Assembly (NCBI GenBank): GCA_946902875.1
Contig: OX336336.1
Location: 4,558,545 to 4,622,544 of the forward strand
From: Nematopogon swammerdamellus
Lineage: Eukaryota > Arthropoda > Insecta > Lepidoptera > Adelidae
Length of the DNA: 64,000 nt
Reading direction: 5' to 3'
The notes under the pieces were generated by a model that was not told where the DNA came from, ran no database searches, and saw nothing but the letters and a program-made list of their open reading frames with translations. Below are positions 1 through 64,000 of the stretch, piece after piece. The stretch's first letter is position 1; every line of letters begins with the position of its first letter. The translations under genes were made by a program, and so were the position numbers.

Positions 1-236
1 TGTTTGTAATCAAACCAAAATATGGGCAAATGTCTCTCGGCATTTTATACCATAATACGTTTGGGGTATGATAACTGCTAAATCTAAAGTAGAAAGGGAT
101 TATGTGTGAATCAAGAACGTTAGAAGAGGTTGGAGGTCGGATGTCCAATGCTTATATGAGAACCAGCGTCGCCGTGCTCCGCGGGTAGCGGAGGGGACGG
201 CGCGCGCTCTAATTGGGTGGTAACGAATGTTATTGG

Positions 237-288
237 TACGTTTTTACGTTTCCGTATCCCGTACGGGAGCCTATTACTAAGCCTACGC

Positions 289-323
<35 letters not shown>

Positions 324-560
324 CCGAGGGCTGTATCTCTTGAACCGTAATAGCTAGCCCGTTGAAATTTTCACAGAATATGTGTTACTATGGCGGATAT
401 TACAACAAATAATAAAAAAAAGAAATGTAAAAAATTAAGAGGGGTTCCCATACAACAAGCGTGCGAAAAATCGATTAGTCACGCTACTGAATAATAGATG
501 ACGCCACAGGCTTTTATACATTGCATTGCTGAAAGACAAAAGATAGGCGGATATTATTGA
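237..560 (+). repeat. Dispersed TCCGTA / GTCTGTC repeat, copy 1
   Basis: Starts with a short inverted pair around TCCGTATCCCGTACGG, then a GTCTGTCTGTCCGTCCG run and an AT-rich body. The same order of blocks recurs at about 9330-9670 and, reversed, at 47600-47820. No coding potential seen. Family not identified. The stretch before it (1-236) shows no gene or repeat I recognise. Confidence 0.7.
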
Positions 561-865
561 TATCGGATAGATATGGAAACCTCCGCGCGCGAGTAAAACT
601 CGCACTTAACAGATTTTTACTAATATCGTGTTACGCTGGCGCGGCGGGGAAGGTCCGACATCCCTACCTCTTACGTTCTTGGTGTGAATAATGAAACTCT
701 TACTCCATTGATCTAACATTTATTTATTGTTGGACCTCGCCAATGACTAATAGTGACTAGAACAATTCTATATTTTTACAATAAAATTATATAGGGTGTT
801 CCATACTAACTGCAAATAATTTGGGCGGGACACATCCACATCTTAAAACGTTTTTTTAGCATTAG

Positions 866-1256
866 TTTTTTTTTTAATGGAAACTGACTCGGTTGGCTAC
901 ATCACCTACAACATCCGTGATGTCAGCCCATAACACCGGGTGAACTTGGTGCCACGTCAGTGCTTCGCTTCTGGTCGTGCCGGCTACACTGAACTGTGCG
1001 GAAAACTCAAACTATTTACATAGCCGTTTCGACCGACGTTTCATTCAGTGCGGTGGTACCAACCCGGGCGGGTTGAACCCTACCACCGAGTAAGGTAGGA
1101 AGGGAAGGGACCTACAGATTTACGTGGAATCCGAACCACAGTCAGCCTCCAACGGTCGAGCGGTCACCCATTCAAGTACTGACCGCGCCCAGCGTTGCTT
1201 AACAATCAATAGCAACAGTCGACTGTCTGCACCACTGAGCTATCGAGGCTGACAGA
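866..1256 (-). mobile_element. Chimeric tRNA/5S SINE, near full length
   Basis: Read on the minus strand it starts at the GTCAGCCTCGATAGCTCAGTGG head (A-box-like), has a 5S-rRNA-like middle (gttaagcaacgctgggcgcg / gtacttgaatgggtgaccgc), then a B-box-like GTGGTTCGGATTCC. A conserved body and an oligo(A) tail (seen as T's at 866-880) follow. It matches the other copies block by block over nearly its whole length. Confidence 0.85.
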
Positions 1257-1605
1257 TGGGTATGATGATGATCAGAGGTATATGTGTCCCTCCGCAAAAT
1301 ATTTGCAGTTAGTATGGTAACAGCTTATATACTTATGTTCTTTCCTTATGCTGGCTGCGGTTGGGGGAAGACGGCCGTCGATCGCGGCTCTGCGGTTGCA
1401 GTGCAGTGTCGCGTAGTGCGGTCGCATCCTTACCAATAATACCGGCGTACTTTTATTTATATCATTTCAAATTTATTAATTCAATTTACTAAACACAAAT
1501 ATTTTTCCTATATTATATCAACAATTACATAATACACTCAAATATTGCACTGACAGCCATTAGTAGTTTTCTAAATTCTACTGACCATGATTTACAAAGC
1601 ATTTT

Positions 1606-1775
1606 TTTTTTGGGTACAGCGCGACATTCTTTAGCATACGAGCGAATGTCCATGAGTGTGGTTAGACGCCGTACGGGTGGCTCGGTGCCAAATTTCGCGC
1701 TTTCAATAAAACAATTGTGGCACCGAGTTATCCATAAGGCATCTAACGACGCCCATGGACATTCAGTTGTACACT
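1606..1775. repeat. Inverted repeat made of a LINE-like 3' fragment
   Basis: The motif gcgaatgtccatgag..ttagacgcc near 1644 is repeated in reverse near 1735-1765 (ggcatctaacgacgcccatg), around a short AT centre. Related pieces occur at 28085-28290 and 60525-60660. Two opposed copies of a dispersed retroelement end are the likely origin. Confidence 0.5.
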
Positions 1776-1830
1776 CCACTAGTTGGTTTATTATTACTTA
1801 TCGTTACTGCAAGTTTGACAAGATTTATAT

Positions 1831-1925
1831 GTCAGTCAGTCAGTCAGTCCATCAGGATATAAGCGTTCACTGCTGGACATAGCCTCTCCTGCCTCTCCAA
1901 TTTTCCTCCAGTTCTCCCTGCACTG
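1831..1925 (-). mobile_element. RTE-like LINE 3' end fragment with (GTCA)n tail
   Basis: The gtcagtcagtcagtcag run followed by cactgctggacat..cctctccaattttcctccag matches the insertion at 36581-36838, which translates on the minus strand to a LINE-type C-terminus. Only about 90 bp remain before it is cut by a SINE fragment. Confidence 0.6.
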
Positions 1926-2120
1926 GTACCTTCTTACCTTACTATAGGTGGTCGGGTTGAACCCGCCCGGCTTGGTACCATCGCACTCAATTAAAAGTCG
2001 GTCGAAGCCTGCACGAACAAAGAGAAACACTGACATGGAACTTAGTTCACCAAGGTATTGTGGACTGACATCACGGATGTTGAAGGTGAGGCAGCCTACC
2101 GTGTCAGTTTCCATAAAAAA
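1926..2120 (+). mobile_element. Chimeric SINE, 3' half
   Basis: Carries the body and tail blocks of the SINE family (taccttcttaccttac, aacactgacatgg, gtcagtttccataaaaaa) but not the tRNA/5S head. It is more diverged than most copies. Confidence 0.75.
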
Positions 2121-2960
2121 GTCACAAAAATATTATTGTGGATGAAGCAGTAGTGATTCCTGGTGCTGAGTATTGGGTTGGGTCTGGCTAAAGATTTTTT
2201 TTTTCATAATATAAAACTTACGCGTTTATTTATTTCTACCACAATGAGTTCAAAAACTGAAAGACCATATATTTCCTTTTGCTGTCTTATGTGCAGACTT
2301 TAAATTCGACAAACTTGGGCAAGGGTGATCGTTTTGAACAATTGAAAAATTTTCAGAAAATGTCCTCGTTGAGAACGATTTTTCCAAAAGATCTTCTATT
2401 AGATTTCGCACTGGAGTCCCGCGTGGGACGCGCGCGACATTTCAAATTATGTAACGGGATTAACGTTGTAGCTTATTCATCGTGGGTTATACACGGTGTT
2501 GCAACCCCAACCGTTAAACCCGAAAGGGGGTGATTCTGTACGTGAAATAGAACAACTTTTGTTCTACGACTTTTTTATATGAAGAAAAAAAATTTTTTTT
2601 TCTCCATACATTTTGAGAATAGGTAATTAAAATTTGTATGGAAAAAATAATTTATTTTTTGTTTCAAAAAATTTGTTTTCTTCACAGAAGTTGTTTAGTT
2701 TCACATATAGAATAACCCCCTTATGTCAGTTAAAAATATTAAGGGGGCAACTGCAACACCGTGTATAATAAAAATAATATAACCCCGATATTTTTTCACA
2801 ATTGTTTTTGCTTAATATTCGATATTAATGCTGGCATTCATTTGGCGGCGGCGCCAACCTAGCCAGCGTAAAGGAATCGCCGCTGGGACGCAGAATCTAT
2901 ACTCCCCAAAATAATGCAGCGACCTGTAGGTATAACAGCTAATACAACTAAGTACATATT
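2121..2960. other. AT-rich stretch downstream of the homeobox gene
   Basis: No exon, tRNA or recognised repeat seen. It lies 3' of the minus-strand homeobox gene and so should hold its 3' UTR. TTTATT (AATAAA on the minus strand) at 2651-2656 and again near 2226 are candidate polyadenylation signals. Confidence 0.35.
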
Positions 2961-3153
2961 TTACATGTGACAAGGATGCATGTACGATGCGTACGGGGGC
3001 AGGAGGCTGCAGGAGAGGGGGAGGGGGTGGGCGGGGTGCTGCGCGGGCGCACGTGACGTCAGATCGCGCTCCGCTCCCCCGACGCCGCCGCCGCCGGCCG
3101 CGTGCGCGCGCAGTTGTTCCAGCCGCAGCTGGTTCTGGCGCTTCCATTTCGTT
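2961..3153 (-). CDS. BarH-like homeobox protein, last exon (homeodomain end and C-terminus)
   Basis: Minus-strand exon preceded by a good acceptor (tctattttccag at 3154 onward). Its first base completes codon 53 of the homeodomain. It then reads TKWKRQNQLRLEQLR, the usual end of helix 3 and the region after it. A glycine/alanine-rich, then proline-rich tail runs to LLPPYASYMHPCHM and a TAA at 2961-2963. Length is 1 + 192 nt, so the phase fits the upstream exon at 4220 (which ends in phase 2). GC content is high compared with the AT-rich surroundings. The homeodomain end is clear; the function of the short C-terminal tail is unknown. It forms one gene with 4220-4442 and probably 6335-6853. Confidence 0.88.
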
Positions 3154-3371
3154 CTGGAAAATAGAAAAAGAGTTTCTTTGACACTGGCAGGAATTGATCA
3201 CGCGTGATTGTCGACGGAGTTATTTTCATCAGCCTGCGGGAATTATTATTTCTTATAAACTAAATATTCGTTAAGTACACGGGGCGCAGTCGGACTCTGG
3301 ATGAGTGACCGTCCGTCCGTTGGGGATGGCCTTGGTTCGGATTGCACTTAAAACTGTAGAAACTGTAGGTT

Positions 3372-3665
3372 GGACGGAAAGCACGACCTATTTAGATAGC
3401 AGCTCTAACCGATGTTTTATTCAGTACGGTGGTAGCAACAAAGACGGGTTATAGCGCGCGGCACGTAACTTGGCCTCTGTGCGCGAGGGACGACGTTATA
3501 CGCATGCGATCGCTGGTATAACGCTGTCCCGCACGCACAGCGGCCAAGTCACGCGCCGCGTACTCTAACCCGTACCACTTGGTGAGGTAAGAAGGAAAGG
3601 GACCTACAGTTTTAAGTGGAATCAGAACCACGGTCAGTCTCCAACGGTCGAATGGTCACCCATTC
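3372..3665 (-). mobile_element. Chimeric SINE interrupted by a small MITE
   Basis: SINE body blocks (ttggacggaaagcacgacct, then ggtaagaaggaaagggacct) are separated by the palindromic insert at 3455-3562. The B-box side ends near 3660 at the start of the hairpin element. A further degraded SINE head piece may lie at 3268-3370. Confidence 0.65.
3455..3562. mobile_element. Short palindromic MITE inside a SINE
   Basis: About 108 bp with inverted arms of roughly 45 bp: gcgcggcacgtaacttggcc on the left, and the near reverse complement ggccaagtcacgcgccgcg on the right. It interrupts the cccgggcgggttaaacc block of a SINE. Target duplication not resolved. Confidence 0.6.
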
Positions 3666-3673
3666 AAGTTCCT

Positions 3674-4130
3674 AAGACCATTTTGTATGTAGGAAGTTAA
3701 CTTTTAACTTCCTACATACAAAATGGTCTTTCGGCATTTATGTTTTCTAGCCCCCTAAACCATAACCGATTTAAAAATTTTGATTGTCTTAAATACAGTT
3801 CAATCTACGTTCCTGTCATTTTTTGTTTTAAATGAAATATAACTACAACACCGGAGCTAAAAAAATATATTTCGACCGAAAAAAATTGGAATTTTTTATT
3901 TTTTTGATGTCATGAAGTTCATTAATCTTTATAGAGTCATCACTCATCACTTTAAATATTCAAAAACTAAAGACAGAAACGTGCATAGATTTGACTGTTC
4001 TTATTACAACAAAAAAAGAATATTGTAAAAATCTGATAAGGTTTAGGGGAGGGGGGGGGGGGGGGGGGGGGGGCTAAAAAACAGAAATTTCCAAAAGACG
4101 ATTTTGTAAGGAGAAAGTTTACTTCCGTCT
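3674..4130. mobile_element. Foldback element with perfect hairpin end and poly(G) tract
   Basis: Positions 3674-3700 and 3704-3730 are perfect 27-bp inverted arms around a 3-nt loop. The block from 3704 (ttaacttcctacatacaaaa through tagccccctaaacc) recurs in reverse and diverged at about 4040-4128, giving terminal inverted repeats of an approximately 440-bp element. The right arm holds an uninterrupted run of 23 G (4051-4073). No ORF. Confidence 0.65.
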
Positions 4131-4143
4131 CGTCTTATTCTTA

Positions 4144-4458
<315 letters not shown>

Positions 4459-4474
4459 TTATTTGAAGTTATAC

Positions 4475-4730
4475 TTCTAGCCCAACTACATCTTTCCCGT
4501 TCAGTACCATATCGGGTCGGTACTTGAAAATAATAGCCCCTACTGCATCTCTCTCCGTGCATGTCGTAAACGGCGACTAAGGGATAAGGACAAGATGCTG
4601 TGATAAAGGGCGACAGGTTGACCACCTCTCACCTTTGCGCGTTCCTTCTACCGAGTCATGCAGCAGGTGGGTCCTCGTGCCTTACTTGCTGCTTGATAGT
4701 TTTGTCCTAATACATCACTAAGCGTGGTGG
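4475..4730 (+). repeat. Module R repeat (GTGTGGGGTCGGTACTTAAAA family), diverged
   Basis: Contains the blocks accatatcgggtcggtactt, actgcatctctctccgtgca and cgactaaggga. It then continues with gacaagatgctgtgataaag and agcaggtgggtcctcgtgcc, as in the copy at 61708-61920. In other places the first ~90 bp of this module is joined upstream of the chimeric SINE. Confidence 0.65.
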
Positions 4731-5852
4731 TTGATCTGCTGAAATTAGATACTATACCTACCTAGCAATATTTTTTCCTTGTGGTCATAAATGTCCATGC
4801 TAAATAGGACACAATGAACCACGCCGTTTCAGCTCGTCTTACCGAACTTTACGTCTTACTATAGGTATAAAACCGGTATTAGTAGTGCGAACTCTATTTA
4901 TTGTTCATGAAAATCAGTCAGATACTTAATTAATTATTAATAATTATTAATAATGATGTAAAAATAATAAATGTAAGCAGAATTACAAGAAACAAAGGTT
5001 TTTTGAGGAAAAGACTTCAACGACATCGCGGTCTCTTAAGGTTTTCTTATTTGTGCCCAAAATTAAAACTAATTTAGAATAGATACCGCTCTCAAAATAT
5101 GAGTTCACTATTATCTAACATCTTCAAATATACATCTTAAAACATAAGTTGTGTTCTCATCTAGTCCAGTGTAGCCAGCATTCCAAAAGGGAAGTATCCG
5201 GTATGGCACCTACCTTCTCATAGGTGATATTGGCTTGTTGGAGCACGTGCTTTCTATGACTCAAGCACCCATACCGGATTACATAAAAAAAATTATAATC
5301 AGTCCAATTCAGACAATTCCTTATTTAAGGCGCAAATAAGACTCAAAAGGTCAACTTTCAACGAAATTATTGAGCTATTCGTAGAGATAAAAAATCTGTA
5401 AAAAATATATGTTATTTATTGATCTTTAGTTAACAAACATAGCGAAAAAAATATATTCTACTACTTTGGAAAGGTTTTAAATCTCCAAAAAATAACTAAA
5501 AGTACGAAAATTTTACATTCAAGTTAAATTATCTTTAGAAGCATAAATTGTTTCAATACAAGACCCTCATAGAAATATAGATAATATTTTTCCCTACAGT
5601 CGTAGCGAAAAAAATGTTTTTACCATCTTTCCAACACGTGAAATTTAATATATAGGTGATTTTCGCGCAAACGTTCATCGTCGTCGCGACGTATCAGCCA
5701 CCGCACGGTAGAATGAATATCGCGCCTATTTACATCTGAATACGGTTCGTGTTTCAATCATTAGTGCTCGGGTAGCTCGGTTTGAGTCTTATTTCCGCCT
5801 TAAGAACGAAATGTGAGCTTAACGTAAATAATTAACGTAAGTAATTTTGGCT
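4731..5852 (+). other. Intron sequence of the homeobox gene with a family-B SINE fragment
   Basis: Mostly AT-rich with no exon recognised. At 5162-5292 there is the 3' part of the second SINE family (ccagtgtagccagcattcc .. ggtatggcacctaccttctc .. cataccggattacataaaaa), matching copies at 38284 and 42112. Confidence 0.55.
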
Positions 5853-6283
5853 GTACCGTGTGGGGTCGGTACTTAAAAAGAATAGTCCCACTGCATCTCT
5901 CCCCGTCGCATGTCGTAAAAGTCGACTAAGGGATCGTCAGCCTCGGCAGCTTAATGGTGCGGTCAGTTATTGGATGGATGACCGCCCGACTGTTGGAGGC
6001 TGACCGTGGTTCGGATACCACGTTAAACTGTAGGTCCCTTCCCTTCTTACCTTACTAGGTGGTAGGGTTTATCCCGGCCGGGTTGGTACCACCGCACTGA
6101 GCGAAACGTCGGTCGAAACGGCTATGTAAATAGTTCGTGTTTTGCGTCCAGTTCAGTGTAGCCGGCGCGAAATGAAGGGAAGCACTGACATGGCACCTAG
6201 TTCACCCGGTGTTATGGGCTGACATCACGGATGTTGTAGGTGATGTAGCCAACCGTGTGAAGTTTGCATAAAAAAAAAAAAAC
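5853..6283 (+). mobile_element. Composite element: module R joined to chimeric SINE
   Basis: Begins with accgtgtggggtcggtactt (module R), passes at about 5935 into gtcagcctcggcagctt (SINE head), and ends with a run of A's at 6268-6283. The 5S-like segment is shortened in this copy. The same module order occurs at 31804, 47006, 62597 and 63357. Confidence 0.8.
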
Positions 6284-6334
6284 GTTCATTCTCAATGAAT
6301 GAACGTTAAATTTAGTTAAAATTTTATTAATCAC

Positions 6335-6853
6335 CTGCGTTCTCATGCAAATCCCTCGGCGATCCCGCCATCACGGACGCCGCGAATCCGGCCAACAGAT
6401 GCGTCTGGAACGTGGTCTTCGCCAGATCCATCGAGCGGCTGTATATATTGTCCGGGAGATCAGCTCCCAAGTGCCCAAAACCAACTTCCGCGTGATCCTC
6501 CTTCGCCTCTCTTTCTCCGCCGTAAACATGAAAGAGGCCATGCTCGTACAGCCTCAACCTGGCCGTCTCCAGGTCCTTTTCGTCTGTCTCCTTGAAGGGG
6601 GAACTGTAGTCGAACGCTCTTTTGTTGGGTGACTTTTGAGCCTCTTCTGATTCGCTGGGCGATGTGTTGTAGCGGCGGCTGTCGCAGTTTCTTTGAGGTG
6701 ATGTGCTTTTTGGGCGGCCGTGTTCGGATGAGGCGTCGCTGCGGTTGTCGCCGACGGATATATCGTCATTGTCGGATTCTTCGAGCTTGTTGTCGGCTCT
6801 GGAGGAGCATGAGTGGTTGTCATCGTCGCCAGATGCGGGTGTCTCGGGACGAA
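6335..6853 (-). CDS. Acidic, serine-rich exon, probably the homeobox gene N-terminal part
   Basis: Minus-strand exon with acceptor tactttatttgcag just beyond 6853; the frame is open for 172 codons. The protein starts RPETPASGDDDNHSCSS, is acidic and Ser/Asn-rich, then has a conserved-looking stretch around SPFKETDEKDLETARLRLYE and ends DLHENA. A donor (gcag then gtgatt) at 6335 leaves phase 1. That matches an acceptor at 4442 and gives a continuous frame into the homeodomain exon (935 nt over the three exons, divisible after the first 2 nt). If this donor is skipped, the frame ends 2 codons later (GD, TAA at 6327-6329), and AATAAA overlaps that stop. So it may instead be the terminal exon of a separate gene or of a short isoform. 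More 5' exons must exist and were not found. I see no known domain in it. Confidence 0.65.
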
Positions 6854-6892
6854 CTGCAAATAAAGTATTTTTAGACTGTGAGTAGCATGTGT

Positions 6893-7195
6893 CAGCATCG
6901 GTAGCTCAGTGGTGCGGTCGATCAACTGTTGTTGAACACACTTGGATTGGTGACCGCTCGACCGTTGGAGGCTGACCGTGGTTCGGATTCCACGTTAAAC
7001 TGTATGCCCCTTCCCTTCTTCCCGCCCGGGTTGATACCACCGCACTGAATGAATCGTCGGTCGAAACGGCTATATTTCGTGTTTTCCGTCCAGTTCAGTG
7101 TAGCCGATATGAAATGAAGGGAAGCACTGACATGGCACCTAGTTCACCCGGTGTTATGGGCTGCCATCGCGGATGTCAGTTTCCATAAAAAAAAA
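6893..7195 (+). mobile_element. Chimeric SINE, internally deleted
   Basis: Starts gtcagcatcggtagctcagt, keeps the B-box-like gtggttcggattcc, lacks part of the body, and ends ccataaaaaaaaac. It lies about 40 bp upstream (on the gene's strand) of the acceptor of the exon at 6335-6853. Confidence 0.75.
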
Positions 7196-7487
7196 CATAG
7201 ATACATACAGAATATATTTCTAAAAATCGTCAATTTAGTTTTAGTATCATGCATAATAGAGTCTACAAACGCAATATCTCATAAAACAAAGTAACTTACT
7301 CCGTGATCATCCCTTACAGATTTATTATTAGTATTGATAGATAGATAGATAGAAATACTTATTGCTCCAAAACATTTTGATATTTATTAGTATTGATGAT
7401 TGATGATAATACCGAGTCGTATTTACCGCTTTAATTTAAAAAGGAAATAACTAATCAATCACAAACGCATACTCCCATACCACTCGG

Positions 7488-7868
7488 CCAGCGGCGCATG
7501 TTCGAGTGGTCTGGCCGTCGGTTTCTCTTGCGAGAGGTCAGACTCCGAGGTTCGAATCCGGTCGGCGTGTACCAATGAGTTTTTTCTGATGGAAAAATGT
7601 ACGTGCTGCTTCACCGTTCGGAACCGTTGTAAAAGTGCAGGTCCCTTCCCTTGCCGCTTACTAGGTGGTAGGCTCAAATTGCAGCCGACTGGGTTAGAAC
7701 CACCGTACTGGGCGTAAGATGGCCGTATAGCAACCTCGGCCTCTCTAGTCCAGTATAGCCAGTAATCCAAAGGTAAGATCCCGGTATCGCAATCGCACCT
7801 TTAATGGTGATAAGGTGATATTGGTCGGTCGGTGCATGTGCTTTGGTCGCTCTGACACAGCCGCCCAT
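7488..7868 (+). mobile_element. Family-B SINE with tRNA-like head, near full length
   Basis: Head: ttcgagtggtctggccg (A-box-like) .. cttgcgagaggtc .. gaggttcgaatccggtc (B-box-like), resembling a Leu/Ser-type tRNA. Then follow body blocks ggtcccttcccttgccgctt, ctagtccagtatagcc and gtgatattggtcggtcgg. This is the only copy here with head and body in one piece in the forward direction. Confidence 0.75.
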
Positions 7869-7990
7869 AATCATCATCATCATCATCAGCCTGTATCGGT
7901 CCACTGCTGAACACAGGCCTCTCCCAAGGCACGCCACCACACGCGGTCTTCCGCTCTTCTCATCCATCCACTCCCGGCTACCTTTTTTAG
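7866..7990 (-). mobile_element. LINE 3' end-like fragment with (ATC)n tail
   Basis: A catcatcatcatcatcag run followed by ggtccactgctgaacacagg and cctctcccaaggcacgcc, the pattern of a reversed LINE 3' end similar in layout to 1831-1925 and 36581-36838. Assignment to RTE is inference. Confidence 0.45.
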
Positions 7991-9329
7991 GTAATACCGG
8001 ATTACAAATAAAAATACAAAAAATAGTTCTGAAATTTCCATGAGACAATTCTTGGAGTTTTTTGTCCTTCTTATCCAGATAAGCGTAAAATGATGTTACA
8101 AAGGTGACCTTCGTTCAAGGACGGCCGAGATTTTCCGCTAATAAAAGAAAACCACAGACAGCAGAGCTCAAAGCAGTTTAGCACTTAACCTGAGCCGCGA
8201 GCACAAACGGATCGGCACACAAAGGCGGGGAGCATAAAGACTTGAACTCTTAAAAAAGGAACGGACCATAGACACAAGTTGTCTGCTCTAATTAATGCCG
8301 CGGGGCGTTCTTTCTTCGTAAAATGAATGGCGCGTAGCGTCTTTCACTGAATGCTGGGTTTAACGCGCGCTAGCGGTTTTCTGTATGTCTATGTATAGAG
8401 GACTCTTTCAAAGATGACTTGTCTATGATGTTTTAGTTTGTGTGAAAACGTTGCACACAAGTTGGCATTCATTTGCGATCGTTGCTCGCTGCGCGGCGGT
8501 GCTAATGCGCCTGGGTGGATGTCGTGTCGTATTATATTCGAGGGAAACCAGAAGACACCACAACCTTTTGCACACTCCCTTCTCAACTTCCAAGGAGCGG
8601 TGTCAAGAGAGATGTGTGTCAAAATTCGAAGAAAAGATGGCGGTGGAGTGCGTGTGTTTGGCGCGCTTAAATATTCTTTTTTTTTTTTAATAGTATTAGT
8701 AAAATCGGGAAATAAAAAAGCAGATGGTCCTTCGAGCCAGATCTAAAGCAATGACTTTATGCCTTAATGAAATTAAAACCAGCAAAGCGACAGCACCAAT
8801 TAAAAGGTGTAAATGTAGAGATTATTCTAGAATTAAACGGAGAGATTGGTAAAATGAGCGAGTTACAAAATTTGAATTTTAAACAAGCCCGACCCCGAGC
8901 GGCCAAATGTTACCATCCGCCATCTTGTGAACGTCCGCCAGCGCTGAAGCGCTGCGCTCGATGAATTCCAAATATTTTATGAGATAGTGGATATTTTCTT
9001 CAAAAGCAAAAATAATTTTATTAATGACATTTTGTGCAATAACATCAAAAATCTCCATACAAAAAGCATGAGCAAAATTGTTGTATTTGTAAAATGAATT
9101 ATATACACACCTGAAAATTGATAGATTTGTGCTTTTGTACCGCCTTCAACTCAATTATTTAATCATTTTTAGGGTTCCGTATCAGGTACGGGACCCTATT
9201 ATTTTTAGTTGTAAGTAGTTGTACGAGTATAGACAGTTTACTCAGACTAAACTAGTTTTTACGAGATGTTTTTTTATAGATTTAATGTAATATCTCATTG
9301 TAATTCAGTTACAGCGGTTTCCTATTCAG
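7991..9329. other. No gene recognised
   Basis: Short overlapping open frames around 8390-8960 lack splice context or recognisable domains and I do not regard them as coding. A short inverted pair agggttccgtatc / ggtacgggaccct at about 9172-9200 is a common edge of dispersed repeats. Confidence 0.4.
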
Positions 9330-9670
9330 TCTTTATAGTTCCGTATCCATACGGAAGCCTATTACTAAGCCAACGCCGTCTGTCTGTCCGTCCGTTAGTC
9401 CGAGGACTGTATCTTTTGAATCGTAATAGGTAGTCGGTTGAAATTTTCACAGAATATCTGTTATTATAAGAAGATATAATATATATATATTATATCATAT
9501 ATAAGAAATAAAAAACAAAAAGTTAAAAATTAAGGGTGGTCCCCATACAATTAACTTGCTAAGAATCGATTAGTACATATTCATGCTACTAATAATATAT
9601 GGCGCCATAGGCACTTTACATTGCAGACTGACAAAAGATAGACGGATGTGGTTTTTGACAGTTATGGTAT
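9330..9670 (+). repeat. Dispersed TCCGTA / GTCTGTC repeat, copy 2
   Basis: Same block order as 237-560: ttccgtatccatacggaagc, gtctgtctgtccgtccg, gtcggttgaaattttcacag, then gaatcgattagt and acaaaagatagacggat. An (AT)n tract sits in the middle. Confidence 0.75.
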
Positions 9671-9739
9671 AGCGAATCTACGAAACCTAACACTTGACCG
9701 ATTTTTTTGCTCTGTCAAACAATAGCGTTCGTTCACTGA

Positions 9740-9812
9740 TTTTTAACCGACTTCAATCAAACAAGGAGGAGATTGTCAATTCGACCTGTGTTTTTTTATT
9801 ATAATTTTTTTT
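9740..9812 (+). repeat. TTTTAACCGACTTCAA repeat end, copy 1
   Basis: tttttaaccgacttcaatc .. aggaggagattgtcaattcg followed by a T-rich run. It matches the start of 24194-24425. Confidence 0.6.
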
Positions 9813-10139
9813 CTTATACGGATACTTAATTTGCACAACGCTGCAGCCGCTATATCGGTTTTAAAGCACGACCACGTTGGCTTTATTCGACTGCGAGAGC
9901 GCCCGCGGCGGCGAGAGCAAGCAAACAGCACATTCCAAATTTAAAATATCTTTCAATTTTTAAGGACCTCATGAATAATGGCGAGGATTGTTTTATTGGC
10001 TATGTTTACTGGCAGCATTTGTCATGAATACCTAACGTATTTTTAAATATTTAATAGATACGTTCCAATTTCAAATTTTTCACTTTACCTTAAATTATGT
10101 ACCTATATTTTGCTAAACCCGATGATCAGTGTTGTAATT

Positions 10140-10205
10140 CACCAGAGTTCTTGCAGCACAACACCGATTGCTCTGCTTATCCCGATTATCGAGATACAGC
10201 GTAAT
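10140..10205 (-). repeat. GCAGCACAACACCGAT dispersed repeat
   Basis: caccagagttcttgcagcac then aacaccgattgctctgctta and ccgattatcgagat. The same blocks occur at about 26085-26160 (reversed), 27075-27120, 55150-55260 and 55985-56098. Confidence 0.6.
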
Positions 10206-10539
10206 GTTATTTATATTGTGTACCTATGAGTAACTTTCAGGAAATTCCTTAGAACTTAAAAACAAATCAAATTAATAAAACTACAACACTATATTTTGTT
10301 CTCCGTCAAACTATAGCTATCGTTTTAAGACTATTTTGAAAATAAAATGTATCTTATGTCTTTATGGCTTGATAATATAAACGATTCATCGCTTCTCCGC
10401 ACGTTGATCTCACGCTGATTACCTATTCACTCAATCAAACCGAGATTCTGACGACAAACGTTGTCACCCCCGGTTAAATCGCAATTAGGTGTTTGTATAT
10501 CAGTTTCAACCCCACAATGGCGTCGCAAATTGAACGGCG

Positions 10540-10610
10540 ACACGGGGGGAGTCGGGGGGGGGGGGGGGGGAGCCGAGCGGTCGGGGGGGAGGGGAGGGCG
10601 ATGTCAAATT
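10540..10610 (+). repeat. G-rich low-complexity tract
   Basis: A run of 17 G (10554-10570) flanked by shorter G runs. It could form a G-quadruplex. No gene is seen from 9813 to 11412. Confidence 0.6.
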
Positions 10611-11412
10611 AGGAAGATGTCCTGTGGTGATGTTGTGTCGCCCTCTCCGGTAGCGCGCGCACATTATTGAGATTATGTAGTGGGAGTGGCGGGTCTTGGT
10701 AGTTGCATGAATAAGATCATATCATATATAGTAAAACTACTTTTTTCACGTTAATCACGTTTACCCTAGGATGATAGATTAGAATCTAATCATTAGATTA
10801 TAAAAAACAATAGAGGTTTAGTGTCTGGCGAATAGTGCATAAAAATACTCACACTCACATGGACGCTCTATACTTTAACACGTGCGGAGCCAAACATGAT
10901 GAAAGTAGTTAATTGTAAAACGAACAGAAGTTCGGTTTCTCTTTTTAATATTGTAATAAAATATGCCTAATATTGTATAAGGCTATGATAATCTTGTTGT
11001 ACCTATAGAAAAACAATCATTCAGCCAAAAAAAAAATATCTTAATAAATAAAGTGAAGCTCTGCGGCCGTGTATCGTACGTCAATATAGGAAATGAGTAC
11101 CCTTAAAACGAAAACTAAATTATCGAATTACATCTGCTTTCACGGTTACATTCTCAAGATAGTTTTAGGCTATAATCATAACGCTGCGTCATCGGCGGCC
11201 TGAGCTGTGAGTATAATGTCACGTCGCGGACAAATGCTAGTAAAACATAAGCATAAAGAATATTTGTTTTAGAACGTAGGTAATTGCGGCTGGTTTTAAT
11301 ACTGCCGCTTAGTATATTTGCGTTTTCCTCGGTAAGTATCAAGACTGTTCGGTCATGTGTGAGGCAGCGCACTCTGCTCGGCGGCGCCACACAGAGTACG
11401 TGCGCTTAAATA

Positions 11413-12037
11413 ATCGTCTCCAATCAGCGGGCCCGATAACGATCTCGTAAGTGGTGCGGTGTTACCCCCGTCCCCCCCTTACACCTACGTCTCGCTCCGC
11501 CGCTGGAGAGTCTAGTACTAGGTTTTTAAATTTTAAAATAAGAATGCGACAGTTCAGTATGAAATAACGGCTCCAACGCGTGAAACATAAAATAACTATA
11601 TCGTCTGCAATCAGCGAGCCGCTAACGATGTCGTAATTGGTGCGGTGTTTCCCCCATCTCCCCTTATACCTACTTCGCCTCACTGCGCCGCTGGGAAAGT
11701 ACTACTAGTACTAGGCTTTTAAATTTTAAAATAAGAATGCCACAGTTCACTATATAGGAAATAACGGCACCAACGTGTGAAATATGAAATAAGATATCGT
11801 CTCCAATTACCCGATAAAAATCTCGTAAGTGGTACGGTTTTCCCCTCGTACCCCCTTTATACCTGTCCAGGCTCACTCCTCCGCTAGGAGACTCTTAGTA
11901 CTAGGATTTTATATTTTAAAATAAGAATGCGACAGTTATGTATGAACTAACGGCTCCAACGCGTGAAATATAAAATGACGATATCATCTCTAATCTGCGA
12001 GTCCGATGACGATCTCGGAAGTGGTGCGGTGTGTCAC
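11413..12037 (+). repeat. Tandem satellite, ~190-bp unit, about 3.3 copies
   Basis: Unit starts (tcgtctccaatcagcg and variants) at about 11413, 11601, 11797 and 11984, so the period is 187-196 bp. Each unit carries agtactaggtttttaaattt, aataagaatgcgacagtt and cggctccaacgcgtgaaat. Open frames on the minus strand here are by-products of the repeat. Confidence 0.8.
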
Positions 12038-12055
12038 GTGGTATGGGTATGTTCT

Positions 12056-12406
12056 CTTTTTTTTAATGGAAACTGGCAAGGTTGGCTACATCACCTACAA
12101 CATCCGTGATGTCAGCCCATAACACCGGGTGAACTAGGTGCCATGTCAGTGTTTCCCTTCTTTTCATGTCGGCTACAATGAACTGGACGGAAAACACGAA
12201 CTATTTACATAGTCATTTCAACGGACCATTCATTTAGTGCGGTGGTACCAACCTGGGCGGATTAAACCCTTCCACCTAGTAAAGTAAGAAGGTCTTAACC
12301 ACGGTCAGCCTCCAACGGTCGAGCGGTCACCCATCCAAGTACTGATCGCGCTCAGCGTTGCTTAACAACAGTCGACCGACCGTACCACTGATCTACCGAG
12401 GCTGAC
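12056..12406 (-). mobile_element. Chimeric SINE, near full length
   Basis: T-run and aatggaaactggcaaggttg at the left, then body blocks, then the 5S-like segment (reverse of gtacttggatgggtgaccgc) and the head gtcagcctcggtagatcagt near 12405. Part of the body around the ggtaagaagg block is deleted. Confidence 0.8.
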
Positions 12407-12449
12407 AAGCTTACTTGAGCAAGTTATTACGCAACGTACATACGCAACG

Positions 12450-12964
12450 TAATGTCAAAATCCAAATCAAAATCTCATAATCGACTCTGCATAGCTGCAA
12501 GCAAGGTGACTTTGGTTTTCAAGTCAACTAAGTTGTTATGACTGTTTCGTTTTAACATTGGAAATGTTTTTTCGATCGCGTTTTCAGCGAACGTGCGACA
12601 TCGCTCTGGCGTCGTCAATTTTGGGGCTACGCGGGTCAATGGGGTATCAAAAGACGTGTCTTGACGAGATGGTGTAAAAATGTGTGAAAAAGTCAAAAAC
12701 TTTTTCGAAAAAGTACAAAAATGTCGAAAAATGACGTGATTTTTTTGCGACTTCTCAACTTGAATCGACGATATCTCGAAAACGAAAAACGATATGGAAA
12801 AAATTAAAAAAAGCACTCGGGGTATTGAGTTGGGGTACAGTTTGTAAAACGGAACCTTGCTATCTGTAATGGGGTTGGAGAAAGCTTTACCTTTATGCGG
12901 CGGAGTTTTCGCGGCGCGCGGCGCGCGCGTGCACTAGTGAGTTTCGTGTACTAGAGCCATAGTA
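12450..12964 (-). other. Unassigned region with a 113-codon open frame
   Basis: A minus-strand open frame (12475-12816) reads through a low-complexity Phe/Ser-rich start, then CRTFAENAIEKTFPMLK. No splice context, no recognised domain, and the T/A-rich first half suggests chance. It may be a remnant of a mobile element. Confidence 0.2.
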
Positions 12965-13016
12965 ATAGGTTAGGTTAGAAGATGCGTCGCGCGACGCATC
13001 TTCTAACTTAACCTAT
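12965..13016. repeat. 52-bp near-perfect palindrome
   Basis: Arms 12965-12990 and 12991-13016 are reverse complements with one mismatch and no spacer. The centre is gatgcgtcgc/gcgacgcatc. It ends 19 bp before the target duplication of the BEL element. Confidence 0.85.
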
Positions 13017-13039
13017 ATAATATTTTTATATTTGATATT

Positions 13040-13162
13040 TGTTTGCGACAGGCAGGTTTGAAAAATGCCAAACAAATAGAAAAATGTAAAAATACGTTGT
13101 CATAGCAACTTGTCATTAAATGGCTACTTTTTTCCACTGAAATCTCGTTTTCGTCTTTTATA
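13040..13162 (+). repeat. 5' LTR of the BEL/Pao element
   Basis: 123 bp, TG...TA. No difference from the 3' LTR was found on direct reading. Contains the short inverted pair ttgtcatagcaa in its centre. Confidence 0.92.
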
Positions 13163-13163
13163 T

Positions 13164-13181
13164 TGGTTCTTCGGCTCGGAT
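13164..13181 (+). other. Primer-binding site of the BEL/Pao element
   Basis: Starts TGG one base after the LTR (tggttcttcggctcggat), as expected for pairing with the 3' end of a tRNA ending in CCA. I could not assign the tRNA. Confidence 0.65.
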
Positions 13182-13205
13182 CTTTTACATTATTACTAGC
13201 GCAAA

Positions 13206-16200
13206 ATGAAGACGAGGTCTCAGTCGAAGAGAGGACCAGAGGCAGCGGATTCACACACACGCCCTGCATCCGACTCGGGTGCTGTCGACACGGCGGCTGG
13301 GCGATCACGACCGGGCACCTCCTCAACCTCGGAGGGCTCGGTCTCGCCCAGCTTGCCTCATATGTCGGCCGCACACAATACCCCGAGACGTGAGGCAGGA
13401 GACGTGAACCCGGTGTCTCAAACGGAACCACCGGCGGCGCGACCACCTCCAACACCGCCGCCGGCTTCTGTTGCAGGAGGAAATCGTCGCAGCGGCTTGA
13501 GCTCAGCACATTCTTCACGGTCAGCATCCACGGTCATTGCGCGCAAGTTTGCTGTAGAAGCTCTTCATGCGCGCAGGATGCTGGAACGAGAGGCTGAGCG
13601 TGAGCGCATTGCTGCCGCACGAGAGGCAGAGCGCGAGCGCGTTGCTGCGGAACGTGAGCGTGAGGTGGCAGAGATGGAACTACGGGCGGCGCTTGCTGCC
13701 ATCGACGCCGCCACAAGTGCGCATGGTGTCGCCAGCGGCAGCGTGCGCACCAGTTCCATGCGCACACAGGATTGGGTTTATGGTTCCGATTCTGACCCAT
13801 TACAGGTTAATGATGTTACATTACCTTCACAAAATGAATCGCAGGCATGTAGAACGAATGTCGGCATACAGCTACAGGATGAAGCTCTCGCCCAAGACAC
13901 AATAACGTTCCTAACCCCTGTAAACTTGCCTCACAATGAAAATTTTACACAGCAGGTATTGTGGCCGCCGGCTGTCGCTGGTGCTGCCGTTGCTCGTCAA
14001 CACGACGCGCTGCCCGTGCGCGATCCTCGGCCACCCGCGACAGAGCAATCGGTGCCGCAACTACCTGAGCGAAATGAAGCAAAGATGCCGACGAATGCTG
14101 GGCTCGCGTCCCTACGGTCGCCGCTCGCTCAACCACCACTTCTGCCGCCTTCGATGATAAGCGGAACAGAACAGGTTAACTGTGAAGCCGGTGAAACTAA
14201 CCCAGCTAATATTACACTCAATAAAGAGATACCATCGGATATTTCTCAACTTGCATTAGCCATCGCCGCTTTAGCTGACAAATCTAGTTCAAAATCACAC
14301 AACAGGGTCTCCAAGCCGTGGTACATAGAGCTATTGCCCTACTCCGGAAGTCCCACCGAGTGGCTCGGGTTCAAGCGAACCTACGAAGACACTAGGGCAT
14401 CGTACACGACTGTAGAGAATCTAGCGCGTCTGCGGCACGCGCTGCGCGGTGAGGCGCGCGAGGCCGTCGCCTCGCTGCTCATATCGGCGCACGACCCCGA
14501 CGAAGTGATGCGAGCGCTTGAACTTCGTTTCGCTCGCCCTGAACAGATCGTACTGCAGGAGCTCGCCGCCGTGCGCTCTATGCCGAGGCTGAACGAGAAT
14601 AAAGATTTGAATGTATTTGCATGTAAACTTCGAAACTGTGTTTCTACTATTGTATTGTTAAATAAACATGAATATTTGCATTCTCCTGAACTATTCGATG
14701 CATTGTTAGCGAAGCTGTCGCCGTGGATGCGAAGCAGATGGATGGACTTTGCGGCCGAGCAACCGGAAAAGGTGAAATTAGAATTATTGTCAGATTTTAT
14801 CACGCGTGAAGCAGAACGACAGGTTAAATTTGGAATCATATCTCATGCTAATACGAGTGCACATTTTGAATCAGACAAGAAACGAGAAAAAGTTCACGCT
14901 ACGTCTGCCTTTTCATCGGTCCCAGCAACTTGCATTTATTGCAGTGAAAAACACAACATCTGTTCTTGCAGTAAATTCAAGTCGCTCCCTGTAGACGATA
15001 GGTGGCGCTGGATACGCCAGAAGAAAGTTTGTTATAGGTGCCTCAGTGCCAATTCTCATCAATGGAAGACGTGTAAAACAAAACTATGTGATCACGATGG
15101 TTGCCAACTTCGGCACCATTCTCTTCTACATGGGGCAACATTCCCTCCTATCAGCAAACCGAGCACTTCTACAATAAATATGTGCGCTTCTGACATTCTA
15201 GGAGAGAATGTTGACACAGTAGAAAAAAAGTTAGACAGTAAGTTAACTACGAGTACTATTCCAGAGCAGAGGCTCACAACAGAGAAAAATATTATTTTAA
15301 ATAACACTTCGGTCACTTCCCTAGCTACACGACAGCGACAGGGCCAAGTACTGCTGAAAGTAATTCCTGTCGTGGTATGCGGACCAGCCGGTCACGTTGA
15401 GACGTACGCTCTGATCGATGATGGGTCTACTGCTACATTGATTGACTCGTCTGTGGCTGAGCGCATAGGTGCGAAGGGCCCCGAGGGGCGCATGACTGTA
15501 AGTGGTGTTAAGGGAATGACAACCGAAACAAAAATAAATTATGTAAGTTTTTATATCAGAGGTCGGCACAGTGACGAAGTTCACACGGTGCGAAATGCTC
15601 ATTCCGTTCCTTCACTCGGTCTGGCCCGACAGACCGTTAGCCGTGTGGACTTGGCCCGCCATCGCCACCTCGCTGACTTGGTGGAAGAGCTCGCATACGA
15701 GGACGCCACGCCCACGGTTCTCATAGGTAGCGCGGACTGCCTTCTGACATACTCTAAATGCACAAGGAAGGGTTCTCATTCGGAACCGTTAGCGTGTTTG
15801 ACACCTCTGGGCTGGGTCGTTCATGGGTTCGAGTCTAGCAAAACCAAAACTGTGCAATATGTAAACCATACTGTAGTAGAAAGTAGTAGTTTTACCAATG
15901 ATCAGAATCTTGAAAACTTGATAAAGAAGCAATACAAGCTCGACTCGATAGGTATTCTGAAAACCGAGTTGTGTACTCAGAATGACCGTCGTGCCCAGGA
16001 CATTCTTGAATCCACATCTCGCCGTCTTTCTACGGGCAGGTTCGAGGTTGGCCTCCTGTGGCGTGAGGACAACGCCGAACTTCCGGAAAGTTTCTCTTTA
16101 GCACGTCGTAGGCTAGAAATGATCGAAAATAAGATGGCGAAAGATTCACTGTTCGCTACTGCATACAAGAAGAACATGAATGATATGCTGGACAAGGGTT

Positions 16201-19200
16201 ATGCTGAGGAATGTCCTCCTTCTAAAAATGGTATTGAGCTGAACCGTCGCTGGTACTTACCACACTTCGGAGTAACCAATTCGAACAAACCTGGAAAGCT
16301 TAGGATTGTTCACGACGCTGCAGCCAAGAGTCAAGGAGTAAGCTTGAACTCATTCTTGTTGCCGGGACCAGACCTTCTTCAACCTCTTCTGGGGATCCTG
16401 TTCAGATTTAGGGAAGGTCGTATTGCAATGACCGCAGATATCCAGGAGATGTTCCCACAGATCAAAATCCGAGAGCAAGATCGTGATGCTCAGAGATTTC
16501 TGTGGCGGGATGGCAACCCAAACGCTGAAATAAGGCAATATAGAATGAGCTCGGTAATCTTCGGTGCTACTTCCAGCCCTTGCACAGCACTCTATGTTAA
16601 GAATAAGAACGCAAAGGACTTCGAAACGGCTTACCCTGATGCAGCTCACGCTATTATTAATGATCACTACATGGACGATTTCATTGGAAGTCTCGATGAT
16701 CCATGTGCTGCTGCACGTCTCGCCTCTGACATAGTGACAGTTCACCAGAAATGCTGCTTTGTCATGAGGAGCTGGGTATCAAACGATCCAACCGTTTTGG
16801 CCAATTTATCACCAGAACTACGACTCATCCAACCATCTAACATTAAACTAGGTTCGATCCAGCCTACTGTCCGCACTCTAGGTCTGATTTGGAATCCTAC
16901 GCGGGATTCCCTGGGTTTCCAAACCGGGTTGCAAGGAGAAGTTCCAGAACAACTTACTAAAAGGAAAGTTTTGTCTCACGTTATGCGCGTTTATGATCCA
17001 CTTGGGCTCTTGGCTCCAATCGTAGTACGCGGTCGTATCCTTTTTCAGCAGACCTGGAGAACTGGAATCGGTTGGGATGAGGCATTCGAACGAGAAGAAG
17101 ATGAGCGGTGGCGTGAGTGGTTCATCGACCTCCACGCAGTCAGAACTCTGCATTTACCTCGATGGTATCTGCGTGATCCGGATTTTGCTGTTTGCGAGTT
17201 ACACCTTTTCTCGGACGCAAGTGAGCTCGCCTATGGTTGCGTAGCCTACTGGAGATTCACATACGCGGATGGAAAGGTGGAACTCTCCCTTGTGAGCAGC
17301 AAGGCTCGAGTCACGCCGCTAAAACCTTCAACGATACCTAGACTAGAACTGCAGGGCGCACTTATCGCGGCTCGTCTCGCAAATACGATTCGCGATGAGC
17401 ATAGGTTAAAACCGACACGAACTCAATATTGGACTGATTCCACTACAGTTCTCGGATGGCTCCGAAGCGATGCTCGCCAGTTCAGAGCATTCGTCGGTCA
17501 TCGAGTTGGTGAGATCTGCGAGACGACAAACGTCGCTGATTGGAGATGGATTCCGAGTGCTCTGAACGTGGCTGACGACGCCACTCGCTCAAAGTCGGGT
17601 CATTTGGGCTCAGACCATCGATGGTTCACCGGTCCTGATTTCCTACTGGAATCTCCGGAAAAATGGCCCACAGAACCGTGTAAGACGGAATCGCGTATTC
17701 ACAAAGACGTTGATAATGAAATAAAAATGAAACTGATGGACTCAAGTTGCACTACAGTGCAAATCTTGTATGCAACAGTTTCGGCGAATTCTAAGCGATT
17801 CAGTAACTGGCTACGCTTATTAAGAGCGACTGCATACGCCCACAAATACATCAAATTATTGAAAGATCGCGTTTTGGCAAAGAAGACCAAAAATTCTACC
17901 GACCCTGACTATCTTGTATCCTTGCGTCGTAAAGTTTCTTCTGTTTCAGATCAGCCAGTGACTCGTACTTCAGTACGAAGGGGGCCACATTTTATTCAAG
18001 ATCCTGCGGCTTCTGTACGAAGGGGGCCACACACTGCTCCACTTACATCTGCGCAGAAGCCTACTCGCACACTTCCTTCGTCAGATGTTCCCTTGTCCCC
18101 TTCCACTCACACCTTCATCCCTCTGAGCGCTAATGATTTACGTGAAGCAGAAACGCACGTTTTACGTCAATGCCAGCAAGACACATTTCTTCGAGAAATA
18201 GCCAGCATTCAAGCTGCTCGACCGATACCTAAACAAAGTCGACTATGGAATCTCTCACCTGAGCTGGATGACGACGGCATCCTCCGCTTGATTGGACGCA
18301 TAAAATCTGCACCTGAAATTGATGATGAAGCAAAACGACCGATTATACTTGACGGAAGACACTGCACAACACGACTACTAGTAAAAAAGTTCCACGTGGA
18401 TGCTGCACATGCGAATAATGAAATGGTGATAAACCAACTGAGACAACGTTTCTGGATCTTACGTCTACGTGATACCGTCAGAAGTGTTGCAAAAGAATGC
18501 CAGTTCTGTCGAATACGCCGAGCTACCCCTCCAGAACCACCAATGGGAGACCTCCCTGCCGAGAGACTAGCTCATCACCATCGAGCTTTTACCTTTATTG
18601 GAGTCGATTACTTCGGACCCGTACAAGTAGCTGTTCTTCGCAGACGGGAGAAGAGATATGTGGCGCTTTACACATGCCTAACATCGAGAGCAGTTCACCT
18701 CGAAATAGTCGGAAGTTTGTCGGCAGACGCCGCAATAATGAGCTTACGGCGCCTAATAGCACGCAGAGGAGCGCCAACGAAGATATTTTCCGATAATGGA
18801 ACTGCCTTTGTCGGAGCGTGTAATGAACTATCAGCACTTTATGATCAGGCCGTTGGTGATTTTGCAGCGAATAAGGGGATACAATGGAGTTTCATCCCGC
18901 CTGCATCCCCGTTCATGGGTGGGGTTTGGGAAAGGCTCGTTAGAAGTGTGAAAACAGCACTGAAAGTAACTCTTCATGAACGAGCTCCAAGAGAAGAAGT
19001 TTTGCACACCCTACTCCTAGAAGCTGAAGCAATAGTCAATTCCCGACCATTAACCTACGTTTCAGTCGACCCCAATGATCCCGAAGTATTAACCCCCTTT
19101 CATTTTATACTAGGATCCCCATCTACATCTCCTCTACCTTTGCAACTTGACGATGCAGATCTAATGCGAAGATCAGACTGGAAGAAGGCCATTAGACTAT

Positions 19201-19469
19201 CCGATCACTTTTGGTCTAGATGGGTGAAGGAATACCTCCCTACTCTTCTCCCCCGACGAGGAGCTGAACCTGTGCAGAACATGGCCATAGGAGACCCGGT
19301 GCTGATAGCCGATGGCAACCTCCCTCGAGCGACTTGGCCGAGAGGACGCATTACTGCAGTGTTTCCGGGTAAGGACGGCGTGGTTCGCGTTGCAGATGTG
19401 AAAACAAGCGGAGGGATTTTACGCCGACCTGTAAAGAAACTCGTGCGCTTGCCGGTTGATTCCGTGTGA
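13206..19469 (+). CDS. BEL/Pao Gag-Pol polyprotein
   Basis: One frame of 2087 residues. Order: low-complexity N-terminus with an Arg/Glu/Ala coiled coil (about 110-175); gag-like region (PYSGSPTEWLGF, about 375-545); cysteine-rich segments at C576-x2-C579 and C609-x2-C612 (nucleocapsid-like knuckle); aspartic protease with the BEL-typical LIDDGSTATLI (D738-D739-G-S); reverse transcriptase with YMDD at 1155-1158; RNase H with D1337, E1381 and D1411; integrase with an HHCC-like zinc region (HVDAAHANNEM .. CQFC) and catalytic D1801, D1863 and E1909; then a C-terminal DUF5641-like domain (about 1960-2080). Start ATG at 13206 is the first in frame, 44 nt after the LTR. The stop lies 29 nt before the 3' LTR. 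All catalytic residues are present and there is no frameshift. An unusual duplicated SVRRGPH segment sits near residue 1590, between RNase H and integrase. Antisense and alternative-frame ORFs within it are shadows. Confidence 0.97.
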   Translation: MKTRSQSKRGPEAADSHTRPASDSGAVDTAAGRSRPGTSSTSEGSVSPSLPHMSAAHNTPRREAGDVNPVSQTEPPAARPPPTPPPASVAGGNRRSGLSSAHSSRSASTVIARKFAVEALHARRMLEREAERERIAAAREAERERVAAEREREVAEMELRAALAAIDAATSAHGVASGSVRTSSMRTQDWVYGSDSDPLQVNDVTLPSQNESQACRTNVGIQLQDEALAQDTITFLTPVNLPHNENFTQQVLWPPAVAGAAVARQHDALPVRDPRPPATEQSVPQLPERNEAKMPTNAGLASLRSPLAQPPLLPPSMISGTEQVNCEAGETNPANITLNKEIPSDISQLALAIAALADKSSSKSHNRVSKPWYIELLPYSGSPTEWLGFKRTYEDTRASYTTVENLARLRHALRGEAREAVASLLISAHDPDEVMRALELRFARPEQIVLQELAAVRSMPRLNENKDLNVFACKLRNCVSTIVLLNKHEYLHSPELFDALLAKLSPWMRSRWMDFAAEQPEKVKLELLSDFITREAERQVKFGIISHANTSAHFESDKKREKVHATSAFSSVPATCIYCSEKHNICSCSKFKSLPVDDRWRWIRQKKVCYRCLSANSHQWKTCKTKLCDHDGCQLRHHSLLHGATFPPISKPSTSTINMCASDILGENVDTVEKKLDSKLTTSTIPEQRLTTEKNIILNNTSVTSLATRQRQGQVLLKVIPVVVCGPAGHVETYALIDDGSTATLIDSSVAERIGAKGPEGRMTVSGVKGMTTETKINYVSFYIRGRHSDEVHTVRNAHSVPSLGLARQTVSRVDLARHRHLADLVEELAYEDATPTVLIGSADCLLTYSKCTRKGSHSEPLACLTPLGWVVHGFESSKTKTVQYVNHTVVESSSFTNDQNLENLIKKQYKLDSIGILKTELCTQNDRRAQDILESTSRRLSTGRFEVGLLWREDNAELPESFSLARRRLEMIENKMAKDSLFATAYKKNMNDMLDKGYAEECPPSKNGIELNRRWYLPHFGVTNSNKPGKLRIVHDAAAKSQGVSLNSFLLPGPDLLQPLLGILFRFREGRIAMTADIQEMFPQIKIREQDRDAQRFLWRDGNPNAEIRQYRMSSVIFGATSSPCTALYVKNKNAKDFETAYPDAAHAIINDHYMDDFIGSLDDPCAAARLASDIVTVHQKCCFVMRSWVSNDPTVLANLSPELRLIQPSNIKLGSIQPTVRTLGLIWNPTRDSLGFQTGLQGEVPEQLTKRKVLSHVMRVYDPLGLLAPIVVRGRILFQQTWRTGIGWDEAFEREEDERWREWFIDLHAVRTLHLPRWYLRDPDFAVCELHLFSDASELAYGCVAYWRFTYADGKVELSLVSSKARVTPLKPSTIPRLELQGALIAARLANTIRDEHRLKPTRTQYWTDSTTVLGWLRSDARQFRAFVGHRVGEICETTNVADWRWIPSALNVADDATRSKSGHLGSDHRWFTGPDFLLESPEKWPTEPCKTESRIHKDVDNEIKMKLMDSSCTTVQILYATVSANSKRFSNWLRLLRATAYAHKYIKLLKDRVLAKKTKNSTDPDYLVSLRRKVSSVSDQPVTRTSVRRGPHFIQDPAASVRRGPHTAPLTSAQKPTRTLPSSDVPLSPSTHTFIPLSANDLREAETHVLRQCQQDTFLREIASIQAARPIPKQSRLWNLSPELDDDGILRLIGRIKSAPEIDDEAKRPIILDGRHCTTRLLVKKFHVDAAHANNEMVINQLRQRFWILRLRDTVRSVAKECQFCRIRRATPPEPPMGDLPAERLAHHHRAFTFIGVDYFGPVQVAVLRRREKRYVALYTCLTSRAVHLEIVGSLSADAAIMSLRRLIARRGAPTKIFSDNGTAFVGACNELSALYDQAVGDFAANKGIQWSFIPPASPFMGGVWERLVRSVKTALKVTLHERAPREEVLHTLLLEAEAIVNSRPLTYVSVDPNDPEVLTPFHFILGSPSTSPLPLQLDDADLMRRSDWKKAIRLSDHFWSRWVKEYLPTLLPRRGAEPVQNMAIGDPVLIADGNLPRATWPRGRITAVFPGKDGVVRVADVKTSGGILRRPVKKLVRLPVDSV
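17975..18026 (+). other. Two internal polypurine-tract-like motifs in pol
   Basis: ACGAAGGGGG occurs at 17975-17984 and 18017-18026 inside the frame, and again at 19484-19493 as the terminal polypurine tract. The contexts also match (ttcagtacgaagggggcc, ttctgtacgaagggggcc, ttcagcacgaagggggca). Confidence 0.8.
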
Positions 19470-19485
19470 AGGTGTGCTTCAGCAC

Positions 19486-19498
19486 GAAGGGGGCAGGA
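19486..19498 (+). other. Polypurine tract of the BEL/Pao element
   Basis: gaagggggcagga runs directly into the TG of the 3' LTR, the position required for plus-strand priming. Confidence 0.85.
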
Positions 19499-19621
19499 TG
19501 TTTGCGACAGGCAGGTTTGAAAAATGCCAAACAAATAGAAAAATGTAAAAATACGTTGTCATAGCAACTTGTCATTAAATGGCTACTTTTTTCCACTGAA
19601 ATCTCGTTTTCGTCTTTTATA
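19499..19621 (+). repeat. 3' LTR of the BEL/Pao element
   Basis: 123 bp, identical by eye to 13040-13162; followed by the atatt target duplication. Confidence 0.92.
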
Positions 19622-19626
19622 ATATT

Positions 19627-20180
19627 TATTAATTTGTTACTTTAGTTAGTTAGATCTGTTAATTCGTTTGGTTATATATAAGTATGTTAATATTTAATTA
19701 AGAAGAGAAATCGTTAAACAAACTTATTAATTGTGAGTACTTAATTCTATCTTATAATTTTATGTGTACCTAATAAAAATAATTATTTTGTTTCTTTAAA
19801 GAATAAAGATTGTAAAAAATACGTTTTGCCTATGTTCATTTTCAATGTACCCGAAGGTCGTGAGAGACACGAGATCTGTGGATTTTTAACATAATTCGAG
19901 GCATGGTAATTTGAAGCAACGTGACGCCACTTTCAGTGTAAAAATGTTAACTCTTAAATATGTACTTGTAATAATATTTAAAAAAATTATAGAACATCCT
20001 GCGAAGTTTCTTGCCGGTTCCTCTTTGTGGGTGTAATCGAAACAGTTAAAACAAATAGTGACGAGTTCAAGTGTAGCTGTGATAACTCTCTCTAATCTTT
20101 CTCTCTTCTCTCTTCTCAATAAACAACCAATCATATTATTACCTACAAAATAAAACAAGGGACTCCAAACTTTATGCATA
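19627..20180. other. No gene recognised
   Basis: AT-rich sequence between the BEL insertion and a TIR element. No domain, RNA gene or clear repeat seen. Confidence 0.4.
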
Positions 20181-22438
20181 ACATATCGAGGGCTTACTTC
20201 AAGAATGCACTATGTCAAAAAAAATCGATTTTGACTTAATTATACAGTTTTGTTCATTATTTCTTGCGCTACATTTTTCAAAAACACACTAAGTTGTACA
20301 CTGACGAGATCCAAAGATAGCTATAGCATTAAGTCATAATATAACTACTTTGTACAAGCAAAAAGCACTAAATGACATGATTCGAATAGAATGGCACTAA
20401 GTTCTGATTATTGTTGAAATTATAGTCAACGTAAATACACTAAGTACAATTTAGTGCCTTACTGTAAATGTTTTTTAGGTTAATCGCAAAATGTAATTCT
20501 TCTGAAATGCATTAAGTCTACTTAGTGTTATTTCACAAATACAAATTCGATAATTCGTGGTAGAATACTATTCTACAAGAAAGCATTAAGTGACTTAATG
20601 CATTTCATGTTGCGGTTTTGGCTTACTCAGACTTAATTAAATCATTTTCAAAAAGACATTATGTCACTTAGTGCATTTACGAAGACGCGATTTTTAGAAA
20701 CGTCGTCAAAACTTAGTGCGAAAAGCACTAAGTCGGACTTAATGTATTCTTGGCCATATTACTTGAAGTGGTGGTTGTTAACAACTACACTGGCCGATGC
20801 ATTAAGTCGACATAAATTAGAATTGTGTGCTTGCAATACTGAACCGTGGATGGCACCTCAAGCATTCGCTGAGTGAATTTGTTAGTGAGCTGTTGTAATT
20901 TGAGGTTATCTAGTTAAAAATGAATTTTTTTTTTGGCAAGATGAAGCGTTTTCTCTCTGGTAATCGTAATAGATAGATGAAGATCAATACAACTAGTTTA
21001 GTAGCAGCCACCATTTTAATTCACTGAAAAATTATAATCCCGTAAAACTGTCTTTTTAATCAACGATGCAATTAGAGAAGCTTTAGAGATTCGCCTGCAT
21101 AGTTATTACCTCCAAGGATATTACGGATTGTATGCGGTACACCCACGGCCACCATTGAAGCCATACTCTGTCTGTCAACGCTGGACCTATGTGTCAATCA
21201 GGAGGCAGCGGCGTCCGCATTCAGACTCAAGGCACTATGATTATGAAAAGGGGACGAACCGGTAAAGCACACAAGTGTCCTGCACACGGTGTGCAGTGAA
21301 CTACCCTTATTAATGACCAACCCCCGGCCCATCTAGTGAGACGGAACTAAGAATCTTCACAGACGGGTCAAGGACAAGCAGCTGGACCGGTGCGGGCATT
21401 TTCTCACGTGAGCTGAACATTAATAGATCAGGACGACTTGGTGCACACTCAACAGTTTTCCAAATGGAAGTAATCGGGGTGCTACAAGCGCAACCGCTGG
21501 GACTGAGATGGGCGTATGTCATGTACACTGCACTACAACGAAGAGGCTCTAGAACTATAACCATAGGAGCGGAACCCGTGATAATGTCGTCAGCAAGCAT
21601 ACAGAAAACTTGGTTGAACTTGGACTTGGTTGCACGCGTCGACATCACGGAAGCACAGGGACAGATGGAAGGGCCTCTCAGAGTGCAGACAGTCGAGAGC
21701 TGCTCTTCCTAAACCAGACCGAAGGCTGGCTCTGAAGCTTATCAATCTGGCCCGGGCTAAGCTGAGAATAGCCGTTGATCTTATGAGCGGCCACTGCTCA
21801 CTAAATAAATATCTACACACCGTGGTTATTACGAATAGCCCACTGTGCAGGGAATGTTTGGCGACGAATGAAATGACCGAGCATGTTTTGTTGGAGTGCA
21901 GTGTGCTTGACAACCAACGAAGGGACATACTCCGTTCTCCATCTTCCGTTGCAGAGGTCTGCAAACGCCCCAGTCGACTTGTGGCTTTCTTCCATGAAAG
22001 CCTTTTTTCCATGACATAGGCTGGCTGGGGTAACTGGAGATCGCAGGGTTTTGCACGAAGGTCCTCAACCAAGCGGGACTAGTTTGCAGGCCTAGAGCCA
22101 ACCCCAAACCAAAGCACCAACCACAACTGTCTTTTTCATTAAATTACTATAAGACTTAACGCAGTATTTTTATTTTACTGCAAAATTAACCGTCAAACAA
22201 AATACACTAAGTCAGTACCTTCTCCTACACTTTTGAATATAAAGTGCTATTGTGTGAACATATATTTTTTTCATTAATAACATTTTTAACCTCGATAGAT
22301 AATAAATCCCGGTACATAATACTGATATTGTAAATATAAGTAGAATTTTTTATAAATTTTTTGTAAACTTTAAATCTTGATTATCTCAAAACTACTTTTT
22401 CTGACTTAATGCATTCTTGAAGTAAGCCCTCGATATGT
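20181..22438. mobile_element. TIR DNA element rich in a GCAYTAAGT motif, with a nested LINE
   Basis: Terminal inverted repeats of about 39 bp: acatatcgagggcttacttc..gaatgca at 20181 onward, and its reverse complement ending at 22438. Subtracting the nested LINE (21058-22124) leaves about 1.2 kb. The motif gca(c/t)taagt, in both orientations, occurs at least fifteen times (for example 20325, 20393, 20509, 20583, 20712, 20725, 20800, 22204, 22405), often as inverted pairs. No transposase frame was seen, so it is non-autonomous. Superfamily not assigned and target duplication ambiguous (flanks are AT-palindromic). Confidence 0.8.
21058..22124 (+). mobile_element. 5'-truncated LINE (RNase H and C-terminal zinc region)
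   Basis: Flanked by a 12-bp target duplication aactgtcttttt (21046-21057 and 22125-22136). Broken frames contain LRIFTDGSRTSSWTGAGIFS (RNase H start with its Asp), then LMSGHCSLNKYLHT .. SPLCRECLATNEMTEHVLLEC, a C-terminal His/Cys pattern typical of I/R1/Jockey-type LINEs. The 3' end (gttttgcacgaaggtcctca .. ccaaccccaaaccaaag) recurs at 51608-51716 and 56664-56818. Stops and frameshifts show it is dead. Confidence 0.82.
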
Positions 22439-22910
22439 AATTGTGAGAACTAAAAAAGAAATTGGTTTGGTTGCCACGAATTAAAAAAATAGAAGAAGGA
22501 CTAAAAAAGAAATAGCCTCGTTTCTTACTAAATAAATCAATATAAAATTTCCGTGACTTATTGGCCCACAATAGAACAAGATGTACTCAGTTGAAGTCCC
22601 TATTAAATCGAAAATAAAACCCCCGCATATGCTCTAGTGCGCTGCGTGTGGTCCTTCAGCGTGCACACGACCGCCACGCGCTGCGGTCAAGCGCCGACTC
22701 CGCTAAATTGATCCAATCATATACTGTGGACGATAAATTATCGTCTATGAATTTCTTCGATCGATTAGTTTGTCCATTTTCAACAAGTAAAATAACAGCT
22801 AAAGAAAAGAAGAGGGACTATGTAATGAAAGAATAAGAAAAAAAATGTTCACTCATACTAGTAATAATGTCTCACTACGGCTAACTGACCATGAACATGA
22901 ACGAATGTCC
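22439..22910. other. No gene recognised
   Basis: Includes a short GC-richer piece (22630-22710) with no recognisable domain. Confidence 0.35.
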
Positions 22911-23319
22911 ATGGGTGTAGTTAGAACGAAACGTCGTCGGTCGTAACGGCTATGCAAATAGTTCGTGTTTTCCGTCCAGTTCAGTGTAGCCGACATGAAA
23001 TGAAGAGAAGCACTGACGACATGGCACCTTGTTCACCCGGTGTTATGGGCTGACATCACGGATGTTGTAGGTGATGTAGCCAACATATCCGTTTCAACCG
23101 ACGTTTTATTCAGTGCGGTTGTACCAACCCGGACGGGTTAAACCCTACCACCAAGTAAGATTAGGAGGGAAGGGACCTACAGTTTTACGAGGAATCCGAA
23201 CCTCGGTCAGCCTCCAACGGTCAGCGGTCACCCATCCAAGTACTGACCGCACCCAGCGTTGCTTAACATTCAATAGCGACATTTGACTGTCTGCACCACT
23301 GAGCTATCGAGGCTGACAA
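22911..23319. mobile_element. Two opposed chimeric SINE pieces
   Basis: 22930-23085 is the SINE body and tail on the plus strand (cgtgttttccgtccagttca .. gatgtagccaac). 23086-23319 is the body, 5S-like segment and head on the minus strand, ending gctatcgaggctgaca. They abut without a tail between them, so this is a rearranged pair. Confidence 0.75.
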
Positions 23320-23324
23320 AAATA

Positions 23325-23515
23325 TATAAATATCCTTATAACTCGAGAACTTCATTGTCGATTTACATACGGTTTTCAGTGTTACATTCTGTTATTATTC
23401 AAGATAGTTTTAGGCTATAAATAAAAAAAAAGGCTACGTCATCGGCGGCCTGAGCTGTGAGCAAAAAGTAACGCGAAGCGAAGCAGCGGCCAAAAGCTAG
23501 TTCTAAGTATTTACT
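23325..23515 (+). repeat. Dispersed repeat ending GCGAAGC..AAAAGCTAG
   Basis: Blocks ataactcgagaacttcattg, gcctgagctgtgagca and gcgaagcgaagcagcggcc then aaaagctag. Related pieces lie at 11150-11230, 23960-23996, 25188-25380 (reversed) and 48806-49000 (reversed). Confidence 0.6.
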
Positions 23516-23837
23516 AAACGCCAAGCATCCAAATCTCTACTTCGTATAAAAAGGGAACGTCTTGTATGTATGTATGTATGTTTGTTTGAGGTAAAGATCG
23601 AAACCACTGAACAGATTTTGATGCGGTTTGCACCAATGTAAAGAGTAATTCTTTAGGCTCTCTATAGGCTATATACCATCACTCTAAATAGTAGGGCCGA
23701 GCGGCTGAACAGTATCAAAGAAAGTACAGTATGAACGGAATTTAGTGTCGAATGGTAGCGCCGGATGCGAGGGGACAGAAGAACGGAGGGGAGGGTGTAG
23801 GAGGGGAAGAGGCGAGGGAGGGTAGGAGGAGGAAGAG

Positions 23838-23901
23838 GGGGGAAGGGAGGGAGGGAGAGAGAGAGAGAGAGAGGGAGGGAGAGAGAGAGAGAGAGAGAAT
23901 A
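23838..23901 (+). repeat. (GA)n / (GGGA)n microsatellite
   Basis: Purine-only run of gggaggga then (ga)n repeats, part of a longer purine-rich stretch from 23780. Confidence 0.9.
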
Positions 23902-24193
23902 TAAGAGAAGCGATCGTTTATTATCATATTTGCGTTTAAATTGGATTTGCTATTAAACCGAGTCTACCGCGAGCGAAGCCGCGGGCAAGAGCTAGCCCTA
24001 CATCAAGCACACAACTTACAAGATACCGCGCGCGCCGCATGTGTCCGCGCGCGTGGACTACAGTGCTCGTTATAAGAAGTGGGCACTCGACTCAACTTGC
24101 CGTTGTTAGTTCTGCTAATGGCATCAAATGAAAAGTGTTTTGTCGCGAATCGTGAACCGGCGAATAGAACTGCAGTTTCTTAGTATTCCTTGG

Positions 24194-24425
24194 TTTTTAA
24201 CCGACTTCAAAAAAGTAGGAGGTTCTCAATTCGACTGTTTTTTTTTTTATGTTTGTCCCCTGAGAGCTTTCGACTGGGTGAACCAATTTTGATTATCCTT
24301 TTTTATTTGAAAACCGGTGCTTCCCGTGTGGTCCCATTTCAATTTCGTCAAGATAGGATTGGAAAGCCAGGCGGAATCGCGAGGCCGAAGGCCGAGCGAT
24401 TCCGCCGAGTACATTATGTAATAGC
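24194..24425 (+). repeat. TTTTAACCGACTTCAA repeat with palindromic GGCGGAATCGC core
   Basis: Begins gtttttaaccgacttcaaaa and gaggttctcaattcgac. At 24370-24406 ggcggaatcgc and gcgattccgcc form an inverted pair around a GGCCGAAGGCCGA loop. 24470-24560 holds a related accgccttcaa inverted pair. Confidence 0.6.
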
Positions 24426-24560
24426 AAAAAATTACTAAAAAACACTGTGAAATAAAAAAGTATTAAAAAAATGTAAAAACCGCCTTCAAAAATGTATGAA
24501 TTTAAAAAAATCTAACCCTAAAGTTGAAGGCGGTGCTAAAGCAAGTAAAAATAACCGACC

Positions 24561-25187
24561 GCCTTCAACTCTACGATAATCTCGCCTTCCGAAATGCAGA
24601 AAAGGGTTATAATTGCCAAACAGACAGATATAAGTTATGTAACTACTCGGTAGGTACTTCCTCAATCGTTAATTACCGATTTCAAAGGAAAGACTTCAAC
24701 GCATAACCAGGAATGGTTTTCTTTCAAGGTACTTACTACAAATAAATTTTAATTAAATTAGGCTGACGACCACAACTAGAATAAAAAAAAATCGATAATT
24801 CCACAGCATTATCATTGTTCAAATCAAATCAAATCAATAGTCAAATAGTTTATTAACAAAAACAGTAAGTATGAAATATTACATGTTTAACCTACCGACG
24901 ATAATTTTTACAATTGAATCCCAGATGGAAGCACTAGGCTTGCGCCTGTGTCGCTTCGATCGACCTGTTTTTTTTTCGGTATGACGGATCGTATTGCCTC
25001 AATTAGACCAAAAATAATAATACTATTAAGTAGGTATTAGAAAATAAAACTAATCATTGAGAGAAAAATAAATTGTTAAATATATGTATATGTAAGTATA
25101 TATAAATATAGGAATGCATATTATAATATAGAAGTGCAAGGAATGTATATTGTAATACAATTAATTTGTGTTGTATTGTTTTTTGAA
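24561..25187. other. AT-rich, no gene recognised
   Basis: Short AT-repeats only; nothing coding or RNA-like seen. Confidence 0.35.
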
Positions 25188-25437
25188 CACTAGCTTTTGC
25201 CGGCGGCTTCGTTTCGCGTGACTTTTTGCTTACAGCTCAGGCCGCCGATGACGTAGCGTTATGATTTAAAGCCTAAAAGCCTCTTGGAGAAGTGAAAGAA
25301 TGTAGCAGTGAAAACTGTATGTAAATCGATAAAGCGGTTCTCGAGTTATAAGGATATTTATATATTGACGTACTTTACTAGGCCGTAAAAATTTCGCTTT
25401 GTGTATTAAGAAATACTTATATTAGTTTAGCTACTCC

Positions 25438-25590
25438 CGAACCAACCCGGGCGGGTTAAACCCTACCACCTAATAAGGTAAGAAGGGCAAGTACCTACAG
25501 TTTTACGTGGAATCCGAACCACGGTCGGCCTGCAACGGTCGAACGGTCACCCATCCAATTTCTCACCGCGCTCAGGGGTGCTTATTTATA
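25438..25590 (-). mobile_element. Chimeric SINE fragment
   Basis: ccaacccgggcgggttaaac .. ggaatccgaaccacggtcgg .. ggtcacccatccaatt, the body-to-5S-like part on the minus strand. Confidence 0.7.
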
Positions 25591-26199
25591 CATAACTTCA
25601 CATTCGGATGTCTAATTGTCTATCCATAGCGTCACCGAGCTACCAACATACAAAAAAAAATCCAAATTCCAGTTAAATTCACACGAATAACTTTTCTCAA
25701 TTAAACCAAGCTCTGTAATTTTTTTTCAGAAATTTATTCGAGATCTTAAGTAAGTACCAATGAGAAGTGTTAGGCTCATGCCTGGAATACTAAACCTAAC
25801 TAATGCAACCCGAAGAGACACTAATGTAGTAATGAGAAAATTGAAGAGGGCGCGTGTTCAAGTGCGCCGCAGACCTTAGTGCATTTTTGTACGTAATTAG
25901 GAGGCAATTTACATGCGAAGCGTAAGGCCGGTAGCACACTGGTGAGGCGAGCGAACAGTGTATGCGCTGAAAACTAACGTAGGAATTAAAAGAAAGTTAA
26001 TATATTAATATTTTGCAACACTGCAAAGGTATGGAATGGGCTTCCGGAGAATATATTTACAACCTAAATACCACACACTGTATCCCGACAATCGGGGTAA
26101 GCAGAGTAATCGGTGTTGTGCTGCAAGAACTCTGGTAAATTGCAGCACAACACAGACCACCGCGTTTAGCAAAGTATTAAGACAAATAAGATAACTATC

Positions 26200-26600
26200 C
26201 TTATATAATTTGTTACGTTAGTCATGTCATTAATTTCGGGAGGGTTACATACACACTCAAATAAACACTTTACGCAAGAAAAAACATATGTTTATAGGAG
26301 CATTTTTTCACCTAACTAAAAAAAAAAATCAAATAAGTAGCTGTAAAAACCAATCATAGTGACCTTGTGACTTACTTACAACAAACAGCTGTTCTGCGGT
26401 TAAATATAGTACGGTCATTGACCCCGTACAATGCAAGTTACCTACTGTTACACACAGGTTAATGTTTAGGTAGCAAACATATTTTGTTAAATTTCTCGAA
26501 AAGTAATGCTAAAAACTTTTTTTTTGCGTAACGTGTTTATTTGAGTGTGTATGTAACCCTCCCGAAATTCATGACATGACTAACGTAACACCTTATATAT
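26200..26600. mobile_element. MITE with ~70-bp terminal inverted repeats
   Basis: ttgttacgttagtcatgtca .. cgggagggttacatacacac .. aataaacac at the left is repeated in reverse at about 26530-26598. Total about 400 bp, no ORF, flanked by ttatata. Confidence 0.8.
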
Positions 26601-26965
26601 AAATCTTCCGTACATGTGCTTGTCACCTAACTCCTCCTAAACGGCTGGACCGATTTGGATTAAACTTTGTGTGTATATCTGGGTGGGTCCCTGGATGGTT
26701 TGAAAATACAATTGAACCCCGTAGATGGCGTCGTGATAAGTCCACGCGGGCGAAGTCGCGGGCGCTGTGCCCGTCAAGTATAAATATCTTTCCCTATTCC
26801 TACAATCCACGGATCTTCAAATGGCAAGTTAATAGCCTTTCCCCAGCGACATTAGTCCACCTCCAAGCCGAAATGGCACCTCCTCGGTGGTGAAATTGGC
26901 TGCGCCTGAGGTTCCGTCGTCGAGCACAGCCACCCAGTTCGGAAGCAATAAAAAATTATTATCGG
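26601..26965 (+). repeat. Dispersed repeat fragments
   Basis: 26605-26770 contains ggctggaccgatttggatta .. gggcgaagtcgcgggcgct, a common repeat edge. 26865-26965 (ggtgaaattggctgcgcctg .. cccagttcggaagcaata) recurs at about 45565-45625. Confidence 0.5.
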
Positions 26966-28084
26966 GACAAGAAATGAAATGAAACAAATTAAATTAAATG
27001 AAAATGAAATGAAACGTTTATTTGTCGCCATTTCGGATTACAATTTCAAACACAACCATTAACTAATATTGGTGACAAATTAAGCAGAGCAATCGGTGTT
27101 GTGCTGCAAGAACTCAAGTGAATTAACGAATGAAGTATTAGTTTCCTAAATTGAACCCAACGTTAAGTTCAATTACCTAATTTCATTACTTTTTTATTAC
27201 ATACTATTCACTACATTATTATTTTGAATTATATGTATTTTTATTACCTCATACAAATAATGCGTTTCAGCTTTATGTGCGTTTAGCCTTACTCTATGTT
27301 CATGGATATGAATTTATTAGTCACTTATGCCCTATGCATTTAATTAAATAATGCAACATGTAAATTGGCTGCACCTCTTGTGCAACGAACTATGGTGTCT
27401 GGAGACATTAATTTTATGCACCCGGCGCAAAGAGCAAGGAAACAGAACGTTCCATGGCAAGTGAAGACGAAGAAAACTTTATTTATTTACTTTCATCTTC
27501 TTATTAACAAATGGGTGTCTGCCAAAATTTGTTCATGCAAACTAGTAACTTCAAATGTCTCGTTCCTTTCAAAATGATTCTGTTTTATTATAATAATAAT
27601 ATTTTTTTATTTTTTTATTAATTTTGTGTATTTTTATACTTTTGTATGAATATGTAAAATTAATATGAATTTTTAAAATGTGAAATAAAGGAAATAATAA
27701 TAAAACTTTATTTCAGGTAATACATTTTACCTATAGTTAATTTTAGGAATTAAATTATAATTAAATGTGATTAAAATTGTAATTAAATTAAAATTAAACA
27801 TAGTTTAAACTAAATTAAATAAACTAAAATCAACTCAAATATTATAAAATCAGTATAGTATATTCGCCTATATACATTTTCAATTATGGCATTTTTGCAT
27901 TTATAAGTAATCATAAACCGTGCAGCGCCCTCACTGGATACTGGCAGTAATAAACGAATTTCCTGTTCATTTGTTCGCCACTATTTTAAAAAAGAAGAAG
28001 AAGAAAACTTGACAGAGATGAGGGTAGAGTTGGTGACGAAATTATTATTATAACCGCGATCGCTCTAAGACTGTACAGGATGTT
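26966..28084. other. AT-rich region, no gene recognised
   Basis: Homopolymer-rich and AT-rich sequence; one GCAGCACAACACCGAT-type repeat piece at 27075-27120. A 70-codon open frame at 27365 has no support. Confidence 0.35.
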
Positions 28085-28290
28085 ACAGTTGTTTATAGAA
28101 ATCGCGGCTTGGGGCGTACGAGCCACCCATAAGGTGTCTAACGACGCCCACGGACATTCGGTCGTACGCGGGGGTTGCAAATGCCACGCCGGCCTAACAG
28201 GTGCCTATTCATGCCTCTCTTGAAGGACCCGAGACTCACCATACGCACCATATCACGTAGCGATATTCCCAGCATGGCTCGCTCCATTGC
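28085..28290 (-). mobile_element. LINE-like 3' fragment
   Basis: gccacccataaggtgtctaa and cgacgcccacggacattcgg, then gccacgccggcctaacaggt and gactcaccatacgcac. The reverse of the same blocks is at 60525-60660. Confidence 0.5.
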
Positions 28291-28489
28291 TCACTGGGCA
28301 ACTAACTATATTATATGAAAAAAAAATCAAAACAATATGTAATTTTTCATAATAAACCTTCTTGAATATATACTACTGAGCAAAATAAAAATAAAATATT
28401 TCGAATATTTCAACATCATTTTACCGTCCCCGTAAAAACTTAACAGTTTACAGAACGGAGTTCGTAGAGGGTCTACGAGCCGCTACGAC

Positions 28490-28620
28490 GAACACCATTG
28501 ACATACACAATTGACAAACACCATTGACAAACACCATTGACATACACAATTGACAAACACCATTGACATACACCATTGACAAACACCATTGGTAAACACC
28601 ATTGACAAATGACAAACACC
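28490..28620 (+). repeat. Minisatellite, 13-bp unit
   Basis: About ten imperfect copies of caccattgacaaa / cacaattgacata in tandem. Confidence 0.9.
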
Positions 28621-28974
28621 TACTACATTTACATATTGGTATCGTGTCAGGTTTTGTACGTCCGGTCTATTAAAGCACAGCATATATATGGCCATATATA
28701 TGCTGTGATTAAAGCCAGTGTAGAATTAAAATATATGGGTTCTATTACCGCCGTCATTGTTAAAAAATATTAAAAATCTTACTGCTTTACTCACGGTCGT
28801 GCCCCGAGCTATGCGGCTCGACGTTTCTGGCCAAACGTATGGCCCACCCTCATGAGCATTCTGCCGGCGCAACGGTTGACAGACAATACTGTCAGTTCTG
28901 ACACCGTAGTCATTCTGTCAAGAGTGCTCACGAGAGTTTGAACCGAAACGTCCAACCACATAGTTTGCCCAACT

Positions 28975-29270
28975 AACATTATGGTGTTAAGACCGGCGTT
29001 ATAAGAGCTGTTTAATAGTTATTTTTGAGAGGCTGAAGTGGTATATTGGTGTTAACAAATTGGTGTTATAGCGTGCTCTAGCTGTCTTGTAACCACGAAA
29101 GAGGCCCATTCTTATACAGGTTAAGGTTATTTAGTGACTTTACAATAGCGTTAGTAAGTGCTATAAGTGGGACAAAAGCTCTACTAACAGTAGTGACGCT
29201 TAAACCTTGAGTTATATTAATCCAATATATAACTTTAAGATCTTAAACAAGCTGCCGTTAGCACCAATTT
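28975..29270 (-). repeat. Dispersed repeat paired with 59107-59300
   Basis: Reverse complement of blocks at 59107-59300: ttgtttagatcttaaagt, cctaacgctattgtaa, ttaacctgtataagaatg and cttataacgcc. This copy carries small insertions. Type not identified. Confidence 0.65.
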
Positions 29271-29355
29271 GTTTGTTGCGTGGGAAACAACAATTTTCAG
29301 TAAAGATTAGACATTTTTTTAATAATAAAATTCACTTCGTCGACGTAGTATTTGT

Positions 29356-29729
29356 TTTTTTTATGGAAACTGACACGGTTGGCTTTATCACCAACAACAT
29401 CCGTGATGTCAGCCCATAATACCCGGTGAACTAGGTGCCATGTCAGTGCTTTCCTTCATTTCATGTCGGCTACACTGAACTGGACGGAAAACACGAACTA
29501 TTAGCTATTTACATAGCCGTTTAGACCGACGTTTCATTCAGTGCGGTGGTACCAATCCGGGCGGGATAAACCCTACCACCTAGTAAGGTAAGAAGTGAAG
29601 GGACCTACAGTTTTACGTGGAATGCGAACCACGGTCAGCCTTCAACGGTCGAGCGGTCACCCATCTAATTACTGACCGCGCTCTGCGTTGCTGTCGACCG
29701 ACCGCACCACTGAGCTACCGAGGCTGACA
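29356..29729 (-). mobile_element. Chimeric SINE, near full length
   Basis: T-run, aaactgacacggttggc, body blocks, then the 5S-like segment (partly deleted) and head ending gctaccgaggctgaca. Low divergence from the other long copies. Confidence 0.85.
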
Positions 29730-31128
29730 AAATGTAATATTAAAATACTAAAACCGAACTTTGTAATTAGCTAGTCTTTAAGTAAGTAAATTTTGTTTCT
29801 ATCTTGGGCTAAGAATAAAATGAAAATTAATGTAAAACAATATTTCATTTTAGTCCTTCTTTCCAATGATTCATATGATGTATACTCGCATGTACTTATG
29901 AACGTAATAAACGTATGTATCTATAATAAATATGTCCTATTAGTCAATGAAAAATATGAGTTGGCGGCTGCCTACCTCTGATTCCACCTCTCAGAACATC
30001 GCCCAGGAGGTCCTTGATCATAAACGACTTGTGGCTGTACTGGTGCATCCTTCGGAACTCACTATATTTTTTTTAGTTTAGACAAAAATCCTCTTCAGTT
30101 GATAACTGTTCTGTTCAATTTTATAATATTCTTGTTTTATTATAGGTATTACTATACTTTGGAAAGTATGTATATTCATAGATAGTTATAATAACTGTTT
30201 AGGATAATTTTAAGTGTAAGTATTTTTTTTTCAGAGCATTAATACAATTTCAAAGAACTTTTCAAACATTTATTCTATTTCACGATGATCCAAAACGTAA
30301 CCTCCTGTATCCCTCATCAAACACTAGACTTTTCAAAATTGGAACGGGCGCGCCGTCTGTCTCACCGCGCGGTTTTCCCGCGCTTGCTTGCTGACTGACT
30401 GTCAGCCATTCCGATTTTCCCGCTGACGCGGCCAGTAAACCACACTTTCATTTAGCGACGCCCCCTAAGCTTCGCACATATCTCTACTTCGCATCATATT
30501 TTCACCAAAATGCCGTTTAAAATCGCTTTACGGGGCTACGTTTCGACTGTATTCGCCTCCGTGCATGCGCAGTAGAGTCCGTCGGATTTTGGCTCCTCCT
30601 CTCGGTTATTCCGACGAATCGGAACGCACCCCGAACTTTTTCCAGCTGGGCGAACGCAGAAGAGTCGCGTGGCATCTCTTTCGGTCGGTGCCTGCTCGCT
30701 GGTTTTCACATAAACACCGTTTTGAATGTAAATTGAAAAACTTATGCGGCCTAAGTGCCCTCTTTCGTGACTGGCGTCCAATTAAATTGATAGTTTGTGA
30801 ACCGCGGGGGGTTCAGCGATGAGCGGAGATGGAGAGAATTTTCACCGGCATTTTTTCTTATCCAAATATTTTGAATAAGGTGAGAAAGTGTCGAAATTTG
30901 ATCATAAATTTTATTTTTTTCGACATTTTATAATAATATTGTGTTTAATAAAAAGTCTATCTATGCATAATCTAAACACTGAATCTTGCATATTTTTTTA
31001 TTTCCATTAATATTGCCGTATTCCCCACCTCCTCCGGTCAATTCTCGTAACAGTTATTGGCGGCTAAGATTTCATACATTTGACATGAGGTTACCGGCAG
31101 CTATTAGGTACATTTCGGCCAATATTTT
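29730..31128. other. Unassigned, with a GC-richer island at 30340-30835
   Basis: 30340-30835 is visibly richer in CG than its surroundings (cgggcgcgccgtctgtctca, cgctgacgcggcc, gaaccgcggggggttcagcg) but no exon with splice sites or known domain is apparent. It could be a promoter or 5' UTR of an unseen gene, or part of a repeat. Confidence 0.3.
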
Positions 31129-31375
31129 TTTTATGTATTCCGGTATGGATGGCTGAGTCGGAGGGGCCATAGCTAGCACATGCTCCGACCAGCCAATATC
31201 ACCTCCGAGAAGGTGGTGCCATACCGGAGAATTCCCTGGATTGCTGTCTATACTGGACTAGAGGAGAACACAGCCGAGGCTGCTATGCGGCCATCTTACA
31301 TCCAGTACGATGGTACCAACCCAGTCGGCTACAATTTTGAGCCTACCACCTAGTAAAGGGCAAGGAACGGACCTG
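31129..31375 (-). mobile_element. Family-B SINE, body and tail
   Basis: tattccggtatggatggctg, gaccagccaatatcacctcc and tactggactagaggagaac, the reverse of the blocks at 7700-7868 and 38284-38396. Confidence 0.75.
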
Positions 31376-31613
31376 GTGGTGTGGAATGTGGTAAAGCGAA
31401 TGTGGTGAACTCGACCGAAAGTAGCTGAATGTGATCAAAACTACGATGCAATAATTTGTCATCTGAACATTTTTCATTTATCATTAAGAGTGTCCAGAAC
31501 GTGAAATTAATCTGATAATATAAAAAAAAACTATATATGTAAAAGAATCCTGTGGTTAGAATAAAACATGTTTTATTCACCATATAGCCTTTGCGTCTCC
31601 TTCATCATCTGCA

Positions 31614-31720
31614 TTTTCCCGTTCATCACGTAAAAGGCGACTAAGAGTAAGGACGAGATGCCTTGCTAAAGGGTGACGGTCCCCCCACCCACGGTCCTCC
31701 CACCGAGTCGTACAATTTTG
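31614..31720 (+). repeat. Module R fragment
   Basis: ttcatcacgtaaaaggcgac .. gacgagatgccttgctaaag, as in 61708-61920. Confidence 0.55.
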
Positions 31721-31803
31721 TAATCACTATGACATAATATCTGAAAAAAATTATAAATTACAATTATTTTACTGAAGAAGATTAAACACAGCTTTTAGTG
31801 TTT

Positions 31804-32277
31804 TTTTTTTTTTATGGAACCTGACACGGTTGGCTACATCACCTACAACATCCGTGATGTCAGCCCATAACACAGGGTGAACTAGGTGCCATGTCAGTGC
31901 TTCCCTTCATTTCATGTCGGCTACACTAAACTGGACGGAAAACACGAACTATTTACATAGCCGTTTCGACCGACGTTTCGTTCAGTGCGGTGGTAGCAAC
32001 CCGGCCGGGATAAACCCTACCACCTAGTAAGGTAAGAAGGGAAGGGACCTACAGTTTAACGTGGAATCCGAACCACGGTCAGCCTCCAACGGTCGATCGG
32101 TCACCCATCCAATCACTGACCGCGCTCAGCGTTGCTTAATAACAGTTGACTAACCAACCGCGCCACTGAGCTACCGAGGCTGACGAATTTTCTTATCCCT
32201 TAGTCGACTTTTACGACATGCGACGGGGAGAGATGCAGTGGGGCTATTCTTTTTAAGTACCGACCCCACACGGTACA
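31804..32277 (-). mobile_element. Composite element: module R + chimeric SINE, full length
   Basis: T-run at 31799-31812, full SINE body, 5S-like segment and head (gctaccgaggctgac near 32184), then module R in the same orientation (ttagtcgacttttacgacat .. gtaccgaccccacacggtac). Very close to 47006-47493 and 63357-63835. Confidence 0.9.
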
Positions 32278-32639
32278 TAATATATTTTATAGCTGAAATC
32301 TTAATCTAAGCTCGCGCTTCAGTTTAAGTCCGCCGTGTTTTCCGCACAATATAGTTGGATATATTTAAAAATTATTTTATATGTAGGTTCGTGATATTTA
32401 AAAAACACAAACCTAAGCGATCCGTAAAATAAATTTACCTATATTTATTAGGTACCTACGGTATAAATATGTTTTAGCTTAATAGCTTTGATTCATATAT
32501 CAGCTGTTTTACAAGCTGTGTTTAACCTTCTCATAACAATATAAAATAATTCAGTAATTTAAATTTTTTTTCAGATGTGATAGTGATTACAAAATGTCAT
32601 CACATCAGTCAACCCAAGGTATGGAGGAGCAAAGCAACA
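32278..32639. other. No gene recognised
   Basis: AT-rich; no features seen. Confidence 0.35.
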
Positions 32640-32835
32640 CATGATGTATTCATATGGGAAAAAAACCGCATGCAAATCGGTCCACTTTTGAAGATAATAA
32701 TTTTTTTTATTACTTAATTACTTAATTACTTGATTACAAACATAGCTAAGAACCATCCCGATTAAACAGGCTTCCTAATAAAAAAAACCGCATCCAAATC
32801 GGTCCATCCGTTTGGGAGCTACGATGCCACAGACA

Positions 32836-32876
<41 letters not shown>

Positions 32877-32930
32877 AACTTATAACACCCCTCCGTTTTT
32901 TTTCGTCGGGGGTTAAAAAACAGCTCCGCA
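32640..32930 (+). repeat. Dispersed repeat containing an (AC)n microsatellite
   Basis: aaatcggtccatccgtttgg, gctacgatgccacagacaga, (ac)n at about 32837-32872, then cgtcaaacttataacacccc and cgtcgggggttaaaaa. Confidence 0.7.
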
Positions 32931-33704
32931 AATACCTACATACATATATACATGCACTCACTACATGAAAATGGAGCATGTATTGTTTTAGGTAAGAATA
33001 AAACACAAAGTATAAATTAGAAATTCTTTATTTTTCATACAAAATATGTAAATAGAAAAACTTATATTTGTTGTCCACATTCATTATCATTATGTACACT
33101 GAGGGCCACTTGCACCAATGTACACTATAATCTTCATTTAGCATTAATTTTAAAATTAAATCACATTTAATAATCATTATAAATGTACATTCACCGACTG
33201 TGTAAAATTCCTAGGGGTAAAATTAGACGAAGGAAGGATTCTCTGCACTGAGACCTCAAATCTGAATCTGATATCGCTAGGTTAAATTTAAACAGCAAAC
33301 AGACAACTATACTAAAATTATAGGTTTATAAGGTTTAAATTAAACATCTGAGTTAAGTTGAGTGAGTTAAGACATTGATGAGCGAATAAAGTATCACCCA
33401 CACATGCATTCATAACCGCAGTTTATTTTTATTTTCTTTTATTTTTTCTTATATTTCCATATGTTAATATGTTTCCTAGCCCATAATTTAATGTAATCCC
33501 TTATGGAAATCTTTAATAGGCCATCGTAAGTGTTCATTCTAAGTGTATAATTTGTATAACTTGTGCTGTTGATTTCCTGAAAAAAAAGTATGTACACACT
33601 TTTTGATTTGATTTCTTCGTGGCTTCTTGACAACGTGTTCCAAGAGCTTACATATGTAAGTACTGTACCTTCCGATCACAAAATGTCTGAATGTAAATTA
33701 CCTA

Positions 33705-34365
33705 CCTACACTCCGTTCATCCTAGCAACTAATGCCGAGCGGTTTCTCTTTCTCTGTACTTCTCACTCTCGCAAAGGGTGATTGAAGTGACTGTGAACTG
33801 AGGTTATGAATATAGTTTATATTAAAAAAAATATTGAATTGTTGTTTATTTATTTGACGAATGAAAATTTTGCAATAAACCTGTTTATTTTTATTTTTTG
33901 CTTGGAATCAAGTTAAATATTTATATTTTCACTGTAAATTATTTAATATTAAAATTATATAGTATTTAAATTTTGTGCCTAATCTACTTACTTCAGCTGT
34001 TCGTTCTATTGTAGGTGGATAAGTTAACCCACCAACACAAATAATATACAAAACTTCAAAATAACACGTGAAAAATATGCAAAACAATTAATACGTTATT
34101 ATTATGACGCGTAGGAAAGGCTACTGATAAATGCGTCGACTGACCGGCCGACTTCACCTGGCTACCTGAAACCTTCTCAGAGTAAAAACGCAAAACTAAC
34201 TCCAGGCGCAGCGGCGCACGCGCCGTTATGGTTTTGAGATGACTTTCGCATACACCTATGACTCACAAACACAACCTTGTGTCCTGTGTAAAGAAGAGTA
34301 ATAACCGTTGCGAGAGCGAGAAACCGCTCGGCATTAGTGCCTAGCATGAACGGAGTATAAGAACA
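33705..34365. repeat. Inverted repeat element, ~40-50-bp arms
   Basis: cactccgttcatcctagc .. taatgccgagcggtttctc at 33709-33750 is repeated in reverse at about 34315-34362 (gagaaaccgctcggcattag .. gcatgaacggagt). The interior has no ORF. Confidence 0.6.
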
Positions 34366-34489
34366 AAATTTTTTCCACCAATTTGACTACCAACTTGGCT
34401 AGGCAAACCTTACAATACATTGTTTTAATTGATTATTAACATCTTGACATTCAATGCACATTCAATTCACTAATCTATTTCACACATTT

Positions 34490-34585
34490 TAGGTTGACGA
34501 GGTGAATGAAGCGGACCTTGGTGAATGCAGCTGCAGAAAGCTTCACTGCAACTGAAAATCAGGCCCGTAACCGCCAGCGAGACAG
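34490..34585 (+). pseudogene. Decayed copy of the exon at 37904-38193
   Basis: gaggtgaatgaagcgga, gcagctgcagaaagcttcac, tgcaactgaaaa and cgtaaccgccagcgagacag follow the order of the functional exon (read on its own strand) with substitutions and an internal deletion. An acceptor-like ttttag precedes it. It shows the gene belongs to a multicopy, possibly element-borne, family. Confidence 0.6.
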
Positions 34586-34644
34586 GTAACTGGAACTACA
34601 ATACAAAAGGGTGAAACTGCTGCGTAATTTTGAAAAAAATATAT

Positions 34645-35647
34645 ACAGGGTGTTCGGCACATCGACCGACAAAATTTTTTTGTAGGTAAGTGGGGTCATT
34701 TGCATCGTTTTGACCCATGATACCTTTTGCCAGATGTCACGTGGTATCGAGATACGATTTTTTTTTCTTTATTTTTGAAAATTACCAAAATCCCAGCTAT
34801 AAACCCTTGTAACTTTTTTGTTTATGGTTGTATCAGCACGAAATAAAATTTATTGAATTTTACGATGTATCCTTGTTCTCGGAAAAATATTATTTGATGA
34901 AGTTAATACCATGAAAAGGTTTTATGACCTCCCAAAGTTCCGAGAATGAGTAAAAATGTGACAGAATCTTAATTTCTTAATTCATTTAAAAAAAAAACTA
35001 ACAGCAATTGAGTGCTTCATTTCTTTTAAAAAGTTCACTAGTTTACGCCCTTTCCAACGGTATACCACATGTCATACAAATAATTCACTATGTGGTCAAA
35101 ATTTGGCACAGAGACAGAACAGAACGACAACACGGGCACTAATCGGTGGTCGCTTCCCATATTCAGAGCGTTTTCGGGAGCATTTTCAAATTTAGAACAT
35201 GTACCGGTCGCGCGGGCACTCTTGCAAAATTATCCCTAATTTTGTCGTTCTGTTCTCTCTGTTCTGTTTGTTTTGCACGATCAAAGGGGGAAGCACTGAC
35301 ATGGCACCTAGTTCACCCGGTGTTATGGGCTGACATCACGGACGTTGTAGGTGATGTAGCCAACCGTGTCAGTTTCCATAAAAAAAAAAAAATTTACTTC
35401 ATCAAATAATATTTTTTCTAGAACAAGGATACATCGTAAAATTCAATAAATTTTATTTCGTGCTGATACAACCATAAACAAAAAAGTTACAAGGGTTTAT
35501 ATCTGGGATTTTGGGAATTTTCAAAAAGAAAAAAAATCGTATCTCGATACCACGTGACATCTGACAAAAGGTATCATGGGTCAAAACGTTGCAAATTACC
35601 CCACTTACCTACTAAAAATTTTGTCGGTCGATGTGCCGAACACCCTG
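34645..35647. mobile_element. Foldback MITE 1 (CAGGGTGTTCGG termini) with SINE insert
   Basis: Arms of about 255 bp: 34645-34905 and its reverse complement at about 35395-35647. Termini are cagggtgttcgg and ccgaacaccctg with TA on both sides, as for Tc1/mariner-type elements. The interior holds the last ~110 bp of a chimeric SINE (35286-35395, with poly(A)). No transposase frame seen. Confidence 0.85.
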
Positions 35648-36580
35648 TATACAGGGTGTCCCAGAAACCGACGATAATCCTTTGACAGCTGATAGGGCTG
35701 CTAATTACCTCTCAGAATATCTAATTTTAGGTTTAGTAAAAATGGCTTAGTTTTTGAGATATTGCCATTTTTGTAAAAATCCAAAATTTTCTCCCTCAGC
35801 TCATTTTTTTAAATGTCACAAGTACAAATGCAAGATTTTTTAAAATCTAGTTTTTGTCAAATATTTCTGAAAGGTAAGGCTTTCACGCGGTATAATTTAT
35901 TTTTTCATTTTTAATCCTGCTTAGCTGTAAAACGACTTAAGAGCCACATGTAAAATTTTTTTCAGCCCCGTCCCTTGATTTTGGCCCTATGCGGTGAAAA
36001 AAAAAATTACTACACTAAAGTGGCATTATGCAACGAAAATACGCCCATCTAATGTACTTTTTAAAATGGTACATTACATACCGATTTGCCCAATAATTTA
36101 TGAGATATTGTTATTTAGCTTCAAAAGTACCTCGGAATTTAATAACTGTTCTACCAACTACGAATTGGAATAAAATAAACACTTGAAGTAATTGGTCCTT
36201 ATTAACCTGTTAAAGTAGATGTTCAAATTGTTTACCACCTGCACGAAACCTAGCTAGACATCTTCTCACAAATACCCGGTTGATGCGTCGAGCAAGTATT
36301 CGATGCAAGTGCAGAGGCGTCCACCTGAGCTACTGCCGTAAGTCTTTCTTTGATCTCTATCAAGTTTTCCACCGGTTTCCCGTAAACTTTTTCTTTTAAA
36401 TAGCCCGAATGATAAAAATCTAACAGATTTAAATCCTTAAAGCCTTTTAGAAGATGTACCATTGGCCATACGGAGGGAGATGTGGTTGCAAAATGATGGC
36501 TGCCCAGCCCATTACGCTAGAGAAGTGCGTAATTTTTTAGACCAAGCATATCCCCACAGATGGATCGGACGTCTAGATCA

Positions 36581-36838
36581 GCCAGTCAGTCAGTCAGCGT
36601 GTAAGCGTCCACTGCTGGGCATACGCCTCTCCAATTTTCTTCCAGTCCTCCCGGTCTTCAGCGGTACGGAACCACTGCTTTCCGCCGACGTACTTGATGT
36701 CGTCGTCCCACCTGCCGGGTGGTCTTCCCACACTCCGTTTTCGTGTCCACGGCCGCCATTGTAGGACACGGTTACTTCAATCATCATTCTTCTCATCGTC
36801 TCTTCGGCTAATGTGCCCAGCCCACTGCCACTTGAGCT
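36581..36838 (-). mobile_element. 5'-truncated RTE-like LINE nested in the mariner element
   Basis: Flanked by a 12-bp duplication acgtctagatca (36569-36580 and 36839-36850). The minus strand reads WAGHIARR-like then RPPGRWDDDIKYV and ends QQWTLTR plus a (CTGA)n tail, typical of a LINE C-terminus and 3' tail. Confidence 0.82.
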
Positions 36839-36963
36839 ACGTCTAGATCACCAGATTGAAATCCGTTAGATTTTTATCATTGGGGCTATTTAAAAGAAAA
36901 ATTTTACGGGAAACCGGTGGAAAACTTGATAGAGCTCAAAGAAAGAATTACTTAGCTTAGGTA

Positions 36964-37003
36964 CAAAGAGTTTGTATTACGTCGCCGTAATACAAACTCT
37001 TTG
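36964..37003. repeat. 18-bp hairpin inserted in one arm
   Basis: caaagagtttgtattacg and its exact reverse complement around a tcgc loop. The matching position in the left arm of the mariner element lacks it. Confidence 0.8.
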
Positions 37004-37903
37004 CTCAGATGGACGTATCTGCACTTGCATCGAGTACTTGCTCGACGCATCGACCGGGTATTTGTGAGAAGATGTCGAGCTAGCATTCGTGCAGGTGGTA
37101 AACAATTTGAACATCTACTTTAACAGGTTAATAAGGACCAATTACTTCAAGTGTTTATTTTATTCCAATTCGTAGTTGGTAGAACAGTTATCAAATTCCG
37201 AGGTCCTTTTGAAGTTAAATAAAAATATCTCATAAATTATTGGGCAAATCGGTAAGTGCTGTACCATTTTAAAAACTACATTAGATGGGCGTATTTTTGT
37301 TGCATAATGCCACTTTAGTGTAGTAATTTTTTTTTTCACCGCGAAGGGCCAAATTCAAGGCATGAAGCTGAAAAAAATTTAACATGTGGCTCTTAAGTCG
37401 TTTTTCAGCTAAGCAGGATTAAACATGAAAAAATAAATTATACCGTGTGAAAGCCTTACTTTTCAGAAATATTTGACAAAAACTAGATTTAAGAAAATCT
37501 TGCAATTGTACTTGTGGCATTTAAAAAAATGAGCTGATGGAGAAAATTTAGGACTTTTACAAAAATGACAATATCTCAAAAACTAAGCCATTTTTACAAA
37601 ACCTAAAATTAGATATTCTGAGAGGTAATTAGCAGCCCTATCAGCTGTCAAAGGATTATCGTCGGTTTCTGGGACACCCTGTATATGGAAAGAAAGTACA
37701 GATATTCTACCTCACGAAGTTCGTTTGGCTATGAATGTTGTCAGGCGTGCACATGCACATTGTTTTAGTGTGCGTAACCTCGAGAGCGCTCAGTCACGAT
37801 CAAGACGCGGTCCACGCACACAACACACACAAACGCGCTTAATTAGTACACGTTACTACTATAATCAGAGCCAAACGGACTTTGATAGATAGTAGTAGTA
37901 TAG

Positions 37904-38193
37904 CTAATTTCTGTCCATATATTTTTTCGCTAAATCCAGCATTCCACGCAGCAGTTCAATCCATTTGGTTTGAAGGTCCAGTTCCCTGTCACGCTGGAGC
38001 AGTTCTCTGTCCCGTTGGCGGCTACGGTCTTTTTCAATTTCGTACCGCCACCTCTCAGTCTCGTAGGCTTGCTTTTCAGCTGCAATGAAGCTTTCTGCCG
38101 CTACATCCACCGGCAGCTTCCGCTTCATTCGCCTCCTCGGCACGGGCGATGGCGAAGTGTGCAGTCGTCTCCGCGGCGACCGGCTGGTGAAAC
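37904..38193 (-). CDS. Unrecognised protein, last exon (charged coiled coil)
   Basis: Minus-strand exon with acceptor ttttattttacag just beyond 38193. The two first bases complete a codon begun in the exon at 40114-40348 (phase 1), giving a Ser, then FTSRSPRRRLHTSPSPVPRR, KRKLPVDVAAESFIAAEKQA, and an Arg/Glu-rich helix (RWRYEIEKDRSRQRDRELLQ) ending LDLAKKYMDRN and TAG at 37904-37906. The basic patch PRRRMKRK looks like a nuclear signal and the end like a coiled coil. The layout resembles C-termini of insect MADF/Myb-SANT or zeste-type DNA-binding proteins, but no DNA-binding domain is visible here, so this is only a guess. A decayed copy lies at 34490-34585. Confidence 0.65.
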
Positions 38194-38283
38194 CTGTAAA
38201 ATAAAAACACATAAAATTAATGAAAAAATGCCTAATTTCCATACAATGGTGCATACAATGGTGTTTTCTCAGTCAAGTAATAG

Positions 38284-38396
38284 AATCAGGGAATTATCCG
38301 GTATGGCACCTACCTTCTCGGAGGTGATACTGGCTGGTCGGAGCGTGTGCTTTGGCCCCTCCGACTCAGCCACCCAGACAAGATTACATAAAAAAA
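38284..38396 (+). mobile_element. Family-B SINE 3' part
   Basis: ggtatggcacctaccttctc .. ggtcggagcgtgtgctttgg .. aagattacataaaaaaaa. It lies in the intron of the minus-strand gene. 38397-38985 shows nothing else clearly recognisable. Confidence 0.75.
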
Positions 38397-38989
38397 AATA
38401 TTCTTCTGAAAATGTTCATATTAAAGGAATCTGCTTAGATCTTTGAATAGAATGGAATTTCTGTAGGTTTTTTTATCAGCATTTATTTCTCCATAAAACT
38501 GTTTTTAAGCGGTATAAATAATTGCATAATTTGTAAAAAAACTGAAAACATTCAACCTAGAATAAAGTCTTCTTAATGCAATAAAAAATAAAATTAAAAC
38601 GAAGTGTTTACATTTGGAGAGAGTAATTAGACACACCCCTAAAGTCAACTACATTGTTAATGGCCTCATTATCCTCTCACTAGCGGCGGGAGGTCGCACC
38701 GTTTCATCTGTCGTCGTGCAGTGGTCTCAACACAAGCTTGCTAGGCCCAGCCAAGTACCACCCAGCGAGAGGAATTCATGTAGCAACACTTCACAACAAA
38801 GTAAAATAAAGTCCCCATTGGAATACCGTTGACATACGGGGCATAGACCGGCGGCCAAATGAAACATTTTCTATAAATTTCATTGGGGAACCCTAAAAAG
38901 GCATCGGGTATAGAAGATAATTAATATATGTAAAGGTTAAAGATATTTTAAAGGTTGACTGGTGTCTGCCACTTGCAGTGTAGTCATAA

Positions 38990-40105
38990 GTCCGTCTTTG
39001 CGCTCTCCTGTATTTAGCCTCCCGGCTAACGGTGGGTGACTTCTGCATCCCTCCTGCATTGAAGTGGAAATCCATAATATACAACTGGTCCCCTGAGCTG
39101 CTTAAGTTCTACTTAAATGCATTCCAGCTTACTCTCCCCGACCCGAGTAACCTAGTTAGATGGGGGAAATCTACAAATAAACTATGCCCGTCATGTAAGG
39201 AGTTCGTAGGCACGGCCAAACATTTGTTATGCGGATGCAAAATACTACTTGAGCGAGGCCAGTATTCCTACCGTCATGATAAAGTCCTCCAAATCATCAG
39301 AGAGGCCATCAACCTGTCAATTGCACGGACCAGGAAAGGGCAAACCTGTAGCGGCTTCCAGAAGGTCAACTTTGTGAAACCTGGAGCCAATAAGCTGCCC
39401 AAAGATAGGACTAAACCTTCTTCAATTTTGGGAGCAGCAAAGGATTGGGAATTGTTGATGGACACACATGAGAAGCATTACCAAATGCCTTCGGAAATCT
39501 GTACCACAGCATTAAGGCCGGATATACTCATATTCTCAAAAGCGACAAAGCATGTAGTACTTGTTGAACTTACAGTTCCATGGGAAAGTAACATACCGAA
39601 GGACCACAACATCAAGCTTAACAAGTACTGCAACTTAGTAGACCGGATTGTGAGAAACAGATTCAAGACTGATCTCTTCGCTGTGGAAGTCGGAGCAAGA
39701 GGACTACCAGCGAAGTCGCTCTACAGTCTCTTCAAGAATCTAGGGCTCCCAAGATCGACGCTAAGCTCATATATGGAGAGAGCTTCGAAAACGTCACTGG
39801 AAGCATCCTACAGAATATGGATAGGTAGAGAGAGGGAGGTCGAGAGCGGGACTGGTGGTTTCCCCGCGTCCTAGTCAACGCAGACTAGCTGACGAGGGCT
39901 TGAAGCGAGCCGAAACGTGAAGCATGCGCGGGAAATTTAGAGTGGCCACTCGCTAGTCCCGGCCTCGATTAATACCCTCCTCTACTGCCGATGGGCCCGG
40001 ATATGTTCGGTGAAGCCATCGTAAGCTTAGATCCACACCTTCCTGTTTCTTGTCGTGTACTGTTTCTCCTTCAATTTGTGTGCAATAAATAGTTTCTATT
40101 CTATT
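38990..40105 (+). mobile_element. LINE remnant: zinc region and restriction-like endonuclease
   Basis: An open frame from 38990 (after a stop at 38987) to 39874, with no ATG at its start, reads GDFCIPPALKWKSIIYNWSP, a Cys/His cluster CPSC-x8-HLLCGC, later LRPDILIFSKATKHVVLVEL TVPWE (split here) and VEVGARGLPAKSLYS. The Cys/His cluster followed by an RPD..E(L)T pattern fits the C-terminal restriction-enzyme-like endonuclease of R2/NeSL/Hero-type LINEs; the assignment is from motif layout only. The reverse transcriptase part is missing (5' truncation). A 3' UTR runs to a ttctattctattct tail near 40105. The C-terminal frame is undamaged, so the insertion is fairly young. Confidence 0.65.
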
Positions 40106-40113
40106 CTACATAC

Positions 40114-40348
40114 TGGTTGACGGCCGAATCCATTCTTGTGCCACGTCGCCAGTGGAGCTGCACCGTGGTGGCGGCTGTGACAGTGGCTGCGAAGACTCCG
40201 CCAGTGGTTGAGACAGCTGCGTGACAGGCTGCTCCATGTCCGGGGGAGAGTCCGGGGAAATCTCAATATGTACTTTAGCCGTCTCCGGACTCTCCATACC
40301 GAGCCCTGCCGCTGGATCGTCGGCGCGGGGCTCCGGAAGCGGTGCACT
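40114..40348 (-). CDS. Unrecognised protein, penultimate exon (Pro/Ser/Gln-rich)
   Basis: Minus-strand exon: acceptor cgattgtaatttgcag beyond 40348, donor accagtatgt at 40114. It encodes 78 codons plus one base: SAPLPEPRADDPAAGLGMES .. VTQLSQPLAESSQPL .. GDVAQEWIRPST. The composition suggests a disordered linker. Phase 0 in and phase 1 out fits the exon at 37904-38193. The upstream exons are not recognised. The 3' tail of the LINE remnant ends only a few bases inside the intron, right beside this donor. Confidence 0.62.
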
Positions 40349-40552
40349 CTGCAAATTACAATCGGTTATTTTAATTTTATTATTATATTACTGATGATTA
40401 GCTAAAGTAGCCGTGTTGTTTTGTGCTGAGTTAGGGTAGGGCAAAGGAGTTCTTGGGCGCATTTCACCAATGCAACTAATAATGGCGACGCCGCGCCGCC
40501 GAATGCTAGGTCTGTGAATGGAATGGTTCCGAAAATGTTCCACATGAATTTG

Positions 40553-40690
40553 TCAGCCTCGGCAGCTCAGTGGTGCGATCGGTCGACTGTCGTTCATGAT
40601 CACATAAACAAACACACCTGGGCGCGGTCAGAAACTGGACGGGTGACCATTTGGCCGATGAATGCTGCAGACCGTGGTTCGGATTCTTTA
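40553..40690 (+). mobile_element. Chimeric SINE head fragment
   Basis: gtcagcctcggcagctcagt .. ggtcgactgtcgttcatg .. gcgcggtcagaaactgg .. accgtggttcggattc; head only, no body. Confidence 0.7.
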
Positions 40691-40816
40691 TAAATATAAC
40701 GGCTTTGGCTGGATGCGACGTCCTTCGGATTCCACGTGGTGATAACTATCTTTGGTAAACTGACTGAACTGTTGAGTTGACTTGACATTTAGTACTTCAG
40801 TCAGTTAGCCATAAGG

Positions 40817-41178
40817 GCCCCGGTACACGACCATTTATTTGCATCACCAACTAAACTGTTTAGTGGAGTTGGCCATGATGGCCGATTTTACTCCAACAAA
40901 ATGTTTAGTCGTTTATTATCGTTAGCACGGACGATTATTCAGTCGTTCGCTCTCATAGTGCAGCGTAGGTTTTAAACAGTCGGCGGTAGATTAAAAAGTT
41001 GACTGCCGATTTTCGGAATAGACTACGAATTGTACAAATTTTTAAAGTCGTGGAGCGTCGGTGCCGTAAAAACAGTTGATTTAGAGTCGTGGACCCTCTA
41101 CATTTTACATATATTTTGGAAGTTCTTTATTACGACTAAACAGTTTAGTTGGATAAGAATCGTTCGTGTGCCGGGTCG
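40817..41178. mobile_element. MITE with CCCGGTACACGAC termini
   Basis: Left end cccggtacacgacc .. ccaactaaactgtttag; right end is its diverged reverse (ctaaacagtttagttgg .. gttcgtgtgccggg). About 360 bp, no ORF. Target duplication unclear. Confidence 0.72.
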
Positions 41179-41181
41179 CAT

Positions 41182-42110
41182 ATATCCAAATTCCACTAGG
41201 CGAATTATTATGATTAGTCGATGCCAGTTTGGCGGAAAATTTAAATTTCGTCTGGCTCCGCCTCCGGCACTCCCAGCGAACATAGTGAATCCGATATTGG
41301 TTATGTCGTTTATGTGATTTGGTGGCTCAGTTGTATAGTGTAGGGCTTTTTTTTTTCGATCTCGACCATGGGTTCGAGTCCCGTTGCCAACATTTTTTTT
41401 TTTTTGTGAACCAATGTTAGGGTATTAAAATTAGGTTAAGGTTATTTTTTTATAACCACCTAAAAAAACTTTATTTTCGAAAATACTTCCGAAATTTATA
41501 TTTCTTCCTTTTTTTTGTTAAGTTATGTTAGAGTGTTAAAATTAGGTTAAGGTAATTTTTTTATAACCAACTAAAAAAACTTTATTTTCGAAAATATTTC
41601 CCGAAATTTAAATTTTCCCGCAAAACTGAGTACGAACAATCAGAGCAACTCGCCTAGTGGACTTTGGAAATATGCTGCCGGGTTCTATCAAATGTAAACT
41701 GCGAATGACCTGTCAAACAAAACTCAAAGGCGAGTTGCTCTGATTGGTCGATGCCAGTTTGGCGGGAAATTTAAATTTCGGAAGTATTTTCGAAAATAAA
41801 GTTTTTTTTTAGGTGGTTATAAAAAAATAACCATAACCTAATTATAACACCCTAACATTGATTAACAAAAAAAAAAGTCAAACAAAACAAATTTTGGCAA
41901 AAGGGACACGAACCCATGGTTAGATCGAAAAAATAAAAACTCTACACTGTACCACTGAGCCACCAAATCACCGACACGACCAGACCAATATCGGATTCAG
42001 TAGGTTCGCTGGGAGTGCCGGAGGCGGAGCCACACGAAATTAAAATTTCCCGCCAAACTGGCATCAACCAATCAGAGCAACTCGCCTACTAGACTTTGGA
42101 TATATGCCTC
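41182..42110. mobile_element. Nested inverted cluster of tRNA-like SINE units
   Basis: Outer ends gcatatatccaaattcc and ggatatatgc are inverted. Each arm carries a tRNA-like unit: ggtggctcagttgtatagtg (A box) to catgggttcgagtccc (B box) at 41324-41395, and the reverse (gggacacgaacccatgg .. cactgagccacc) at 41908-41965. Inner blocks ttggcgggaaatttaaattt and actttattttcgaaaata occur four times in alternating orientation, together with aatcagagcaactcgcct. Confidence 0.7.
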
Positions 42111-42111
42111 C

Positions 42112-42222
42112 GGCAAGTCTCCGGTATGGCACTTACCTTCTCGGAGGTGATATTGGCTGGTCGGGGCATGCGCTTTGGCCCCTCCGACGACTCAGCCACC
42201 CATACCGGATTACATGAAAAAA
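42112..42222 (+). mobile_element. Family-B SINE 3' part
   Basis: caagtctccggtatggcact .. ggaggtgatattggctggtc .. cataccggattacatgaaaa. Confidence 0.75.
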
Positions 42223-42554
42223 AAGAAACCATAGGAATCAGCTCTGCCAGTTAACCACTTTTCCGCTTATCACCCCGCTTTTTGCAAATGGATACGTTTT
42301 CCACTGGCTACGCGGTTCCGCTTTTTCGAATCAGCTCAAATAGTTCAAAGAATGAATGAAATAGTTCAAAGAATGAAATACAAAAGATTCATGTATTAGA
42401 GTAGAGTTTACCTATTTTTAGATGAAGGCTGTTCGGAAAAATGAGGGCTGCTGTAAAAAGTTTCACAACTTTTAAAAGCATGATGTCAAAAATTACCGCT
42501 GCTAATATTTCCATTGTTGATTTTTTTTTAAGGCCGTGACAAACGCCAACGACC

Positions 42555-43588
42555 TTGAGCATTCGGGAATTCTACATAATGTACCATGCGACTGCTAATT
42601 TCGCTTCGCACGTTCAAGTCACATTTAGCGTAGTTTGTCGCTATCAGCCTAAAGAGTTGATGGTTCGGGGTTCGAATCCCACTTTCGTATGTTTTTTTTT
42701 TTTTTGCTTTTTTATTATTTTAATTATTAAAATGATTGTGGCTTATGTAACTGATGCGTGATTCTAATTTTTTATTTTTTATTATTTTACCTAAATAACA
42801 TTTTATTGTAATTTCTTCCAAATTATTTTAGTTCATGTACTTACCACTTTTTATAAACCTCTAAATAGACTATCGATGAAAACTAAAATAAAAATAGGTA
42901 GGTAGGTAATAGGTAGATAGGCATTTAGGTATGTATGGCAAATATCATAGCAACATAGGTACCGGCATTCGGGAATTCTACATAATGTACCATGCGACTG
43001 CTAATTTCGCTTCGCACGTTCAAGTCACATTTAGCGTAGTTTGTCGCTATCAGCCTAAAGAGTTGATGGTTCGGGGTTCGAATCCCACTTTCGTATGTTT
43101 TTTTTTTTTTTGCTTTTTTATTATTTTATCCATTTATTTCCACATTTCTTTTTATACAAATTTTACATATTTTTTTTTTAATTAAAACCTAAAATTAATA
43201 TAAAAACAAACGGAGTTTCCACCACCGGCGGCGGGGCGAGCCCAAGCTACCGATGTCGGGTCCCAAAGAGAGGAACCTCCGGACGATGCGTGCAGTGTCG
43301 AGCAGGGCTGCCTTCTGGATCTGGCCCTTGACCCAACCAATTTTAATTATTAAAATGATTGTGGCTTATGTAACTGATGCGTGATTCTAATTTTTTATTT
43401 TTTATTATTTTACCTAAATAACATTTTATTGTAATTTCTTCCAAATTATTTTAGTTCATGTACTTACCACTTTTTATAAACCTATAAATAGACTATCGAT
43501 GAAAACTAAAATAAAAATAGGTAGGTAGGTAATAGGTAGATAGGCATTTAGGTATGTATGGCAAATATCATAGCAACATAGGTACCGG
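42555..43588. repeat. Duplicated A-B / A-B block with LINE fragment
   Basis: Block A (gcattcgggaattctacata .. ggttcggggttcgaatccca, then a T-run) occurs at about 42560-42720 and 42965-43130. Block B (ttaaaatgattgtggctta .. gcaacataggtaccgg) occurs at about 42720-42965 and 43344-43588. Copies are nearly identical, so the duplication is recent. A reversed LINE C-terminal fragment (minus strand: QIQKAALLDTARIVRRFLSL) lies at about 43205-43342. Block A ends in a tRNA-like B box but is not a tRNA gene. Confidence 0.75.
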
Positions 43589-43750
43589 CCGGCGCGCGCG
43601 GCGCGCGCGGCGGCAGCATGGCACGGTGCGGTGGGGTGCGGTGCGGTGCGGTAACTCAGTAGCAGCGTGCGGTGCGGAGGCGGCACGGCGGCGGCGGCGG
43701 CGGAGGCGGGGGCGGCGGCGGCGCGGTGGAGGCGCGGGAGGCGCAGACAG
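43588..43750. promoter_or_regulatory. GC/CpG-rich island, possible promoter
   Basis: ggccggcgcgcgcggcgcgc, repeated gtgcggtgcggtgcgg and ggcggcggcggcggaggcgg units. It lies 1.4 kb upstream of the ZAD gene's start codon. Open frames here are low-complexity artefacts. A promoter role is inference from composition and position only. Confidence 0.3.
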
Positions 43751-43898
43751 CGTTATACCACAGTACCTATTAGTTATTCTGTGGTTATACCAACGAAAGC
43801 CATGCGTATAACGCCCCGTCAAGTTACGTACCGGAGCGTATACTGATAGATACCACAGAAGAGAGATATTACTGATACGGTCGTACTGTATACTGGTA

Positions 43899-44278
43899 CG
43901 GAAAATGACACGGTGGCAACATCACCTACAATACAACATCCGAGATGTCAGCTCGTAACAACTGGTGAAGTAGGTGCTATGTCAGTGCTTTTCTTCGGTC
44001 GTACCGGCTTCACTGAAATGGACGGAAAAAAAGAAGGGAGTCATATCCCGAAATAGTTTGTATTTTCCGTCCAGTTTAGTGTAGCCGGCACGACCAAAGG
44101 GAAGCACTGACATGGCACCTAAGTTCACCCGGTGTTATGGGCTGACATCACGGATGTTATAGGTGATATAGCAAACTGTGTCAGTTTACATAAAAAAATC
44201 CCTCAGTCGCCTTTTACGACATGCACGGGGAGAGATGCAGTGGGGCTATTATTTTAAATTACCATCCCACACGGTACA
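43899..44278. mobile_element. Opposed chimeric SINE fragments plus reversed module R
   Basis: 43899-44030 is the SINE tail on the minus strand. 44053-44199 is the SINE tail on the plus strand, ending cagtttacataaaaaaa. 44200-44278 is module R reversed (gtcgccttttacgacatgca .. gtggggctattattttaaat). Confidence 0.7.
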
Positions 44279-45101
44279 AATATACCTAACCTACCTATCT
44301 TTTTTCCATTCGATCCAAACACAGAAGACAGAAATGACGACCGACACGCGGGCGCAGCAGGGCAGGAGCGAGCAAGCGAGCCCGGAACTAAAATTGTATC
44401 TAGTATTGAAGTGCCTGCTAAATTGACGAAGGCAAAAATTTTACCCTTCCGACTGAAGAATTACGTCAATAATTTCATGTAGGCGTTTTTTGTTTTTTAT
44501 TTTTATCTCCTTTCGTGGATAAAATAATAAAAAAAATTGAATAGAGTTTTCTCAGAGCTTTGTGACCTTTGAATCGGTGGTATTGTAAAATTGTAATAAT
44601 ACACACATACTCAGATTTTCAAAAATTCATGCTTTTTTTATATATTTTTAATTTTATGTTTATTACTTACTTTTACTCATTATTAAAAAAACCAGCAATG
44701 CACTTTGTTGGTAAGGAACCAAAATATAGGTTGGTATTTTTTTAATTTTCTGAATGTGTGTCAATTGGTCAGTTTTGGACCTTCTTTGTCGCACTTTTTG
44801 CATGTTTTGCGTATTTGGCGTTTGTCACCGCCTTAAGAAATTAATAAAACTTAAAGATTTATATGCCAAAATTCTTTCTCATCTGGAAGAAACTTTAGTA
44901 AGCGTATGAAGATTTCAGTGAGAATGCAGAATGGATTTAAAAAAAAATACAAACATGAAATTCCGCTTTTTTGGTTGAAAATCCGCTTTTCTCAAGCACA
45001 GCTTCCGCATTTGTTATATCCTCTTTGCTATATCGCCATGCGGCAACATTGATTAGAATTTTCTTTCTTTCGCTCCGTGCGAGCTTTCGTTTGAATTCCG
45101 A
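44279..45101. other. Region upstream of the ZAD gene
   Basis: AT-rich with no repeat recognised. It should contain the promoter and 5' UTR if the CpG island is not used. No clear core-promoter motif is visible. Confidence 0.3.
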
Positions 45102-45124
45102 TTGGTTTTAAAATTTATTATAAA

Positions 45125-45130
45125 ATGTAA
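45125..45130 (+). promoter_or_regulatory. Minimal start-stop uORF (ATG TAA)
   Basis: An ATG directly followed by TAA lies 20 nt before the chosen start codon of the ZAD gene. It can act only if the transcript begins upstream of it, which is not shown. Confidence 0.4.
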
Positions 45131-45149
45131 GATTATTTCCTCCGCCGCG

Positions 45150-45311
45150 ATGGCTGAGAGTATGTTCCTAGTGTTAGACTTCGATTCTGTATGTCGCCTG
45201 TGCCTGACTGCTCGCGGTCGCCTCTTGACCGATATCTTCCACCCAGAGGAGGAAAATGTTGACGAGTGGCCTCCGCTGCACCAACAAATCGCCCTTCTCA
45301 CTGGGATACAG
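45150..45311 (+). CDS. ZAD gene exon 1: first half of ZAD
   Basis: 54 codons, MAESMFLVLDFDSVCRLC .. HQQIALLTGIQ, with the first zinc-binding pair C15/C18. Donor cag-gtttga, phase 0. Confidence 0.9.
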
Positions 45312-48300
45312 GTTTGAACACTGTTTTCATACATAAAATTTGTTTGCAAGTTCCCTGCGAACAACCAACCTGTTTACCTTATCTAGTGGTTCGAAGCGAT
45401 CACAAATCGTTTATTTGTACTATAATTAGTTTTCAAGGCCTTATCTAAACAATTAAAACTATAAAAACTCGTACACAACGTTAGTGCAGTGTTACTCAAA
45501 GTCTGGTCCACAGACACAAGATATAAAAAATACTCATTGTATTATGTTACAATATTGGCAGCTTGTCGGGGGTGAAATTGGCAGCGCCTGAGGCTTCGAC
45601 CCAGTTCGGAAGCAATAAAAAAAATATAAAAACCTGTAATCATGGGGAGTGAACTGACTGTGGTGTCCGTGTAATTCTTGTATTTTTATGGTGAGTATGT
45701 ATTGTTAAATAACTTATTAGCAATACATACTCAATAAGATATAGATACATAACGTGAGATACATTTTTCATGTTTACATAGGTAAGTAAACTAAAGAGTA
45801 GGTAGTTTCACATAGATGCAGTGTACTGTATGTATGTCTCTTTCAGCTGTTTCTCTCTCTCTCTCTTTCTCTCCTTTATTTCTTTCCGTCTGTTTGTCAT
45901 TTCTGTTATTTGTAGGTTTCTGTTAGATTATTTTGTTTCATGTTCATGTCTCAAGCTGTATTCTTACTTATGTACTTAATATTATGTGAAAAACGTTGCT
46001 GGGTCTTTACATACTCAATTTTATTTTGTATTACCTTGTTGTTCTAGATGTAAATTCCTGTTAAAATTTGAATAATAAAATGTTATTTCGGTCTTTTATT
46101 TAATTTTTTTTTAATATACCTTCATAAAAAAATCTGCCAAAGGTCCTCAAATGAACAAATGTTTCATATGGGAGTACACACACTGTAAAACTTTGAGAAG
46201 CTTTGAGAACTTTTAAAACTTTGCGCTAGTGCCTTCTTGTTGGCGCGGTAGCTGGCATGGCGCCTCTCTGAGTGTGTTTTCGAGTGAATTGGTGTTATTG
46301 GCTGATCTTCTTTTGAACTTTTGGGCACAGACACCCGTATCGGATGTTTATAAAAATAAATCAGACTGAATATCATCTAGTATTCTAGTATCTACAATTA
46401 GAATCTTCCATTCATTTTACAGCTTTTAAATTTTAACAGATATAATTGTTGAGATAACAGATCACTACCTTTCATCCGGCGACCGTCGTCGTGTGCGAAC
46501 AGGTACTTACTGTCTGTCCTCCCTCACAGATATCCCCTTCAGACAAGTTGCCGCAGCGCATCTGCTACAAGTGTCGCCACCTGGTGGACCTGTGCTACGA
46601 GCTGCGCGACTCCGCCGAGCGCACGAACCGTCTGCTCATCGAAGCCACTAGCAACTCGGATCAACTTCCGCCACAGAATGACGTGAAGAAAGGTATGTCA
46701 AAAGTATTTGTAAAACATTGTGTATGTTGTTGTGGTTTTGTTGTTGTTATGGTTTGTTGTTGTTGTGGTTTTGTTGTGGTTTGTGGTTTTATTGTTGTTA
46801 TTGTTGTTTTGTTTTGTGGGTATGTCGTTATTGTGGGTTTGTTCCTGTTGTGGTTTTGATTGTTGTGATGTTAGTTTTGTTGTTGTATTTTTTTTCTATT
46901 GCTGTGGTTGATTAAAATAATGAAGACTTTATTGGCTTTACTGTAGTGTATTATGTGCTTGTTGTGTTTATTTTTCTTGATATAATTAACATTAGGTTAT
47001 ATTTGTACCGTGTGGGGTCGGTACTTAAAAAGAATAGCCCCACTGCATCTCTCCCCGTCGCATGTCGTAAAAGTCGACTAAGGGATAAGAAAATTCGTCA
47101 GCCTCGGTAGCTCAGTGGCGCGGTTGGTTAGTCAACTGTTATTAAGCAACGCTGAGCGCGGTCAGTGTTTGGATGGGTGACCGCTCGACCGTTGGAGGCT
47201 GACCGTGGTTCGGATTCCACGTTAAACTGTAGGTCCCTTCCCTTCTTACCTTACTAGGTGGTAGGGTTTATCCCGGCCGGGTTGGTACCACCGCACTGAA
47301 CGAAACGTCGGTCGAAACGGCTATGTAAATAGTTCGTGTTTTCCGTCCAGTTTAGTGTAGCCGACATGAAATGAAGGGAAGCACTGACATGGCACCTAGT
47401 TCACCCTGTGTTATGGGCTGACATCACGGATGTTGTAGGTGATGTAGCCAACCGTGTCAGGTTCCATAAAAAAAAAAAAAAAAAAAAAAAAAAGGTACTT
47501 ATTATATGACTAGAAGCAACTGGAAGACAAACGGCGGGGACATGACATTTTACACAGACATAGACCAAACCAAAAAAACCACCGAGGTTTCCGAACAATA
47601 AAAAAAAAGTTGAAAGAACACATTTCTTGTATGGGGACCCCCCTTAATTTTTACTTTTTCTATTTTATATAATTTTTTGTTATATTCGCCATAAGCTAGC
47701 TATTACGGTTCAGATACAGCCATCGAAAGGACTGACAGACTGACAGACAGACAGACAGACGGCGTAAGCTTAGTAATAGGCTTCCGTACGGGGTACGGAG
47801 ACCATTAGGTCTCATATTATTAAACAAGAAGAAATTTTATGCTAAGTACCTATCTATGGCATAAATCAAAAAACTATTTTTTTTTAGCTGAAGGGGGCAG
47901 ACACTACCATGATAAACCTAACATGTAGATAATTGTGGCTGTTCGTAAGGCTGTCCCCTTCGTAGGCTGGTTTTAAGTAGGTATTATATACTATCTGTGA
48001 ATGATTTCAGAAATTCTGAACAGTGAAGAAACTGGGATATTCACAGAAGACACATTTAACAATCTCGTCGACGAGGATTATCCTGATCCAGGCCCGACTG
48101 AACAGAAATTGGAAGAGGATCCGGCGGTGCCTGTGTGTGACAATTTGGAAGTCAATGTGAACAATAACAGTATCGTAACAGCACCAGTTCGGAACAATGT
48201 TGTGCAAAGTAAGCTATATATAGGCTTAGATGAAGAAATTATACAGACACTTTCTCATACAAAATCATTAGAAAAAAGTATAGCCAATTCAACCCTTACT

Positions 48301-51300
48301 TATGCAGGGTTATTTTGTAAAGATCTCGCAGTTGTTGTTGTTGCATTTTTTAACTGCACACTTCAGTATGGTCACACATCTGGCGCTCATAAAAAATATG
48401 TTTGTTGTTTTATGTGGTGATAAATTGTGACAATTAGAGATAAAATAATTTTTCAATGTTTCCTCAATGGTCTAAATTCTCGAAGTAATTTTTTTAGGAA
48501 ATATTTCCTTTCAGTACTTTAGGATTTCAAAAGTCTTTACCTTATGTAAGTTTTAAATTATTTAGCGCATAATTCGAAATTTGTCCATCTATGGTGGTGC
48601 ACCTGTGTACCTCATTCCACATCTAATCCTACTATACCTAACCTAATACAAATAAAAAACCTAACAAAACCTATACCTTCTTCATCTTTAGGTTACTTCA
48701 AGTTCATCATTCTAGCATCCTAAATTTAAGTGTTCATCTTCACCTCTCGCCCGCTTCCTCTATTGAAGAACTTTCCACACCCTGTAAATCAGGGTGTTTT
48801 ATACATACTAGCTTTTGCCCACGGCTTCGCTCGTGTAAATTCGTATTTAAAAAGAAAAAATTAAGTAAGCCCGCTTCGGTTTGTATGAGAGCCACATCTT
48901 AGCGTAACCGGAATAGAATTTTATTTAGCCTATCCTGTGTTCCACATAGTTAAATGTGCTTGTACAAAGTTTCATCGGATTCGGATGATCGATTTATGAG
49001 TTATGGAGGAACATACATACATACAGAAAATATTTCTAAAAATCCTTAATTTAGTTTTAGTATCATACATAGAGTCTACAAATGCAATATCTCATAAAAC
49101 AAAGTAACTTACTCCATGACTATCCCTTACAGATTTATTATTAGTATTGAGTATTGATATTGATTGATGATTGATGAGAATAAAGGTTTTTAAAATCTGC
49201 AATTTTAAAAATTTCAGAAACTTCGCCCAAGAAGCATTTCAAACTCAAGCACCCCAAGAAACTGACATGCGAAATCTGTCTCACCCCATTCCAATCGAAA
49301 GAGAAAATGTCGCTTCACGTACGACAACACTACCAGGGCTCCGACCTCACGCCGTACGTGAACATGAGAAGGCCGTTCCGATGTGAGCAGTGCGACCAGG
49401 AAGTTCTGAACAAGACGCAGCTCGTTCATCATCATCTGAGACATTTGAATTTGAACCCGTTCTTCTGCCGACAGCCCGGCTGCAGTTACATTGGCAAGTC
49501 TAAGGTTGGGCATTTTTTAAGGTGCTTACTTTTATTATTATTATTATTATTATTTATTTATATACACTAGCAGCTTGCAGCTGATGCGTGTACTTCACGT
49601 GTTGAGTGCACTGTTTTATAATAGATCTTATTTATATTTTTTATTGTTTTATTTTTTTTTTTTTTTTATTTTTTTTAGAGAGAAAGTAATAAGTGACATT
49701 TCAACTGTCTAGGGTAAGATATTATTTAAGGGACCTATTTAAAGCAAATGTGAAAACAATGTAATTCTGTTTATATCACATGCATATGCAAATAGCGCTC
49801 CACCGCCATAAAATAAATATGGCGATGAATGCTCGAACTATGAAAGGCAAGCTTTGAAATTTTTCAAAATCTCTCTTTTCGCCACTTTTCTCACAGTGAT
49901 GACCAGGGATCGGAATAGTTAAAACAGTATAAATACCTAATGTTGGCGAGATGACCTGACATGAAGTGGTTAAAACCACCTCTTTCGGGAATTCTGAAAA
50001 ATTTCCGAGAGTTCTGGGATTTGAAATATATATCCTGGTACCTAGTGATATAGTTAGTAACTTTTGATATGCATGACAACACATGCACATGCACCTTAAT
50101 CAGATTTTTTATTTAAAATTTTATTTTTATTTTTAAATAAGGTAATCATACATTACATCATGTTACAAGTGTCAAAAGTTACTAACTATATGACTACCAG
50201 AAAATATTTTTGAAATCCCGGAATTCCTGGGAATTTTTCAGAATTCCCGAAAGAGGTTGTTTTAACCAGTCCATGTTAGGTCTTTTCGCCAACATTAGGT
50301 ATTGATACTCTACCTATTCCGATCCCTGGTGATGACCACCGAGATAAAATTAATTTCGAGAGTAGATTCTTAGAGAGCAATTTTGCTAAAAGATTTATCC
50401 ATTGATTGCAGCAAAAGGGTTAAAAAATAATGTTATCATAATTATTCAAAATACTTTAGGATGCTCTTCGTCAGCACGGCTACACGCACGGCGGACGCTC
50501 GTACGTCTGCGAAACCTGCGGCTCTTCCTTCCGGAGGAACTTCGACCTGCAGCAACACATCATCCGGCACGCAGACGAGGGCACACGCTTCCCATGCCGC
50601 CGCTGCGGCGTCGTGTGCGCCAACAGGATCACGTACCGCAGCCACATGAGGACGCACGAGCGAGCACGCAGGTGTGTTGACACAGTAGTCCTGCAGCAAC
50701 ACATCATCCGGCACGCAGACGAGGGCGCACGCTTCCCGTGCCGCCGCTGCGGCGTCGTGTGCGCCAACAGGATCACGTACCGCAGCCACATGAGGACGTA
50801 CGAGCGAGCACGCAGGTGTGTTGACACAGTAGTCCTGCAGCAACACATCATCCGGCACGCAGACGAGGGCACACGCGTCCCATGCCGCCGCTGCGGCGTC
50901 GTGTGCGCCAACAGGATCACGTACCGCAGCCACATGAGGACGCACGAGCGAGCACGCAGGTGTGTTGACACAGTAGTCCTGCAGCAACACACATCATCCG
51001 GCACGCAGACGAGGGCAGACGCTTCCCGTGCCGCCGCTGCAGCGTCGTGTGCGCCAACAGGATCACGTACCGCAGCCACATGAGGACGCACGAGCGAGCA
51101 CGCAGGTGTGATGACGCAGTAGTCCTGCAGCAATACACATCATCCGGCACGCAGACGAGGGCACACGCTTCCCGTGCCGCCGCTGCGGCGTCGTGTGCGC
51201 CAACAGGATCACGTACCGCAGCCACATGAGGACGCACGAGCGAGCACGCAGGTGTGATGACGCAGTAGTCCTGCAGCAACACACATCATCCGGCACGCAG

Positions 51301-54300
51301 ACGAGGGCACACGCTTCCCATGCCGCCGCTGCGGCGTCGTGTGCGCCAACAGGATCACGTACCGCAGCCACATGAGGACGCACGAGCGAGCACGCAGGTG
51401 TGTTGTGACACAGTAATCCTGCAGCAACACACATCATTCGGCACGCAGACGAGGGCACACGCTTCCCGTGCCGCCGCTGCGGTGTCGTGTGCGCCAACAG
51501 GATCACGTACCGCAGCCACATGAGGACGCACGAGCGAGCACGCATGTGTGTTGACACAGTAGTCCTGCAGCAACACATCATCCGGCACGCAGTTGAAGGT
51601 TGAAGGTGTGTTGTTTGTTGTTGTTGCTTTGGTTTGGGGTTGGCTCTGGGCCTGCAAACAAAGCTTGGTTGGAGACCTTCGTGCAAAACCCCGCGATCTC
51701 CAGCTACCCCAGGGAGACTGACATATAACTGCAAATGTTTTTCTTCCAGTCAACCTTTCCTTAAATGACCTTGAATTTAAGAAAAATGTGCCAATTTTTG
51801 TTTTTGTTTAATAAATTTGGTGCACTGTTTGTGTGTAGTTACAAATGCGAGCGTGTGGGGTGTCCAAAGGCGTTCTACCACCGCGCGGAGCTGCGTACGC
51901 ACACGCGTTCGCACGACAACGACCGCAGCTACCGCTGCCATCTGTGCGTCTCTTCGTACATCTCACAGTCGCAGCTTAATCGGTACTACGCGGCACTCAG
52001 AATTCCTTTATCTTGGCTTCCCAATTAATTAATATGCTTACACCTCTTGGCTTCCCAATTAATTAATATGCGTGCACCTCTTGGCTTCCCAATTAATTAA
52101 TATGCTTACAGGGAAGCCAAGAGGCTTGGGAGGGAAGCCAAGAGGCTCTTAGCTTCCCAATTAATTAATATGCTTACACCTAGTATTGTGCTCTGATCCT
52201 TCTGACTCAACACCCATAAAAAGCCGTTTTTTATTGAACCAAAAAACAACCGATATACGTTTGAGATTGCATATAATTTTCTTAAATCTAACATTATATC
52301 ATTACTTAAATTCTACTTATCTGCACACAATTCGCAGAAAAAAACAGTACATACATGAAAGTTAGGTACAAAAGAAAATACGCTAGTTTGAAAGCAAACC
52401 TTGTGTACACTTGTTTTATTCCCTTGTGCCTAAACTGGTCCAATTGGCCGTCTTATAGGCAGTATTAATACTATGCAGTAATATACCTACTATTAATCTA
52501 TTTTTAGTTCTAAAATCTAAAATCTACCTGCTTCTTTTATTTACCATATATTATGTGAGTGAGTGTGTGTGTGGTGTAGATTGTGAGAAGTGATGGGACA
52601 TAAACTGTAAATAAAAAAAAGAGTTCACATTCATTGAGTCAGACAATATATAATGTCTGAACAGCAGTGGCGGTTATCCAGGTGAAGCAAGTGAAGCACC
52701 GCCTCACTTAATTATCTTGAAGGTAAAGAAAAAAAATTTTCAAAATACCATGAAAGAAAATTAAAAAAAAGTCCATCCAAACTGATCAGAGAACATTATA
52801 GACCAGAAGCGAACGGCGCACGGCGGCGGGGCGCGGCGGCGCGTAGGCGAGCCGGCGGTGCGGCGCGGGGAGGTGGTGCGAGAGGGGTCCTTAGAGGTGA
52901 CGAACGAAATACTTCAGCTCTGCGCCAAAGATGTGTTAATGCATACAATACACATGTACTTGTCCACGCGCGTGTGTTGGCGCAAATGCCGACGACAGCA
53001 CCATACAGCACAGCGCATAATTTGAAAAAGTACCAGGGACACAGCCATGACAAGGAGCCGCACGCGCGGGAAAAATCATTGCATGACATTGTTCACAGTT
53101 GGTGAGACGACGGACACATCCGGCTCATATCGCTTCACCTCGTAGAGACAAAAGTTTGACCTTGAATTCGTTGCATTTACCTAGCAATTGAGGCGCTGAT
53201 AAATCCTGCCGCATGAATGAACGATTACGTCGTCGCTTCGCTCGCCTAGACGGGCGGCGAGCGCTCTGTGTTCCCTTGAAGTACCAGGATACAATCGGTA
53301 GATAAGAGTCTCAGTAAATAACATAACATGTCATACAGCACAGCGCATAATTTGAAAAAGTACCAGGGACACAGCTATGACAAGGAGCCGCACGCGCGGG
53401 AAAAAACATTGCATGAAATTTGAATTCGTGGCATGTATAATGCGCGGGACGGATCTCGGCGTGTCGTCGCCCGCCACGCGCATACACTATACACGTACGG
53501 TGCGGGTGCGAGGGAGAACACTGACGAACCGCTGCGGCGGCGACACGCCTAGATCCGCCCCGCGCATTATACCTAGCAATTGAGGCGCTAATAAATCCTG
53601 CTGCATAAGAACGACGTCATCGCTGCGCTCGCCTGCGAGCGCAGCGATGCGGCGAGCGCTCATAAAGCTCATGAAGTACCAGGGCACAATCGGCAGATAA
53701 GAGTCTCAGTAAATAACATAACATGTCATACAATATTTTTTCCCGCGCACAGCTCCCCACCACGGCCAACCCTACCAAAAAGGTAACGATTTTGTGGTCC
53801 GATTGATGTTGAAGTACCAGGGTGCAATCGGTAGATAAGAGTCTCTGTAAATAACCTATCATGTCCCATAATATTTCTTCCCACAGAGCTCCACACAGCT
53901 CCCACGGCCTCTCTCGGCTGCTCTCCTGGCACCTTTTCAAATTATGTGCAAAATTCTATCATAGGAATATAAATTTGTATTACGTCGCTGCGCTCCTTTA
54001 TTTATTATATATGTCGTAGGATGATTTGATAAATCGAATTTTCGCGAAAATTCTAGGGATTTTGCGAAAACACGGATAATTAGATTCGAGGTTAGAGGTC
54101 GAGACTTCAGGTCTCGGTGAGATCTATCCATCTGTCACATGAACTTTTGTTTTGGTCATAACTCGAGAACCACTGGTGCTAGACCCATCGTGTTGGTACT
54201 CAAACTTCAGGTCTCGGTGAGATCTATCCATCTGTCACAAGAACTTTTGTTTTGGTCATAACTCGAGAACCACTGGTGCTATACCCATCGTGTTGGTACT

Positions 54301-57300
54301 CAAACTTCAGGTCTCGATGAGATTTATCCATCTGTCACATGAACTTTTGTTTTGGTCATAACTCGAGAACCACTGGTGCTAGACCCATCGTGTTGGTACT
54401 CAAACTTCAGGTCTCGATGAGATTTATCCATCTGTCACAAGAACTTTTGTTTTGGTCATAACTCGAGAACCACTGGTGCTAGATCCATCGTGTTGGTACT
54501 CAAACTTCAGGTCTAAGCTATGTAGGTGGATTTTTAGTCGCCTCACTAAAATTTATTGGTCAAAGCCGCCACTGCTGAACAGATAACACTATCAATCTAG
54601 TTTCCCATGAAAAAGAAGTATTTATTTATATCACAATATGTCAGTTTGTCTTTACATAAAATAAACATAATTAAATCCTACAATTTTCTCATGCGACTGG
54701 CGCAGACACGTGCGTATGCACCAGATACGCAGACTCAACAAGTGCGACAAGTGTTGCGCCACCTTCGACAACTACGCCGCGTTCTGCAACCACCGCATCC
54801 GCACGCACGGCGCCTGGCAACCGCACAAGTGCATCGGCTGCAACCAGGGGTGAGTCGCGACCGTTTTACACGTTGAGGGAGACCGATCCCAGCCTCGTTC
54901 GTTCTTTTATTGTGGCCTTTTTTGTTTTTCTCCAATATTGATTCAGTCTTTGAAAATGAACTGCCGTGCACCCGACGCACGGCAGTGCCCCCGCCAAGTC
55001 GTGCAAACACGGCCGTACCATCCTTTTCCGCGAAGCAACTCTTTTTTGCCAAAACAACTTTTCTGTCTCCTGTATCTTTGTTGTTATTATTGTAGCCTGA
55101 TGCGTTGTCACAATTTTTGTTTCCACAATAAATAATCTTGTCCTAACACTTGGCTAAATGTGGTAGGTCGGTGTTGTACTGTAAGTTACAAGAGTACTTG
55201 CAGCACAAAACCGACTACTCTGCTTACCCCGATAGTCGGGATACACCCTATGTAGGACTTCGGCCTCTCGCGTTCGGGAGGTGCGGTCCACTCTCCCTGG
55301 CTGACCAGGCCTGTCTGGGAATGGTTTCTGTCAATACAATATTCTGTGAAAATAATCTAAACATAATGTACATAATTTACTTTAAAAAAAAAGAATACCT
55401 ACAAATTATATCAATAAAAGTTATAGGAAATGTTTTGTAGTATATTTTTTTCTTCTCTTTTTCTTGTATCTTTGTAATTTACTTTTCTTTACGGAACTTG
55501 TGAAAATTGTGCACTTTAGAACATAAACTCGAAGAAAGAGGCTTTCAGTTTGTGCTATTTACTGGCTGTGCCTGGTGCTCCACTCGCTGTAAAGGAATTG
55601 GTAGATTTTTTCTGCGTGGATGTGTATGGTGTAATGGCGTGATGCTAGATAGCCATAACCTGGTGGAGATTTGTCTTGTGTTCTTGAGTTTAAAGCGAAC
55701 GTGCATATATAAGGTATTTCATTAGTAGGTAAAGATACGCTAAGGGGTGTATGTGTATCAGATACTGATCACGTTCCCAAACCAATATTTTTTTTTAAGA
55801 TATATAAAACCTACTCACTCCTCAAATTTTATATGTGAAGTGCGCGTATTTCACCTTAATAATGGGTACGGGAACGTGATCAGTATCTGATATACATACA
55901 CCCCTTAGCTTATCGTTACCTACTATTGAAAGACCTTATATACATATACACAGGTGGCAGTCGTTTAGCTCAATAGTTATCTTGTCCGAACACTTTGCTA
56001 AATGTGGTGGGCCGGTGTTGTGCTGTAAGTTACAAGAGTACTTGCAGCACAACGCCGACTACTCTGCTTACCACGATAGTCGGTATACAGCGTGCGGTGT
56101 GCTTGTAGGTACCAGAGCGAAGCGCACCTGGAGAAGCACACACTGCGCTGCAAGCTGGCCATCAACGTGAAGACTCTGCTCGGCGCGGAGGACGTCAACT
56201 CTCTCGGCCTGCCCAGCCCTCAGCAGGTGACGACTATTCATCATTTGACTTGTCATTTTATTATTATTGTTACTTTTTTTCACATTTTTACCATGCATTT
56301 ATATTAACCTGTTACGTTCCCTGTCATCCGCGCGGATGACCCTAAACAATACAAAACAATAGATAAGTTTAAGTTAGGAAGTGAATAGGTTAATTTTAAA
56401 TTTTATATTATACAAAAACTTATAAAAATACACAAAATTAATACAAAATCTAAATAAAACGGTAAATATCCGCCGGCGGCGGGAAGCAGGCCTCCAAGCG
56501 CGCCGGCGGGTGCAGGCCGTGGCTACGGAGCTCTCCGAGACGACGCGAGACTAGCTACGAGCGACAGGTGGTGGTACTGTACTGTGTGGGGTCGGTACTT
56601 AATAAGAATAGTCCCACTGCATCTCTCCCCGTGCATGTCGTAAAAGGCGACTAAGGGATAAGCGGCCTGCAGACACCCCGGTCGACTTGTGGTTTCCATG
56701 GAAGACATAGGCTGGCTGAGGTAGCTGGAGACTGCGAGGTTTTGCACGAAGGTCCCCAACCAAGCGGGATTAGTTTGCAGGCCTAGAGCCAACCCCAAAC
56801 CAAAACAACAACAACAACCCAGTCGGCTACAATTTGAGCATACCACCTAGTAAGGGGCAAGGGAAGGGACCTACAGTTTTACACCGGTTTCGAACGGTGA
56901 AGCAGCAGTTTTTAAGGTATGCACGTAAATTTTTTCGTCAGAAAAAACTCATTGGTACACAACGACCGGATTCGAACCGAGGACCTCTCGCATGAGAAGC
57001 CGATGCCCAAACCACTCGGGCACCCGCCGCTTAAATTAATTTTGCATTTATATTAATTTTACATATTTTATATTATACAAAAACTTATAAAAATACACTA
57101 AATTAATGCAAAATCTAAATAAAAACGGTAAATATCCACCGGCGGCGGGAGGCAGGCCTCCAAGCACGCCGGCGGGTGCAGGCCGTTGCTACGGAGCTCT
57201 CCAAGACGACGCGAGGCTAGCTACGAGCGATAGGTGGTGGTACTAGACACGTAGGCCACCAACACCCCCATCTCGGAGAGCTCCGTATCCGCCGGACTGC

Positions 57301-58898
57301 ACGGCGACGTCACGCAGCTCTTCGATGCTTCTTCGGCCTCGTACGTGCGTCGCCGTCGCGCACTGTACCACCCGGCAGCGAGGACTGAGGATTTATTATT
57401 ACAGATATTCTATCTCACGAAGTTCGAAGTCGGAAAACACGAACTATTTGCATAGCCGTTTCGACCGACGTTTCATTCAGTGCGGTGATACCAACCCGGG
57501 CGGGATAAACCCTACCACCTAGTAAGGTAAGAAGGGAAGGCACCTATAGTTTAACGTGGAATCCGAAACACGGTCAGCCTCCAACGGTCGAGCGCTCCCT
57601 CCCTTCTTGGAAGTGACCTACAGTTTTACGTGGAATCCGGCCTCCAACTGTCGAACGGTCACCCATCCAAGTACTGACCGCGCCCAGGTGTGCTTAACAA
57701 CAGTCCACCGACCGCACCACTAAGCTATCGAGGCTGACAGCAGATCCGGAGATATCTCACACAGACAGACAGACAGACTGGCATACCAGAATGATCCCAT
57801 AGGGGTCCCACATTTTCCAACGGGACCCTAAAAACGAACAAAAAAAGTGCAATAATAAAATGTTTGATGATTGTTGTCTACATAGGATGGTGAGTCGGGG
57901 CAGGGTCTGCTCTGCAGCGAGGAGAGTATGGGGATGGACACCCTCGACTCCCTTCTGCTTCGCAACCTGAAGACCGCACCCGTCGTTGTCACCCCGGGCA
58001 ACATGGACTCCGTAAAGGCTGGCAACGGAGGTAAACTCACAAATTGGAGTAAAATATAATCTGTCAAAGCTAAAGTTCGATTGCACCAATGCAAACTTGA
58101 ACAAGTAAGTAACCAGCAAGTTCACTTACGCTCAACTTAGAGACACTTACGATAACTGTCAGTCTACAGATACATAGACACCTACCGATAGATAGATAAC
58201 TACCGATAGATAGATACCTACTGATAGATAAGATACTACCGAGCGTTTTTGCAATATTTATTTATTTATTTATTTTAGACAGGCAGCCTAGGCTGATACT
58301 CCTAAATCCAGTTAAACTTTGTTGTTTTTGTCATTATCTTGGGTTTTTTTATATTTTTTTAAATTTTATTATCGTTCTTGAGCACTCTTTTTGAGATTAT
58401 GTTTTATTTGTTAAATATTTATGTAGTCTATTTTTGACTTGGTAGGTACTAAGTGCGCTTATTACTTCCTCTGGAAGTTGGTTCCAGTCGTCCACCACTC
58501 TGTTTGTTATGAAATGTTTGCGAGTATTGCTGTTAAAGATTGTTCGACTTAGTTTCATGCTATTGAAAACAACTGCGCCTGGACATAATTATTGTAACCT
58601 CAAAAAAACGAGGGGATGCAAAATTCAGTGGGGAAAGTTAGGGAGGGAGCAAACTGAACGATGGCCAACCGAACGCGGCGCTCGACCGGCGACGCCTGTC
58701 CGTCGACATGGCCACATTGCATTTATGCACTTCCAGCGCTTTGACAGAGAGCAAACAAAAATACTGCTAAGCAAAAACTATAAAAATTTTGCAGAGATAC
58801 CTGTGTTGCCGCAAGATGGACTACTGTACATCGAGGTGGACGACGAAGGACTTAACATGGAGCCTTCCCCCTCCCCGCAGCACACTCTCCAACAATAA
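45150..58898 (+). CDS. ZAD / C2H2 zinc-finger protein, complete ten-exon gene
   Basis: Ten exons (45150-45311, 46530-46692, 48011-48208, 49218-49504, 50460-50671, 51839-51982, 54706-54849, 56109-56226, 57886-58030, 58795-58898) join to 1677 nt = 558 codons plus TAA, every junction GT/AG and in phase. The protein has an N-terminal ZAD (C15-x2-C18 and C66-x2-C69), an acidic linker (about 109-175), nine fingers (192-212, 230-250, 258-280, 287-307, 316-336, 344-366, 374-394, 402-423, and a C2HC finger 431-451) and an acidic C-terminus. Three fingers (3, 7 and 9) are split by introns, so the joins are independently confirmed by finger spacing. Family knowledge: ZAD proteins are insect nuclear DNA-binding factors that dimerise through the ZAD; the target of this one is unknown. 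ATG at 45150 was chosen for its gccgcgATGG context; another in-frame ATG is at 45162. Introns are loaded with mobile elements. Confidence 0.93.
46530..46692 (+). CDS. ZAD gene exon 2: second half of ZAD
   Basis: Acceptor cctccctcacag. Reads ISPSDKLPQRICYKCRHLVD .. LCYELRDSAERTNRLL, with the second pair C66/C69. Donor gtatgt, phase 1. Confidence 0.93.
46725..46890 (+). repeat. GTT-rich microsatellite in intron 2
   Basis: Irregular gttgtt/gtggtt repeats begin about 30 bp after the exon 2 donor. Open frames here are artefacts of this. Confidence 0.85.
47006..47493 (+). mobile_element. Composite module R + chimeric SINE, full length, in intron 2
   Basis: Begins gtaccgtgtggggtcggtac, SINE head at about 47096 (gtcagcctcggtagctcagt), 5S-like segment gcaacgctgagcgcggtcag, B-box-like gtggttcggattcc, body, and a tail of about 28 A. 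The long pure A tail suggests recent insertion. Confidence 0.92.
47600..47820 (-). repeat. Dispersed TCCGTA / GTCTGTC repeat, copy 3
   Basis: Reverse of copies at 237-560 and 9330-9670: gacagacagacagacggcgt then aataggcttccgtacggggt. Confidence 0.75.
48011..48208 (+). CDS. ZAD gene exon 3: acidic linker
   Basis: Acceptor tgaatgatttcag. Reads ILNSEETGIFTEDTFNNLVD .. VPVCDNLEVNVNNN .. NNVVQ. Donor gtaagc at 48209, phase 1 in and out. The open frame continues past the donor, but that extension has no finger features. Confidence 0.85.
48806..49000 (-). repeat. Dispersed repeat (AAAAGCTAG family) in intron 3
   Basis: tactagcttttgcccacggc then ttcgctcgtgtaaattcg, and tttcatcggattcggatgat further on; reversed relative to 23325-23515. 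Confidence 0.55.
49218..49504 (+). CDS. ZAD gene exon 4: fingers 1, 2 and start of 3
   Basis: Acceptor aaaatttcag. Contains CEICLTPFQSKEKMSLHVRQ-H, CEQCDQEVLNKTQLVHHHLR-H and the CRQPGC start of finger 3, which is completed by exon 5. Donor aag-gttggg, phase 0. Confidence 0.93.
49904..50328. mobile_element. hAT-type MITE in intron 4
   Basis: 425 bp with inverted arms of about 165 bp ending cagggatcgg / ccgatccctg, and an exact 8-bp duplication gtgatgac at 49896-49903 and 50329-50336. CAGGG ends and an 8-bp duplication are hAT hallmarks. Confidence 0.92.
50460..50671 (+). CDS. ZAD gene exon 5: end of finger 3, fingers 4 and 5
   Basis: Acceptor atactttag. Reads DALRQHGYTHGGRSYVCETC .. DLQQHIIRHADEGTRFPC .. 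RSHMRTHERAR. Donor cgcag-gtgtgt, phase 2. Joined to exon 6 it gives the linker HERARSYKC. Its 3' part is the founder unit of the array at 50547-51592. Confidence 0.9.
50547..51592 (+). repeat. Tandem array of a zinc-finger exon unit, 7 full copies + partial
   Basis: Units start (ctgcagcaacac) at 50547, 50691, 50835, 50979, 51125, 51271, 51419 and 51565. The spacing is 144, 144, 144, 146, 146, 148 and 146 bp. Each unit holds the second half of finger 4, all of finger 5, the gtgtgt donor and about 20 bp of intron. Copies 1-3 stay in one frame (48 codons per unit); from copy 4 on, extra AC dinucleotides break it. In copy 2 the last finger histidine is Tyr (MRTYERAR). In copy 3 Phe becomes Val (TRVPC). 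In copy 7 the donor context is changed (cgcat-gtgtgt). Long open frames on both strands here are by-products. Confidence 0.95.
51608..51716 (-). mobile_element. LINE 3' end fragment in intron 5
   Basis: gttgttgctttggtttgggg .. gggcctgcaaacaaagcttg .. accttcgtgcaaaaccccgc, the reverse of the 3' end of the LINE at 21058-22124. Confidence 0.75.
51839..51982 (+). CDS. ZAD gene exon 6: finger 6 and start of finger 7
   Basis: Acceptor tgtttgtgtgtag. YKCERVGCPKAFYHRAELRT-HTRSH, then CHLCVSSYISQSQLNR cut by the donor (aatcg-gtacta) at phase 2; exon 7 supplies HVRMH. Confidence 0.92.
52011..52172. repeat. Minisatellite, ~35-bp unit with inverted copies
   Basis: ttggcttcccaattaattaa plus tatgcttacacc, four direct copies, with gggaagccaagaggc pieces in reverse between the third and fourth. 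Confidence 0.85.
52665..54574. mobile_element. hAT-type non-autonomous element in intron 6, built of tandem repeats
   Basis: 1910 bp, ends cagtggcgg and ccgccactg, with an exact 8-bp duplication ctgaacag at 52657-52664 and 54575-54582. The interior has no transposase. It holds a GC-rich start (52800-52880), shuffled repeat blocks (gcacagcgcataatttgaaa at 53012 and 53340; gcaattgaggcgct at 53183 and 53576; gataagagtctc at about 53301, 53694 and 53834) and a 100-bp satellite at 54104-54515. Confidence 0.9.
54104..54515 (+). repeat. 100-bp satellite inside the hAT element
   Basis: Unit starts (acttcaggtctc) at 54104, 54204, 54304, 54404 and 54504, exactly 100 bp apart. Four full units, each with ccatctgtcaca and ggtcataactcgagaaccac, differ at only a few positions. 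Confidence 0.95.
54706..54849 (+). CDS. ZAD gene exon 7: end of finger 7, finger 8, start of finger 9
   Basis: Acceptor gcgactggcgcag. HVRMH, then CDKCCATFDNYAAFCNH-RIRTH, then CIGCNQ of finger 9. Donor gg-gtgagt, phase 2. Confidence 0.92.
55150..55260 (+). repeat. GCAGCACAAC-ACCGA repeat in intron 7, copy 1
   Basis: gtcggtgttgtactgtaagt, acaagagtacttgcagcaca and actctgcttaccccgatagt; a second copy is at 55985-56098. Confidence 0.7.
55705..55942. mobile_element. MITE with ~72-bp inverted repeats in intron 7
   Basis: tatataaggtatttcattag .. gctaaggggtgtatgt .. gatcacgttccc on the left and the reverse complement at 55869-55942. 238 bp in total. Confidence 0.85.
55985..56098 (+). repeat. GCAGCACAAC-ACCGA repeat, copy 2, next to the exon 8 acceptor
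   Basis: Same blocks as 55150-55260 (ttgtgctgtaagttacaaga .. gactactctgcttaccacga). It ends about 10 bp before the acceptor of exon 8, so it supplies most of the sequence in which the branch point must lie. Confidence 0.7.
56109..56226 (+). CDS. ZAD gene exon 8: end of finger 9 (C2HC)
   Basis: Acceptor gtgtgcttgtag. YQSEAHLEKHTLRC closes finger 9 with Cys in place of the last His; then KLAINVKTLLGAEDVNSLGL. Donor cag-gtgacg, phase 0. Confidence 0.9.
56577..56818 (+). mobile_element. Module R piece followed by LINE 3' end
   Basis: 56577-56660 is module R (gtgtggggtcggtacttaat .. aaaaggcgactaagggataa). 56664-56818 is the LINE 3' end (ggtcgacttgtggtttcc .. gttttgcacgaaggtcccca .. aaaacaacaacaacaac). 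Confidence 0.75.
56822..57030 (-). mobile_element. Family-B SINE head in intron 8
   Basis: On the minus strand: gcccgagtggtttgggcatc (A box), ctcatgcgagagg, ggttcgaatccggtcg (B box), then gtaccaatgag and ccttgccccttactaggtgg. tRNA-like but without a full cloverleaf, so a SINE and not a gene. Confidence 0.75.
57423..57740 (-). mobile_element. Chimeric SINE, rearranged, in intron 8
   Basis: cggaaaacacgaactatttg .. cctaccacctagtaagg .. then a duplicated tacagttttacgtggaatcc block, the 5S-like segment, and the head ending ctatcgaggctgacag. Confidence 0.75.
57886..58030 (+). CDS. ZAD gene exon 9: C-terminal region
   Basis: Acceptor ttgtctacatag. DGESGQGLLCSEESMGMDTL .. NLKTAPVVVTPGNMDSVKAG. Donor g-gtaaac, phase 1. 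No known domain. Confidence 0.88.
58795..58898 (+). CDS. ZAD gene exon 10: C-terminus and stop
   Basis: Acceptor taaaaattttgcag. IPVLPQDGLLYIEVDDEGLN .. QHTLQQ, TAA at 58896-58898. Acidic end. No clear polyadenylation signal close downstream; AATAAA near 59760 is far. Confidence 0.88.
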
Positions 58899-59106
58899 GC
58901 CCGTATAAGCAGGAGACGCAAGACTCATAGCTATGTGTGATGAATATGCAAGCGTCTTCTGTTGAAATACTTTACGAAACTAACTAGGAGACATATTCCA
59001 TTCCCCTCCTTCCGTTGTGGAGGTTGCAGTCAACCGGACTGTCTTGCGGTCTTCGTGGAGGACGTAGGCAGGCTAGGGTAGGTGGAGGCGGAGCCCAACA
59101 AACAAC

Positions 59107-59300
59107 TTGGTGCTAACGGCAGGTTGTTTAGATCTTAAAGTGGTATATTGGATTAGTATAACGCGTCACTACTGTCCCACCCTTATAGCACTTCCTAACG
59201 CTATTGTAAGGTCACTAAAGAACCTTAACCTGTATAAGAATGAGCCTCTATTAAACAGCTCTTATAACGCCTGTCTTAACACCATAATGTTAGTTGGGAA
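59107..59300 (+). repeat. Dispersed repeat, partner of 28975-29270
   Basis: ggtgctaacggcaggttgtt .. cctaacgctattgtaag .. ctcttataacgcc. The 118-codon open frame over it is probably not a gene. A LINE 3' end-like piece precedes it at 58990-59100. Confidence 0.6.
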
Positions 59301-59534
59301 GGGTTTGCACCAGATTTTGAAGACAGAGAACCACCCCTACAAACAACTAGAGCTATTATTTATAACTGTGGGTTGTTTTACAAGGGATCTTTATTTTGTA
59401 TCCACAGTAATTAGTGTCCAAATAAGAACAAAACAGAAAGTAAGGTTAGATTGGTTAGATTGAGTTAGAATATAGAATTAATACAATGCACAGTACTATT
59501 ACTAAAATAAGAAACATCTGCTTTTAGAGGACAG

Positions 59535-59685
59535 CCAATGTGTAAGTGGGAAGAATACACCAATGTGTAAGCGGGAAAGGTATGCCAATGGGTAAGCGGG
59601 AAGGTTTGTCAATGCGTAAGTGGGACGAGTACACCAAGGCATAATTGGGAAGGGTATGCCAATGCGTAAGTGGGAAGAGTACTAA
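59535..59685 (+). repeat. Minisatellite, 25-bp unit, six copies
   Basis: ccaatgtgtaagtgggaaga and variants at 59535, 59560, 59585, 59610, 59635 and 59660. Confidence 0.9.
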
Positions 59686-61374
59686 CGTACTCTTACGCCG
59701 TACGCATTGGCTGTCCCGGCTGTTTCTTAATTTAGCAAAAGTACTGCACAAACATTCACAAATAAATACACAAATTCCGGTGGACAACCATAGGTATTTA
59801 TTTTATAATTTTTTATTGAAAGCAAGCCTCAAGGCTGATAATAATTTTAATCTTGTGATTTTGTACATTGTGTTTTTGACTGTTTCAAGAATTTTATAAA
59901 AAAAACCAGTGGTGTATATCATTGTCAGAACCCACCAAGAACTATAGATATCATTGTCAGAAAAGTAGTTGGCCTTTTAAATTTTTTATAAATAAAGATG
60001 GGTATTGAGTAGGTATCTAGTTTGTTTTAGGCAACCATGTTATACGGGAAATGTTTAATATTTAATTCTAATTTGGGATGTGCAAATAATTGTTAGGTAT
60101 AGAAATGTGTTCATAGGTATAAAAAGAATGTCAATTATGAATGTTTAGTTTCAGTTGGAAGATCGTCCGGACGCAAGATGTTTTACGGGGGATAGATGTT
60201 ATGCCTGGCCATGCACTGGATGTCAACTGTGTTCTCCCGTAGTCCAGTATAGCCTGCGATCCAAAGGGAGGTCACCGGTATGGAGTATGTGCTCCAACAA
60301 GCTTGGTTGGGAGTACTCGGAGGCTGATGCTTAACGCGATCCCGCCGTCCCCTTCCCACCTCCGCGCCACACGCACTAGGCAGGGATTCCATCCCTACAC
60401 GCCGGACTTACCGCGGATGCGTACCAATCGATTCTGCAGATATTTTCTCTAGAGAACCGGTAACTCTGGAACGCTCTCCCTGCTCATATATCCCCCCCCA
60501 AAGTACAGTCTCGGATCCTTTAAGAGGGGCGTGAATGGGCACCTGTCATGCCGGCATGGCATTCGCAACCCCCGCATACTACCGAATGTTCATGGGCGTC
60601 GTTAGACACCTTATGGGTAGGTCGGCGTCATATTTCGCGTTTTCAATAAAAATAAATGTGATTAGTCCCCTTCTGAATCAGCCATCCATACCGGAATACA
60701 TAAAAAAATATAATAATAATGCCAGCGCCACTAGAGAACGATTTGAACACTACAAATTGTTCATGTAAACCTTGCGTTCGGACGATCATCGAATGTATGA
60801 TAACAACTCGTGATCGACATGCAGAGCCTCGATCGTGAGTTCTTTTATCGACAGTTTATCATATTCAAGAAACATGCTCAAGGAAACCATTTGTATGGCG
60901 AAACGATGCGCTGTCTCTAGCGGGCCAGTTGGTAATAACTAAAATTGCCGTACAAATATTTACTTCAATGCGACACCTGAACTTGGCAAAGTGTTAAAAA
61001 AATTTATGATCGAGTCTCTGATGTATATTTGCACAAACTGGTTGCGTGGTACGTTTTTGGTAGTAATACCAAACCATAGTATAGGATCTCAAAAACTGCA
61101 AAAAAGAAAACGGTTTGCACCAAAACATCTGTAGTAATAAAATTCACCACGCTGAATATTCTAAAGATTTTTCACAGGTTGTACTTGCTTTGTCAGTCAT
61201 GCAGATTATTAATTTAGTTCTAGAAGAAAATTTTGTGTTTTTAAATGTTTTATCCGAATTATAAATTAATTTCAATTAAAAAGGGTTTCATTTTATATTT
61301 AGTTCAATCTACGGTTCAATTTAATTATTCCAGAAACTTATATAAAAGTAAAACAAAAGGTATGACAAAATTAA
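59686..61374. other. Repeat fragments, no gene recognised
   Basis: 60225-60310 holds a family-B SINE fragment (gtagtccagtatagcctgcg). 60525-60660 is the LINE-like 3' fragment (ggcattcgcaacccccgcat .. atgggcgtcgttagacacct) that is reversed at 28085-28290. 60690-60712 ends like a family-B tail. The rest is AT-rich and unassigned. Confidence 0.5.
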
Positions 61375-61380
61375 TTTATT
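61375..61380 (-). terminator. Candidate polyadenylation signal (AATAAA)
   Basis: AATAAA on the minus strand, about 160 nt past the stop codon of the minus-strand gene ending at 61542. Confidence 0.45.
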
Positions 61381-61541
61381 AAAAACAGCTAACTATGGCT
61401 TCAGCCCTTATAAAAGAACAAACACAATAATTGGATCCATATCCAATTATTGCATCATTATAAATGCGACAACATCCTCAGTAGGTACATGATCTTCTGA
61501 GTGAGTAGTGAGGATATGTGTGCGGTGGTCGGTTGGTGCGG

Positions 61542-61622
61542 CTACATCGGCGCGAACTGGATCAGACTCTTGATGTCTCGCAGGAGGATGTCGAGCAGGC
61601 CACGCTGCGACGGAGGTTGGTT
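61542..61622 (-). CDS. Unrecognised protein, terminal exon
   Basis: Minus strand: acceptor ggtgttggtgtcaacag, then 26 codons NQPPSQRGLLDILLRDIKSL..IQFAPM and TAG at 61542-61544. Phase 0, fitting the exon at 62335-62453. The conserved-looking amphipathic end suggests a real C-terminus, but I do not recognise the protein. The longer open frame in another phase (61447-61671) is a shadow. Confidence 0.68.
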   Translation of the reverse strand, partial: NQPPSQRGLLDILLRDIKSLIQFAPM

Positions 61623-61707
61623 CTGTTGACACCAACACCATTTGAAAATTTTTAAATAAACATTTATTCATGATTCTAATTGATTACGTACTCTCATTGA
61701 GACCACA

Positions 61708-61920
61708 CCTATCGTACCTTGTGGGGCCGGTACTTAAAAAGAACAGCCGCACTGCATCTCTCCCCGTGCGTGTCGTAAAGAGCGACTAAGGTATAAGGAC
61801 GAGATGCTGTGCTATAAGGCGACAGGATAGCCACCTCTCACACTGGCACGGACCTTCCACGGAGTCACACAGCAGGTGGGGTTGCGTGCCTTACTTGCTG
61901 CTTGATAGTTCTCTTGTCCG
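61708..61920 (+). repeat. Module R repeat, long form
   Basis: ccttgtggggccggtactta .. gcatctctccccgtgcgtgt .. gacgagatgctgtgctataa .. ccttacttgctgcttgatag. It lies in the intron of the minus-strand gene. It shows that module R exists without the SINE. Confidence 0.7.
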
Positions 61921-62334
61921 AACTATTGAGAGATCACAATAGACCTATCTAGGTTGCAGTGATAATAGGGCTCAGGGGCCCTAACTCATTCATACTCTTA
62001 TTGAAGTCCTTTAGAACGAATTTCAAGTACCGGGCAGTAAATAATGACCATTGAGCTTTAGAAAGAGACAATTCGCTTGTAGAGCACGGTCCCTGTCGCA
62101 CGAAATCGCACGTCTCAAAAATATTAAACTATAGACTTAACTAACTGCCAAGCTCAGACGTTAAGGTACGTTGGCACGATGCGAGGTTTCACGCACGAGG
62201 AGCATACCGCCTTCTCGAACGAGAAAACTCGCGCAGTTTGCGAGCTTGCGAGAACTGTCTAAACGGTGCGTAAATGCGTTCGAGGAGCATTTCTCGTGCG
62301 TGAACTCGCATCGTGTCAACCAGGCTTTACTCAC

Positions 62335-62453
62335 GTGCGCAGTGTCGAGGAGCTCCTCTGCGAACTTGTCATTGAAGACGGACACCAGGCCCTTCTTGAG
62401 CTCGGCCAGGTCGCTCGCGCACGCCGCCTGCACCGCGCCGGCCGGCGTCAGCG
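62335..62453 (-). CDS. Unrecognised protein, internal exon
   Basis: Minus strand: acceptor gggatttgtccgcag, two bases, then 39 codons LTPAGAVQAACASDLAEL-KKGLVSVFNDKFAEELLDTAH, donor gtgagt. A predicted helical segment, GC-rich against an AT-rich background. Joined to 61542-61622 it gives 65 C-terminal residues. Upstream exons lie to the right of 62453, perhaps beyond the window. Function unknown. Confidence 0.7.
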
Positions 62454-62486
62454 CTGCGGACAAATCCCGCGCTCAACTTTCATATG

Positions 62487-62596
62487 CATACCGTGTGGGG
62501 TCCAACGTACAACGGACCGTCTTGAGGTCTCAGTGCGGAGAATGGCCCACCCGCCTTCCCAAGGGGCTGGGCAGCAAACAACAACAAACAACAACA
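62487..62596 (+). mobile_element. LINE-like 3' tail
   Basis: gtggggtccaacgtacaacg .. cccaaggggctgggcagc followed by caaacaacaacaaac; it ends directly at module R of the next element. Confidence 0.5.
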
Positions 62597-63062
62597 ACCG
62601 TGTGGGGTCGGTACTTAAAAAGAATAGCCCCACTGCATCTCTCCCCGTCGCATGTCGTAAAAGTCGACTAATGGATAGGAAATTCGTCAGCCTCGGTAGC
62701 TCAGTGGTGCGGTCAGTCGACTGTTGTTAAGCAACTTTGAGCGCGATCAGTACTTGGATGGGTGACCGCTCGACCGTTGGAGGCTGACCGTGGTTCGGAT
62801 TCCACGTTAAACTATAGGTCCCTTCCCTTCTTACCTTACTAGGTGGTAGAGTTTATCCCGGCCGGGTTTGTACCACCGCACTGAACGAAACGTCGGTCGA
62901 AACGGCTATGTAAATAGTTCGTGTTTTCCGTCCAGTTCTGTGTAGCCGGCGCAAAATGAAGGGAAGCACTGACATGGCACCTAGTTCACCCGGTGTTATG
63001 GGCCGACATCACAGATGTTGTAGGTGATGTAGCCAATCGTGTCAGTTTCCATAAAAAAAAAA
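62597..63062 (+). mobile_element. Composite module R + chimeric SINE, full length
   Basis: ccgtgtggggtcggtactta, SINE head at about 62686, 5S-like segment gatcagtacttggatgggtg, B-box-like gtggttcggattcc, body, and poly(A) at 63050-63062. Confidence 0.9.
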
Positions 63063-63356
63063 TGCTTTATTATATGGAACCCGACGTGATCACCTGCTGA
63101 ACCTACCAAGTCAAAACTTCCTTCTGGTCGTGCCAGCTACAGTCCAGCAAGTGAGAGTATTCCACAGGTGGCCCCTACTGAATCCAACACTGACATATCT
63201 CTTGATTGTTGCCCATGCACCAAGAATAGTGGTACGAGGTATGGGGATTTGGTATACAGTACTACAAGGTACAAGGGCACCGTTTTACTTGTACGCGAAG
63301 TACATGCACTTGCGAAATCTGCGATACTCCATTTTTATTCCATCTTTATTTACACA

Positions 63357-63835
63357 CTTGTACCGTGTGGGGTCGGTACTTAAAAAGAATAGCCCCACTG
63401 CATCTCTCCCCGTCGCATGTCGTAAAAGTCGACTAAGGGATAAGAAAATTCGTCAGCCTCGGTAGCTCAGTGGCGCGGTTGGTTAGTCAACTGTTATTAA
63501 GCAACGCTGAGCGCGGTCAGTGATTGGATGGGTGACCGCTCGACCGTTGGAGGCTGACCGTGGTTCGGATTTCACGTTAAACTGTAGGTCCCTTCCCTTC
63601 TTACCTTATTAGGTGGTAGGGTTTATCCCGGCCGGCTTGGTACCACCGCACTGAACGAAACGTCAGTCGAAACGGCTATGTAAATAGTTCGTGTTTTCCG
63701 TCCAGTTTAGTGTAGCCCACATGAAATGAAGGGAAGCACTGACATGGCACCTAGCTCACTTGGTGTTATGGGCTGACATCACGGATGTTGTAGGTGATGT
63801 AGCCAACCATGTCAGGTTCCATAAAAAAAAAAAAA
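63357..63835 (+). mobile_element. Composite module R + chimeric SINE, full length
   Basis: Same organisation and nearly the same sequence as 47006-47493, including the junction gggataagaaaattcgtcag. Poly(A) at 63820-63835. The final 165 bp of the window show no feature. Confidence 0.92.
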
Positions 63836-64000
63836 ACTCAAAACTTAATAATAGCGCGCGAACAAAGAACAAACAGACAGAATGGGCAATTTAGGAATAA
63901 CAGCTGATTTATAATAACATATTTGAATTTCGCAACATATTTTTCCCTGGAACGCACCCCTCGCGATAAATGGCGCATTAATGTACATACTCCTTTTTGC

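Follow-up and report, generated by a model that had tools for sequence, protein, structure and literature searches.

The zinc-finger array of PRDM9 lies within one exon, and every copy is translated, open and in frame throughout. According to the available part of PMC3890296, this array is a minisatellite, in which the tandem unit encodes a C2H2 finger and is prone to copy-number change. In potato, a tandem duplication across an exon–intron boundary multiplied splice sites; the intron 1/exon 2 side with the acceptor was duplicated, and a new intron was made, as described in the accessible part of the review PMC3443670. Among insects, the turnover of ZAD-ZNF genes consists of whole-gene gain and loss, as far as the accessible part of PMC7655104 reports.

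Here we describe a tandem array within a gene of the moth Nematopogon swammerdamellus (Lepidoptera; Adelidae). The array lies in a stretch of 64,000 nucleotides, called the window here (contig OX336336.1 of assembly GCA_946902875.1, positions 4,558,545 to 4,622,544, forward strand), and all positions below are those of the window. Its unit resembles that of PRDM9 in encoding a C2H2 finger. The PRDM9 minisatellite is coding, however, whereas the unit described here carries a splice donor (compared with the available part of PMC3890296), so that the copies count as intron, except when splicing uses an outer donor. Furthermore, the copies are not all open and in frame: a stop is found in copy 4, and the frame changes in copies 4–7. 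In comparison with the potato case, as given in the same part of PMC3443670, the present array repeats the donor side, seven times in all, and a new acceptor or intron is not evident. The gene belongs to the same class as the ZAD-ZNF genes in turnover (accessible part of PMC7655104), but its finger plan is kept in a caddisfly. No published case of a donor-bearing finger array was found among the titles and abstract openings that the literature searches listed.

The host gene and its homologues

The exons of the host gene were modeled as follows.

45150..45311, + strand: exon 1, start of the ZAD domain (reading frame and splice sites)
46530..46692, + strand: exon 2, remainder of the ZAD domain (exon model, zf-AD match)
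48011..48208, + strand: exon 3, linker (exon model)
49218..49504, + strand: exon 4, fingers 1 and 2 and the beginning of finger 3 (exon model)
50460..50671, + strand: exon 5 to donor 1, end of finger 3, fingers 4 and 5 (model; the arrangement of P0001 matches)
51839..51982, + strand: exon 6, finger 6 and the beginning of finger 7 (exon model)
54706..54849, + strand: exon 7, end of finger 7, finger 8 and the start of finger 9 (exon model)
56109..56226, + strand: exon 8, remainder of finger 9 (exon model, P0001 alignment)

Joining exons 1–8 via GT/AG sites gives an open reading of 476 residues, and the model ends at exon 8. The zf-AD domain (PF07776) is located at residues 14–90 of the joined protein with a score of 52.1 bits (cut-off 28). 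The C2H2 model (PF00096) gives 62.5 bits across the whole protein, and four stretches pass individually; nine fingers were counted by eye. According to this predicted order of an N-terminal zf-AD domain followed by C2H2 fingers, the gene is a member of the ZAD-C2H2 (zf-AD) class. The introns flanking exon 5 are 955 bp upstream and 1167 bp downstream, counted from donor 1. No close paralogue was found in the same genome among the 150 candidates scored out of 1682; the ten best after the gene's own exons show 30–35% identity. Among the C2H2 matches listed, contig C21 was the commonest by eye, and contigs C29 and C16 also occurred; C21 may hold a large zinc-finger gene cluster.

A search among 5.8 billion proteins yielded 22 hits. 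The best by a clear distance, P0001, comes from the caddisfly Arctopsyche grandis; this uncharacterised protein has nine fingers and aligns at 36% identity with 99% coverage. Its alignment from finger 5 to finger 6 is gapless and shows the donor-1 junction with no extra finger. In the joined protein as in P0001, seven residues separate the final His of finger 5 from the first Cys of finger 6. In a second search starting from the gene and P0001 as a pair, P0001 remained the sole full-length close relative among 31 hits. The second-best of these, P0023, is uninformative on the fingers because its 263 residues contain the ZAD domain alone and cover 20% of the query. Four of the 31 were aligned: P0001, and P0007, P0015 and P0002, which show 23–25% identity and no extra finger at this place, with doubtful orthology. 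As a single full-length close homologue was found, the ancestral state rests on P0001 together with the frame of copy 1.

Anatomy and surroundings of the array

Tandem Repeats Finder (TRF) places the array at 50546–51592, with a period of 146, 7.2 copies and 96% matches. Cut at a common start (50547–51592), it consists of seven full units and one partial unit, as follows.

50547..50690, + strand: copy 1, 125 bp exonic (exon 5) and 19 bp intronic
50691..50834, + strand: copy 2, in frame, T13A and H37Y, donor 2 after 50815
50835..50978, + strand: copy 3, in frame, with F15V and all of Cys2His2 retained, donor 3 after 50959
50979..51124, + strand: copy 4, read-through frame closed by a stop, 2-bp insertion, donor 4 after 51105
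51125..51270, + strand: copy 5, 2-bp insertion, donor 5 after 51251
51271..51418, + strand: copy 6, 2-bp insertion and a second, intronic one of 2 bp, donor 6 after 51397
51419..51564, + strand: copy 7, 2-bp insertion, donor position after 51545 with G>T at its last exonic base
51565..51592, + strand: partial copy 8, 28 bp, lacking the 2-bp insertion

The lengths of copies 1–7 are 144, 144, 144, 146, 146, 148 and 146 bp. Compared in pairs, the full units differ in 1 to 8 alignment columns, and copies 1–3 differ from each other by 1–4 changes only. The copies are thus near-identical and arranged head to tail, as in a tandem minisatellite. The sequence-only reading had proposed seven copies of about 144 bp following exon 5. 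The array itself is confirmed, but copy 1 is the 3′ part of exon 5, and the array beyond it amounts to six extra full copies and the 28-bp partial copy.

The unit leaves out the first 87 bp of exon 5. It contains 125 bp of this 212-bp exon, encoding the last eight residues of finger 4, the linker and finger 5, followed by the donor with 19 bp of intron; no acceptor is present. The array is therefore not a duplicated exon, and the description of an amplified exon was not upheld. A whole-exon duplication was likewise rejected, because its copies need an acceptor as well as a donor. In the 699-Mb assembly of 39 contigs, the unit was found at a single locus, and all of the matches found (8/8) are inside the array; according to the search program's own warning, such counts are lower bounds.

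Two features adjoin the array on its downstream side.

51604..51613, + strand: AGGTGTGTTG, the donor 10-mer again, just beyond the array (motif count, repeat alignment)
51615..51712, no strand assigned: interspersed-repeat fragment, 87–88% alike to 56716–56817 and 22025–22126, which are in the other orientation

The 10-mer AGGTGTGTTG was found five times in the window, four of them in the array, against 0.04 expected. The native donor may have left the occurrence at 51604 behind as a remnant, or this 10-mer may belong to the (GTT)n-like end of the neighbouring repeat. The former reading is weakened because the 10-mer adjoins this end. The segments 51615–51712, 56716–56817 and 22025–22126 form one interspersed-repeat family, whose (GTT)n-like end adjoins the array. 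Other repeats were observed in the same gene: tandem arrays in intron 6 at 52011–52110 (34 bp, 2.9 copies) and 54104–54514 (100 bp, 4.1 copies), and, in intron 4, a fold-back-like segment of 441 bp at 49896–50336, which aligns to its own reverse complement (77% over 453 columns). Elsewhere in the window, an open frame of 2087 aa is located at 13206–19469 on the + strand, which we take to read like a retroelement polyprotein.

As a background, 19 stretches of 10 kb, 190 kb in total, were sampled from this genome irrespective of genes. Arrays with four or more copies and a period of 100 or more were present in 6 of the 19 stretches, and those with at least 96% matches in two (L022 and L023). Arrays with long units are thus common in the genome, and the special part is the position of the present array. 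A period of 109 or 110 recurs in four of the six array-bearing stretches; these arrays are perhaps one satellite family, and the background may therefore overstate the ease of array formation.

Donors, reading frames and changes in the copies

The seven donors follow positions 50671, 50815, 50959, 51105, 51251, 51397 and 51545. Donors 1–6 have the common core CAG/GTGTG. The sixth intron base is A, not T, in donors 4 and 5, and donor 7 has lost the last exonic G (CAT/GT). According to the joined exon model, splicing of donor 2 or donor 3 to exon 6 is open and in frame and adds 48 or 96 residues, as had been predicted from the sequence. A frame break from copy 4 onward had also been predicted. 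The 2-bp insertions of copies 4–7 agree with this, but the further 2 bp of copy 6 restore the frame by length: donor 6 (+726) is in frame by length only, and lies behind stops. The forms ending at donors 4–7 all stop after 477 residues, within copy 4. Exon 5 measures 212 nt with donor 1, 356 nt with donor 2, 500 nt with donor 3 and 646–938 nt with donors 4–6. The openness of copies 2 and 3 in frame is not telling, because a unit would be open and in frame by chance in about 18% of cases. This figure combines 1/3 for a multiple of three with 53% for an open frame, the latter obtained with the donor letters fixed and 16 more letters drawn from the gene's six other introns. No signal of RNA structure was detected at the donor or across the unit (z 0.45 and 0.00). 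Three antisense ORFs across the array (182, 217 and 223 aa) were set aside as a presumed by-product of the GC-rich exonic unit.

The competition of near-equal donors was surveyed in PMC9225289. In the available part of this survey, which covers other organisms and is applied to the host gene with caution, the donor closest across the exon, that is the upstream one, is favoured between long introns, and shorter exons are favoured. Taken over all near-equal donor competitions in the survey, the upstream donor is preferred in 60% (same part of PMC9225289). By analogy, donor 1 should beat donors 2 and 3, though not wholly, since a preference of just 60% leaves room for donor 2. The common core of donors 1–6 also leads us to expect some read-through to donors 2 and 3.

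The exonic part of copies 2–7 shows five distinct replacement changes and three silent changes relative to copy 1, and one further change at the last exonic base of the donor. One of the silent changes, at codon 16, is shared by copies 2, 4, 5 and 7 and was counted once; the 2-bp insertions, the variant insertion of copy 5 and three intronic changes were omitted from the count. The replacement fraction expected without selection is 74%, against 5/8 observed (binomial lower tail 0.34). The extra copies thus show no detectable constraint in a weak test, which with eight or nine changes has little power and reads copies 4–7 in the frame of copy 1, since lost.

In copy 2, the last zinc-binding His is changed to Tyr (H37Y), as the sequence-only reading had it, and T13A is also present. 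Copy 3 had been regarded as an intact finger. All four zinc ligands are indeed kept, but the aromatic residue before the first Cys is lost by a change of Phe to Val (F15V). An aromatic at this position is a hallmark of the C2H2 finger. The finger residues of copies 5, 6 and 7 are unaltered, though behind stops. The single-finger scores with zf-C2H2 are 21.7 bits for copy 1, 18.2 for copy 2 and 20.3 for copy 3, none of them reaching the curated cut-off of 25.2, and the corresponding finger of the caddisfly P0001 scores 16.2. Pfam scores were dropped as a measure of decay, because the caddisfly finger, at only 16.2 bits, falls below copies 2 and 3; the scores therefore show no decay.

Formation of the array and its meaning

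We infer the following course. An initial tandem duplication would have fused intron 5, 19 bp from its start, to the interior of exon 5, and slippage or unequal exchange would then have increased the copies to seven. The 2-bp insertion of copies 4–7 is taken as derived, because copy 1 has the functional frame and the caddisfly agrees. It is absent at both ends of the array (copies 1–3 and partial copy 8) and present in the middle. This arrangement, with the old form outside and the derived form inside, is as would be expected from amplification of a middle copy; the insertion may have arisen in such a copy and then spread to copies 4–7. Unit position 48 reads A, G, A, G, G, A, G in copies 1–7, and this alternation needs either exchange between copies or recurrent change. 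Copy 1 would stay the real exon end. As copies 2–7 carry donors and no acceptor, they would be lost together with intron 5 when donor 1 is used. Minor read-through to donor 2 or 3 would give proteins 48 or 96 residues longer, and use of donors 4–7 would lead to an early stop, the mRNA probably being decayed.

According to these results, the array is probably a young exon-derived minisatellite that is mostly removed through donor 1, with leaky in-frame isoforms possible. The sequence-only reading saw instead a finger-number expansion in progress. This is possible yet unsupported: the caddisfly has the donor-1 junction, the changes look unconstrained, and the copies open to translation, 2 and 3, are altered at structural positions while copies 5–7 are intact. 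The fuller form of this idea, in which a regulated choice of donor 2 or 3 gives one or two extra finger units as a true expansion of finger number, could draw on the open reading as far as donor 3, the four zinc ligands of copy 3, the close mutual similarity of copies 1–3, and the scores of copies 2 and 3 above the caddisfly's finger. We consider it unlikely, as copy 2 has no last His and copy 3 no aromatic, the caddisfly homologue has no insert, and openness has a chance of about 0.18; moreover, in the donor 2 form 27 residues, not 7, would separate the last His of the copy 1 finger from the first Cys of copy 2. It is very unlikely that copy number acts as a dial, whereby individuals that differ in their clean in-frame copies would produce, through the choice of donor alone and with no new acceptor, transcription-factor isoforms carrying 0, 1 or 2 extra finger units.

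The spare donors 4–6 might also act as a poison switch, reducing the output of the gene via early stops. They retain the core CAG/GTGTG, and their forms do stop after 477 residues, but exons of 646–938 nt run counter to the short-exon preference in the available part of PMC9225289, and the analysis gave no support for use of these donors; such a switch seems quite improbable. The copy number could also be false, if the assembly were in error here or had mixed two haplotypes, as near-identical arrays are difficult to assemble. The copies carry private changes and indels, however, and the assembly, whose contigs are tens of megabases long, has the array a single time, which makes this explanation very improbable. 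The young minisatellite is most likely a neutral repeat, normally spliced out; a functional role of the extra copies is possible, and copy-number variation between individuals is plausible.

With an exon end and its donor repeated together, donor choice would set protein length, which may offer a one-step route to a new finger number with no duplication of a whole exon. Even if neutral, the array would be a natural test of splicing choice among six or seven near-identical donors, and of whether such leaks start finger arrays.
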